A DNA stretch of 42,874 nucleotides from Acidobacteriaceae bacterium (GTDB lineage: Bacteria; Acidobacteriota; Terriglobia; Terriglobales; Acidobacteriaceae). The notes beneath the pieces are model-generated. The model did no database searches. It saw nothing but the letters and a program-made list of their open reading frames with translations, and was not told the DNA's origin. Below are positions 1-42,874 of the stretch, one piece after another (positions within the stretch are counted from its first letter, which is position 1; every line of letters starts with the position of its first letter). A program made the position numbers and the translations under genes. The DNA lies in contig JASHPJ010000121.1 of NCBI GenBank assembly GCA_030038195.1, positions 1 through 42,874 on the forward strand, in the 5' to 3' direction.

Positions 1-636
1 GCCGAGTTTTCCCTCTGCGTCGATAAACCACAGATCGCTGCTGTCAACGCTGCCTTGCCGCCCTGCCCATGTCGCGATCCCACCAAGCCCTGGCTGGCCT
101 TGCATGGCCAGTTCGCACAGCCTTCGCGAATCGCCTGCTATTTTGATCGCACGCCCGCGTGCATCCCATAGCTTCCAGGCCGACTGCGCGTCGACAGGCA
201 GGCTGTCCGGAAGAATAAGCAGAATCAATCGCGTGTAGTCTGCTTGAGCCGGTGCCGAATCGCGTTCCGCAGCGTTGATCGCTTCGAAAACCCTTTGCAC
301 CTCTTTGCGCCACGCCGCGTAGTATTCTGACCGCGCCAGTTGACTGGCGTTTTCGATCGTGTCGGCGGACTCTGAGAAATCCCAGTGCCTGACACCCATC
401 TTTGCTTCCAGCTCCTGCAGCGGACCTGTAAGCGCATTCCAACCGGAGGGGCTGAACGCCTGAACGCCTCTCATAAATTCCGTCACTTGCTGCTGCTCGA
501 ACGGGAAGAGCGTGCCCCACTGGCTCAATTGTTGATTCAGCGCGGGCCGCATGGTGATCGGCAATCGCGCGATCAACGGGCGAAATGCGTCCGGAAGAGG
601 TGCTTCCTGCTGCGATTTGACGGACCTATCATTCAT
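1..636 (-). CDS. Hypothetical protein, C-terminus outside the window
   Basis: An uninterrupted reading frame starts at ATG 636 and runs off the left edge, giving 212 visible residues. It begins MNDRSVKSQQEAPLPDAF and shows no signal peptide and no membrane segment. It is mostly hydrophilic, with Trp/Gln-rich stretches (for example near residues 40-60 and 77-80), and the last visible part contains DLWFIDAEGKLG. I do not recognise the family. The start lies 19 bp after the stop of the Tat-exported phosphatase-fold protein upstream on the same strand, so the two are probably co-transcribed and may act together. Being without a visible export signal while its partner is Tat-exported makes a cytoplasmic role more likely, but that is inference. 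It is real rather than a shadow because the frame is open for its whole length and tightly packed behind a convincing gene. Confidence 0.7.
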   Translation of the reverse strand, partial: MNDRSVKSQQEAPLPDAFRPLIARLPITMRPALNQQLSQWGTLFPFEQQQVTEFMRGVQAFSPSGWNALTGPLQELEAKMGVRHWDFSESADTIENASQLARSEYYAAWRKEVQRVFEAINAAERDSAPAQADYTRLILLILPDSLPVDAQSAWKLWDARGRAIKIAGDSRRLCELAMQGQPGLGGIATWAGRQGSVDSSDLWFIDAEGKLG

Positions 637-655
637 CGCGCTTCTCACCCCTGTC

Positions 656-1825
656 TCACAATCCCGGCAATGGACTTCCCGGAATATCCAGATCCTTGAT
701 CCCGAAGAGCTTGGCTATTGTGGGACAAATGTCGATGTGCTGCACCGGACGCTCTACTACGTCCGGCGACCGCGCCGCTTCTCCCAGGCACATCATCCAT
801 GTCAGGCTGGTGGAATCGTCCAGCGCCCGGTGATTGAAAAAGCCGTTGGTGTTCGAACCGTCGAAATCGCGCCCGAATTCGGGAAGTACAAACAGAGTTG
901 TCCGGCCACTGTAAGAGGGATGCGTCTGCGCCACGTTCCATAGTTCGTAAACCAGGCGATCCATGGTTCGAATACCTGCCAGGTGCATGGAATACGAGCC
1001 GAAATGTGCAACTTCCACATCGGAGAATGTTATTACCAGCAAAGAAGGTGCAAATCGCCGCATCACCTCCGTGCTCACCAGGAACGTGAATTCATCTCCG
1101 GTTACCGGCGCATTGGTGCGCACCAGATCCTCGATAGCTTGTTGCATGGACCTTTGCATCGAAAGGTCAAGCACCGATTCATCTCCCGAAATCGACCACC
1201 CAAGCCCCTCATAGTCGTCGGCGTTTCTAAGTACGGATTCCAGTTCGAGCTGCATAGCGGCGCGGTCCGCGCTATGTTCGGGATGCCCTTGGGATGCCGC
1301 TCGAATCACCGCGTTGATCAGTAGTTGCTTGGGGAAGATGACATTGGCACCGTAGCGGGGACCGAAGTCGCGCACCGAACTGGCGCCTATCCGGTTGGTC
1401 AACGCTTTATTGCTCGAGACCAACCACGCGTTGTCCTGCGTAAGGCCCATGCGCTTGCGCAGATACTCAAACAGCGTCGGGCTGGCCGGCGCTGTCATTC
1501 CCCAGTCGTCCAGCCGTTGCCAGCTCCCGGTAATGATGCTGGAGATCGCGTTGTAGTGCGACGTGGCGCCGGCATTGCGAATGAATGGATAAAACACGCT
1601 TCGCGGAAGCAGGTCGCCGTAAAGATGAGGAATATTTTCCAGTCCGGAATGGAAGAACGTCTCGGCACGGCGTATTCCACCGCATGCCACAACAATGACC
1701 TTGCGCTCGTCCTTTGCAGGCCCTCCCGTTGGCTCGTCGGCAAAGGCGAATTGGCGCGACATCGCCCATTGGTCAACCAGCAGAATTGCGGCCGCTTTCA
1801 AAACGTCTCGACGGGAAGCTTCCAT
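656..1825 (-). CDS. Tat-exported alkaline-phosphatase-fold protein (DUF1501/sulfatase-like)
   Basis: The protein has 389 aa and a twin-arginine signal at the very N-terminus (SRRDVLKAA followed by a short hydrophobic run), so it is expected to fold in the cytoplasm and be exported by Tat. The mature part resembles the alkaline-phosphatase/sulfatase superfamily as seen in DUF1501-like proteins: an early VIVVACGGIRR strand, a central FSDVEVAHFGSY segment with metal-ligand-like Asp/His, and a C-terminal VLPEFGRDF...FFNHRA block followed by HIDICPTIAKLFG, which resembles the usual 'D..PT' end of the family. The canonical nucleophile Ser/Thr/Cys cannot be placed with certainty, so the reaction (phosphate, sulfate or other ester cleavage) is unknown. 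It lies downstream of a TonB receptor and upstream of an unknown gene on the same strand. A role in removing substituents from glycans would fit the region but is speculation. Confidence 0.7.
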   Translation of the reverse strand: MEASRRDVLKAAAILLVDQWAMSRQFAFADEPTGGPAKDERKVIVVACGGIRRAETFFHSGLENIPHLYGDLLPRSVFYPFIRNAGATSHYNAISSIITGSWQRLDDWGMTAPASPTLFEYLRKRMGLTQDNAWLVSSNKALTNRIGASSVRDFGPRYGANVIFPKQLLINAVIRAASQGHPEHSADRAAMQLELESVLRNADDYEGLGWSISGDESVLDLSMQRSMQQAIEDLVRTNAPVTGDEFTFLVSTEVMRRFAPSLLVITFSDVEVAHFGSYSMHLAGIRTMDRLVYELWNVAQTHPSYSGRTTLFVLPEFGRDFDGSNTNGFFNHRALDDSTSLTWMMCLGEAARSPDVVERPVQHIDICPTIAKLFGIKDLDIPGSPLPGL

Positions 1826-1918
1826 TGCTCACCACCGCCTACCGGGAATCTACATTCCGCGCCCGCCGCGGGATTTCGTGCGTAGACAGATACTATCGCA
1901 GGTGCTGCCAAAACCGAA

Positions 1919-1950
1919 TCTCCCGCAGACGCCTTCACGCCTGCGGGAGA
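1919..1950 (-). terminator. Hairpin after TonB receptor 1
   Basis: A perfect 10-bp stem (TCTCCCGCAG, 1919-1928, pairing with CTGCGGGAGA, 1941-1950) encloses a 12-nt loop. On the minus strand the stem is followed by a T-containing stretch (TTCGGTTTTGG), weaker than a classic U-tract. It sits between the receptor stop at 2002 and the next start at 1825. It may end the receptor transcript or only reduce read-through into the phosphatase-fold gene. Confidence 0.55.
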
Positions 1951-2001
1951 CTTGCTGCCCAAACTGCAGACCCAATTACGCCTGCAGGCTATGCGCCCTT
2001 A

Positions 2002-5000
2002 CTAGAACACGTACTTTGCGGCAAGTTGGAAGAACCGCGCATCGGGCGTGTAGTTCTGGAACCCTTGCGTGGTAGTGATCGCACTGTCGCCCAAACCAAG
2101 ATCGGTGCCGCCTGGATTCGGATTACCCCAGGAAGGCGTGTTGAAAAGGTTGAAGACGTCTGCGCGAAGTTGAATGTACTGGCTACGCAAGGTCGCGATG
2201 TTCTTGAACGCGGACATATTGGCCCGCTCCCATCCCGGCCCGTGGATCTGGTTTGACTTTGATCCGGAGTATTCAATGGCGCTTTGCAGATCCGTCAGCA
2301 ATGTGCCAACCGGGATATTCGCTCCCGGCTCCGGATCGATGAAGGCGCAGGGGTTATACCAGTTCGTCCTGTTCCTGACGGAGGCCGGGCACGCGTTGCC
2401 AGCCATGTCGATGTTTGCCGCAGGCACAGTACCGCCGCCCTTGAACGGATCGCCAACCCGGATTGCGTTAAGCTGGTTAAAACCGTTGGCCCCTACGAAA
2501 TTGCCACCGCCAGTCGTAACCGTAAACGGAATGCCGGTTTGCGCGGTCCACGTCGCGCTGGCGGACCAGCCGCCCACCAGATAGTCCAGCACGCCGCCCT
2601 GGTGCAAGTATCTCCGCCCCTTACCGAAAGGCAACTCATAGGAGCCGTTCACTGTCACGCGGTGGCGAGTATCGTAGTTGCCATTGGTCATTTCGTCCTT
2701 GAGTGGAATGAGGTTGGTGTTGCGATAGCTTGGCCCTCCTCCAATCCCAGGATTCTGAGCATCGTCCTCGCTGTGAGACCAGGTATACGAGGCTAGGAAG
2801 CTCAACCCGTCGGAGTAACGCTTTTCGAGTTTTGCTTGCAGCGAGTTATAAATCGCTTCGCCAATCCACTGCTCGGCGGAAGCCGAGAGAGCTAGCCCCG
2901 GGAACGCGATCGTGCTCATATTGCCATTGGGGTTGTTGCTGCTGGTCACAGCAAGAGGATCCAGAGGGTCGGTGCCGGCAAACGTATGTTTGGCATTGTT
3001 TCCAACATAGGCGACGGACGCAACCATGTTTTTGGACACCTGGCGCTCGATCGTCAGGTTGTAGCTCTGTGTGTAGGGTGTCTTGATGTTGGTATCGGAC
3101 ATCGCGATGCCGCTTGAACCGGCATACGCTCCGATGCCGCCGTTTGCGAAATAGAGCGAGCCACCGGTCTCGATAGTCGTCGGATACGGAATATACGGTG
3201 CATAGGTCGTATCCGCGGTACCGTTGGATGGGCATTGGCTATTGGGGTTGTTGAAACCAACCTGGGTCGATGGAAGACAAAAGCCATACGGCGCGATGTA
3301 GTTATTGTTAAGAACAATCGCATACGCGAACGGATAGTTTGTCTCCAGCTCGGCGCCTCCCGGAGCTTCAATAGACGCGTAGAACAACCCGTAAGCAGCG
3401 CGCACGACCGTCTTTGAATCAAGTTCGTAGGCAAGCCCGATGCGCGGTGCAAAGTTGTAATGCTGAACGCCCACCAGGGAGTTTTCATTGGAGCTTGTGT
3501 ATTCAACATCAACGCCAACCGCCTGGTTGGAACTCAGAAAACTCGCCGAGAGAGGAGCTGAGGCCGCAACCTTGGCGGGTAATATGTAGTGGCCCACGCC
3601 GGCAGCCGCCTGCCCGCCCACACCTGCGCCCGGTGCGGTTATATTTTGTGATGCAATCACAAAATTGGCCAGATCGCCCGCCTTGCTGCTGTCTGGCTGA
3701 ATGAAGTCGTACCGGACACCCAGATTCACGGTCAACTTCCGGTTGAACTTCCAGTCGTCCTGAAAATATGCGGCTCGGTAGTTGCGATAGTAGCTGGTGT
3801 CCCAACCTGGAGAGAGCTTGATATTCCCCATATTGTCGGTAAACCCGTCGGCGGCACCCATTCCGGTGTTCGACGTTGCTGTGTCACCAACGGTAAATTT
3901 GCTGGTGTACTGGCCGTTGAAATTGTATCCTCCGCGCGGATATGTGGACTGCGCAAATGAGGTCCGGATACTCTCAAGCTGTATACCGAACTTGAAGGAA
4001 TGGCTGCCATGGACCTTGGTAACATTGTCGAGTATCTGGTAAATGTTTTGCCGCTCGACGGACGGAATGTCATGGCGCGAACCGGCCGTGGAGAGCTTTG
4101 ACGAGCCGCCAAAAATTAACACGGGGAGGCCGCCATTCGGCCCGGCAAAACCGGTAAACGGCACGCCGCCCATTCCAGGAACAAGTTGCTCTGCCGGGAC
4201 GTTGCTGTTCATCTGAACGAATTCGTATAAGCCCCAGTTGTAGCCAAACCGGAATTCGTTCACGAGATTCGGCGAAAAGAGATGGGTCTCGCTGGCCATG
4301 AAGTTCTCAGCCAGGTTGAAATTGGTGGAACCATGGAAACCACCCGGCGCCACCTCGTCGCCATCAAGAATCGGTCCTAGCGGAGGCGCATAGCCGGTCT
4401 GCTCATGCGTGTAGCTATAGCGCGCGTATGCCTGATCCTTGGCACTGATGTTCCAGTCCAGACGCTGATCCCACTGCCAGGTGTCATCATGCACTGGAAC
4501 GTTGACGTTGTAATTTTGATATACGTTCCCAGAGCCCGGCGTGCCGAAGTTGGCGCTTGTCCAGCCGCCTGCGTTCGGCTTGGGATAATCATTCATCACT
4601 TCCTGGGTAACGACATCCATATCGCCCCCGGCGCTTGGATCTCCCGGGCTAAGAACGTTTGTAGTGGCAGGTCCGATTCCGCTGCCCGGAGTTGCGGGAT
4701 TCCACGCACAATATTGTGGGTAGGTGTTGCAGAGAGCCGGATTCGCTGCGGCCGGATTTGGAAAAGCGCCACCACCCTGGGTCAAGGGAACTTGACCGCC
4801 GGAATTCGGCGCAAAGACTCCAATAGGTGTGTTCTTCCCGGTGAGAGATGTATTGAACAGCTCGGAAAAGTCTCCATTCCGCATGCTCGCCGTGGGGACC
4901 GTCAATCCCGGATCGGGATCGGCAAACGAGATGCGATTTGCTTCCGCATCTCCGAAATAGAAGAACTTGTTCTTCCAAATGGGCCCGCCCAGTGTGGCTC

Positions 5001-5895
5001 CGAACTGGTTCTCGTGATAGACGGGTACTACGCCGCCGTTCGAGTCCCAGTCGGCCGCGTCCAGCTTGTTGTTACGGAAATATTCCCACACATCCCCGCG
5101 GATTTGGTTGGTGCCCGACTTGATGCTGGCGTTGACCACGGCTCCGGCTGAGTGCCCAAACTCCGCGCTGTAGTTGGAAGTGTCGATTTTGAATTCAGCC
5201 AGCGCGTCCGGAGGAGGCCGCACATTGTAGCTGGCGCCATTCTGGAAGTCGTCGACATTCACGTTGTTGTCCACGCCGTCCAAGATGAAGTTGTTCTGGG
5301 TCGTGCGCTGGCCATTGGCCGAGAAGTCGCCCGTTCCGCCGCCGCGCGCGCCGCCAGCCGATAAGCCCGGATCTACGCCGGCCGTCAACTGCGCAATATA
5401 AACCCAGTTGCGTCCATTGAGCGGTGTGGCATTGATCGTCTGCGTGTCCATCACCTGGCCTACGGATGCCGTCTCCGATTGAAGCATGGGCGGGGCGCCG
5501 GTGACCGTTATTGTCTCCTTCACGCCTCCGGGTTTCAGGGTTATATCGATATTCAGACGGTCCTGGATGTTCACGCGTACATTTTCCTGGGTCGTCGTCT
5601 CAAACCCCGGCGCTGTCGCGCTCACCATGTAATTGCCGATCTTGATCGGAGAGAAGCTGTATTCTCCTTTGCCGTCCGCCTTGCCTTGCAACACAAAATT
5701 CGTGTCGGTATTAGTCAGGGTCACTTCCGCACCCGGGATGAGTGCTCCGGAGGGATCTTTCACAACACCGTTGATGGCTCCCTGGTCGAGCTGGGCCGTT
5801 GCCCTTCGTCCCGTTAAAAGAATGCAAAAGCTCAACACAAAGAACGTAACGCAACGCATGCGCCATTTCGTCTGCCTCAATCGAATATTTCTCAT
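2002..5895 (-). CDS. TonB-dependent receptor 1, Oar-like, with N-terminal carboxypeptidase-like domain
   Basis: The protein has 1297 aa. ATG 5895 is preferred over a GTG two codons earlier because AGAGGG lies 8 nt upstream of the ATG. A Sec signal peptide (hydrophobic CVTFFVLSFCILLTG, cleavage near ATAQ) is followed by a carboxypeptidase regulatory-like/CNA-B domain (about residues 38-120, GVVKDPSGALIPGAEVTLTN). Next come a plug domain (LNGRNW, LDGVDNNVNVDDF, about 150-260, then SGTNQIRGDVWEYFRN), and a very long beta-barrel ending in aromatic residues (FFQLAAKYVF), as expected for an outer-membrane protein. Acidobacteria carry many such receptors, normally without SusD. The role is energised import of a large ligand, probably an oligosaccharide given the neighbours; the ligand cannot be read from sequence. 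A broken LacI-type gene lies upstream, which suggests that its former local regulator was lost. Confidence 0.93.
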   Translation of the reverse strand: MRNIRLRQTKWRMRCVTFFVLSFCILLTGRRATAQLDQGAINGVVKDPSGALIPGAEVTLTNTDTNFVLQGKADGKGEYSFSPIKIGNYMVSATAPGFETTTQENVRVNIQDRLNIDITLKPGGVKETITVTGAPPMLQSETASVGQVMDTQTINATPLNGRNWVYIAQLTAGVDPGLSAGGARGGGTGDFSANGQRTTQNNFILDGVDNNVNVDDFQNGASYNVRPPPDALAEFKIDTSNYSAEFGHSAGAVVNASIKSGTNQIRGDVWEYFRNNKLDAADWDSNGGVVPVYHENQFGATLGGPIWKNKFFYFGDAEANRISFADPDPGLTVPTASMRNGDFSELFNTSLTGKNTPIGVFAPNSGGQVPLTQGGGAFPNPAAANPALCNTYPQYCAWNPATPGSGIGPATTNVLSPGDPSAGGDMDVVTQEVMNDYPKPNAGGWTSANFGTPGSGNVYQNYNVNVPVHDDTWQWDQRLDWNISAKDQAYARYSYTHEQTGYAPPLGPILDGDEVAPGGFHGSTNFNLAENFMASETHLFSPNLVNEFRFGYNWGLYEFVQMNSNVPAEQLVPGMGGVPFTGFAGPNGGLPVLIFGGSSKLSTAGSRHDIPSVERQNIYQILDNVTKVHGSHSFKFGIQLESIRTSFAQSTYPRGGYNFNGQYTSKFTVGDTATSNTGMGAADGFTDNMGNIKLSPGWDTSYYRNYRAAYFQDDWKFNRKLTVNLGVRYDFIQPDSSKAGDLANFVIASQNITAPGAGVGGQAAAGVGHYILPAKVAASAPLSASFLSSNQAVGVDVEYTSSNENSLVGVQHYNFAPRIGLAYELDSKTVVRAAYGLFYASIEAPGGAELETNYPFAYAIVLNNNYIAPYGFCLPSTQVGFNNPNSQCPSNGTADTTYAPYIPYPTTIETGGSLYFANGGIGAYAGSSGIAMSDTNIKTPYTQSYNLTIERQVSKNMVASVAYVGNNAKHTFAGTDPLDPLAVTSSNNPNGNMSTIAFPGLALSASAEQWIGEAIYNSLQAKLEKRYSDGLSFLASYTWSHSEDDAQNPGIGGGPSYRNTNLIPLKDEMTNGNYDTRHRVTVNGSYELPFGKGRRYLHQGGVLDYLVGGWSASATWTAQTGIPFTVTTGGGNFVGANGFNQLNAIRVGDPFKGGGTVPAANIDMAGNACPASVRNRTNWYNPCAFIDPEPGANIPVGTLLTDLQSAIEYSGSKSNQIHGPGWERANMSAFKNIATLRSQYIQLRADVFNLFNTPSWGNPNPGGTDLGLGDSAITTTQGFQNYTPDARFFQLAAKYVF

Positions 5896-6252
5896 TGTCA
5901 CAGCCCTCTCGTTTCTGCATTTTAATCACCGAACGCTCGACTACGAATTGACACCTTTTTATTCTCTGGGGTATCTGTCCCTCATACAATTGAGAGATGA
6001 TGGGAAACAATAACACATCATGCAGATAAAAAACTAGCAAAAAAATGCAAAAGCAAAGAAATCTACAGGCTTCCTGGAAATCGTTGAATATGTCTTGCCT
6101 AGCTGCCTGCCTCCCTCGCCCTTTTATCTTTGCGCCTCTTCTAGGTCGTTTTAATCCCTCGGCACGTTCCGATTCAGAGATGCCAGACAATCCGGAAGTG
6201 GATATGATGGTATCGGAATACAAATAAAACGCAATAAAACAATCATTTCTAA
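5896..6252. other. AT-rich non-coding promoter region of receptor 1
   Basis: About 350 bp without a credible gene, distinctly AT-richer than the flanks, with several A- and T-runs near 5950-6060 and 6225-6250. It must contain the minus-strand promoter of receptor 1, but I see no clear -35/-10 pair. No copy of the TGGT/ACCA palindrome found at other promoters of this region is present, so this receptor may be under different control. Confidence 0.5.
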
Positions 6253-6537
6253 GACACCGCCAGGCCGGCAACGATTAAAACCGCGTATGGAGTGTATAAA
6301 GCTCTGCGAGATGCTGGACTGAAGATTCCCGACGACATCAGCGTCGCCGGCTACGACGATATGGTCGGTTCATCTCTGAACCCCGGGCTGACCACAACCC
6401 GTCAGTTTCCCGAACAACTGGGACAAGAGATGGTCGAGTTGGTTATGAATCGGATAGCCAACCCCGGTTTAGAGCATCCCTCCCGGAGATGTAGATATGT
6501 GGGAGAGGCGATTGTTCTGGCCGAAGCTGTTGCCTGA
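6253..6537 (+). pseudogene. C-terminal fragment of a LacI/GalR-family regulator
   Basis: The frame is open from 6253 and encodes about 94 residues. They match only the end of the periplasmic-binding-protein-like sensor domain of LacI-family repressors: AYGVYKALRDAGLKIPDDISVAGYDD, with the family's hallmark 'IP.DISV.G.DD', then SSLNPGLTTTRQFPEQLGQEMVELVMNRI. The HTH domain and about two thirds of the protein are missing, and an in-frame TAA sits just before the frame. No start codon with a ribosome site precedes it. It is best read as a deletion remnant of a regulator that probably once controlled receptor 1 or the hydrolases on the plus strand. The sequence itself is little degraded, so the loss may be recent. 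Confidence 0.82.
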
Positions 6538-6553
6538 GAAGGCGACAAGACCA

Positions 6554-6760
6554 TCAGGCAGCGAATCCGACAGAACGTTGAAGCTCATCGGCGTATCGCC
6601 AGAAGGCTGCGTCATGTGCAAAACGTTGTTCTGATAGAGCGCGAGACCGTAGTAGGTTCCTCTGCAACGTAAGGAGGGCAGCCGTCATCCCGCTGGCGAT
6701 CATGGCGGCGAGGACGCGGAGGTTGATGTCTGCGTTCTTGAATGTGCCCGCGATTCTCAT
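6554..6760 (-). CDS. Small hypothetical protein, overlapping its upstream partner
   Basis: 68 aa, beginning MRIAGTFKNADINLRVLAAM. It has a mildly hydrophobic N-terminal half (LAAMIASGMTAALLTL) too short and interrupted to be a confident membrane helix, and a basic, Arg-rich second half. The family is not recognised. Its ATG overlaps the stop of the 87-aa gene upstream by the classic 4-nt ATGA (6757-6760), which suggests translational coupling and is the main reason to believe both small genes. No similarity to the surrounding sugar-use genes is visible. Confidence 0.35.
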   Translation of the reverse strand: MRIAGTFKNADINLRVLAAMIASGMTAALLTLQRNLLRSRALSEQRFAHDAAFWRYADELQRSVGFAA

Positions 6761-7020
6761 GTCTTAACCTCACGTTCCGGTGCCGTGGTTGTGGAGTCAG
6801 ACGATCTCCAGATCGGGCCGCGAAGAGGCTCCCACGCGGCAGGGAAACGCAGAAGCTTGCCGCGCTGCTTCTGCTTCTTGTCCTCGGGGACAGGTGCGAA
6901 GAGCTTCGAGGCTCTGCACGCGCAATAGAGCATGATCGTTTCACCGATTTTCCTGTACCCGTTCTCGGTGTCGAAGAGGTGCTCGTGTGTGTCGGTGGGA
7001 ATGGTGTTGTCGGTCGGCAT
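6757..7020 (-). CDS. Small hypothetical protein
   Basis: 87 aa, starting MPTDNTIPTDTHEHLFD, with AAGGG about 5 nt before the ATG. It contains one CAC motif (LYCACRASKLF) and a basic KKQKQRGK patch, with no signal peptide or membrane segment. I do not recognise the family. It precedes and overlaps the 68-aa gene by 4 nt, so the pair is probably a unit. Its 5' leader contains a small hairpin (CGGGTC at 7049-7054 pairing with GACCCG at 7059-7064). Together with the nearby tRNA-Lys this could be a relic of a mobile segment, but nothing in the sequence proves it. Confidence 0.4.
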   Translation of the reverse strand: MPTDNTIPTDTHEHLFDTENGYRKIGETIMLYCACRASKLFAPVPEDKKQKQRGKLLRFPAAWEPLRGPIWRSSDSTTTAPEREVKT

Positions 7021-7104
7021 TGTGCCCTTGGGGACTAATACCGATCAGCGGGTCGGGAGACCCGGTATAGGGATGAGGGAAACCGTTTATTGGGAAGAGC
7101 TGTT

Positions 7105-7162
7105 GGGGGGTGGTTGAATTCGGCGGCCTTCCGGAAGCGATTTTTCGAAAAAACCACCCCCC
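7105..7162. repeat. Long inverted repeat next to tRNA-Lys
   Basis: An 11-bp perfect inverted repeat (GGGGGGTGGTT, 7105-7115, with AACCACCCCCC, 7152-7162) encloses 36 nt that contain two smaller palindromes (CTTCCGGAAG, and CGATTTTTCG). It lies on the 3' side of the minus-strand tRNA gene, about 60 bp away, so it could act as the tRNA transcript's terminator. However, the stem is not followed by a T-run on the minus strand. Confidence 0.5.
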
Positions 7163-7219
7163 TATCCAATCCCAAAAATTCTACTGCCCTTCTAACTTAC
7201 TGATTCCATTTGACTTTGG

Positions 7220-7292
7220 TGAGCTCGCTGGGATTCGAACCCAGGACCCACGCCTTAAAAGGGCGTTGCTCTACCACCTGAGCTACGAGCTC
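7220..7292 (-). tRNA. tRNA-Lys (anticodon UUU)
   Basis: The minus strand folds into a complete 73-nt cloverleaf. It has a 7-bp acceptor stem (GAGCTCG/CGAGCTC) with discriminator A at 7220, a D-arm GCTC..GAGC, and an anticodon stem ACGCC/GGCGT with loop CTTTTAA (anticodon TTT). The variable region is GGGTC, and the T-arm CTGGG TTCGAAT CCCAG carries the invariant TTCGA. CCA is not encoded. A UUU anticodon reads both lysine codons. Translating the opposite strand gives the well-known spurious peptide 'GIRTQDPRLKRALLYHLSY', which should not be annotated as protein. Confidence 0.97.
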
Positions 7293-7410
7293 TCACACGC
7301 CACGTGTTTCTCTCCTAGTGTACCAACCTTTTGCCATCACACCAAACTGCTGTCTTCCCGCTCGCAACACACTTCTCGCCCCATACTTATCAACTTAATC
7401 GATTTTCTTG

Positions 7411-7439
7411 ACCACATTGTGGTTTGTCCCGTATTGACA
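7411..7439 (+). promoter_or_regulatory. Dyad and -35-like element before the first hydrolase gene
   Basis: A 13-nt palindrome ACCACATTGTGGT (7411-7423) is followed 10 nt later by TTGACA (7434-7439), 55 bp before the ATG at 7494. No convincing -10 is seen at 17 nt spacing. The half-site order (ACCA..TGGT) is the reverse of the TGGT..ACCA palindromes at other promoters in this window, so it may bind another regulator. Confidence 0.35.
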
Positions 7440-7493
7440 AGCTCCCGGCACATCAATTCCCATGGCCTCGCCACGCAATCAAGGTCCCTGCAT

Positions 7494-9638
7494 ATGATCA
7501 ACCGACGCGATCTGCTCAAAGCCAGTGCCGTTCCACTGCTCGCCAGCCTTACCGATCCCATTCTCGCCACTGCGCCCGCCACAGCCGAGACGCCAAGCTC
7601 CATCCCCTGGCAGCGCCAGCTCCGCCGCTGTGGCCAGCTCAACATGACTGAGCATGATCCCGTCACGCTCAATATCGACGAGTGGGCTGACTACTGGGCC
7701 AGCCTGCGCGTGGGCGCAACCTTCATCAGCGTCACCGGCATCCTGGCCTACTACCAGACCAAGGTCCCGTTTCACCGCAAGGGCAAATACCTCGGCAACC
7801 GCGACTTCTTCGGCGAGTGCTGCAACGCCGCCAAAAAACGCAACCTCCGCGTGGTCGCCCGCATGAGCCCCGACCTCAACTGGGGCGATGCGGCGCAGGC
7901 CCACCCCGACTGGTTCGAGCGCGACGCCAGCGGCAATCTCATCTCCGATAAGGATGAGCAGCGCCTCTTTCGCACCTGCATGTTTTCCGACTACATGACC
8001 GACTACGTTCCGGCCCTCATTCGCGAAATCAACTCGCTCTACGACGTGGACGCCTTCTACACCAACGGCTGGCCACCCATCGGCAGCCTGCCCGTCTGCC
8101 ACTGCGCGCGATGCCGCCAGCTTCCACCCTCCGGCACGCCCGCCTACTGGGACAAGTTCAACGACCGCTTCGCGTATCTCTGGAAGCTCTACGACTCGCT
8201 TGCCAAGGAAAAAGGCTCCGGCAAATTTTTCTTTGCCAACTCCGGCGGCGGTGCGCGCTCGGCCGCCAATCTCGCGCGCCTGGGCTCATTCTGCGAGTGG
8301 TTCCAGGGCGATAACCAGGGCCGCGGCGGAGAAGACGCTCCTGTCTGGCTCTGCAGCCTGCAGGGCCGCGTTTGCCAGTCTGTACTCGACGGCAAAATGG
8401 CCGCCAACGTCACCGGCGCGTGGACCACCGGCCCCATCCGCTGGCGCAATGCGGGCAAATCGCCCGCGGAAATCAACATGTGGCTCAGCGAAACCAGCGC
8501 CAGCGGCATGATTCCCTACTACCACATCGTCGGTGCGGAAAAAGGCTTCGGCGAAGACCGCCGCGAGCTCGACGCGCCGCGCGCTTACTTCAACTGGACC
8601 GCGCAGCACGATCCGCACTTCGTCAACAAGCGTACCGTCGCGAGCCTCGGCGCGGTCGTGGGCCAGCGCACGCATCTCTTTTACAAGCCGCAGCCCGGCG
8701 CAAACATGCAGCAGTTCCTCAACGGCACGTATTACGCGCTGCTCGAAGGCCGCTTTCTCTTCGACTTCGTGCATGAAGACCGCATGGACGCCGAGCATCT
8801 GAGCAAATACTCCGCGCTCATCCTGCCCAACGTCGCACTCCTCAGTGACGCACAGTGCGACCAGCTTCGCGCCTTCGTGCAGCGCGGCGGCTCGTTGCTG
8901 GCCACGTTCGAAACCAGCCTTTACGACGAGCAAAACCAGCCGCGACCGAACTTCGCGCTCGCTGATGTCTTCGGCATCCAGAAAACCGGCGACATCATCC
9001 CCACCAATGGCAACGCGTATTACGCGCGCATCGAACGCCAGCACGAAATCCTGCGTGGCTTCTCGAACACCGGCTGGCTCCCGGGCGCTGAATATCGCAT
9101 TCCGCTCGCACCCGTCCAAAACCCTGTGCTCACCGTTGTTCCCGGCTTCGCCGCTTACCCGCCTGAGCTTGCCTACCCGCCCACGCCGCAAACCGACGTG
9201 CCCGCCATCGTCCTGCGCGAGCAGGGCCAGAGCCGTCTCGCCTACATCCCCGGCGACATCGAGCGTAGCCTCTGGGTCGCCGGCGACGTTGACCTCAGCC
9301 GCCTTATGCAGAATACGATCAACTGGATTCTGCGTGACGATCAGCCCGTCACCATCGAAGGTCCCGGCCTCATTGAAGCCTTCGCCTACGAAACCGAACC
9401 CGGCTTTGCGCTCCACCTGCTCAACTACACCAACCCCAACCTCCACCGCGGCACCATCCGCGAGTTCTACCCCATCGGCGTACAGTCGGTCCGCTTCGCC
9501 ATTCCGGCGGAACGCAAAGTCACGCGCGTGCAACTGCTCAAATCCGGCAAAGACGTTCCTTTCACGCGCAACAACAACCGCATCGAGTTCACCATCCTCG
9601 GCGTCACCGAGTACGAAGTGGCCGCGATCTATGCCTGA
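7494..9638 (+). CDS. Tat-exported glycoside-hydrolase-like protein (GHL6/GH42-like barrel with beta-galactosidase trimerisation-type domain)
   Basis: 714 aa from ATG 7494, chosen because it opens directly with the Tat signal MINRRDLLKASAVPLLASL. A longer frame to 7110 runs through the antisense of the tRNA and is rejected. After the signal comes a TIM-barrel resembling hypothetical glycosyl hydrolase family 6 (GHL6): HPDWFERDASGNL, DAFYTNGWP, and a Cys-rich CHCARCRQL at about 202-210 like the C-x-C-x2-C found in GH42-type barrels. It is followed by a Rossmann-like region (YSALILPNVALLSDAQCDQLRAFVQRGGSLLATF) typical of the GH42 trimerisation domain. Catalytic glutamates cannot be assigned by eye. 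The likely role is extracytoplasmic cleavage of a glycoside. It lies 36 bp upstream of, and probably in one operon with, the next hydrolase. Confidence 0.82.
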   Translation: MINRRDLLKASAVPLLASLTDPILATAPATAETPSSIPWQRQLRRCGQLNMTEHDPVTLNIDEWADYWASLRVGATFISVTGILAYYQTKVPFHRKGKYLGNRDFFGECCNAAKKRNLRVVARMSPDLNWGDAAQAHPDWFERDASGNLISDKDEQRLFRTCMFSDYMTDYVPALIREINSLYDVDAFYTNGWPPIGSLPVCHCARCRQLPPSGTPAYWDKFNDRFAYLWKLYDSLAKEKGSGKFFFANSGGGARSAANLARLGSFCEWFQGDNQGRGGEDAPVWLCSLQGRVCQSVLDGKMAANVTGAWTTGPIRWRNAGKSPAEINMWLSETSASGMIPYYHIVGAEKGFGEDRRELDAPRAYFNWTAQHDPHFVNKRTVASLGAVVGQRTHLFYKPQPGANMQQFLNGTYYALLEGRFLFDFVHEDRMDAEHLSKYSALILPNVALLSDAQCDQLRAFVQRGGSLLATFETSLYDEQNQPRPNFALADVFGIQKTGDIIPTNGNAYYARIERQHEILRGFSNTGWLPGAEYRIPLAPVQNPVLTVVPGFAAYPPELAYPPTPQTDVPAIVLREQGQSRLAYIPGDIERSLWVAGDVDLSRLMQNTINWILRDDQPVTIEGPGLIEAFAYETEPGFALHLLNYTNPNLHRGTIREFYPIGVQSVRFAIPAERKVTRVQLLKSGKDVPFTRNNNRIEFTILGVTEYEVAAIYA

Positions 9639-9674
9639 CGTACGACGCTCGCATCCTCACAGGAACTCGCACAC

Positions 9675-12428
9675 ATGACCTTCGATCCGCATTCCTCCAT
9701 CGAGCGCCGCGACTTCCTCAAGCTCGCCGGCAGCGCGGCGCTCTGCGGCTTCGCGCACACCGCCTCTGCACAATCCGCACGCGTCGCCATCCTGGTTGAC
9801 AGAGGAGACACCGTCGCCTTCAGTGCTCCCGTATTGCGCGCCGCCGCACAGCTTGAAAGAGCGCTCGCCGCCCACAACATTCCTTCCGCCATCGTCCACT
9901 CGCCCGCCGATGCATCGGGCGCATTGCTCTCGATCGTTGCCGCCGGCGCAGCATCCCCACTCGCACGCGGCTTTGCGCTGTTGCCCGCGTTCAGCGCCGC
10001 AGAAAGCTTGCATCTCGCGCCCGGCCGGCTCGCCAATGCGCCCGCCATCCTCGTCTCCGCCATCGACGCGCGCGGTTACGTCTACGGCCTGCTCGAGCTC
10101 GCCGAGCGTGCGCGCTTCAGCGCCGATCCGCTCGCTACACTGCATCGCACGAAAGCCGCCACCGAAGCTCCCGCCAATCTCATTCGCTGCGTCAGCCGCT
10201 ATTTCTGCTGCGAACTCCAGGACAAACCCTGGTATCTCGACAGGAACTTCTGGCCCGGCTATCTCGACACACTCGCCGCCAGCCGCTTCAACCGCTTCTG
10301 CCTCGCCTATGGCCTTGCCTACGACTTCCCGCGCGGCGTTACCGACGACTACCTCCACTTTCCCTATCCGTATCTCGTCGATGTACCTGGCTACAGTGTG
10401 CAGGTCCTTCAGCTCCGCTCGCCCGAAGGCGCAGCGCTTCCATCGCCCGTCCCGATCAGCGCGGCTGAGCGCGCGCGCAACTTCGAAATGCTCCAGTTCA
10501 TCGCCGCAGAAACCGCCGCGCGCGGCCTCCACTTCCAGCTCGGCATCTGGACCCACGCCTACGCATGGACCGACAGCCCCAATGCCTACCATCGCATCGA
10601 AGGCCTCGCGCCGGAAACCCATGCCGCCTATTGCCGCGACGCGCTCACCATTCTGCTCAGAGAGTGCCCGCAGATTCAAGGCCTCACCTTGCGCGTCCAC
10701 GGCGAAAGCGGTATTCCCGAGGGCAGCTATCCGTTCTGGAAGACGCTCTTCGAGGCCATCTCCTCTGCCGGCCGCACCATCGAGATCGATATGCACGCCA
10801 AGGGCGTGAGCCAGACCATGATCGACATCGCCACCGCCACCGGCATGCCCGTCCGGCTGGGCGCAAAGTACTCTGCTGAGCACCAGAGCCTCGGTTACCA
10901 GCAGGCCGACATCCGCGCGCTCGAAATCCCCAGTCCCAGCCACCACGACGACGCGCGCCTCTTCAGTCTCAGCGGCGGCTCACGCCTGTTCACGCGCTAT
11001 GGCTACGCCGATTTTTATCAGCAAGGCAGCGCGGCCAAGCTGCTCTATCGTCTCTGGCCCGGCACGCAGCGCCATCTGCTCTCCGCCGATCCGGAGATGG
11101 CCGCAGCTTACGGCCGCACCGCGCACTTCTGCGGCGCGCTTGGCATCGATCTCATGGAGCCGCTCACCTTCAAGGGCCGTGAAGGCTCAGGCAATCCGGG
11201 CAGCCGCTGCGCCTACGCTGACGCATCGCTCAACCCCAGTGCCGACTGGCAGAAGTTCGAGTACTACTACCGCGTCTGGGGCCGCAAGCTCTACGATCCC
11301 GAATCCTCACCCGAGCCCACGCGCCGCTACCTGCGTGCAAACTTCGGCCACGCTACGCTCTCCATCGAAACCGCGCTCGCCAGCTCCAGCCGCGTGCTTC
11401 CACTCATCACCTCCGCGCATCTGCCCTCGGCGTCCAACCACTCTTTCTGGGCCGAGCTCTACACCAACATGCCCATCGTCCTGGGCAGCGAGCCCTCGCC
11501 CTACAGCGACACGCCAACACCCAAATGCTTCGCTACCGTAAGCCCGCTCGACCCGCAGCTTTTCTCCACCATCGCCGAATACGCGCACGACCTGCTGGCC
11601 GCGCGCATGAATGCCAAATACTCACCCATTGAGGTCGCGCAATGGCTCGAGGACTTCACCGCCGCATCCAGTCAAGCCCTGGTGCAAGCTCACACGCAGG
11701 CTACGTCGAACACGTCACTTGAGTTCCGCCGCATCGAAGAGGATGTGCTCATCCAGAACGGCCTCGGCGCATTCTTCGCCGCCAAGCTGCGCAGCGGCGT
11801 GCTCTACGCCATCTTCGAGCAAAGCGGCGATCCGCGTATCGGCGGCCTCGCACTCGACCACTACAGAAAAGCCCATCTGGCCTGGAAACAAATGGCCGAT
11901 CGCGCCGCCATGGTCTATGCTCTCGATATCGGCTACGGCAGCGTTCCCATGCGCCGTGGCCACTGGGTCGACCGCATCGACGCCATCAACGCCGACCTCG
12001 ACGCCATGCGGCAAAAGCTGGCGTCCGCACCCGTCGCAGCTATCCCATTCCCCAACACTGCGCAAGCCATCGCAGCCGCCATCGGCAAACCCGTGCGTCC
12101 ATCCGCCAACTGCACACACGCCGCGCCCGAAAGCTTCCACCCCGGCGCGCCTCTATCACTTACCATTACCATCGCCGCCGGCAACGTCCAATCCGTCCGC
12201 CTCCACTATCGCCACGTCAACCAGGCCGAGCGCTGGCTCTCCACAGAGATGCAAAGTGGGAATGGCCGCCACGCCGCCGCCATTCCCGCCGACTATACCC
12301 AATCTCCCTACCCGCTCCAGTACTACTTCGAGCTCATCTACACGAACAACACCGCATCGCTCTATCCACCCTTCAACCCCACCCTCTCCAACCAGCCTTA
12401 CTACGCCATCGACAAGCGCAGCGCATAG
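9675..12428 (+). CDS. Tat-exported alpha-glucuronidase-like glycosidase of uncertain family
   Basis: 917 aa. The Tat signal ERRDFLKLAGSAALCGF is near residue 10. Residues ~35-150 resemble the GH20b-type N-terminal domain of GH67 alpha-glucuronidases, ending in ARGYVYGLLELAERAR, the usual 'G..YGLLELAE..R' signature. A TIM-barrel-like part follows with LTLRVHGESG (Glu344) and, about 30 residues later, IEIDMHAKG (His374). A long helical region and a C-terminal beta-sandwich-like segment complete it. The same Glu/His arrangement occurs in the protein encoded at 35669-38350 (ITLGEALS, VVRAHATD), so the two are distant paralogues. The true substrate is unknown; uronic-acid glycosides are a guess from the N-terminal domain. 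Second gene of a two-gene operon; spacing to the first is 36 bp. Confidence 0.75.
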   Translation: MTFDPHSSIERRDFLKLAGSAALCGFAHTASAQSARVAILVDRGDTVAFSAPVLRAAAQLERALAAHNIPSAIVHSPADASGALLSIVAAGAASPLARGFALLPAFSAAESLHLAPGRLANAPAILVSAIDARGYVYGLLELAERARFSADPLATLHRTKAATEAPANLIRCVSRYFCCELQDKPWYLDRNFWPGYLDTLAASRFNRFCLAYGLAYDFPRGVTDDYLHFPYPYLVDVPGYSVQVLQLRSPEGAALPSPVPISAAERARNFEMLQFIAAETAARGLHFQLGIWTHAYAWTDSPNAYHRIEGLAPETHAAYCRDALTILLRECPQIQGLTLRVHGESGIPEGSYPFWKTLFEAISSAGRTIEIDMHAKGVSQTMIDIATATGMPVRLGAKYSAEHQSLGYQQADIRALEIPSPSHHDDARLFSLSGGSRLFTRYGYADFYQQGSAAKLLYRLWPGTQRHLLSADPEMAAAYGRTAHFCGALGIDLMEPLTFKGREGSGNPGSRCAYADASLNPSADWQKFEYYYRVWGRKLYDPESSPEPTRRYLRANFGHATLSIETALASSSRVLPLITSAHLPSASNHSFWAELYTNMPIVLGSEPSPYSDTPTPKCFATVSPLDPQLFSTIAEYAHDLLAARMNAKYSPIEVAQWLEDFTAASSQALVQAHTQATSNTSLEFRRIEEDVLIQNGLGAFFAAKLRSGVLYAIFEQSGDPRIGGLALDHYRKAHLAWKQMADRAAMVYALDIGYGSVPMRRGHWVDRIDAINADLDAMRQKLASAPVAAIPFPNTAQAIAAAIGKPVRPSANCTHAAPESFHPGAPLSLTITIAAGNVQSVRLHYRHVNQAERWLSTEMQSGNGRHAAAIPADYTQSPYPLQYYFELIYTNNTASLYPPFNPTLSNQPYYAIDKRSA

Positions 12429-12598
12429 CGCTCATCGTAAACTACAGCAAAACCAGTTGATGTATCTCGGAGCCACAGCCCTGCGGTGGACGCGACCAGC
12501 AGGGAGTGGCAGCCTTGCACGTCTCTCGGCAGGACACACTCACTCTGCTTTCGCTCGAATGACTAGAGAGTGGAGCAATTGCATTCAGAAAATTCGCA

Positions 12599-13306
12599 TC
12601 AGTGGTGCTTCTGTGAATCCACTTGCGCGATTAGATCCAGCCCGACGGTCTGCAGATGAGTGCGCATGGCCTGCTCCGCAATGTCAGGGTCTCTCCGGCG
12701 AATTGCCTCCAAGATGATTCGATGCTGCTGGATGGCGATACGCGGATTGGGGGTGTTACGACCGGTCAGTTTCCGGCTGCGGAGAAGCGACGGAGAGAGA
12801 AAATGCGCTATGTCCTGGAGCACCCGGTTGCCCGATGCCTGCAGAATCGCCTCATGAAAAAGATAGTCGTGGCGCACGAGATTTTCGCGATCGTCTGGGC
12901 GCTTTTCCTGGGCAACGACTTCGGCTTCCATTGCCGCCAGTTGCTTTTCATTGCGGCGCGCAGCAGAGAGCGCGGCGGCATTCGGCTCGATCATCTTTCG
13001 CACTTCCAGCAGCTCGATGAGATCAATGTTGCGCGCGTCCAGATCCACCTGGGAGGGCCACCCGCCCGACAGGCCAGCGCGCGACTTGATGAAGGTGCCA
13101 TCACCGTGCCGGCTGTCAAGAACGTCCAGAATCTGCAGCGCCTTGATCGCCTCGCGGACCGATGGCCGCCCGACGTGAAACTGCAACGCCAGCGTTCGCT
13201 CGGAAGGCAGCCTTTCGCCGGGCTGCATGTTGCGGCTCTCGATGAACTGGCGCAGATGATCGAGAACCTCTGAGGGAGCAATTGTCTGTGCACGCTTCCT
13301 AGGCAT
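12599..13306 (-). CDS. FadR-subfamily GntR transcriptional regulator
   Basis: 235 aa. Residues ~10-75 form a GntR winged helix-turn-helix (LPSERTLALQFHVGRPSVREAIKALQILDVLDSRHGDGTFI). The rest is an all-helical FCD effector domain (LLEVRKMIEPNAAALSAARR, the metal-ligand-like HDYLFHEAILQASGN, and QQHRIILEAIRRRDPDIAEQAMRTHL). Such regulators (UxuR, ExuR, DgoR, LldR) typically repress sugar-acid genes and release DNA on binding the acid. The gene follows the SDR by 96 bp in a likely SDR-regulator operon, divergent from the galactonate-dehydratase-like gene. The palindrome GTGGTATACCAC between the divergent units is close to the known UxuR/ExuR-type site core TGGTATACCA, so autoregulation and control of the region are likely. 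Its effector is probably an aldonate or uronate. Confidence 0.92.
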   Translation of the reverse strand: MPRKRAQTIAPSEVLDHLRQFIESRNMQPGERLPSERTLALQFHVGRPSVREAIKALQILDVLDSRHGDGTFIKSRAGLSGGWPSQVDLDARNIDLIELLEVRKMIEPNAAALSAARRNEKQLAAMEAEVVAQEKRPDDRENLVRHDYLFHEAILQASGNRVLQDIAHFLSPSLLRSRKLTGRNTPNPRIAIQQHRIILEAIRRRDPDIAEQAMRTHLQTVGLDLIAQVDSQKHH

Positions 13307-13402
13307 TCTTCCCGCCTCTATTCCCTAGACTAACCTCCGGCGCGGAGGGCGGCAGCATCGCGAGCTACCCTTCGTCGCGATGACTACCGCAACCGGCCGG
13401 TC

Positions 13403-14155
13403 CTATTGGCCGGCCGCGGACATTCCACCATCCACGGTAAGCACCGTTCCAGTGATGAACGCGGCCTGGTCCGACGCCAAAAAGAATACCGCGTTGGCCA
13501 CGTCCACCGGTTCGCCGATGCGGCGCAATGGATGAACCTGGGCCACTCTCTGCTCTCCGTTTTCCATCGCGGCAAACCAGCGCTCGAGCAGAGGAGTGCG
13601 CGTGTACCCCGGACAAATTGCATTGACGCGAATGCCCTCCGGCCCGTGATCGATTGCCAGCGCTCGCGTGATGCCCAAGAGTCCGGCTTTCGTCGCATCA
13701 TAAGCCGCGCATCGCGGCCACGAAAAAAAAGCATGAACCGAAGAGATGTTGATAATGGATCCGCCCCCGCTGTCGCGCATGCCCGGGATGCAGAACTTCG
13801 CAAACAGAAACGCGCTGGTCAAGTTTACAGCGAGATGACGATCCCACTCCTCCCGGCTCTGCTCCACTACGGTTGCATTCAACTCGATTCCCACGTTGTT
13901 CACCAGGACCCCAACGCTTCCAAACCTCTTCTCGGTCGCTGCAACAGCATCGCGAGCCGTTCGCTCGTCGCCGGCGTCGCCTTGCACAACCACTGCATGG
14001 GCCGCGCGTCCACTCCGTTCGGCCACGGCGCGGGCGCCCTCCGCATTGACGTCCAGCAAGACAACCGAGAAATTCTCCGCGAGAAAGCGGGTCGCAATTG
14101 CGGCCCCAATACCCGATGCCGCTCCGGTGACAAGGACGGTTCGATGGAACGCCAC
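13403..14155 (-). CDS. SDR-family dehydrogenase (sugar or sugar-acid oxidoreductase)
   Basis: 250 aa, classical short-chain dehydrogenase/reductase length. GTG 14155 is the chosen start, with AGGAG about 6 nt upstream. It contains the nucleotide-binding TGAASGIG near the N-terminus, NNVG (usually NNAG), the catalytic Ser in INISSV and YDATK for the Tyr-x3-Lys pair, then the usual PGYTRTPL and a C-terminal LTVDGG. Asp after the second strand (VVLLDVN) suggests a preference for NAD(H). In non-phosphorylative pathways SDRs oxidise the sugar to its lactone or act as 2-keto-3-deoxy acid 4-dehydrogenases; which applies here cannot be read from sequence. It is divergent from the galactonate-dehydratase-like gene and co-directional with the GntR gene. 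Confidence 0.93.
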   Translation of the reverse strand: MAFHRTVLVTGAASGIGAAIATRFLAENFSVVLLDVNAEGARAVAERSGRAAHAVVVQGDAGDERTARDAVAATEKRFGSVGVLVNNVGIELNATVVEQSREEWDRHLAVNLTSAFLFAKFCIPGMRDSGGGSIINISSVHAFFSWPRCAAYDATKAGLLGITRALAIDHGPEGIRVNAICPGYTRTPLLERWFAAMENGEQRVAQVHPLRRIGEPVDVANAVFFLASDQAAFITGTVLTVDGGMSAAGQ

Positions 14156-14203
14156 GAGAATCTCCTGTTCACGCTCCTGGATTGATAAGAGCTCTCAGCA
14201 GAT

Positions 14204-14244
14204 GTGGTATACCACTTGACAGCACTTGTAGTCCATTGTGTAGA
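14204..14244 (+). promoter_or_regulatory. GntR-type operator abutting a promoter (dehydratase/GH2 operon)
   Basis: A perfect 12-nt palindrome GTGGTATACCAC (14204-14215) is followed without a gap by a consensus -35 TTGACA (14216-14221), a 17-nt spacer and a -10-like TGTAGA (14239-14244), about 95 bp before the ATG at 14339. The palindrome core equals the established UxuR/ExuR-type site. An almost identical block (29 of 35 positions over 14204-14238) precedes TonB receptor 2. It lies between two divergent units, so it may control both. Confidence 0.75.
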
Positions 14245-14338
14245 GTGGCGAACGAATCGATACGGCCGCCTCCGTGCGAATGATTCGGACGAGCGTTGGA
14301 AGCACGAACGGCGATCGTGGCCGATCATGACCTGAGCT

Positions 14339-15514
14339 ATGCGAATCACGAGAGTTTCCACAACTATCGTTCATGCTGGAATGCGAAATTGGATATTTGT
14401 TCGCGTGGATACCGACTCTGACGGCCTCTACGGCTGGGGCGAGGCGACATGCGAGTGGAAGACGAGAGCGGTTGTCGGCGCCATCGCCGACCTGGAGCCG
14501 CTGCTGGTCGGACGCGATCCGCGCGACATCGAGCAGCTCGTCCGCGTCATGAAGAAGCACAGCTTCTGGCGCCTTGGCATTCTAGGGACGTCGGCAGTTT
14601 CAGGCGTCGAGATTGCGCTCTGGGACATCCTGGGAAAGTCGTTGAACCAGCCGGTCTGGCGTTTGCTCGGCGGTAAAGTGCGGGACCGCGTCAAGGTATA
14701 TACCCACCTCGGTCTCGGCGACATGCGCGCCGTGTACGAGTCGACCGATGCCGATCCCATTGTGGAGCGGGCAATGGCGGTGATCGGGCGCGGCTATAAG
14801 GCGTTGAAGGCGGTTTTCATTCCCTATACGCACTATCACGCGCCGTTACCCGATGTGAATCGCGTCGCGCAGATCATGCAGGCACTGCGAAAGGCCGTGG
14901 GAGACGGCGTTGAAATCATGGTGGATTTTCACGGCAGGCCTGCATCCATAGGCGCCGCACTGGCCTATATCGCAGCTCTTGAGCCGGAGCGCCCCATGTT
15001 TGTGGAAGAAGTGCTTCAGCCGGGCGACGCGCTTGCCATGGCCCGGGTCGCAGCACAGACCCAGGTTCCGCTGGCCTGCGGCGAACGTCTCAGCGAGCGC
15101 GCCGAGTTTGACGAGCTTTTTCGCCTGCGTGCCATCGATATTGCGCAACCCGACATCTGCCACTGCGGCGGCCTGCTTGAGGCCAAGAAGATCGCCGCGA
15201 TGGCCGAGACCGCCTCAATCGGAGTCGCTCCGCATAACCCGCTTGGGCCCATCGCAGGAGTCGCGGCATTGCACTTCGCGGTTTCGACTCCGAATCATGT
15301 CATCCAGGAAGAGATGGTCGGCGCGGTGCCATGGTACGGCGAAGTCGTCGATGGACCCATACGCATGATCGACGGCCACTGGCAGATACCCGAGGGGCCG
15401 GGCCTTGGCATCACAGTGAACGAAAAAGCGTGCGCGGCACATCCTTTTGAGCCGGAGATCCAACTGGCCGCATCGCAGGCGATCCTCGACGATGGGACGG
15501 TCGTCGATTGGTAA
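14339..15514 (+). CDS. Mandelate racemase/muconate lactonising enzyme family dehydratase, D-galactonate dehydratase-like
   Basis: 391 aa, enolase superfamily. The N-terminal capping domain covers about 1-115 (SGVEIALWDILGK) and the (beta/alpha)7 barrel follows. Metal ligands and catalytic groups are visible: Asp196-x-His198 (VDFHGR), Glu223/224 (FVEE), Glu249 (CGER), and His299 in APHNPLGPI, a block typical of D-galactonate dehydratase (DgoD). The expected reaction is syn-dehydration of an aldonate to 2-keto-3-deoxy-aldonate. It differs from two other family members in this window (23124-24284 and 34492-35598) at the barrel lysine motif, so the three likely act on different acids. First gene of a plus-strand operon with the GH2 gene 36 bp downstream; operator and promoter upstream. 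Confidence 0.9.
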   Translation: MRITRVSTTIVHAGMRNWIFVRVDTDSDGLYGWGEATCEWKTRAVVGAIADLEPLLVGRDPRDIEQLVRVMKKHSFWRLGILGTSAVSGVEIALWDILGKSLNQPVWRLLGGKVRDRVKVYTHLGLGDMRAVYESTDADPIVERAMAVIGRGYKALKAVFIPYTHYHAPLPDVNRVAQIMQALRKAVGDGVEIMVDFHGRPASIGAALAYIAALEPERPMFVEEVLQPGDALAMARVAAQTQVPLACGERLSERAEFDELFRLRAIDIAQPDICHCGGLLEAKKIAAMAETASIGVAPHNPLGPIAGVAALHFAVSTPNHVIQEEMVGAVPWYGEVVDGPIRMIDGHWQIPEGPGLGITVNEKACAAHPFEPEIQLAASQAILDDGTVVDW

Positions 15515-15550
15515 TCGATTGGTGGATGGCAAACTTCGCGGAGGAAGAAA

Positions 15551-18406
15551 ATGGATCGACGTGCGTTTCTTGGAGGTCTTTGCGCCTCGGTTGCCGCCAC
15601 CGGCATGCGTGTGCGCGGCGAAACGGCCTCTGCAGACTTCAGCAGAGAACCGCTTTCGAGCTCCAATGCCCAGTCTGCCGGGAGCATGACCCTTGCCGGC
15701 GAGTGGCGTATGCGCCTCGATCCATTGGGCACGGGAATCAACGACAAGTGGTTTAGCGCTTCCAATTCATTTCCCGATCCGATTCCATTGCCTGGCTCAA
15801 CCGACGAACATGGCTTTGGCCGGAAAAACGACGAGATTGCGCCGCAGCATCTCACGCGCGCGTATATGTTCACGGGACCAGCCTGGTATGAGCGACAGGT
15901 CACGATTCCGGAGTCATGGGAAGGAAAGCACGTCGTGCTATTCCTGGAACGCTGCCACTGGGAGACAAGGGCATGGCTCGACGACTATCCTCTGGGCGCG
16001 AGAAACAGCCTGAGCGCTCCTCACATCTATGAGCTCGGCGTCGTCGGGGCGCCTGGATTTCATAGGCGAAGAGCGTCCTTGACGCCAGGAGCACATCGGC
16101 TCACGGTATGCGTCGATAACCGCATCAAGATCGACATCGGGCCTTCAACCGCGGATACCGCGGAAACCGGCGCGACCTGGAACGGCATCATCGGGCGCAT
16201 GGAGCTCCAGACTACCGATCCTGTATGGATCGAGCGGTTGTCCGTGTATCCGCATCCAGCCGAGAGGCGGATTCGCGTCAGGCTGTCGCTGCGCAACCTG
16301 ACCGGAGCGCGATACTCCGGCGCATTGAGGATCGCAGGGAACACAAGGAGCAGCGCAGACGCCGGATTCAAAAGCGCCGTCGATGTCGACATATCCGATC
16401 TGCCCGTCTCCACGGTTGAGCACGATGTGGACCTGGGCGCGGCGCTTCCAGGCTGGGATGAATTCTCTCCCTCGTTCTTTGATCTTGTGGTCTCTCTGGC
16501 AGTGGCACAAGCCAATGCCAAGTTCGCCAGTGAAGCTCACGCAACCTTTGGTTTCCGTGAAATCTCCACCGCAGGAAAGCAGCTGCGATGGAATGGAAAG
16601 ACCATCGTGCTCCGCGGCACGGTGGATAACGGCATCTTTCCGCTGACCGGTTACGTACCGATGGACATGGCATTCTGGCGAGAGCGTCTCAGGATCTATC
16701 GCGACTATGGCTTCAACCATGTGCGTTTTCATTCATGGTGCCCTCCCGAGGCTGCATTCGCCGCAGCCGATGAGCTGGGCCTGTTGTTCCAGGTCGCCAA
16801 CCCGCTTTGGATCGCCGACGGACGTGTCTCGGCAGACGATGCCCGCATGGAGTTTATTCGCGATGAGGCGCACCGGATCGTAGACACGTATGGCAACCAT
16901 CCGTCGTTCGCGTTGATGAGCATGGGCAACGAAGAAGGCTCCGGGCAGGATGAGTTTCTGAACGAGCTGGTTCGCACGCTGCAGAATTACGACCCGCGTC
17001 ATCTTTACACGAGTACTTCGGCTCCCGATAACATCCATCGGCCCGACAACTATTTCGTCTCGGCCGGACCTAACTGGACCGACCTGCGCGGCGATCCGCG
17101 GTTCGAGAACGATCCGCCCAATACGAGCCTGGACTACGCAGAGTACATTCGCAACGCCGACATCGATCGACCCATAGTCGCGCATGAGGTCGGTCAATGG
17201 ACAGTCTTTCCCAACTTTGCCGAACGCAGCGAGTACACGGGGCCTCTCCAGCCTCGCTACTTCGATCTGTATCGGCAGGCTCTTGCGCGCACCAGCCTCA
17301 CGGAGCAGGCAGAGCCATTCCGTCTGGCCTCTGGAGCGCTGACCGTCGCGCTTTACAAAGAGGAGATCGAAGCGCTGTTACGCACGCGCGATGTTGCGGG
17401 CTTCCAGCTTCTAGGGCTGACCGACTTTCCCGGATTCGGCCCGGCTTTCATCGGCGTCCTAGATACGTTGAGCCAGTCGAAAGGCCTGATAACCCCCGAG
17501 CAGTTCCGCCGCTTCTGCAGCCCCACCGTTCCGCTGCTCCGCCTGGAGAAAAGGCTGTGGAGGCACGATGAAACACTGATTGCGCCCCTTGATATCGCGC
17601 ACTACGGACCTGCAGATTTGAATGGCGCAAACGTGGCCTGGTCAGTTCGTGGAGACGCGGGCGCGGCGAAGATGTCCGGCGCTCTTCCTGCAGCGAATAT
17701 TCCCGCAGGAGGCCTAACGCGGCTCGGCACAATCGAGATCCGTCTCGGCGATCTTGCCTCCGCGGCGCGTTACGCCGTGGAATGCAAGGTGGGTGGATTC
17801 GCGAATGCGTGGGATTTTTGGGTTTACCCGGCACAGCTCCCGGCTCCTGCAACGGGCATAATGGTCGCGAACCAGTGGGATCAGGCTGCCCGCGCAGCGC
17901 TGGAGAACGGGAGGACTGTTGTCTTGCTGCCCGGCTCGACGGGCTTTGAGAATGCCGTTCCGTGCAGTTTTACAACTATATTCTGGGCGGCGTCCTTGTT
18001 CACTAATCGGCACCAGACAATGGGCCTGCTATGCGATCCTCAACATCCCGCACTGAAGCTGTTCGTAACAAAATCCCATTCCGACTGGCAGTGGTGGGAA
18101 CTGATGAGCAAGTCCTGTGCATTCGACCTGACGAGCGGACCTGCCCAGCTCCAGCCCATCGTCCAGGTCATTGACGATGCCGCACGGAGCCGCCGGCTTG
18201 GCGCGGTCATTGAAGCTCGCGTGGGCCGGGGCAAGCTTCTGGCGACTTCCTTCGATCTCACGAGCGGGCTGGAGAATCGTCTGGCTGCGCGCCAGTTGCG
18301 GGCGAGCCTGCTGGCCTACGCCGGCTCTTCCGCGTTCGATCCGAAGGACGAGCTCGAACTCCCCTATCTCGATGCGCTGTTCCGATCAAAGCAACGTCCG
18401 GCTTGA
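15551..18406 (+). CDS. Tat-exported GH2 family glycoside hydrolase (beta-galactosidase/glucuronidase type)
   Basis: 951 aa; strong Shine-Dalgarno GGAGGAAG just before the ATG. The Tat signal is DRRAFLGGLCASVAA. GH2 modules follow in order: a sugar-binding jelly roll (~45-225, GPAWYERQVTIPESWEGKHVVLFLERCHWET), an Ig-like linker domain, then the TIM barrel (~345-700). The acid/base is Glu461 in SMGNEEG; the likely nucleophile is Glu546 in IVAHEVGQW. VRFHSWCPPEAAFAAADELG is the usual barrel segment. A long C-terminal extension (~700-951) is not characteristic of a family I can name. It probably cleaves a beta-linked residue from the oligosaccharide in the periplasm. It shares an operon with the galactonate-dehydratase-like gene and converges on the RhaT-like gene only 7 bp away. 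Confidence 0.9.
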   Translation: MDRRAFLGGLCASVAATGMRVRGETASADFSREPLSSSNAQSAGSMTLAGEWRMRLDPLGTGINDKWFSASNSFPDPIPLPGSTDEHGFGRKNDEIAPQHLTRAYMFTGPAWYERQVTIPESWEGKHVVLFLERCHWETRAWLDDYPLGARNSLSAPHIYELGVVGAPGFHRRRASLTPGAHRLTVCVDNRIKIDIGPSTADTAETGATWNGIIGRMELQTTDPVWIERLSVYPHPAERRIRVRLSLRNLTGARYSGALRIAGNTRSSADAGFKSAVDVDISDLPVSTVEHDVDLGAALPGWDEFSPSFFDLVVSLAVAQANAKFASEAHATFGFREISTAGKQLRWNGKTIVLRGTVDNGIFPLTGYVPMDMAFWRERLRIYRDYGFNHVRFHSWCPPEAAFAAADELGLLFQVANPLWIADGRVSADDARMEFIRDEAHRIVDTYGNHPSFALMSMGNEEGSGQDEFLNELVRTLQNYDPRHLYTSTSAPDNIHRPDNYFVSAGPNWTDLRGDPRFENDPPNTSLDYAEYIRNADIDRPIVAHEVGQWTVFPNFAERSEYTGPLQPRYFDLYRQALARTSLTEQAEPFRLASGALTVALYKEEIEALLRTRDVAGFQLLGLTDFPGFGPAFIGVLDTLSQSKGLITPEQFRRFCSPTVPLLRLEKRLWRHDETLIAPLDIAHYGPADLNGANVAWSVRGDAGAAKMSGALPAANIPAGGLTRLGTIEIRLGDLASAARYAVECKVGGFANAWDFWVYPAQLPAPATGIMVANQWDQAARAALENGRTVVLLPGSTGFENAVPCSFTTIFWAASLFTNRHQTMGLLCDPQHPALKLFVTKSHSDWQWWELMSKSCAFDLTSGPAQLQPIVQVIDDAARSRRLGAVIEARVGRGKLLATSFDLTSGLENRLAARQLRASLLAYAGSSAFDPKDELELPYLDALFRSKQRPA

Positions 18407-18413
18407 AAGGTGC

Positions 18414-19424
18414 TCAGGGCGAAGTCTGCCCCAGGGGAATGATCAGGACGGAGAGAAGAATCAGGGCCAGCCCGCACCCCAGCAGGCACCTTGTGCGCAT
18501 GGAGGCCCCATTCCATTCCCCTTTGCCAAGACCGCAGAATACACCGGTCGCGATCGACACCGATACAAGAATGGGCCAGCCGATGATCACCCCGCTGTGA
18601 CCAAGCCGCGCCGCTCCCATGCCGTAGAGATACAAGCTGCCGATCCACATAAGGCCCATGGCCAGTGACCATGCCCAGTTGATCAGGCGAGCCGGCGCAT
18701 AGAGCGCGCGCAGGTTTCTGCGACGGAAGATGAGCCATGCGCAGTAGGCCATGTTGACGAGGCCACCAAACGTAAAGAAGACCAGCCAGATCGAGTCCCC
18801 CGCAAACACGGGCGATGCGCCCAGGCTGGTTGCCGCGTGGACAGTTGCCGTCCCGTAGGAGAGGCCGATGTTCGGCAAGCACGACAGACAACCGGAGGCC
18901 ACCGCCATGAAGAGTCCGGAGACGAATCGCCGACCAGGCCCGGTGTCGACATCGCGAGCAGAAGACTGACGCTGCGCGCCGGCGATCGAACAGACCGCGA
19001 TCCCGGCGATGGCGACGATCGTTCCCGCAAGGATGAACAGGTGGCGGCCCTGAAACATCGCGAGCCCGTCGAACCAAAGCAGCGGAACGAAGGTGCCGAT
19101 GCTTGCATTGAGCCCCATAATCAGCGGATAGCCGAGAGTGAGCCCGAGCGCGTCCATGGCCAGGCCAAAGAGCACCGCGCCCGCGCCCCATGCCAGGCCG
19201 AAGCAGACCAGGATCAGGACCTCCCGCTGCGGAACCTGTGCAAACAGGGCCGCCGGACTGGGCAGCACGAGGACGGTAAGGAGCCAATTGCAGAGAAGCA
19301 TGCCGAACAAGGAGAACGCCAGCCAAACGTGCTCCCAGGCCCAGCCGCGCGCTCGCGACATGGGCAGCAGAAAGATTCCTTGCAGTATGGCGGCGATCAG
19401 GATGATGCCTGTTCCGGCGAGCAT
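18414..19424 (-). CDS. rhaT: RhaT-family sugar/proton symporter
   Basis: 336 aa, strongly hydrophobic, about ten predicted membrane helices. It aligns by eye with the E. coli L-rhamnose symporter RhaT throughout: RARGWAWEHVW for the first loop, LAWGAGAVLFGLAMDALGLTLG...GLNASIGTFVPL in the middle, and the last-helix lead GLGKGEWNGAS. Length is close to RhaT (344 aa). It sits in the inner membrane and would import a monosaccharide with protons. L-rhamnose is the family substrate, but Acidobacteria have several homologues near uronate or galactose genes, so specificity is open. It is divergent from TonB receptor 2, with its own -35/-10 and a TGGTAATACCA palindrome in the leader. Confidence 0.85.
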   Translation of the reverse strand: MLAGTGIILIAAILQGIFLLPMSRARGWAWEHVWLAFSLFGMLLCNWLLTVLVLPSPAALFAQVPQREVLILVCFGLAWGAGAVLFGLAMDALGLTLGYPLIMGLNASIGTFVPLLWFDGLAMFQGRHLFILAGTIVAIAGIAVCSIAGAQRQSSARDVDTGPGRRFVSGLFMAVASGCLSCLPNIGLSYGTATVHAATSLGASPVFAGDSIWLVFFTFGGLVNMAYCAWLIFRRRNLRALYAPARLINWAWSLAMGLMWIGSLYLYGMGAARLGHSGVIIGWPILVSVSIATGVFCGLGKGEWNGASMRTRCLLGCGLALILLSVLIIPLGQTSP

Positions 19425-19495
19425 ATTCGTTTTATCGTCCTTTTTCGGACTACGTCAGAATCTCCCCTGATGGGTGGGCTGCATGTTGTAGCGCG

Positions 19496-19552
19496 TGGTA
19501 ATACCAGTTTAGAGTCACCACGAATTCTGCGAATTCGCGCAGAAAGTGTCAA
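19496..19552 (-). promoter_or_regulatory. Promoter and operator of the RhaT-like gene
   Basis: On the minus strand a perfect -35 TTGACA (19552-19547), 17-nt spacer and -10 CAGAAT (19529-19524) are followed by the palindrome TGGTAATACCA (19506-19496). This palindrome matches the general FadR-subfamily consensus TNGTNNNACNA and lies about where the transcript would start its leader, a position suited to repression. A further inverted repeat TTCTGCG/CGCAGAA overlaps the -10 area. Confidence 0.6.
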
Positions 19553-19578
19553 GAGAAGATTTCTCTTGCATAATTTAA

Positions 19579-19619
19579 GTGGCTGACCACTTGACAGAAG
19601 TTGTAGTCCAGTGCATATA
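19579..19619 (+). promoter_or_regulatory. GntR-type operator abutting the promoter of TonB receptor 2
   Basis: The imperfect palindrome GTGGCTGACCAC (19579-19590) is immediately followed by TTGACA (19591-19596), a 17-nt spacer containing TTGTAGTCCA, and a -10-like CATATA (19614-19619). The order, spacing and most bases copy the block at 14204-14244, including spacer bases that a promoter alone would not need to keep. The start codon of the receptor is at 19700. Confidence 0.72.
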
Positions 19620-19699
19620 CTTGCGTTCCAAGCCGGGCTGTGCCCCAAAAAAGGACTTGGGAAGGCGCTGCTCCGGTAATGCGGTCGTTTGGAGGTCTC

Positions 19700-22600
19700 A
19701 TGAGAAAGGCGATTCGAATTGCGGAGTGTGTGCTCATCCTGCTGTTCCTCGCAAATCCCAGCGCCGGATTTGCCCAGGCGGCGGGCGCGAGCCTGACCGG
19801 CCAGGTAACCGATCCGGCCGGAGCAGCCATTCCCAACGCAACGGTATCTATTCGCAATGTAGGCACCAGCCTCACTGACCAGGCCGTGTCGGACGCGCAG
19901 GGAGTGTACCGAATCTCGCCGCTGCCACCCGGCACCTACACGCTGACCGTATCGGCCCATGGTTTTTCCATCTACGTGCAACAAGGAATCGTTCTGACGG
20001 TCGGCCTTTCGGCAACGCAGAACGTCGCTCTCAAAGTGGGCAGCGAGCAGCAGACGGTCCAGGTAACTGCCAACGCAGAGCTGATCAACACCACGTCGCC
20101 CTCGATCGGCATGACGGTCAACGAGGACGAGGTGAGCCAGTTGCCATTGAATGGCCGTGATCCGCAGTCGCTCGTGTTTCTTGCTCCCGGAATCACCAAC
20201 GGCACAGCCTACGGCATCGCCGTCAACCAGGGCGACTTTACGTTTCCCCAGGAAACCGGAGCCTCCTCGGGCGTAGGCGCAGGGCGGGCCGGCAGCACCT
20301 ACTATCTCCTCGATGGCGCTTCGAATACGGATGACTACGTGGGCCTGGCTGCGCCATTTCCGAATGCCGACGCTACGCGCGAGTTCCGCGTAATCACAAA
20401 CAATTTCAACGCGCAATACGGATTCGCTCCCGGCGCAGTGGTGATTATCGAAACCAAATCCGGCACGAATAGCTGGCATGGCGGCGCATGGGAGTTCCTG
20501 CGCAATCAGAGCTTCAACGGGTCCAACTGGTTCTCTCACACAGTCGATCCTCTGCACCAGAACCAATTCGGCGCGGACGTTGGCGGCCCGGTGCTCAAAA
20601 ACAAACTTTTCTTTTTCACGAACTACCAGGGGACGCGCGCCAGCACCGCGTCCACTTCGGGGCTGGAGTACACCTACACGACAGCGATGCTGAATGGCGA
20701 CTTCAGCGCTGTGCCGGTGACGCTGAATGCGCCATTCCAGACAGTCGACGGAAAACCGAATCAGATCGATCCAGCCTTGTTTAATTCGGTCGCGATCGCG
20801 ATCACCAAGCTGGTGATGCCGATCAGCTCGAGTCCTGACGGTCAGCTCTATTACACGACGGCCAAGCAGCTCACCAACTACGATGAGGGCACTGCCCGTA
20901 TCGACTACGCTATCTCGCCGGCTCAACGCGTCTTTGCCCGGGCCTACACCAATTACTACAACGAGCCCGGATCGGGAGTTCCGGGCAACATTTCCACGTC
21001 CGTGTCTCCGAATCCCGAGGAAGACTATAACCTCGCGATCGGCCACACGTGGATCTTCAACCCGAAGCTGGTCAACGTCATCACCTTGTCGAACACGCAG
21101 ATGGACTTCCGCATCAGTGGCCAGGCCCTCATGAGCAATAACAAGCCTTTTTGCTGGTCGCAGTTCATCAGCGTGAGCGATCCGCCGGGACCGTGCTCTA
21201 CCGAGGGCTTTACGGTCGCCGGCAGCGACTCCTATTTCTACGGTCCGTGGGTTGAGCCGTGCAGCAACAATCATGGCAACGACGGCTTGTTCGATAACTT
21301 CTCCGCCGAAGAAGGACGGCACGACCTATCATTCGGAATCGACATTGTACGCCGCTGGATGGCGCAGGCCTGTGATTATCCCGCCCAGCCCATCATCGAC
21401 TTCAACGGCCAATATACAAATTACGCGCTGGCGGATTTCTGGCTCGGCGACATGGCCTCAATGCTGCAAGGAGCCGGCGCTTTCGGCACCTACTCAGACT
21501 GGCAGCTCGGCCTGTACGCGGAAGACCAGTTCCGCTTCCGGCCCAACCTGACCTTTGAGCTGGGCCTGCGCTGGGATCCGAACTTCCCGCTGGCGGTGGG
21601 CGACGGACGCGCGGCAACTTTTGTCCCCGGCCAGCAAAGCACTGTGTATCCGAATGCGCCGGCGGGGTTGGTGTTTCCCGGAGACAAAGGCATCGGTCCC
21701 GGATTAATGCGCACGACCTATGGTTACTGGGAGCCTCGCGTCGGAGTGGCATGGCAACCCCACGGCTTGCCCCGCACTTCATTCCATGTCGGGTTCGGGT
21801 TGTTCACCGCTCCGCAGATCATCTCCACTGACGACCACACCACGGAGAACAGCCCGTTTGCGCCGACGTTCACGCTCAACGGCACTCCAACGACGCCGCT
21901 GCCGCTGAACAATCCCTGGGCGGGGTTCTCGGGAACCGGAGGAACGAGTCCGTTTCCGCCCTTTGCTTCTTCAGCCTATAAGCCTCCGGCCTCGGTCACC
22001 TTCACGCCCGGTCTGTCCATTGCGGATGGAATCGATCCAAACTCCAGGCTCGGCATGACGCAGGCATGGAACGTCGCCGCCGAGCAGCAGCTTGGTTCGA
22101 ACACGATGGTTCGTGTCGCCTATGTCGGAAGCGAATCCTATCATCAGCCGAACACCATCGACAAGAATCCGGGAATCTTCGCCTCCGATGGCGCGAGAAG
22201 CACGTATCCGGCCTTCGGCCAGATTCTGTACAACGAGAGCGCAGGCACGGCCAGCTACAACGGCCTTCAGGCAACCATCGAGCGCCACCTGTCGCACGGC
22301 CTGCAGCTTCAGTCGAACTGGACGTGGTCCAAGCTCATCGATACGGCAAGCAGCGCCAACATCGCATTTGGTTATCAGTTGGCCTATAACCCGTTCGATC
22401 TCCGCCTCAGCCGCGGCATCTCCCTGGTGAACTTCCCCTTCATCTGGGTGAGCAATGCGATCTACACCTCGCCGTCCCTGTCGCACCACGATCAACTCAT
22501 CCGCCAGACGCTGGGAGGCTGGGAAGTAAGCGCCATCGTCACGTCGCAGTCCGGGCAGGCATTTACCGTGAACGGCGGATTCGGCAATAATAATTCCGAG

Positions 22601-22999
22601 TCGCTGCAGTACGGAGATCATGCCGACCGCGTAGCCGGCGCAGCGTTGAATGTGCGCCAGGGAAGCCGATCGCATTGGCTGAACAACTACTTTAATATCG
22701 ACGCATTCACCGAGAATGCTCCTGGCACCTTCGGCGATACGGGTAAGGACATCATGCGCGGTCCGCCATACAACAACATCGACGCGGGTCTCGACAAGAA
22801 TTGGCTGATCCTCGAAAAGTACACCATCCAGTTCCGCTGGGAGATGTTCAATGCTCTCAATCATCCGAACTTCAGCACGCCGAATGCGACCAACCAGATC
22901 GGTCCAGGTGGCACAAATGCCGGAGGCATTGAAGGCACGATCACTTCGATCTTCGGGGCGCCGCGCATTATGCAAGGCGCATTGAAAGTGACGTTTTGA
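19700..22999 (+). CDS. TonB-dependent receptor 2, Oar-like, with N-terminal carboxypeptidase-like domain
   Basis: 1099 aa from ATG 19700, which has GGAGG 4 nt upstream and opens a Sec signal (MRKAIRIAECVLILLFLANPSAGFAQA). Residues ~30-115 form the carboxypeptidase regulatory-like domain (LTGQVTDPAGAAIPNATVSIRN). The plug follows with LPLNGRDPQSLVFL and YLLDGASNTDDYVG, then the barrel (KSGTNSWHGGAWEFLRNQ) to a terminal IMQGALKVTF with the C-terminal Phe of outer-membrane proteins. It is some 200 residues shorter than receptor 1 and not closely similar in the barrel, so ligands should differ. Its promoter block is shared with the dehydratase/GH2 operon. A strong terminator follows, but two catabolic genes on the same strand lie just beyond it. 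Confidence 0.94.
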   Translation: MRKAIRIAECVLILLFLANPSAGFAQAAGASLTGQVTDPAGAAIPNATVSIRNVGTSLTDQAVSDAQGVYRISPLPPGTYTLTVSAHGFSIYVQQGIVLTVGLSATQNVALKVGSEQQTVQVTANAELINTTSPSIGMTVNEDEVSQLPLNGRDPQSLVFLAPGITNGTAYGIAVNQGDFTFPQETGASSGVGAGRAGSTYYLLDGASNTDDYVGLAAPFPNADATREFRVITNNFNAQYGFAPGAVVIIETKSGTNSWHGGAWEFLRNQSFNGSNWFSHTVDPLHQNQFGADVGGPVLKNKLFFFTNYQGTRASTASTSGLEYTYTTAMLNGDFSAVPVTLNAPFQTVDGKPNQIDPALFNSVAIAITKLVMPISSSPDGQLYYTTAKQLTNYDEGTARIDYAISPAQRVFARAYTNYYNEPGSGVPGNISTSVSPNPEEDYNLAIGHTWIFNPKLVNVITLSNTQMDFRISGQALMSNNKPFCWSQFISVSDPPGPCSTEGFTVAGSDSYFYGPWVEPCSNNHGNDGLFDNFSAEEGRHDLSFGIDIVRRWMAQACDYPAQPIIDFNGQYTNYALADFWLGDMASMLQGAGAFGTYSDWQLGLYAEDQFRFRPNLTFELGLRWDPNFPLAVGDGRAATFVPGQQSTVYPNAPAGLVFPGDKGIGPGLMRTTYGYWEPRVGVAWQPHGLPRTSFHVGFGLFTAPQIISTDDHTTENSPFAPTFTLNGTPTTPLPLNNPWAGFSGTGGTSPFPPFASSAYKPPASVTFTPGLSIADGIDPNSRLGMTQAWNVAAEQQLGSNTMVRVAYVGSESYHQPNTIDKNPGIFASDGARSTYPAFGQILYNESAGTASYNGLQATIERHLSHGLQLQSNWTWSKLIDTASSANIAFGYQLAYNPFDLRLSRGISLVNFPFIWVSNAIYTSPSLSHHDQLIRQTLGGWEVSAIVTSQSGQAFTVNGGFGNNNSESLQYGDHADRVAGAALNVRQGSRSHWLNNYFNIDAFTENAPGTFGDTGKDIMRGPPYNNIDAGLDKNWLILEKYTIQFRWEMFNALNHPNFSTPNATNQIGPGGTNAGGIEGTITSIFGAPRIMQGALKVTF

Positions 23000-23019
23000 C
23001 GGTTGCCTGTCTTGTTGAG

Positions 23020-23047
23020 CGCCTGAGCTTCTGCTCAGGCGTGTTTT
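23020..23047 (+). terminator. Terminator after TonB receptor 2
   Basis: A perfect 9-bp GC-rich stem CGCCTGAGC (23020-23028) / GCTCAGGCG (23033-23041), a TTCT tetraloop and TGTTTTG behind it, 20 bp past the receptor stop. It probably lowers, rather than abolishes, transcription into the downstream dehydratase gene, whose start at 23124 leaves little room for another promoter. Confidence 0.8.
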
Positions 23048-23123
23048 GTCTACGCTCCAGAGCTCCCTGCGGATCGCCGACAGTGGATTGCATCGGGTGC
23101 GCTGGGAGTACGGGAGCGAGTTG

Positions 23124-24284
23124 ATGCGGATCACCGAAGTCAAAACCTGGCTGGTGGAAGGAATCAAGTACAACTGGGTAATCCTCAAGGTCTTTACGGA
23201 CGAGGGCGTCACCGGGATAGGAGAAGGAACCAACTGGCCCGGCAGTCCGATCGTTTTCGAGGCATGCCGCCATATCGGTGAGGTAATCGTCGGCGAGGAT
23301 CCAAGCCGAATCGATTACCTCTGGACCAAGCTTTATTCGGACTTCAACTGGATCGGACAGGCCGGACCGGTGATGAGCGCAATCAGCGCCGTCGACATCG
23401 CGCTTTGGGATATTGCCGGCAAGCGCGCGGGAATGCCCGTGTATCAACTCCTCGGCGGAGCATACCGGACCCGCATCAAGCTCTATGCGAACTACTGGTT
23501 CCTCAGCGGCAGCGGCGAGCCAGGCGATTACGCGGCGCAGGCGCGCGCAATGAAAAAGCAGGGATTCACTGCCTGCAAGATGGATCCATTCGCGCACGTG
23601 AATTATTGGTACGGAGAAGATCTTTCAGACAACCTGAGCCTGACCGAAGAGCAGAAAAACAAGGCGATCGATCGCCTGGCTGCCGTGCAGGAGGCTCTGG
23701 GGCCGGAGTTTCCGATCGCGGTTGAAACGCACGCTCTGCTCAACGAGCCAACGGCCGTGGAGATGGCGCGCCGGATTGCAGCGGCAAAGATCAACTGCAT
23801 GTGGTACGAGGAGCCGGCAAGGCCCGAGTTCCCGGACGAGATCGCCAAGATTCGACGGCAGATTCCGCTGCCGGTGTGCGTCGGCGAGCGCATCCACTCA
23901 CGATTCATGGCGCGGCCGATCCTTGAAAAGCAGGCTGCCGATTTCCTCATGCCCGACATTACGCGCTGCGGAGGTATCAGCGAGATGAAGAAGATCGCCA
24001 ATCTCTGCGAGACCTACAATCTTCTCATTGCACCGCACAACCCCAACGGCCCCATTTCGACCATTGCCTCCGCGCACGCGATGGCCACAGTGCCAAACTT
24101 CTTCCGGCAGGAGTTCATGCTGACCGATGTGCCCTGGCGTGATACGGTTCTTGACAAGCCATTGCCGGTCAAAGACGGGTTTTTCAATCTGAGCAACGTG
24201 CCAGGACTCGGATTCGACCTGGTTGAAGAGGAATTGGAGCGGCATCCGGGAATCACACGCCGGCGCGCAGGATTCTATGTATAA
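23124..24284 (+). CDS. Mandelate racemase/muconate lactonising enzyme family dehydratase, galactonate-dehydratase-like, second copy
   Basis: 386 aa from ATG 23124 (GGGAG about 8 nt upstream; the upstream extension would run into the terminator). The capping domain ends with AVDIALWDIAGKRAG. Barrel residues are Lys152-x-Asp154 (CKMDPF), Glu201-x-His203 (VETHA), Glu229/230 (WYEE), Glu255 (VGER), Asp278 in MPDITRCGG and His305 in APHNPNGPI. This is the galactonate-dehydratase type of active site, with ETH where the copy at 14339 has DFH. Expected product: a 2-keto-3-deoxy sugar acid. A RraA-like gene starts 34 bp later, so the product may be passed straight to that putative aldolase. Confidence 0.88.
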   Translation: MRITEVKTWLVEGIKYNWVILKVFTDEGVTGIGEGTNWPGSPIVFEACRHIGEVIVGEDPSRIDYLWTKLYSDFNWIGQAGPVMSAISAVDIALWDIAGKRAGMPVYQLLGGAYRTRIKLYANYWFLSGSGEPGDYAAQARAMKKQGFTACKMDPFAHVNYWYGEDLSDNLSLTEEQKNKAIDRLAAVQEALGPEFPIAVETHALLNEPTAVEMARRIAAAKINCMWYEEPARPEFPDEIAKIRRQIPLPVCVGERIHSRFMARPILEKQAADFLMPDITRCGGISEMKKIANLCETYNLLIAPHNPNGPISTIASAHAMATVPNFFRQEFMLTDVPWRDTVLDKPLPVKDGFFNLSNVPGLGFDLVEEELERHPGITRRRAGFYV

Positions 24285-24318
24285 CTCACGTTAAACAGTC
24301 GAGCAAGTGAGGCGAATT

Positions 24319-24981
24319 ATGGAATGGACGAACGATGCAGAACTGTTTCGGCTCATGAAAGAGCAGCTTTTTACTGCTATCGTCGGCGATGTGCTCGACC
24401 TGCACGGCTACCATCATCAATTCCTGCCTCCCGAATGCCGTCCTCTGCGCCCGCATATGGCCGTCTGCGGACGCGCCATGACCGTGCTCGAGAACGATGT
24501 CAACGAATTCGGCGATCTTCCCTTTGGCCTGATGCTGAAGGCTCTCGACTCGCTCAAGCCGAACGAGGTTTATATCGCTGCCGGCGCATCGCCGCGCTAC
24601 GCGCTGTGGGGCGAGCTTATGAGCATTACCGCGCGGGCTCGCGGCGCAGCGGGCGCAGTGCTCGTCGGGCACACGCGCGACACGAATGGTATTCTCGCCA
24701 TGGATTTTCCCGTCTTCTGTCATGGCTGTTACGCGCAGGATCAGCGCGGGCGTGGCAAGGTGGTTGACTTCAGGATGACGCTCAACATCGATAGCGTCAC
24801 CATCCGTGCCGGAGATATCGTCTTCGGCGACATCGATGGCGTCGTGATCCTCCCGCGCGAGGTAGAGGCCGATGTCATCCACTACGCGCTCGAGCAGGTG
24901 CGCAAGGAAAAGACCGCCAAAAAGCTTCTCGGTGAAGGCGCATCTGCCGAGTCAGTCTTCACGGAAACCGGCGTGCTCTGA
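24319..24981 (+). CDS. RraA-like protein, putative 2-keto-acid (HMG-type) aldolase
   Basis: 220 aa. ATG 24319 is preferred over a GTG four codons earlier because GAGG lies 6 nt before it. It has the RraA/HMG-aldolase fold signature: FTAIVGDVLDLHGYHHQFLPP at the N-terminus, GRAMTVLENDV, then ARGAAGAVLVGHTRDTNGI with the Arg-Asp pair, FPVFCHG, and GDIVFGDIDGVVILPREV. In metal-dependent HMG/CHA aldolases a D-x20-RD motif is catalytic; here the first acid, 20 residues ahead of RD, is Glu (WGELMS), a conservative change. Family members cleave 4-hydroxy-2-keto acids to pyruvate. As last gene after a sugar-acid dehydratase it is a good candidate for retro-aldol cleavage of the 2-keto-3-deoxy acid. 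Some family members instead only bind RNase E, so function is not certain. Confidence 0.83.
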   Translation: MEWTNDAELFRLMKEQLFTAIVGDVLDLHGYHHQFLPPECRPLRPHMAVCGRAMTVLENDVNEFGDLPFGLMLKALDSLKPNEVYIAAGASPRYALWGELMSITARARGAAGAVLVGHTRDTNGILAMDFPVFCHGCYAQDQRGRGKVVDFRMTLNIDSVTIRAGDIVFGDIDGVVILPREVEADVIHYALEQVRKEKTAKKLLGEGASAESVFTETGVL

Positions 24982-25032
24982 AGCTGCAACGAAAGGCTTC
25001 TTCCACGGCAGTGTCGCGGACCTGCAGGAAGG

Positions 25033-27936
25033 CTACTCCGGCTGATCGGTCAGCAACCATCGCGATTCCATCGTGGTGACGGCCGGTGGCCCACCCAGGC
25101 CGGTGTAATTGCCCCAGGCAAGATCCGGATACGACCAGTAATGATAAAGGCTGAAGCAAACTGCGCTGCCCTGAACCGAGGCGCGTGCAGCAATGTCGGC
25201 ATTCGCCTCGGCGCGAACGCGAATCTTCCCCTGCTGCGCTCCAAGGCTCGCCCACCAGATATTCGGCTTCAGCGAGCGGAAATCATTGGTTAGTCCAGGA
25301 TTGCCCCCCGACTTACCCCACAGAAAGGAATCGCCGGTATCCTCAGACCAGGGCCACTTCGGCTCCTGTCGATAAGCTGCCATCGGATGAGACGGCCTGC
25401 GCAGCGAAACGCCTTCAGGCCGCCCGATATGATCCTCCGGATACACCGACCACAGCGCCTTCCTGCTCCAGGCCAGCTTGTCAAACGAATCGGGCAACAG
25501 ATAGGCAACACCCAGGTTGGGATGGCTGCCTGATCGCATCTCCACGCGGTATCGCGTCGTGATTCCGCCATCCGCATCGATCACGACCTCAAACTGCACT
25601 GGGATTCCGTCGATCCCTTCGACCGCCTTGCCCGCGCCTTCCGTGAGAATGAATACCCGGTTTTCTTCGCGTCCTACTTCGCATCGTGTCATCTGCCAGG
25701 AAGTGATAGCACCGCCGCCGACATCAAGATAGGGCCCGCTCTGCACGATTGGCTCATCACCAAACCTGGCCCAGGCAAGTAATCCTGTCAGCTTGCTTAC
25801 CGACATTGAAAACTTCGCGGCAGCGATTCGGTACTCGCTGACCCGGTCCTCGACAGTGATGCTGCCGGCTGCAGCAACTCGCTGCGCCCGGGCGACCGCG
25901 CCGACGGGAAGCTGTACCTGCTCGATCAGCGCGCCGTTCCTGCGGAACTCAAGCTTCAGCCTTTCGCCCGGTATCCAATGACGAGGCGGTATTTCTATGA
26001 CCCCGGAGCTGTGCGGCCCGAGATCGGGCGGCGCGATGCTGCCGGAGCTGGGCCCGGCAGACCATCGCACATCGAGTTCTTTGAAATTTGTGTGATTAAA
26101 AGCATTGCGGACAGGAATAACGAGAGACTTACCTGGCTCCGGCGCTGGCAGGGAGATGCTTTCGTCAAAGCGAATAGGGGAATAAGCCTTCCGCGTCAGC
26201 CAGTGCTCCGGCTTTTTACGGCGCCAGCCGTCGATGATGCCCCATTCTCCATAACCGGTCGGGCCGTCCGGCAGCAGAAACACCTCGTCGATGCCGGCCC
26301 AGATCGATCCTCCAAGGCAGCCATCTTCATTCAAGAACTTGTCACCGAACCGCTTGATACTCTCGCCCCAGAAGTTGCGCGCACCAGGGTCGCGGCGCAG
26401 CGTATCGAGGTTATAGCAGGAGATGTGCGCAAACTCATCATTGAGCAGCGGGTATTCGGAGCTGGCTAAGACCGAATTCACGTCGGCATAGTGCTTGCTG
26501 TAAATAGCGAAGCCTTCGGTTCCTATCGGCGCCGTATCAGGGTAACTGAAGATCGTTGGCCGGCTCGTGTCCTGCTGTTTTGCGTATTCGCTCTCGGCAG
26601 CGATGTTCGGTCCCCAGGTGCTCTCGTTACCCAGCGACCAGAACAGAACACAGGCGTGGTGATGGTCCCGCACGATCATCTCCCGGAATTGCCGCAGGTA
26701 GTTTTCTTTCAACTCCGGATTCGACGAGCTTTCCGTGCTCCAGCAGACCGCGGTTTCCTCCTCGATATAGATTCCGTGGCGATCGCAGGCATCGAGAAAC
26801 GTCTCGGTTGGCGGATAGTGCGACGTGCGCACAAAGTTCACGTTGGCTTCGCGAAGGAGGATCGCATCCTTCTCGTCGAATTCGGCAGGAACCGCACGGC
26901 CGTAGAGCGGATGAATGCTATGGCGGCAAACGCCGTGCAGCTTCACCGGCTGGCCATTCACGAAAAGCTGGTTGCCGATGCGCTGCACAGTGCGAAACCC
27001 GATCACGCGTTCCACGGTTTCAACAGTTTGTCCACCGGCGAGCACGGTGATCGCAAGCTTGTAGAGATTGGGATGCTCCGCGTCCCATGCCCTGGCGGAG
27101 GGCACGTTGAACTCATGTACGCATGGCGTCGCCGGCAAAATATCCACTTCCGTGGCCGGCTCGAATGTTACAGTCTCACCGGAAGAGCTGCTCAGCGCGA
27201 AGCGCAATGTCGCGCCCGCTGTATCCCGCGAAGCCAGCGTCGCTTTCAGCGCGATCTTTCCGCCCTGCTCACGATCGTAGGACGCGGTCAGAGCCAGGCC
27301 GCTGAGGTGAGTCTCCGGCACAGCAAACATCTTCACCGCACGGATCATGCCCGCGATCGAGTGCTTTGCATAATATGAGCCCTTCGAAATATCTTCACTG
27401 CGATCGGTGACGCCTACGACAAGCTCCGCAGACCCGCCCGCCTGGACATGCTCGGTGATCTCCGCGTCCCATGACGTAAATCCCCCGGAATGCTCCCGCA
27501 CAAGCTGGCCGTTTACCCACACGCGCGCGTAGCTGTAAACGCCATCAAAGCGAATGAAGATGCGATAGCCGGCGAATTCTGCGGGAATCTCGACTGTCCT
27601 GCGGCAGGGATACTCAACATCGGGAGCAATGGTGAATCCTTGCATTGCGAACTCACCCGGCACCTCGATTCGAGACCATTGCGACGCGTCGGGAGTCCGC
27701 ATCCAGAACTCCGCAGGCGGAACAGGAGCAAAGAGCCACGTCTCGACGAGACTGGCTGCGGCGTTCTGAAGGCCGTGCACCGACGTTGGGTATGGAATGA
27801 GCAGAGCTGGCTCTTTTGCAGCCGAAGGCGCCAGGTCTGCGAAGGCCGCGGAGTCGACGGTCTTCGCATGGGACAAGAGCCCCTCGTTCATCAGGCACAC
27901 TGCACTGAGCGATTCAATGAATTGACGGCGATCCAC
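25033..27936 (-). CDS. Tat-exported GH2 family beta-galactosidase-like enzyme
   Basis: 967 aa. GTG 27936 is the preferred start: GGAG lies 5 nt upstream and the protein then opens with VDRRQFIESLSAV, a twin-arginine signal. Earlier in-frame starts would overlap the GH42 gene. The GH2 architecture is complete: jelly roll (~60-205, YPCRRTVEIPAEFAGYRIFIRFDGVYSYARVWVNG), Ig-like domain, TIM barrel with KLHGVCRHS and RTSHYPPTETFLDACDRHG (LacZ-like), acid/base Glu438 in WSLGNEST, nucleophile Glu501 in LLNDEFAH, corresponding to the LacZ 'EYAH'. A C-terminal beta-gal small-domain-like part (GLLAWARFGDEP, YRVEMRSG) follows. It probably releases beta-linked galactose or a related sugar. Last gene of the AraD1-GH42-GH2 minus-strand group, 64 bp behind GH42. 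Confidence 0.92.
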   Translation of the reverse strand: MDRRQFIESLSAVCLMNEGLLSHAKTVDSAAFADLAPSAAKEPALLIPYPTSVHGLQNAAASLVETWLFAPVPPAEFWMRTPDASQWSRIEVPGEFAMQGFTIAPDVEYPCRRTVEIPAEFAGYRIFIRFDGVYSYARVWVNGQLVREHSGGFTSWDAEITEHVQAGGSAELVVGVTDRSEDISKGSYYAKHSIAGMIRAVKMFAVPETHLSGLALTASYDREQGGKIALKATLASRDTAGATLRFALSSSSGETVTFEPATEVDILPATPCVHEFNVPSARAWDAEHPNLYKLAITVLAGGQTVETVERVIGFRTVQRIGNQLFVNGQPVKLHGVCRHSIHPLYGRAVPAEFDEKDAILLREANVNFVRTSHYPPTETFLDACDRHGIYIEEETAVCWSTESSSNPELKENYLRQFREMIVRDHHHACVLFWSLGNESTWGPNIAAESEYAKQQDTSRPTIFSYPDTAPIGTEGFAIYSKHYADVNSVLASSEYPLLNDEFAHISCYNLDTLRRDPGARNFWGESIKRFGDKFLNEDGCLGGSIWAGIDEVFLLPDGPTGYGEWGIIDGWRRKKPEHWLTRKAYSPIRFDESISLPAPEPGKSLVIPVRNAFNHTNFKELDVRWSAGPSSGSIAPPDLGPHSSGVIEIPPRHWIPGERLKLEFRRNGALIEQVQLPVGAVARAQRVAAAGSITVEDRVSEYRIAAAKFSMSVSKLTGLLAWARFGDEPIVQSGPYLDVGGGAITSWQMTRCEVGREENRVFILTEGAGKAVEGIDGIPVQFEVVIDADGGITTRYRVEMRSGSHPNLGVAYLLPDSFDKLAWSRKALWSVYPEDHIGRPEGVSLRRPSHPMAAYRQEPKWPWSEDTGDSFLWGKSGGNPGLTNDFRSLKPNIWWASLGAQQGKIRVRAEANADIAARASVQGSAVCFSLYHYWSYPDLAWGNYTGLGGPPAVTTMESRWLLTDQPE

Positions 27937-28000
27937 AGTTGCTCCGTGTTCAAGTGAGATAGGGTAAACCCGCGCAAGAAAGTTCACGAGCGCAATACGA

Positions 28001-30178
28001 TCAGATTGACGCCTTGGCTTCGAGCCACAGGGTCTCATATGGGTCAAGGCTCTTGTTTGCGCTGACTGTGCGCTGGGCAATGCGATCCGTCGCAGCGGAG
28101 CGAAACGCACAGGTCTTCGGCTGCGAGGTTGCGTTTATCACAAACAAGCTCTGGTCGCTTCGTGGCGCTGCCAGCACGCCGTCTGGAAGCGGAGCTGCCA
28201 GCAGTGGATGCATCAACGGACTGGCATGGCCTACGAGCGTAAGCAAGCTGTCGTCAGCGGGCCAGAAGCCAAGCTTGATCACCTGTCCGCGGCCCAGCTT
28301 GTGCAAAGTCGCTGCGGGCCTTCCGTCGATAATCTGCTGGTCGCTCACAAACGTCGCAATGGTATTCGTGTCCGGCCCGCCAATCTCCAGATATTCCATA
28401 TAGCCGTCCAGAGAGACTGGAGAGCGCCCGCTGACTTGGCTGCCGCTCCAGTTCACCGCAAGCTGCGTCTTGTTGCCCCGCTTGGGCGATCCGGCCCAGC
28501 GCACCGTGCGCACGATATTGCCAGTGAGCGCGGACAGGTTGGCGGCAAAGCCGTCTCCGCGAAAGATGCCATTGTCATCCATGTACGCAGTAAACGGCGT
28601 CACGATCAGCGTGCCGCCCTGCAGGACGAACTGGCGCAGAGATTCAACCGCAGGGGCATCATCGAACGCTGTCGCCGCTGCCAGAACGAGCAGGTCGTAC
28701 TTTTTAAGGTTATCCACCTCGCGAGCCTTCACGGAGTTGATTGTGTCCGTTCCGATGCCCAGCCGATGGAGCGCCGCAAACGTATCCGTAAAGACCGAGC
28801 GGCTATCGGGAACGTGAGGATAGATCTCAAGCGCAGCGCGATTGTCAAAGTCGGTCAGTACTGCGGCGCGGCTTTCCACCGGATGCGCCAGCAGCGTTGT
28901 GCCCCACCTGGCAAAGAAAGCTCCCAGCTCCGTGGCCCACTCGACATCGGGCTCAAAGTGACCCGACCAATCCAGTAGCCCGCCCCAGTTCGGCCAGTGT
29001 CCGCCTCGCCACCGGTTGCCCGACCAATACATGATCCCGGAAGCGCCAAACGCCGCCAGTTGCAGGTCCCACATGCGGAACTGTTCGCGGTTCGGTGCCG
29101 GGTCCCACATCACTGTTGCGCCGGCAACGCCAATGCGCGTCTCCGTCACAATGAACTGGTTCTTGCCGTAGCAGGAACGGTGCATGTCGAAATGCCAGGG
29201 CGAGTTGTTCCAGCTCTCCGGTTTGTCCGTGCTGTCCTGGTAATAATTCAGGCCGGCGATGGACATGAACTCCTGCGCCTTGGGGTCGTCGGCAATCGCC
29301 GTCCACAGCGGATTCCAATCGGTGAGAAGCCATTGCCGGACACCCGCGTCACGCAGCAGGGATGCCTGCTCAGCGAGAAACCCGAGAATCGTGTCGCGGC
29401 GAAAGTGAAATGCGGCCAGCGAAAGCGCTGGCAACTGCTCGCGCACGCTGGCTGAGCCACCTTCCACTCCTCGCCGCGGCTGGGGAACCTCGTCGAACGA
29501 CTGAATCTTCATGCCCCAATCGATGAGATCCAGCCTCGCGTTGAACTCCTCTGGCGTGTGAAAGGTATTCTCCAGCCACGCGCGCCAGGCATGCTCGCAG
29601 GCCGGGTTATAGCAAATGATCTGATCGACGAATTCGATCTCGTTGTCCAACTGCCAGCCAATCACCGCCGGATGGTCATGGAACTCATGAGCTAATGCCT
29701 GAATGTATCTGCGGCATGCGGCGCGATAGAGTGGATGGTTCAGGCACGGGCACTTGCGGCTCATTGGGTCCGACGGTCCTGAGCCCGGCTCCAGCACGAC
29801 GAGAATCTCCGGATGCGCAGCCGCCAGCCACTGCGGCGGAGTGTAGGTCGAGGTTCCCAGGATGGCTGCAATACCGCGCTCATGCATCTGGTCGAGAAAT
29901 TCGCGAAGCCAGCCGAAGTTAAACTGGCCGGGAGCTGTCTCCAGGTTGCCCCAGCTCGATTCGCCTACTCGCGCCAGGTTCATGTGCGCGCGCTCGAGCA
30001 GATCAAGAATGATTTTGCCTTGATCGCCACCTTCAATATCCGGATAAACGGAGGCGCCAAAAAGAAATCGTCCGGTCTCTGCTGCGCCGGCTTGCGTCCA
30101 GGCGGGCAGCGTTGACAGGTCGCTCCACGCTGGCGCCGCCAGCGCCGCCGTCTTGAGAAAATCGCGTCGCGTCTGCAT
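28001..30178 (-). CDS. Tat-exported GH42 family beta-galactosidase
   Basis: 725 aa from ATG 30178 (GAAGGG upstream), opening with MQTRRDFLKTAALAAPAW, a clear Tat signal. The GH42 A-domain TIM barrel carries RVGESSWGNLETAPGQFNFGWL, the acid/base Glu180 in GWQLDNEIEF and the nucleophile Glu346 in FIVTETRIG. The trimerisation domain follows (YDLLVLAAATAFDDAPAVESLRQFVLQGGTLIV) and a short C-terminal beta domain ends the protein. GH42 enzymes hydrolyse terminal beta-D-galactosides and often act on galactan or arabinogalactan side chains. Most GH42 proteins are cytoplasmic; export by Tat fits the other hydrolases here. It lies 157 bp downstream of the AraD1-like stop, with a possible own promoter and operator in the gap. 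Confidence 0.93.
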   Translation of the reverse strand: MQTRRDFLKTAALAAPAWSDLSTLPAWTQAGAAETGRFLFGASVYPDIEGGDQGKIILDLLERAHMNLARVGESSWGNLETAPGQFNFGWLREFLDQMHERGIAAILGTSTYTPPQWLAAAHPEILVVLEPGSGPSDPMSRKCPCLNHPLYRAACRRYIQALAHEFHDHPAVIGWQLDNEIEFVDQIICYNPACEHAWRAWLENTFHTPEEFNARLDLIDWGMKIQSFDEVPQPRRGVEGGSASVREQLPALSLAAFHFRRDTILGFLAEQASLLRDAGVRQWLLTDWNPLWTAIADDPKAQEFMSIAGLNYYQDSTDKPESWNNSPWHFDMHRSCYGKNQFIVTETRIGVAGATVMWDPAPNREQFRMWDLQLAAFGASGIMYWSGNRWRGGHWPNWGGLLDWSGHFEPDVEWATELGAFFARWGTTLLAHPVESRAAVLTDFDNRAALEIYPHVPDSRSVFTDTFAALHRLGIGTDTINSVKAREVDNLKKYDLLVLAAATAFDDAPAVESLRQFVLQGGTLIVTPFTAYMDDNGIFRGDGFAANLSALTGNIVRTVRWAGSPKRGNKTQLAVNWSGSQVSGRSPVSLDGYMEYLEIGGPDTNTIATFVSDQQIIDGRPAATLHKLGRGQVIKLGFWPADDSLLTLVGHASPLMHPLLAAPLPDGVLAAPRSDQSLFVINATSQPKTCAFRSAATDRIAQRTVSANKSLDPYETLWLEAKASI

Positions 30179-30272
30179 TCCGCACCCTTCCGACGTCTTT
30201 GCGCCCAGCCCGCCCATTTTATGCCTGGCGAGGCATTACCGCCCGGCCAGAGGACAGACCATAATTACTCAG

Positions 30273-30318
30273 TGGCCGACCAGTGGTCACCTTACTAGCT
30301 CCAACCTGCGCATGTCAA
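30273..30318 (-). promoter_or_regulatory. Operator-like half-site cluster and -35 before GH42
   Basis: The stretch 30273-30288 reads TGGCCGACCAGTGGTC: one TGGC..ACCA site overlaps a second perfect dyad GACCA-G-TGGTC, giving three half-sites. On the minus strand a TTGACA (30318-30313) precedes it, but the -10 at the right spacing is poor. The motif resembles those at 14204 and 19579, suggesting the same GntR regulator. Confidence 0.5.
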
Positions 30319-30334
30319 TCAAAATGACTGCTTT

Positions 30335-31330
30335 TCAAAGTGAGAGAATCCTGAACTCCTCCGCCTGGCTGACGGCGAGAACATTGCGCAGAGGGAGATG
30401 AAACTGCTCTGCCTCGATCTCAAAAACGTCGCCGGGCTCGGCGCGGATGCCATCCGTAAAAGAGAGCGTTGCAGTTCCGAAGAAATGGACGTGCACATCA
30501 CCGGGTCGGCGAAAGAACGAATACTTGAAGTGGTGCCACTCCAGGTTTGCCACGCTATGGGACATGTTCGCCTCGCCGGAAAGGAACGGTTTCTGCCAAA
30601 TTGCCGCGCCGTTGCGCAGGATGCGTGACGTCCCCTGAATGTGATCGGGCAATGGCCCCGTCAGCAACTCCGGTCCAAGCGCGGCCTGCCGTAGCTTGGA
30701 GTGCGCCAGCCAAAGGTAGTTTCCGCGCTCAGTCACGTGGTCGGAGAATTCGTTGGTGAGGCAGAATCCCAGGCGCACGGGATTGCCGTCAGGCGCTATC
30801 AGGTAAACTCCCGCGATCTCCGGTTCCTCACCGCCGTCGTGGGCAAAGGAAGGCGACAGGATCGGGCCGCCAGGATCGGCGATGCAGGCGCCGTTGCCCT
30901 TATAAAACCACTCCGGCTGCACCCCCGGAACTCCGCTGGCTGGCTTGCCGCCCTGCAACCCCATTTGAAACAGCTTCATCGAATCGGTTTGCGTCGCGTC
31001 CTCCACTTCAGCGCGGTGCATCGCATCACGCGCCTCCGCGGATCCCAGATGAGTTAACCCGGTTCCCGTCAGAAAGAGCCGCGCCGGCTCGGGGTGGTCG
31101 ATTGGCGGCAGGATGCGCCGTTCCCGTTCCAGCAGCGCCAGGTTGATCTCCTCTTCCATACCAAAATCGCGAACTGCATGCTCCAGACTTATGCCACGTG
31201 AAATTGCTTCGCTCGCCAGCTCACAGGTCGTTTCAATCTTCCCGATGCGCATCGCATGCTTGCTCTCGTTCAAAGCTGCGACACATCGCCGGCCGGTTGT
31301 CGAGCGATATTGGATCAACGACAATCCCAC
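30335..31330 (-). CDS. AraD1/GguC-type fumarylacetoacetate-hydrolase-fold enzyme
   Basis: 331 aa from GTG 31330, chosen because AGGTGG lies 6 nt upstream and the sequence then matches the family start (VGLSLIQYRS); upstream codons in frame are not family-like. It is close to AraD1/GguC proteins along its whole length: TGTGLTHLGSAEARDAMH, DSMKLFQMGLQGGKP, GVQPEWFYKGNG, DGGEEPEIAGVYLIAPDG, NEFSDHVTERGNYLWLAHSKLRQ, SGEANMSHSVANLEWHHFKY and FRRPGDVHVHFFGTATLSF. The FAH fold acts on 2-keto-3-deoxy or 2,4-diketo acids; GguC-type genes travel with L-arabinose and other sugar-acid pathways, but the exact reaction is not established for this protein. Divergent from the IlvD/Edd dehydratase, making a natural dehydration/processing pair. 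Confidence 0.9.
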   Translation of the reverse strand: MGLSLIQYRSTTGRRCVAALNESKHAMRIGKIETTCELASEAISRGISLEHAVRDFGMEEEINLALLERERRILPPIDHPEPARLFLTGTGLTHLGSAEARDAMHRAEVEDATQTDSMKLFQMGLQGGKPASGVPGVQPEWFYKGNGACIADPGGPILSPSFAHDGGEEPEIAGVYLIAPDGNPVRLGFCLTNEFSDHVTERGNYLWLAHSKLRQAALGPELLTGPLPDHIQGTSRILRNGAAIWQKPFLSGEANMSHSVANLEWHHFKYSFFRRPGDVHVHFFGTATLSFTDGIRAEPGDVFEIEAEQFHLPLRNVLAVSQAEEFRILSL

Positions 31331-31399
31331 GGATTCCACCTCGAACGGATTGGAAAGCCAAATGATTGGGACGCAGGAAGCGAGCGCTCTTTGAACCAG

Positions 31400-31417
31400 A
31401 TTATAGAGGCTGACCAA
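31400..31417 (-). promoter_or_regulatory. -10 element and operator half-site before the AraD1-like gene
   Basis: On the minus strand a perfect TATAAT (31405-31400) is preceded two bases earlier by TTGGTCAGCC (31417-31408), the same core as the inverted form of the site at 19579. No good -35 is visible. An operator between -35 and -10 would block transcription directly. The region also separates this gene from the divergent IlvD/Edd dehydratase. Confidence 0.45.
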
Positions 31418-31533
31418 TTATCTGGGTGGTAATATCTCAGATGTTGTTCTCATATCGGCAGTCCATGGCCAGATCGTAAACGGCTCAATGATCGGCGGTC
31501 CCTTTGTCCGGGCATTGTAGTAGAGGAGAACGC

Positions 31534-33258
31534 ATGGGAGTGAAATCGTTCAGGTCCGCAGACTGGTTCGGCAAGTCGTCCAAGGATGGCTTCATTCATC
31601 GGAGCTGGATGCGCAATCAGGGTTTGCCTGACGATGTGTTCGACGGCCGCCCGGTGATCGGCATTTGCAACACATGGTCCGAGCTGACTCCCTGCAATGC
31701 CCATCTTCGTGACCTGGCCGAGCGCATCAAGCGCGGAGTCTGGGAAGCGGGCGGACTGCCGCTCGAATTCCCGGTGATGTCGATTGGGGAAAGCAACCTG
31801 CGTCCAACGGCGATGCTGTTTCGGAATCTGGTCAGCATGGATGTCGAAGAGTCGATCCGGGGGAATCCAATTGATGGCGTCGTTCTAATGACCGGCTGCG
31901 ACAAAACGACGCCGGCCCTGGTGATGGGTGCTGCCAGTTGCGATCTGCCTGCGCTGGTTATGCCGGGCGGCCCCATGTTAAATGGGAAGTTCCGCGGCCA
32001 TGATCTGGGATCGGGAACGGACGTCTGGCGGTTTCATGATGACCTTCGCTCCGGAAAAATCCCTCTCGAAATATTTCAGGAAGCCGAAAGCTGCATGTCC
32101 CGATCGATCGGGCACTGCAATACCATGGGGACTGCATCAACCATGGCCGCCATGGCTGAATCGCTGGGACTAACGCTTCCCATGGGAAGTTCCATTCCCG
32201 CCGCTGACTCGCGCCGCTGGGCGCTGGCGCAGGTGGCTGGTCGAACCATCGTTGAGATGGTGTTTGCCGATCGCAAGCTTTCCAGAATCCTTACTCGGAA
32301 TGCTTTTAAAAATGCTGTCCGCACCAATGCGGCGCTGGGGGGATCGACCAACGCTGTCATTCACCTCATCGCAATAGCAAGACGCATAGGGACGCCGTTG
32401 ACCCTGGATGATTGGGACAGCATGGGGCGAGAAGTCAAAACCATTGTCAATCTGCAGCCGTCCGGCAAATTCCTGATGGAGGATTATTACTACGCTGGAG
32501 GTCTGCCCGCAGTTCTTCGAGCTCTCGGAGAACAGGACCTTCTCGAGAAGGACGCTCTCACCGTCAACGGCAAGACCATCTGGGAGAATTGCTCCGAGGC
32601 CCAGAACTGGGACACTGACATCATCCGGAGCTTCGATCACCCTCTGGCTCACAGCGGTGGTATTGCAGTATTACGCGGAAATCTTGCGCCGAACGGAGCG
32701 GTGCTCAAACCTTCCGCAGCCTCCGCTCACCTGATGCGGCACCGTGGCCGCGCCGTGGTGTTTGAGAATATCGAACACTACCATGGCCGAATCGATCAAC
32801 CCGATCTGGACGTGGACGCGTCGTCTGTCCTTGTGCTAAAGCATTGCGGACCGAAAGGCTACCCTGGGATGGCGGAAGTTGGAAACATGGCGCTTCCCCG
32901 GAAGTTGCTTCAACAGGGTATCTCAGACATGGTCCGGATTTCCGATGCCCGCATGAGCGGCACAGCGTATGGGACCGTGGTTCTACACGTGAGCCCTGAA
33001 GCGGCCGTCGGAGGTCCGCTTGCATTGGTGCGCGATGGCGACTTCATTGAGCTGGACGTTGAGCAAAGAAGACTTCATCTGGATCTAAGCGAACAAGCAT
33101 TGGAACAAAGACGCAACGAATGGAATCCCGCTGAATTGCCCTTTTACGGGGGCTATCAGGGGCTTTATGTTCAACACGTTCTTCAGGCCCATGAAGGTGC
33201 TGATCTGGATTTCCTGGTGGGACGGCGCGGGCTGGAGGTGTCGCGAGAATCCCATTGA
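31534..33258 (+). CDS. IlvD/Edd-family sugar-acid dehydratase (L-arabinonate/D-xylonate type)
   Basis: 574 aa from ATG 31534 with AGAGGAG 5 nt upstream. It has the Fe-S dehydratase signatures: Cys54 in NTWSELTPCNAH, Cys122 in TGCDKTTPA (with Lys124 as the usual modified Mg ligand) and Cys195 in GHCNTMGTAS, which together bind the [2Fe-2S] or [4Fe-4S] cluster. The C-terminal domain has GGIAVLRGNLAPNGAVLK, HCGPKGYPGMAE and SDARMSGTAYGTVVLHVSPEA. The SADWFGK start and PGGPMLNG are typical of the aldonate dehydratase branch rather than of branched-chain amino-acid IlvD. It converts an aldonate to 2-keto-3-deoxy-aldonate, giving a fourth sugar-acid dehydratase in the window. It is divergent from the AraD1/GguC-like gene. 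Confidence 0.92.
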   Translation: MGVKSFRSADWFGKSSKDGFIHRSWMRNQGLPDDVFDGRPVIGICNTWSELTPCNAHLRDLAERIKRGVWEAGGLPLEFPVMSIGESNLRPTAMLFRNLVSMDVEESIRGNPIDGVVLMTGCDKTTPALVMGAASCDLPALVMPGGPMLNGKFRGHDLGSGTDVWRFHDDLRSGKIPLEIFQEAESCMSRSIGHCNTMGTASTMAAMAESLGLTLPMGSSIPAADSRRWALAQVAGRTIVEMVFADRKLSRILTRNAFKNAVRTNAALGGSTNAVIHLIAIARRIGTPLTLDDWDSMGREVKTIVNLQPSGKFLMEDYYYAGGLPAVLRALGEQDLLEKDALTVNGKTIWENCSEAQNWDTDIIRSFDHPLAHSGGIAVLRGNLAPNGAVLKPSAASAHLMRHRGRAVVFENIEHYHGRIDQPDLDVDASSVLVLKHCGPKGYPGMAEVGNMALPRKLLQQGISDMVRISDARMSGTAYGTVVLHVSPEAAVGGPLALVRDGDFIELDVEQRRLHLDLSEQALEQRRNEWNPAELPFYGGYQGLYVQHVLQAHEGADLDFLVGRRGLEVSRESH

Positions 33259-33369
33259 TCCAACTTGCGCAAGAGAGCAGATGGGGACAGATATCCGTCT
33301 CTCCAAAGTGCTTGTAACCTTCACAGCAGCCGTTCTCGCGTGGCGAGCTGGATTCGTCCTTGCTTCCGC

Positions 33370-33465
33370 ACCGGCAAGCCATTGCCGCAGGTTCCTGGCC
33401 ACGAACTCCGGGCTGTTATCCGATCGAAGATATGCCGGCGCTCCCTTCATCGCCATCACGTCCGG
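33370..33465 (-). pseudogene. Remnant of an IS3-type transposase (integrase core)
   Basis: The minus strand encodes about 30 residues reading AMKGAPAYLRSDNSPEFVARNLRQWL, matching the 'G.P..LRSDNGPEF.A..L..WL' segment of the DDE integrase core of IS3/IS481-type transposases, including the second catalytic Asp. An in-frame TGA lies just upstream and similarity stops after Trp-Leu. No ends of the IS are recognisable. It is the leftmost item in a stretch of mobile debris behind the dehydratase gene. Confidence 0.8.
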
Positions 33466-33517
33466 TCAGGAGACCGGTGCCACACTTCGGCAGTCATAAA
33501 ATCATGTGGACACGACA

Positions 33518-33682
33518 CCAGCGTCCTGAATCTGAAGTTCGTATCACCAATACACTGTCATCCTGAGCGTAGCAAGCCGCGTTTTTTGCGGCTTGCGAAG
33601 TCGAAGGTCAAAGATCCGCCGTGGCGGAACCTGCGGTTCGAGGCCTTGACTTATGCCACGAACTTTTGATTCACCACACTAG
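33518..33682. mobile_element. TIR element, copy 1 (165 bp, MITE-like)
   Basis: The ends are inverted copies of each other: left CCAGCGTCCTGAATCTGAAG (33518-33537) matches the reverse complement of the right end CTAGTGTGGTGAATCAAAAG at most positions, both continuing with TTCGT. Inside lies a hairpin with arms GCAAGCCGC (33572-33580) and GCGGCTTGC (33588-33596) and a T-rich loop, then a 27-nt block (33601-33627) identical to 41777-41803 in the second copy. No coding capacity. The right terminus CTAG (33679-33682) is shared with the next element. Confidence 0.8.
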
Positions 33683-33835
33683 AAGCTGTTTCATACTAGA
33701 TTCCGGCAGCTTTCAGGCTCTCCCTCAGGGGCTAAAGCCCCAGATTTTACGCGGCTTTTCGCGGTACCCTTCGGCAAGCTCAGGACAGGCTCGAAGCCGT
33801 GCCCTTTCAAAGCCAGATTATGAAACAGCTTGTAG
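33679..33835. mobile_element. Second, different TIR element abutting copy 1 (157 bp)
   Basis: Terminal inverted repeats CTAGAAGCTGTTTCATA (33679-33695) and, reverse-complemented from 33835, CTACAAGCTGTTTCATA differ at one base. The interior includes GGGGCTAAAGCCCC and a CTTCGGCAAGCTCAGGACAG segment, both reminiscent of short intergenic repeats common in Acidobacteria and other environmental genomes (recalled, not searched). No coding capacity. It shares the four bases CTAG with the end of the neighbouring element. Confidence 0.7.
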
Positions 33836-33909
33836 TGGAATCGGTAACTGCACCAACGATCGAGCCATAGCCCCGGAATTAACATTGATCGAATAGAGCG
33901 TGTCAATAC

Positions 33910-33970
33910 TACCCATCGATAAATACGATGGGTATGGAGGATTGTCAATCAGTGTGTTCGAAATTATGAA
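33910..33970 (+). promoter_or_regulatory. Inverted repeat and promoter of the cupin-dehydratase-glycosidase operon
   Basis: A perfect 9-bp inverted repeat TACCCATCG (33910-33918) / CGATGGGTA (33926-33934) around ATAAATA is followed by a promoter-like pair TTGTCA (33942-33947), 17-nt spacer, TATGAA (33965-33970). The start codon is at 34051. The repeat is unlike the GntR-type sites elsewhere and is a candidate operator for an activator or repressor acting just upstream of -35. Confidence 0.5.
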
Positions 33971-34050
33971 TGCATGAATCGTGGAATCATCTGGTACAGT
34001 TTCATCCGGAGAACAGATTCTCACTTCTTGATTTTTCTTTGGAGCTTCAA

Positions 34051-34479
34051 ATGCTGATCAAGCAGTTCAGCGAGGGCGAATCCTTCCGGTGCGCCGGCAA
34101 TGATTTCGTGATGCTGCTTCCACGCGACGAGACCAAAGCGTGCGAGGTTGTGCTTCAGATTGTTCGCCCTGGAGCCACAACTCCCTCGAATACGCATGAA
34201 ACGTTCATGCAGATTTACTTGCTCTGGAGCGGCAGGGCAAAGGTGGTTATCGGCTCCGAGTCCGCGGAGGTGTCAGCACCTGCGATCGCCTTTGTTCCGC
34301 CGCGCGCAATCCACTGGGTAGAGAATCTTTCACCGGACCAGGAGCTTCGTTATCTCTACGTCAGCGTCTGGCCCGACGGGATTCCGGCGGAGGAGTTTGA
34401 AGGCGGGTGGAAACACGTGTACGGGAAGATCATCGACGGTTATGTCAACCGTGGGTATCCGGTTGACGCCGAGAAATAG
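34051..34479 (+). CDS. Small cupin-domain protein
   Basis: 142 aa from ATG 34051 (GGAG 6 nt upstream). It is a single cupin: IVRPGATTPSNTHETFMQIYLLWSGRAKVVIG forms the first motif, with His and Glu in THETF as possible metal ligands, and SAPAIAFVPPRAIHWVENLS the second, with His in AIHWV. It has no export signal, so it is cytoplasmic. Small cupins in sugar-acid operons can be epimerases, lyases of keto-uronates or sensors; no specific activity can be read here. It starts the operon and is 12 bp from the enolase-superfamily gene, which makes action on the same substrate likely. Confidence 0.8.
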   Translation: MLIKQFSEGESFRCAGNDFVMLLPRDETKACEVVLQIVRPGATTPSNTHETFMQIYLLWSGRAKVVIGSESAEVSAPAIAFVPPRAIHWVENLSPDQELRYLYVSVWPDGIPAEEFEGGWKHVYGKIIDGYVNRGYPVDAEK

Positions 34480-34491
34480 GACAGGCTGGCA

Positions 34492-35598
34492 ATGCGAATT
34501 ACTGATATCGCGATCAGCGTGGTAGCCAATCCTCATTCCGCGATGGTGACGGCCGGTGTGAAGGGCGGCAAGGCTTCGCACGATGTTGTATTCCTTCAAA
34601 TCAAGACGGACGAAGGACTAGAAGGCCATGCCTTTGCGTGGGGTGGCCGGAGCGGCCAGGCCACTGCGCATTTGATCGCCAGCATCATTCGACCCCTGAT
34701 GATCGATCAAGACCCCCTGGACCGCGAACTGCTTTGGCAGCGGGTGCGAAAGATGGACCGGTGGTGGGGCTTTTTGCCGATTTATGCACACGGACCAGTC
34801 GATGTGGCACTGTGGGATTTAGGCGCGAAGGCCGCGGGACTTCCGCTCTACCGGTTCCTGGGAGCGTATCGCACAAAACTGCCTGCCTATGCGAGCTCAT
34901 TGATTCTTCCCACCGTGGATGCGTTTGTGCAGCAGGCGCAGGAGTATCGCACCAGAGGTTACCGGGCCTACAAGATTCATCCCTGGGGCGACCCGATGCG
35001 AGACATCGAAGCCTACCGGGCATTGCGTTCCGAGCTTGGCAGCGAAATGGTGCTGATGACCGATCCCGTAGCCGGATACTCGCAACAACAGGCGCTCAGG
35101 ATTGGCCGGGAACTCGAGCGACTGGATTACAGGTGGTTCGAGGAGCCGCTTTCAGACTATGACCTGTATGGCTATCAAGAGTTGTGCCGCAGCCTAGACA
35201 TCCCTGTCGCCGGCGTGGAATCGACGCCTGGAGGCCTGTTTGCGACAACGCAGTACCTGACGCAGCGCGCAATCGATATTGTCCGCAGTGACGTCTCGTG
35301 GAAGGGAGGCGTTACAGGCTTGATGAAGACTGCCGCTCTTTGCGAAGCTTTCGGCGTCAATTGCGAAGTGCATACGACGACGAATGCGCTGCTGGATATG
35401 GCCAATCTTCACGTCAGTTGCGCCATTTCGAATTGCGAATATTTTGAGGTTCTCATTCCACAGGAACCATTCTGCTTTGGGGTGCGGAATCCGATCACGA
35501 TCGACCAGGATGGCTACGTGCACGCTCCGGAAGGAAACGGTATCGGCGCGGATATCGATTTCGACCTGCTCGACAACCACCTGATCTGCAAGGTATGA
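34492..35598 (+). CDS. Mandelate racemase/muconate lactonising enzyme family protein, third member (KxH type)
   Basis: 368 aa. Capping domain to ~125 (HGPVDVALWDLGAKAAG), then the barrel with Lys161-x-His163 (YKIHPWGD), Asp191 (MTDPVAGY), Glu217/218 (WFEEPLSDYD), Glu243 (GVEST), Asp267 (RSDVSWKGG) and His294 in CEVHTTTNA. The active site is clearly different from the two galactonate-dehydratase-like copies in this window: K-x-H in the second barrel strand and no 'PHNP.GP' block. It is a sugar-acid dehydratase or racemase/epimerase of unassigned specificity. It lies 12 bp after the cupin and 70 bp before the glycosidase, all plausibly one transcript. Confidence 0.88.
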   Translation: MRITDIAISVVANPHSAMVTAGVKGGKASHDVVFLQIKTDEGLEGHAFAWGGRSGQATAHLIASIIRPLMIDQDPLDRELLWQRVRKMDRWWGFLPIYAHGPVDVALWDLGAKAAGLPLYRFLGAYRTKLPAYASSLILPTVDAFVQQAQEYRTRGYRAYKIHPWGDPMRDIEAYRALRSELGSEMVLMTDPVAGYSQQQALRIGRELERLDYRWFEEPLSDYDLYGYQELCRSLDIPVAGVESTPGGLFATTQYLTQRAIDIVRSDVSWKGGVTGLMKTAALCEAFGVNCEVHTTTNALLDMANLHVSCAISNCEYFEVLIPQEPFCFGVRNPITIDQDGYVHAPEGNGIGADIDFDLLDNHLICKV

Positions 35599-35668
35599 GC
35601 CTTGGCGAAAGCAAGACCTCAAGGTCCTCTATGGCTGTTCGTTTTGAAATGGCATAGGCGGGAGATTC

Positions 35669-38350
35669 ATGACAAGGGAGAAGAGCAGAAGCAGGCCGGG
35701 GTTCATTCCCGGCCTGTTGGCATCGGCGGCGGCCGGAGTTCTGGCCGTGTGCACGGTGGCTGGCGCAACGCCGGTGAAAGTGATTACGGACAAGAACGCC
35801 ACGCCGCGCGAACTCTACGGTGCAGAAAAGCTTCGCACCGCAGTCGCCGATCTTGCCACCGCGCCGCGCCAGGCGCGCATCGTCGCCGCACTGCGCACCG
35901 CGCCCGAGCTCAGGCACTTCAATCTCCCTGCATTCCGGCCACAGGCTGAAGAAGCCTTCCTCATCAAACAACTTGGCAACACCTGGGTCGTCGCCGGCTC
36001 CGATCCCTCCGGCGTCCTCTATGGCGAGCTTGAACTCGCCGATCGCATTCGCGCCGCGCATGCGCTGCCTGCCGGCATCGATGACATGGAACATCCCGCG
36101 CTCAAGCTGCGCGGCGCCTGCATCGGCATGCAGAAGCAGGAGATCACCTATGAAGGCGCCGAATACGACTATCCCTACACGCCGCAGAACTTTCCCTTCT
36201 TTTACGACAAGACCGAATGGATCAAGTATCTCGACATGCTGGCTGAGGCACGCTACAACACGCTCTATCTCTGGAACGGCCATCCTTTCACGAGCATGCT
36301 GAAACTGCCGAAATATCCTGAGGCGCAGGAGTTGCCTACCGCGCAGCTCGATGAGAACATCGCGATGTTCAAATGGCTTACCGCCGAGGCAGACAAGCGC
36401 GGCATTTGGGTCCTTCAGGGCTTCTATAACATCCATCTCTCGCACGCCTTTGCCCGCGCGCATCATCTGCCCTATCACCTCTCTGCGCCTGATCCCGTCG
36501 CCACCGCCTACACGCGCTACGTCATCTCCGAATTTGTCCGCGAGTATCCGCACGCGGGCCTCATGATAACCCTCGGCGAAGCACTCTCGCCTTACTACGG
36601 CGCAGAGTGGCTCACGCAGGCCATCATTCCCGGCGTCAAAGACGGACTCAAGGAGCTGGGTATCACTACCGAGCCACCCATCGTCGTCCGCGCGCACGCC
36701 ACCGACATCGACGCGGTGATGAAAGCTGCGCTTCCGCTGTACTCCAACATCGACACTATGTTCAAGTGGAACGGCGAATCACTTACCTGGACCAACGTCC
36801 GTGGCCCGGTCCTCGACCGCTTCAAGATGCTTGCGGAAAACTCCAACGTCGCCATCGCCAACGTTCACCTGCTCTCGAATCTCGAACCTTTCCGCTGGGG
36901 CGATCCCGACTTCATCCGCCAGACGCTCGCCAACTTTCAGCGCATCGGCATCGGTGGACTTCATCTTTATCCGCTCCGCTACTGGGACTGGCCCTACGCC
37001 GGCGACAACACTGAGCCGCCGCTGCTGCAAACCGATCGCGACTGGATCTGGTTCGCCGCCTGGGGCCGCTACGCATGGAATCCCAATCGCGACCCAGAAA
37101 AAGAGCATGCCTACTGGGTTGCGCAATTCGCGGACAGGTTCGGCAGCGCGGAAGCTGGCGAAAAGCTTCTCGCTGCCTATACGCTCGCCGGTCCCTGCCA
37201 GCCGCGTCTTTTGCCACGCATTGGCATTACCGAAGGCAATCGCCAGGCCTTCACGCTGGGCATGACCATGCCGCAGCTCATTGATGCCGCGCGCTTCAAC
37301 CCCGCCGTCACTCTCTGGACCGGCGACGCGCCTGACGGCGAGCGGCTCAACGAATACGTCGAAGAAGAAGTGAAGCACGAGCCGCATCACGGCGAAACAC
37401 CCATCGCCATAAGCGACGAGACCGTCGAGGCTTCGCGCCAGGCCCTTGAAGCTGCGCAGGCCACCGCGCCTTACGTCACTCAAGACAAAGCCGAGTACGA
37501 GCGCATCGTGAACGACATGCGCGCCATCCACCAGCTCATGCTCTTCTACAACGCGAAGACCAAGGCCGCCGAGCAGGTGCTGCTCTACGGCTACGATCAC
37601 GATACCGCGCATCTGCACAGCGCAGAATCTCTGCTTGCAGAAAGCGTTGACCGGTTCCGCGAGCTAACCGCTATCGCCGGCCCTGCCTATCGCACTGCCA
37701 CCAGCATGGAAACCTCGCAGCGCCAGATTCCCTTTCGCGGCGGCATGGAAAACTTTCCTAACTGGCAGCAGTGCCTGCCCATGTACGAAAAAGAGCTCGT
37801 CACCTTTCGCAAGCGGCTCGCGCAGCTAAGCTCCGGCGAAACTATCGATCAGAGCAAGCCTGTCGAAACGTTTCCGCAGGTCGCTTTCACGCTTGAGCCT
37901 GGAGCCGGCGAAACTTTCACCGTAGAAAAAGGCGCGAGCCTCTTCACCGGTTCCAACGCAGCCATCACCGATCTCGCGCCCGGGCTCACCGGCATGAAAG
38001 GCATCCGCATCGCGCCGCGCGAAGGTGGCACACTCCACTTTCGTCTCGCCCAGGACGCGCAAATCCTCGTCGGCTTCGTGAGCAACGCCTCCAGGAAAAG
38101 TTCGGTGCTCGATCCAGAAACCGAGCAGTGGAATCTTGTGTTATTGAACGCCCTGAGCGCCGCCAGGATAGCGCCCATGGCCGCCTGGACCAAGCCGCTT
38201 CCCGCTGGCGAAAACGAGCTTGATCTTGGCAAAGGCGAATACGTCGTGCTCGGTTTCATCCCCGCCGACCTGCACGTCGTGCCGCACATCAACTTCGTCC
38301 GGCAGGCTGCAGGCAACGCTACGCCAAACCTCGATTGGCTCTTCGAGTAG
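35669..38350 (+). CDS. Exported alpha-glucuronidase-like glycosidase of uncertain family
   Basis: 893 aa with a Sec-type signal (GLLASAAAGVLAVCTVAGATP), unlike the Tat signals of the other hydrolases. Residues ~36-130 form a GH20b/GH67-like N-terminal domain (VVAGSDPSGVLYGELELADRIR). The TIM barrel follows: KLRGACIG, EWIKYLDMLAEARYNTLYLWNGHPF, LMITLGEALSPYYG (Glu304), VVRAHATDIDAVM (His343) and FKWNGESLTW (Glu370), then GIGGLHLYPLRYWDWPYAG. A helical part and a C-terminal segment complete it. Glu304 and Glu370 are candidate catalytic residues. It resembles proteins called alpha-glucuronidase family but is too divergent for a safe substrate. Last gene of the cupin operon; a terminator-like hairpin follows and a LysR gene converges on it. 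Confidence 0.8.
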   Translation: MTREKSRSRPGFIPGLLASAAAGVLAVCTVAGATPVKVITDKNATPRELYGAEKLRTAVADLATAPRQARIVAALRTAPELRHFNLPAFRPQAEEAFLIKQLGNTWVVAGSDPSGVLYGELELADRIRAAHALPAGIDDMEHPALKLRGACIGMQKQEITYEGAEYDYPYTPQNFPFFYDKTEWIKYLDMLAEARYNTLYLWNGHPFTSMLKLPKYPEAQELPTAQLDENIAMFKWLTAEADKRGIWVLQGFYNIHLSHAFARAHHLPYHLSAPDPVATAYTRYVISEFVREYPHAGLMITLGEALSPYYGAEWLTQAIIPGVKDGLKELGITTEPPIVVRAHATDIDAVMKAALPLYSNIDTMFKWNGESLTWTNVRGPVLDRFKMLAENSNVAIANVHLLSNLEPFRWGDPDFIRQTLANFQRIGIGGLHLYPLRYWDWPYAGDNTEPPLLQTDRDWIWFAAWGRYAWNPNRDPEKEHAYWVAQFADRFGSAEAGEKLLAAYTLAGPCQPRLLPRIGITEGNRQAFTLGMTMPQLIDAARFNPAVTLWTGDAPDGERLNEYVEEEVKHEPHHGETPIAISDETVEASRQALEAAQATAPYVTQDKAEYERIVNDMRAIHQLMLFYNAKTKAAEQVLLYGYDHDTAHLHSAESLLAESVDRFRELTAIAGPAYRTATSMETSQRQIPFRGGMENFPNWQQCLPMYEKELVTFRKRLAQLSSGETIDQSKPVETFPQVAFTLEPGAGETFTVEKGASLFTGSNAAITDLAPGLTGMKGIRIAPREGGTLHFRLAQDAQILVGFVSNASRKSSVLDPETEQWNLVLLNALSAARIAPMAAWTKPLPAGENELDLGKGEYVVLGFIPADLHVVPHINFVRQAAGNATPNLDWLFE

Positions 38351-38373
38351 AGAAGCTCAATCGAAATCAAAAC

Positions 38374-38421
38374 AAATCCCCGTTTCTGCTCCATTCCATT
38401 TCAGGGGATGAATGGGGATTT
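38374..38421. terminator. Bidirectional terminator-like inverted repeat
   Basis: AAATCCCC (38374-38381) pairs with GGGGATTT (38414-38421), flanked by A-run on the left and TTTTG on the right, with an inner CATTC/GAATG pairing in the loop. It sits between the stops of two convergent genes (38350 and 38465), so it can end transcription in either direction. Confidence 0.55.
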
Positions 38422-38464
38422 TGCTTGCAGCCGATCGGTGGGATTCAGCCGCGAGCTGCCGGAG

Positions 38465-39385
38465 TCACGACTCGGATGATCCTACCCTGCTTGAAAGCGC
38501 TTTAATCACCTGGACAGCCAGCTTCTGTGCAATCGGCGCTATCACGCTGACGCGCGGCACGACGAGGGCAAGATCACGCTCAATCCGGAATTTGCGTATG
38601 CGCAAGATATGCAGCATGGCTCCTTGTGAGCCCGAGACGCAACAGAGTGGAAGAATGGCAGCACCAAGACCTGCTCGCACAAGCGCCTTGATGGTCTCAA
38701 TGTTTTCCATCTCCATGGAAACCCGCGGAATAACACCCATTTCGCTGAACTGCCGATCGAGAACGCGCTGCATGGTCGAGCCCTGCAGATAGGAGATGAA
38801 AGGGACCTCGCTGATGGCGTGCGGATCAATCTGCTGCCGGTTCGCAAGCGGGTGGTTGTTACTGACCACATACACCAGCTCCTCACGGAGAACAGGCACA
38901 ATTTCTACAGCCGGCCTCGGTTTCATCGGCTGCATGACAACCGCCATATCAAGCATTTGCTGATCGACCTTTTGAAGCAGCTCTTCTGTCGAGCCGGTCA
39001 CAACGATGAGCTCGACTTCAGGGTAGCGGCGCTGAAATGCGCTGAGAATCTTAGGCAGCAGGTAGGTCACCGTCGTTGCGCCGGACCCGAGCCGGATAGT
39101 TCCACGCTCGACCCGGCTCAGCTCCCGAACTGCAGCATCTGCGTTTTGAAGCTCCTGAAAAATGCGATCGACATACGGCAAAAGGCGCTCTCCCGCATTA
39201 CTGAGCAGTACGCGCCTCTTGGTTCGCCGGAACAGCGCAGCCCCAAGTTCCTCTTCCAGGCGCTTGATATGCAGGCTAATAGTTGACTGAGAAAGATGAA
39301 GGATATCGCTGGCGCGGGTAAAACCACCCGATCGAGCCGCTTCCCGGAAGACTTTCAGTTGATGCAGATCCATCGAAAACCTCAA
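38465..39385 (-). CDS. LysR-family transcriptional regulator
   Basis: 306 aa, typical LysR size. The N-terminal winged HTH covers ~1-62 (MDLHQLKVFREAARSGGFTRASDILHLSQSTISLHIKRLEEELGAALFRRTKRRVLLSNAGE), followed by a periplasmic-binding-protein-like effector domain (GTIRLGSGATTVTYLLPKILSAFQRRYPEVELIVVTGST, LVYVVSNNHPLAN). Such regulators usually control a divergent operon and respond to a pathway intermediate. Here the divergent unit is the truncated RraA-like gene, an SDR and an MFS carrier. The short AT-rich gap (39386-39428) contains the dyad-rich stretch around CAATTGATTG that could hold its binding site. Confidence 0.93.
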   Translation of the reverse strand: MRFSMDLHQLKVFREAARSGGFTRASDILHLSQSTISLHIKRLEEELGAALFRRTKRRVLLSNAGERLLPYVDRIFQELQNADAAVRELSRVERGTIRLGSGATTVTYLLPKILSAFQRRYPEVELIVVTGSTEELLQKVDQQMLDMAVVMQPMKPRPAVEIVPVLREELVYVVSNNHPLANRQQIDPHAISEVPFISYLQGSTMQRVLDRQFSEMGVIPRVSMEMENIETIKALVRAGLGAAILPLCCVSGSQGAMLHILRIRKFRIERDLALVVPRVSVIAPIAQKLAVQVIKALSSRVGSSES

Positions 39386-39428
39386 TTTACAAAAACTAAT
39401 TTATGAATTGTACCAATTGATTGCAAAA

Positions 39429-39677
39429 ATGATAGATTCATCCTTCGCGATGAAACCTCAATCAAGCATCGGACTTCTCCAGTTGCTGCGCGAGCGGCTG
39501 TTCACGGCTGGAATCAGCGACATCCTGGATCGGGAAGGGTGCCGGCGCCAGTTCCTTCCGCAGCCCATCAAGCCGCTCCACCCGGCGCATCGCGTGTTCG
39601 GCCGCGCATTGCCGGTGCGCATCGGCGATGGAACCGGGCCGCAAAGCCGTCCCTTCGGCCATTATGGAATACTGTGA
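39429..39677 (+). pseudogene. Truncated RraA-like gene
   Basis: The frame from ATG 39429 (or 39450) gives about 80 residues matching only the N-terminal third of the RraA-like protein encoded at 24319-24981: LRERLFTAGISDILDREGCRRQFLPQPIKPLHP...VFGRALPV corresponds to MKEQLFTAIVGDVLDLHGYHHQFLPPECRPLRP...CGRAMTV. After RPFG the sequence diverges into a stop, and the catalytic RD motif and C-terminal barrel strand are absent; only 48 bp remain before the next gene. It looks like an internal deletion in the first gene of the LysR-controlled operon. Confidence 0.78.
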
Positions 39678-39725
39678 GACGCTGGCGGACCACAACCTAC
39701 TTTGGTAATAAGAATAAGGATCAAA

Positions 39726-40502
39726 ATGCAAAATCAGCCAAGCGTATCAGAAGTATTTTCATTGAAGGACCAATTGGCAATTGTCACCGGAGGGGGGACG
39801 GGACTCGGTTTCGCGATGGCTTCCTGCTTTATTGCGGCGGGAGCACGCGTCGTGATTACCGGGCGCCGCACACAGGTTCTGCAGCAGGCGGCTGAGCTGC
39901 TCGGCGACCATGCATTCGCCTGGCAGCACGATGTAACGGATCTCGCAAGCACGGATGATCTTATCTCGAAAATCGTTCAGGAGCATGGCGCTCCCAGCAT
40001 CCTCGTAAACAATGCGGGCGTACACGTCAAGAAACCTGTCGAAGAGCACAGCATCGAAGACTTTCAGCGTGTGCTGACCACGCACGTTGACGGCGCCTTC
40101 GCAATGACGCGCGCAGTGGTCCCCGCTATGAAGGCCGCCGGAAGCGGAAGTATCCTCTTTATCGCCTCAATGAGCTCGATCCTGGGCATACCGAATGTCG
40201 TGGCTTACACGGCGGCCAAGTCCGCCTATGTGGGCATGGTCCGCGGACTGGCTACCGAACTGGGCTCTTCGAATATTCGCGTGAATGCGATTGCGCCCGG
40301 CTGGATTCAAACTCCGATGCTCGATGAAGCGCTCTCGGGAGATTTGACGCGCAAGAACAAGATTCTTGCACGAACGCCCCAGAACCGATTTGGCTCTCCG
40401 GAGAACATCGGATGGTCGGCCGTGTTTCTCTGCAGCCGGGCCGCCTCCTTTATTAACGGTGTTGTGTTACCCGTCGATGGCGGTGCGAGTATCGGCTTTT
40501 AA
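39726..40502 (+). CDS. SDR-family oxidoreductase (KduD/gluconate-5-dehydrogenase-like)
   Basis: 258 aa from ATG 39726 with AAGGA upstream. It carries the cofactor loop TGGGTGLG, an Arg-Arg after strand 2 (VVITGRRTQ) that favours NADP(H), NNAG, FIASMSS with the catalytic Ser and YTAAK for the Tyr-x3-Lys pair, then VNAIAPGWIQTPM and LPVDGG. The overall pattern is that of 2-deoxy-D-gluconate 3-dehydrogenase/gluconate 5-dehydrogenase proteins, which reduce or oxidise keto-sugar acids. Only 2 bp separate its stop from the MFS start, so coupled translation is very likely. Probable task: interconvert a keto-uronate or keto-aldonate imported by that carrier. Confidence 0.92.
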   Translation: MQNQPSVSEVFSLKDQLAIVTGGGTGLGFAMASCFIAAGARVVITGRRTQVLQQAAELLGDHAFAWQHDVTDLASTDDLISKIVQEHGAPSILVNNAGVHVKKPVEEHSIEDFQRVLTTHVDGAFAMTRAVVPAMKAAGSGSILFIASMSSILGIPNVVAYTAAKSAYVGMVRGLATELGSSNIRVNAIAPGWIQTPMLDEALSGDLTRKNKILARTPQNRFGSPENIGWSAVFLCSRAASFINGVVLPVDGGASIGF

Positions 40503-40504
40503 CG

Positions 40505-41698
40505 ATGGCTGATCTCATGTTCAGACGGCGCTGGTGGATTGCGGGCCTGCTGTTTCTGTCCACCTTGTTCAATTACTTCGACCGGCAGATTCTTTCCCTG
40601 GTAAGCCCGCTTCTTCGCGTCGACTTTTCTCTGTCGGCAAGCCGGTACTCGCTCTTGCTGGACGCTTTTCTGCTCGGTTATACATCTCTCCAATTCCTTG
40701 CCGGCTGGCTCGTGGATCGTCTTGGCGCACGAACCGGGTTAATGCTTGCCATGCTGTGGTGGTCGGCAGCCGGAGCGCTCGCAGCCGCTGCCCGGAATCC
40801 GGCGCAACTGGCACTGTGCTTATTTCTGATGGGCGTCGGCGAAGCGGCCAACTGGCCCAGCGCCGTGAAGGCCATTCAAGAGTGGTTTCCCGCCGATCAA
40901 CGTGCCGCGGCCGTGGGCTTTTTCAATGCCGGTTCTTCGGCAGGCGCAGTGCTTGCGCCATTCGTCGTATCCAGGCTGGCGCTGCACTATTCCTGGCGCG
41001 CGGCCTTCCTCAGTAGCGGAGTGCTTGGCTTGTTGTGGGTAGGGCCGTGGAGGTTCTTGTATCGGCGGCCTGGGCACACAGATCAGATCCGGCACGCTCC
41101 ACAAGCTGGCATGGCATTTCTTGCCGATGTCCGTGCCTGGGGAATTATCTTTGCGCGCTTCTTTGCCGACTCCATCTGGTTCTTTTACGTATTCTGGCTC
41201 CCCGATTATCTCTCGCGCGTTCAATCGCTCTCGCTGCGGGCAATCGGCGCAACAGCGTGGATCCCATTTGCCGCTGCGGCGGCGGGAAACTTCGCAGGCG
41301 GCGCGGCGTCAGGCTATCTCATCCGGAATGGGAGACGCACCGTGCAATCGCGGTTAACTGTCATGGCTGCCGCAGCATTTGTCATGTCTGCGGGCGCCCT
41401 GATTCGCTACTGCCACGAGCCCTCCATTGCGATCTCCCTGATCAGCGTCATTGTTTTCGCCTACAGTACGTGGGCAGCCAACGTGCTTACTCTTCCAAGC
41501 GACCTGTTCTCTCCAGCCGCAGTTGCTACCGTTACAGGGACTGCAGGCACCATCGCCGGATTAGGAGGCGTCCTTACCACTTATCTCGCCGGTCACATCA
41601 TCGATCACTACTCGTATGGCCCGGTCTTTGTCGGCCTGGGAATGCTGCCTCTCCTTGCGCTTGGTGTCAGCCTGCTGACCGCAAAATCCAAAGCCTAG
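40505..41698 (+). CDS. MFS transporter, anion:cation symporter family (hexuronate/aldonate type)
   Basis: 397 aa with about twelve hydrophobic helices. The first helix carries NYFDRQILSLVSPLL and loop 2-3 GWLVDRLGARTG, both typical of the ACS family (ExuT, GudP, DgoT); GVGEAANWPSAVKAIQEWFPADQRAAAVGFFNAGSSAGAVLAP is a near-diagnostic stretch. It imports organic anions, most likely a hexuronate or aldonate, with protons. It follows the SDR by 2 bp. Its TAG stop (41696-41698) is formed by the CTAG that is also the left terminus of the TIR element copy 2, so the element begins exactly where the gene ends. Confidence 0.93.
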   Translation: MADLMFRRRWWIAGLLFLSTLFNYFDRQILSLVSPLLRVDFSLSASRYSLLLDAFLLGYTSLQFLAGWLVDRLGARTGLMLAMLWWSAAGALAAAARNPAQLALCLFLMGVGEAANWPSAVKAIQEWFPADQRAAAVGFFNAGSSAGAVLAPFVVSRLALHYSWRAAFLSSGVLGLLWVGPWRFLYRRPGHTDQIRHAPQAGMAFLADVRAWGIIFARFFADSIWFFYVFWLPDYLSRVQSLSLRAIGATAWIPFAAAAAGNFAGGAASGYLIRNGRRTVQSRLTVMAAAAFVMSAGALIRYCHEPSIAISLISVIVFAYSTWAANVLTLPSDLFSPAAVATVTGTAGTIAGLGGVLTTYLAGHIIDHYSYGPVFVGLGMLPLLALGVSLLTAKSKA

Positions 41699-41858
41699 TG
41701 TCTTGAGCCTGAAGTTCGCACCACAAATAAGCTGTCATCCTGAGCAATGTTTGGCCGATTTTTCGGCCAAACAGAATCGAAGGTCAAAGATCCGCCGTGG
41801 CGGGACCTGCGGTTCGGGACTTCAACTTATGCTATGCACTTCAATTACAGGACACTAG
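41695..41858. mobile_element. TIR element, copy 2 (164 bp), between two convergent stop codons
   Basis: Left end CTAGTGTCTTGAGCCTGAAG (from 41695) and reverse-complemented right end CTAGTGTCCTGTAATTGAAG (from 41858) are imperfect inverted repeats with CTAG at both termini. The interior matches copy 1, including the identical 27-nt block 41777-41803, but the hairpin arms are GTTTGGCCGA (41749-41758) and TCGGCCAAAC (41763-41772), unrelated to those of copy 1. The two CTAGs provide the TAG stop of the MFS gene on the plus strand and of metE on the minus strand. No coding capacity; it may also act as a two-way terminator. Confidence 0.85.
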
Positions 41859-42874
41859 GAGCTAGTTGAAACAGGCGCTGCTGCTGCGGAATCACGGAAT
41901 TCCGCCGCAGTGTTGACCATCTTGACTAAAGCCTGCCGCACCTCCGGCCAGCCTCTCGTCTTGAGTCCGCAATCGGGATTCACCCAGAGCTGCTCGGGGG
42001 TCAGAACTTCCAGGGCCTTGTGCAGAAGGTTGGCCATCTCCCCATCCTGGGGGATGCGCGGCGAGTGAATATCGTAGACGCCCGGCCCGATTTCGTTCGG
42101 ATAGCGCACCCGGCGAAAGGCATCGAGCAGCTCCATGTGCGAGCGCGAGCATTCAATCGAAATTACGTCCGCGTCCATCCGGACGATGGAATCGATGATG
42201 TCGTTGAACTCCGAGTAGCACATGTGCGTGTGAATCTGGGTGCGATCCTGAACGCCCGAAGACGCGAGCAGAAATGCGTCCACGCTCCACTGAAGATATT
42301 GCGGCCAGTCGGCGCGGCGCAGGGGAAGACCCTCGCGAATGGCAGGCTCGTCGATTTGGATAATTTTGATTCCCGCTGCTTCCAGGTCCGCGACTTCATC
42401 GCGAATGGCAAGGGCGATCTGCCGGCAGGTCTCTGACCGCGGTTGATCGTCACGCACAAAAGACCATTGCAGAATCGTAACCGGCCCGGTGAGCATTCCC
42501 TTGACCGGCCTGGTGGTAAGGGACTGCGCGTATCGAGCCCAGTACACGGTCATTGGCTGCGGTCGCGATACATCGCCATAGATGATGGGGGGCTTTACAC
42601 AGCGCGAGCCGTAGCTTTGCACCCAGCCATTTTCGCTGAAGACAAATCCTTCGAGCTGCTCGCCGAAGTACTCAACCATGTCGTTGCGCTCGAATTCTCC
42701 GTGAACCAGCACATCGAGTCCGGCTTCTTCCTGGAACTGGATGCAACGTTTGATCTCCTCCTGAAGAAAGCTTTCATAGATTTTTGACTGGATTTTTCCG
42801 GTGCGATAAGCGGATCGCATCTTGCGCACTTCCGCCGTTTGCGGAAACGATCCGATGGTGGTTGTGGGGAATTT
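41855..42874 (-). CDS. metE: Cobalamin-independent methionine synthase (MetE), C-terminal domain, start outside the window
   Basis: The frame is open to the right edge; 339 residues of the C-terminal catalytic domain are visible, starting [20 protein letters not shown], the usual entry to this domain. The zinc site is present: His and Cys in [10 protein letters not shown], Glu in [12 protein letters not shown] and Cys in [12 protein letters not shown]. Also seen are [21 protein letters not shown] and [15 protein letters not shown]. It transfers a methyl group from 5-methyltetrahydropteroyl-glutamate to homocysteine. It is a housekeeping gene with no link to the sugar-use genes and marks the right edge of that region. 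Its TAG stop is made by the right terminus of the TIR element. Confidence 0.96.

Follow-up and report, generated by a model that had tools for sequence, protein, structure and literature searches.

What keeps the two arms of a hairpin paired when all of their letters are replaced? The question is raised by two copies of a short element in a contig of an Acidobacteriaceae bacterium (JASHPJ010000121.1), of which the window, the whole stretch of DNA that was analysed, covers positions 1 to 42,874 on the forward strand. An earlier note, made from the letters of the window, described hairpin arms that differ completely between the copies within conserved flanks including 27 identical bases, took this as conservation of structure rather than of sequence, and offered a structured RNA, a folded single-strand DNA transposition substrate or a hairpin cassette exchanged as a unit. 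Both hairpins were recovered in their places with wholly different, paired arms, and the 27-nt block has the same letters in the two copies (33601-33627 and 41777-41803). Each hairpin is the apex of what we call the frame, 5'-(C/T)GTC-ATCCT-GAGCG ... GTCGA-AGGAT-3', in which the apical hairpin stands between the halves and a GAGC/GTCGA internal loop is bordered by the apical helix and the basal helix ATCCT/AGGAT. The parts of the two copies are as follows.

33518..33682, + strand: outer element of copy 1, with imperfect TIRs of about 24 bp (left TIR match with 3 mismatches); outer ends CCAG on the left (altered from CTAG) and CTAG on the right, the right end reading ...CACCACACTAG
33556..33569, + strand: left frame block of copy 1, TGTCATCCTGAGCG, made up of the tag TGTC, the basal-stem strand ATCCT and GAGC; common to other genomes
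33572..33596, + strand: apical hairpin of copy 1, GCAAGCCGC-GTTTTTT-GCGGCTTGC, arms at 33572-33580 and 33588-33596
33599..33607, + strand: right frame block of copy 1, AGTCGAAGG
33608..33627, + strand: extra insert of copy 1, TCAAAGATCCGCCGTGGCGG, which carries CCGCCGTGGCGG and lies between the frame and the tail ACCTGCGGTT
41695..41858, + strand: outer element of copy 2, with CTAG ends
41733..41745, + strand: left frame block of copy 2, TGTCATCCTGAGC
41749..41772, + strand: apical hairpin of copy 2, GTTTGGCCGA-TTTT-TCGGCCAAAC, arms at 41749-41758 and 41763-41772
41776..41783, + strand: right frame block of copy 2, ATCGAAGG, which is GTCGAAGG with one change
41784..41803, + strand: extra insert of copy 2, TCAAAGATCCGCCGTGGCGG

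Folded as DNA, the + strands of the window hairpins gave z values of -2.58 (copy 1) and -4.37 (copy 2), and 2 of 200 and 0 of 200 dinucleotide shuffles, respectively, folded equally well; the apical hairpin was recovered in these folds and the basal stem was not. The CTAG ends of copy 2 hold the stops of two convergent ORFs (40505-41698, + strand, and 41855-42829, - strand), namely TAG at 41696-41698 and, for the - strand ORF, CTA at 41855-41857. Copy 1 is adjoined by a second inverted-repeat element (33677-33837; 19-nt arms, 95% complementary, 123 nt between), which contains the CCCTTCGGCAAGCTCAGGACAGGC motif in a form akin to the frame.

The source genome is a draft of 4.17 Mb in 153 contigs. 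Searching it with the 27-nt block, as the earlier note had proposed, revealed far more than two copies: 72 places at up to 3 mismatches, with none for the reversed control. The block is tandemly doubled in L072 and L074, whose second units make up 2 of the 72 places. When the frame by itself was searched for exactly, it had 68 places and its control none. In most source-genome copies, several discrete hairpin types sit between the constant blocks TGTCATCCTGAGCG and GAGTCGAAGG, and L067 has only the right part of the frame. Many copies have the extra insert of about 20 nt holding CCGCCGTGGCGG, and others are without it. A perfect stem of at least 5 bp was present in 41 of 64 hairpin inserts from the source genome, compared with 4% of shuffles, 9% of dinucleotide shuffles and 32% of arm swaps between copies, and in 66 of 126 inserts from other genomes, for which the same controls gave 3%, 6% and 8% (only distinct, N-free inserts entered this test, 64 of 89 and 126 of 135, respectively). 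A net 4-bp helix was absent from 5 of 69 distinct source-genome inserts, the 5' part of the insert is unpaired in L037, L038 and L068, and 43-48 of 181 distinct cross-phylum inserts had no helix. These helix counts, and the mismatch and loop counts below, were taken over inserts free of N that follow a left block ending in GAGC and lie outside the Y1 loci L229-L258; the figure of 42 of 44 for the relatives set is biased, that set having been picked partly for visible arms. Thus, the expectation of the earlier note that further copies would keep their pairing holds in part: some arms are unpaired or decayed, and paired stems nevertheless stand well above shuffles and arm swaps.

Since the two window arm types differ completely, they might belong to two unrelated element families, or their pairing might be due to chance. 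This explanation is refuted, and we assign it a probability close to nil, because the same frame, extra insert and TIRs surround many hairpin types, pairing is rare in shuffles and arm swaps, and hairpins are shuffled relative to their flanks. The shuffling was measured on 88 source-genome elements with full flanks (3828 pairs), where hairpin identity correlated with the identity of the two flanks at only r 0.06 and 0.07, while left and right flank correlated with each other at r 0.28. Both flanks were at least 85% alike in 18 pairs, 4 of which had different hairpins (two of the four involve L065); conversely, hairpins were at least 95% alike in 179 pairs, and in 109 of these the right flanks were less than 70% alike. 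The arms in the source genome are mostly replaced as whole cassettes, which together with the promiscuous tip described below supports the exchanged-cassette explanation of the earlier note.

The tip type of copy 1 has 11 exact sites in the source genome, and that of copy 2, taken together with the TTTGGCGC type, has 18. All 29 of these T-loop tips belong to the frame and carry their T run on its strand, although the right block of the one at C47:27247 is degenerate; a search for T-loop tips in other element families yielded none, every one of the 18 and of the 11 sites being within the frame. CCGCCGYGGCGG was strongly over-represented in the source genome (146 and 157 on the two strands, compared with 4 and 5); the CCGCCGCGGCGG and T-loop patterns are self-complementary, so each of their sites is counted on both strands. 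In 8 of 22 sites an outer palindrome had CCGCCGYGGCGG as its apex (p <= 0.03; 20 regions among the matches listed, mostly sites outside the frame), and by eye these apices fall into three families, CCCAGGTC, a CCCATCC-like one and a frame palindrome (L382).

We then examined covariation on the extracted copies, the check that the earlier note had suggested. In nine equal-length copies from G128 (of 11 matches, the other two being shorter), 96.3% of the apical-arm cells were paired, against 28-40% when the partners were slid. Double changes accounted for 26 cells and occurred in 11 of 18 pairs; a single cell was one-sided, and 6 were unpaired. A cross-genome set of 17 sequences gave 96.7% paired cells (30 double, 1 one-sided and 5 unpaired), a figure that is biased because only sequences of the same length whose arms could be seen were picked, and p values overstate independence because the copies are related. 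RNAalifold found the apical helix in both sets and, unaided, the basal helix in the G128 set. For the basal stem, we used a pattern in which AT was fixed on both sides and the three inner pairs were free. By hand count, the free triplets were complementary in 59 of 67 matches, whereas 1 in 64 is expected for unrelated random triplets; the complementary forms were CCT/AGG (53), TCC/GGA (3), TCT/AGA (2) and CCC/GGG (1), and the 8 misses came from G158, G077, G156, G113, G128 (two), G105 (one) and G147 (one). The 8 misses and 4 of the variant matches were gone over again by script. The covariation seen by the earlier note therefore gained ground with more copies and extends to the basal stem, although its original example, the window pair, differs by a whole cassette and not position by position. 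Fold rather than letters appears to be preserved.

Covariation of this kind could also be produced by template-switch (quasi-palindrome) mutation alone, in which an arm is templated by its partner during DNA replication and the fold is not under selection. The great excess of double over one-sided changes, 26:1 and 30:1 in the two sets, is what such copying would give, and a published analysis argues that stems both arise and are kept through template switching (PMC8794818). Near position 54 of L382, moreover, the left half of the frame is followed by a CCGCCGCGGCGG tip and then by the same half in reverse, which makes a perfect palindrome; it looks like a fold-back copy product and was the one case in the loci scanned. 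Within a single cassette class of the source genome, however, 6 changes were one-sided, 1 was double and 2 cells were unpaired out of 126, and pairing in this set was not above shuffles (94 of 500 reached it). Because changes within the class are mostly one-sided, the covariation is one that distinguishes classes and genomes from each other, and individual copies seem to decay once inserted. Template switching also leaves the constant frame unexplained.

A further distinction came from the apical loops. They are biased towards the frame strand, where GNA triloops numbered 51 against 6 of the opposite kind, T-rich loops 57 against 10 A-rich ones (33 of the 57 from the source genome; 24 against 10 without it), and GNNA loops 15 against 1 TNNC. 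Among cross-phylum loci, GNA occurred in 36 and TNC in 2; four TNC loops in the relatives set, all from G005, run contrary to this trend. A C-G closing pair was found in 48 of 51 GNA loops, yet also in 69 of 85 triloops overall, and is not GNA-specific. Template switching can also invert loops, a pattern named in the same publication (PMC8794818), yet the loops keep one orientation, as do the T runs of all 29 T-loop tips. The strand bias points to folding of one strand and disfavours symmetric template switching alone, which we consider unlikely as the sole cause.

As to the form in which that strand folds, GNA and GNNA loops on G-C stems are described as forming extraordinarily stable DNA mini-hairpins (PMC4686876), which favours a single-stranded DNA substrate, so that the folding form is probably DNA. 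The folded single-strand DNA explanation of the earlier note thus gained support from both the loop bias and the loop type. Its structured-RNA explanation, under which the element would be transcribed at the 3' ends of genes as a terminator or mRNA stabiliser with pairing selected in RNA, was weakened. Among 2054 scored positions, we counted 1922 Watson-Crick pairs, 36 G-T, 21 A-C and 75 other mismatches, so that wobble intermediates are rare. The bias between G-T and A-C mismatches, tried as a discriminator of RNA from DNA, was mixed: the source genome had 13/2, as would also be expected from RNA pairing, but the other sets had 18/13 and 5/6. UNCG loops, which are stable in RNA, numbered 9 against 2, with the source genome supplying 8 of the 9, and GNRA loops 8 against 1, in agreement with an RNA, but GNA triloops exceed GNRA by 51 to 8. 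The position of the elements would suit a transcript end as well, 35 of 45 placed source-genome elements lying outside long ORFs and 11 of these between convergent ORFs, a weakly informative count made by simple ORF picking on elements at least 700 bp away from the ends of their loci. In the window, by contrast, Rfam at curated thresholds matched tRNA only and no other family, and neither hairpin is followed on its 3' side by a T run. Taken together, we regard a structured RNA as quite improbable.

The frame is not confined to the source genome. It was present in 16 of 31 near genomes, all of the same genus (the reversed control gave 1 match, in G019), and was not found in the 12 near genomes of other genera. 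When the basal triplets were left free, 14 of the 149 genomes examined from the phylum had it, of which four (G158, G077, G156 and G113) are chance-like by their triplets. In the GTDB collection, the frame pattern was found in at least 119 stretches where less than 1 match is expected by chance (an arithmetic estimate), the records among the matches listed including Acidobacteriaceae, Gordonibacter, Bifidobacterium, Lachnospiraceae, Eremiobacterota, Gemmatimonadetes, Verrucomicrobia, candidate phyla and others. The GAGC/GTCGA internal loop was held fixed in the search patterns, while the first two letters of the tag lay outside them; in 137 cross-phylum matches the tag nevertheless read TGTC in 109 and CGTC in 17 (126 of 137 together). 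Tails differ by lineage, as CTGCGGTT, CCCT or CCCCGTATTTG. Most matches are single; 5 of 80 loci among the matches listed had one + and one - match, always + then -, and L347 and L348 are arranged likewise. IMG/VR contigs held the frame in 19 stretches (L410-L428), several of which have a common composite asymmetric insert, e.g. ATGCCCGAGGGGAGCATGGCGACCCGAGGGC. In L310, L318, L323, L337 and L123, a partial extra left half (GTCATCCTGAGCG or close, plus about 15-20 nt) lies directly 5' of the full frame, a pattern that would arise if new copies inserted next to left halves already present. In L313 and L328, which are separate G005 copies, a common extra sequence starting CCGGGGTCCCC replaces the usual right tail.

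In the source genome, the frame rides inside a TIR element of about 165 bp with CTAG-type ends, CTAG or a near variant standing at the ends of many copies. The TIRs occupy 53 places, and the outer element ranges from about 140 to 170 bp with imperfect TIRs in the source genome and same-genus loci; 7 of 8 of the latter (L356-L362, not L363) combine the TIRs and the frame with differing hairpins. Other outer contexts occur in the source genome itself (L026, L034, L037, L061 and L073). No such TIRs surround the frame in G005 (20 copies), G128 (10) or G138 and G147 (7 together), where the left flank is not conserved and the right one consists only of lineage-specific tails of about 10-30 nt. The hairpin is therefore not a property of the TIR element, as the earlier note had treated it; the frame is a smaller REP-like palindrome that is separable from it. 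In G128 (L329-L338), a partly conserved GGAATT-like block lies 33-46 nt to the right of the frame at a near-constant distance, so that in this genome the element may extend past the frame. Among the relatives read, no empty site for copy 2 was recovered; in the nearest homologue (G006, 81%), the match starts just past the element and runs into the downstream gene, while the other side differs from the window.

We also searched for an enzyme that could mobilise these elements. No transposase was recognised as an autonomous partner with the same ends in the source genome, where IS630 pieces are cut at contig ends of the draft; IS630 with the same ends found no support as a candidate, as the DDE_3 fragments of the source genome carry other ends. 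Three contigs (L349, L350 and L351) start within the same IS630-like DDE_3 gene, so this repeated IS interrupts the draft. A classical REP with a RAYT (REP-associated tyrosine transposase) of its own as mobiliser would agree with the REP-like size, the palindrome and the single-strand features, and a Y1_Tnp match was present in 17 of 22 motif-bearing genomes (76 matches in all). RAYT genes are often bordered by their own REPs (PMC6006769). However, only one of the 30 fetched Y1/RAYT loci held a credible frame (L229; L232 fits a relaxed pattern poorly), and the other five motif-bearing genomes, several of them drafts, had no Y1_Tnp match. The flanks argue in the same direction, one Y1 gene of the source genome (L108, 1472-2000) being flanked not by the frame but by repeats of the GTGCCCCAGGTC-hairpin-GACCTGGGAAAGCAC type, and we consider a dedicated RAYT very unlikely. 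The tips of the L108 repeats vary too, one having CCGCCGCGGCGG, and the gene with its repeats resembles the TIR-associated transposases reported for Acidobacteria (PMC3733652). In L107 (1501-1864), an IS200-like Y1 match extends over two frames (profile 1-95 and 91-121), the result of a broken gene or an assembly error. CGTC REPs are described as having no dedicated transposase (PMC3733652), with which the rarity of the frame at Y1 loci agrees.

On balance, we lean towards a REP-like palindrome whose fold would be recognised in trans as a single-stranded DNA hairpin. In this model, the frame strand would fold as single-stranded DNA, and the fold, the tag and the internal loop would be recognised by an enzyme acting in trans during copying or moving, so that the letters of the arms may be free so long as pairing persists. 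Carriage inside the TIR element of about 165 bp could account for the many copies with conserved flanks, and whole tips may be swapped between copies through recombination or template switching. We further propose, as a tentative and somewhat doubtful extension, a cross-phylum class of minimal mobile single-stranded DNA hairpins with a fixed frame, including the covarying basal stem and the GAGC/GTCGA loop, and an interchangeable tip. The CCGCCGYGGCGG-type tips, which in the same genome also stand at the apex of unrelated hairpin families, might then form a second nested layer of spreading palindromes, and one broadly distributed single-strand enzyme or replication process might move both. The 2013 survey (PMC3733652) left two questions open for CGTC REPs: how they are mobilised without a transposase, and whether repeats of this sort are still arising. 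The constant part of the cross-phylum frame is a predicted binding site and hence a handle for bait experiments, and arms that are free but paired allow selection for folding to be told from template-switch mutation. They also carry a warning, namely that strong covariation alone need not imply a functional RNA.

CTAG/TA-ended MITEs have an IS630-type target, and the outer element is like them in being short, with TIRs, CTAG-type ends and many copies; it differs in that no autonomous partner was found and the IS630-like DDE_3 fragments have other ends. The attC sites of integrons act as folded single strands in which conserved parts enclose a terminal stem that varies. The element resembles them in its variable terminal stem, while the letters of the frame are, by look alone, unlike attC cores. 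In the open-licence literature, as represented by text without figures, no description of the element was found by topic or by sequence letters; the papers matched by letters are, to judge by title and the opening of the abstract, on other subjects. The element is like GTAG REPs, RAYTs and REPINs (PMC6006769; PMC3733652) in being a short palindrome with likely single-strand processing, and hairpin-bulge-hairpin forms are described among them. Here, however, the tag is (C/T)GTC with no GTAG or GTGG 5' of the hairpin, GTAG occurring inside the frame in some copies only, and apart from the single credible case none of the 30 Y1 loci has the frame beside its gene.

The closest likeness is to the CGTC/TGTC-tagged REP super-family of Di Nocera et al. 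2013 (PMC3733652). Shared features are the unpaired (C/T)GTC tag, the AT-starting basal stem with complementary stem variants, the absence of a flanking transposase gene (here examined for the Y1 class), and a mostly intergenic location in several phyla, sometimes within larger palindromes. The published repeats have a stem of 8-9 bp, a loop of 4-5 nt and a 3-nt tail that is mostly CCA; they are predominantly head-to-head dimers, and their tag may also be CCTC. In contrast, the present element has a 5-bp basal stem, the GAGC/GTCGA internal loop, an apical stem that varies freely up to 15 bp, and its own lineage-specific tails instead of CCA. With the tag, the AT stem and the stem variants in common but another stem length, loop and tail, the element works like a REP and is a variant of that kind, but does not strictly belong to any of the four published families.
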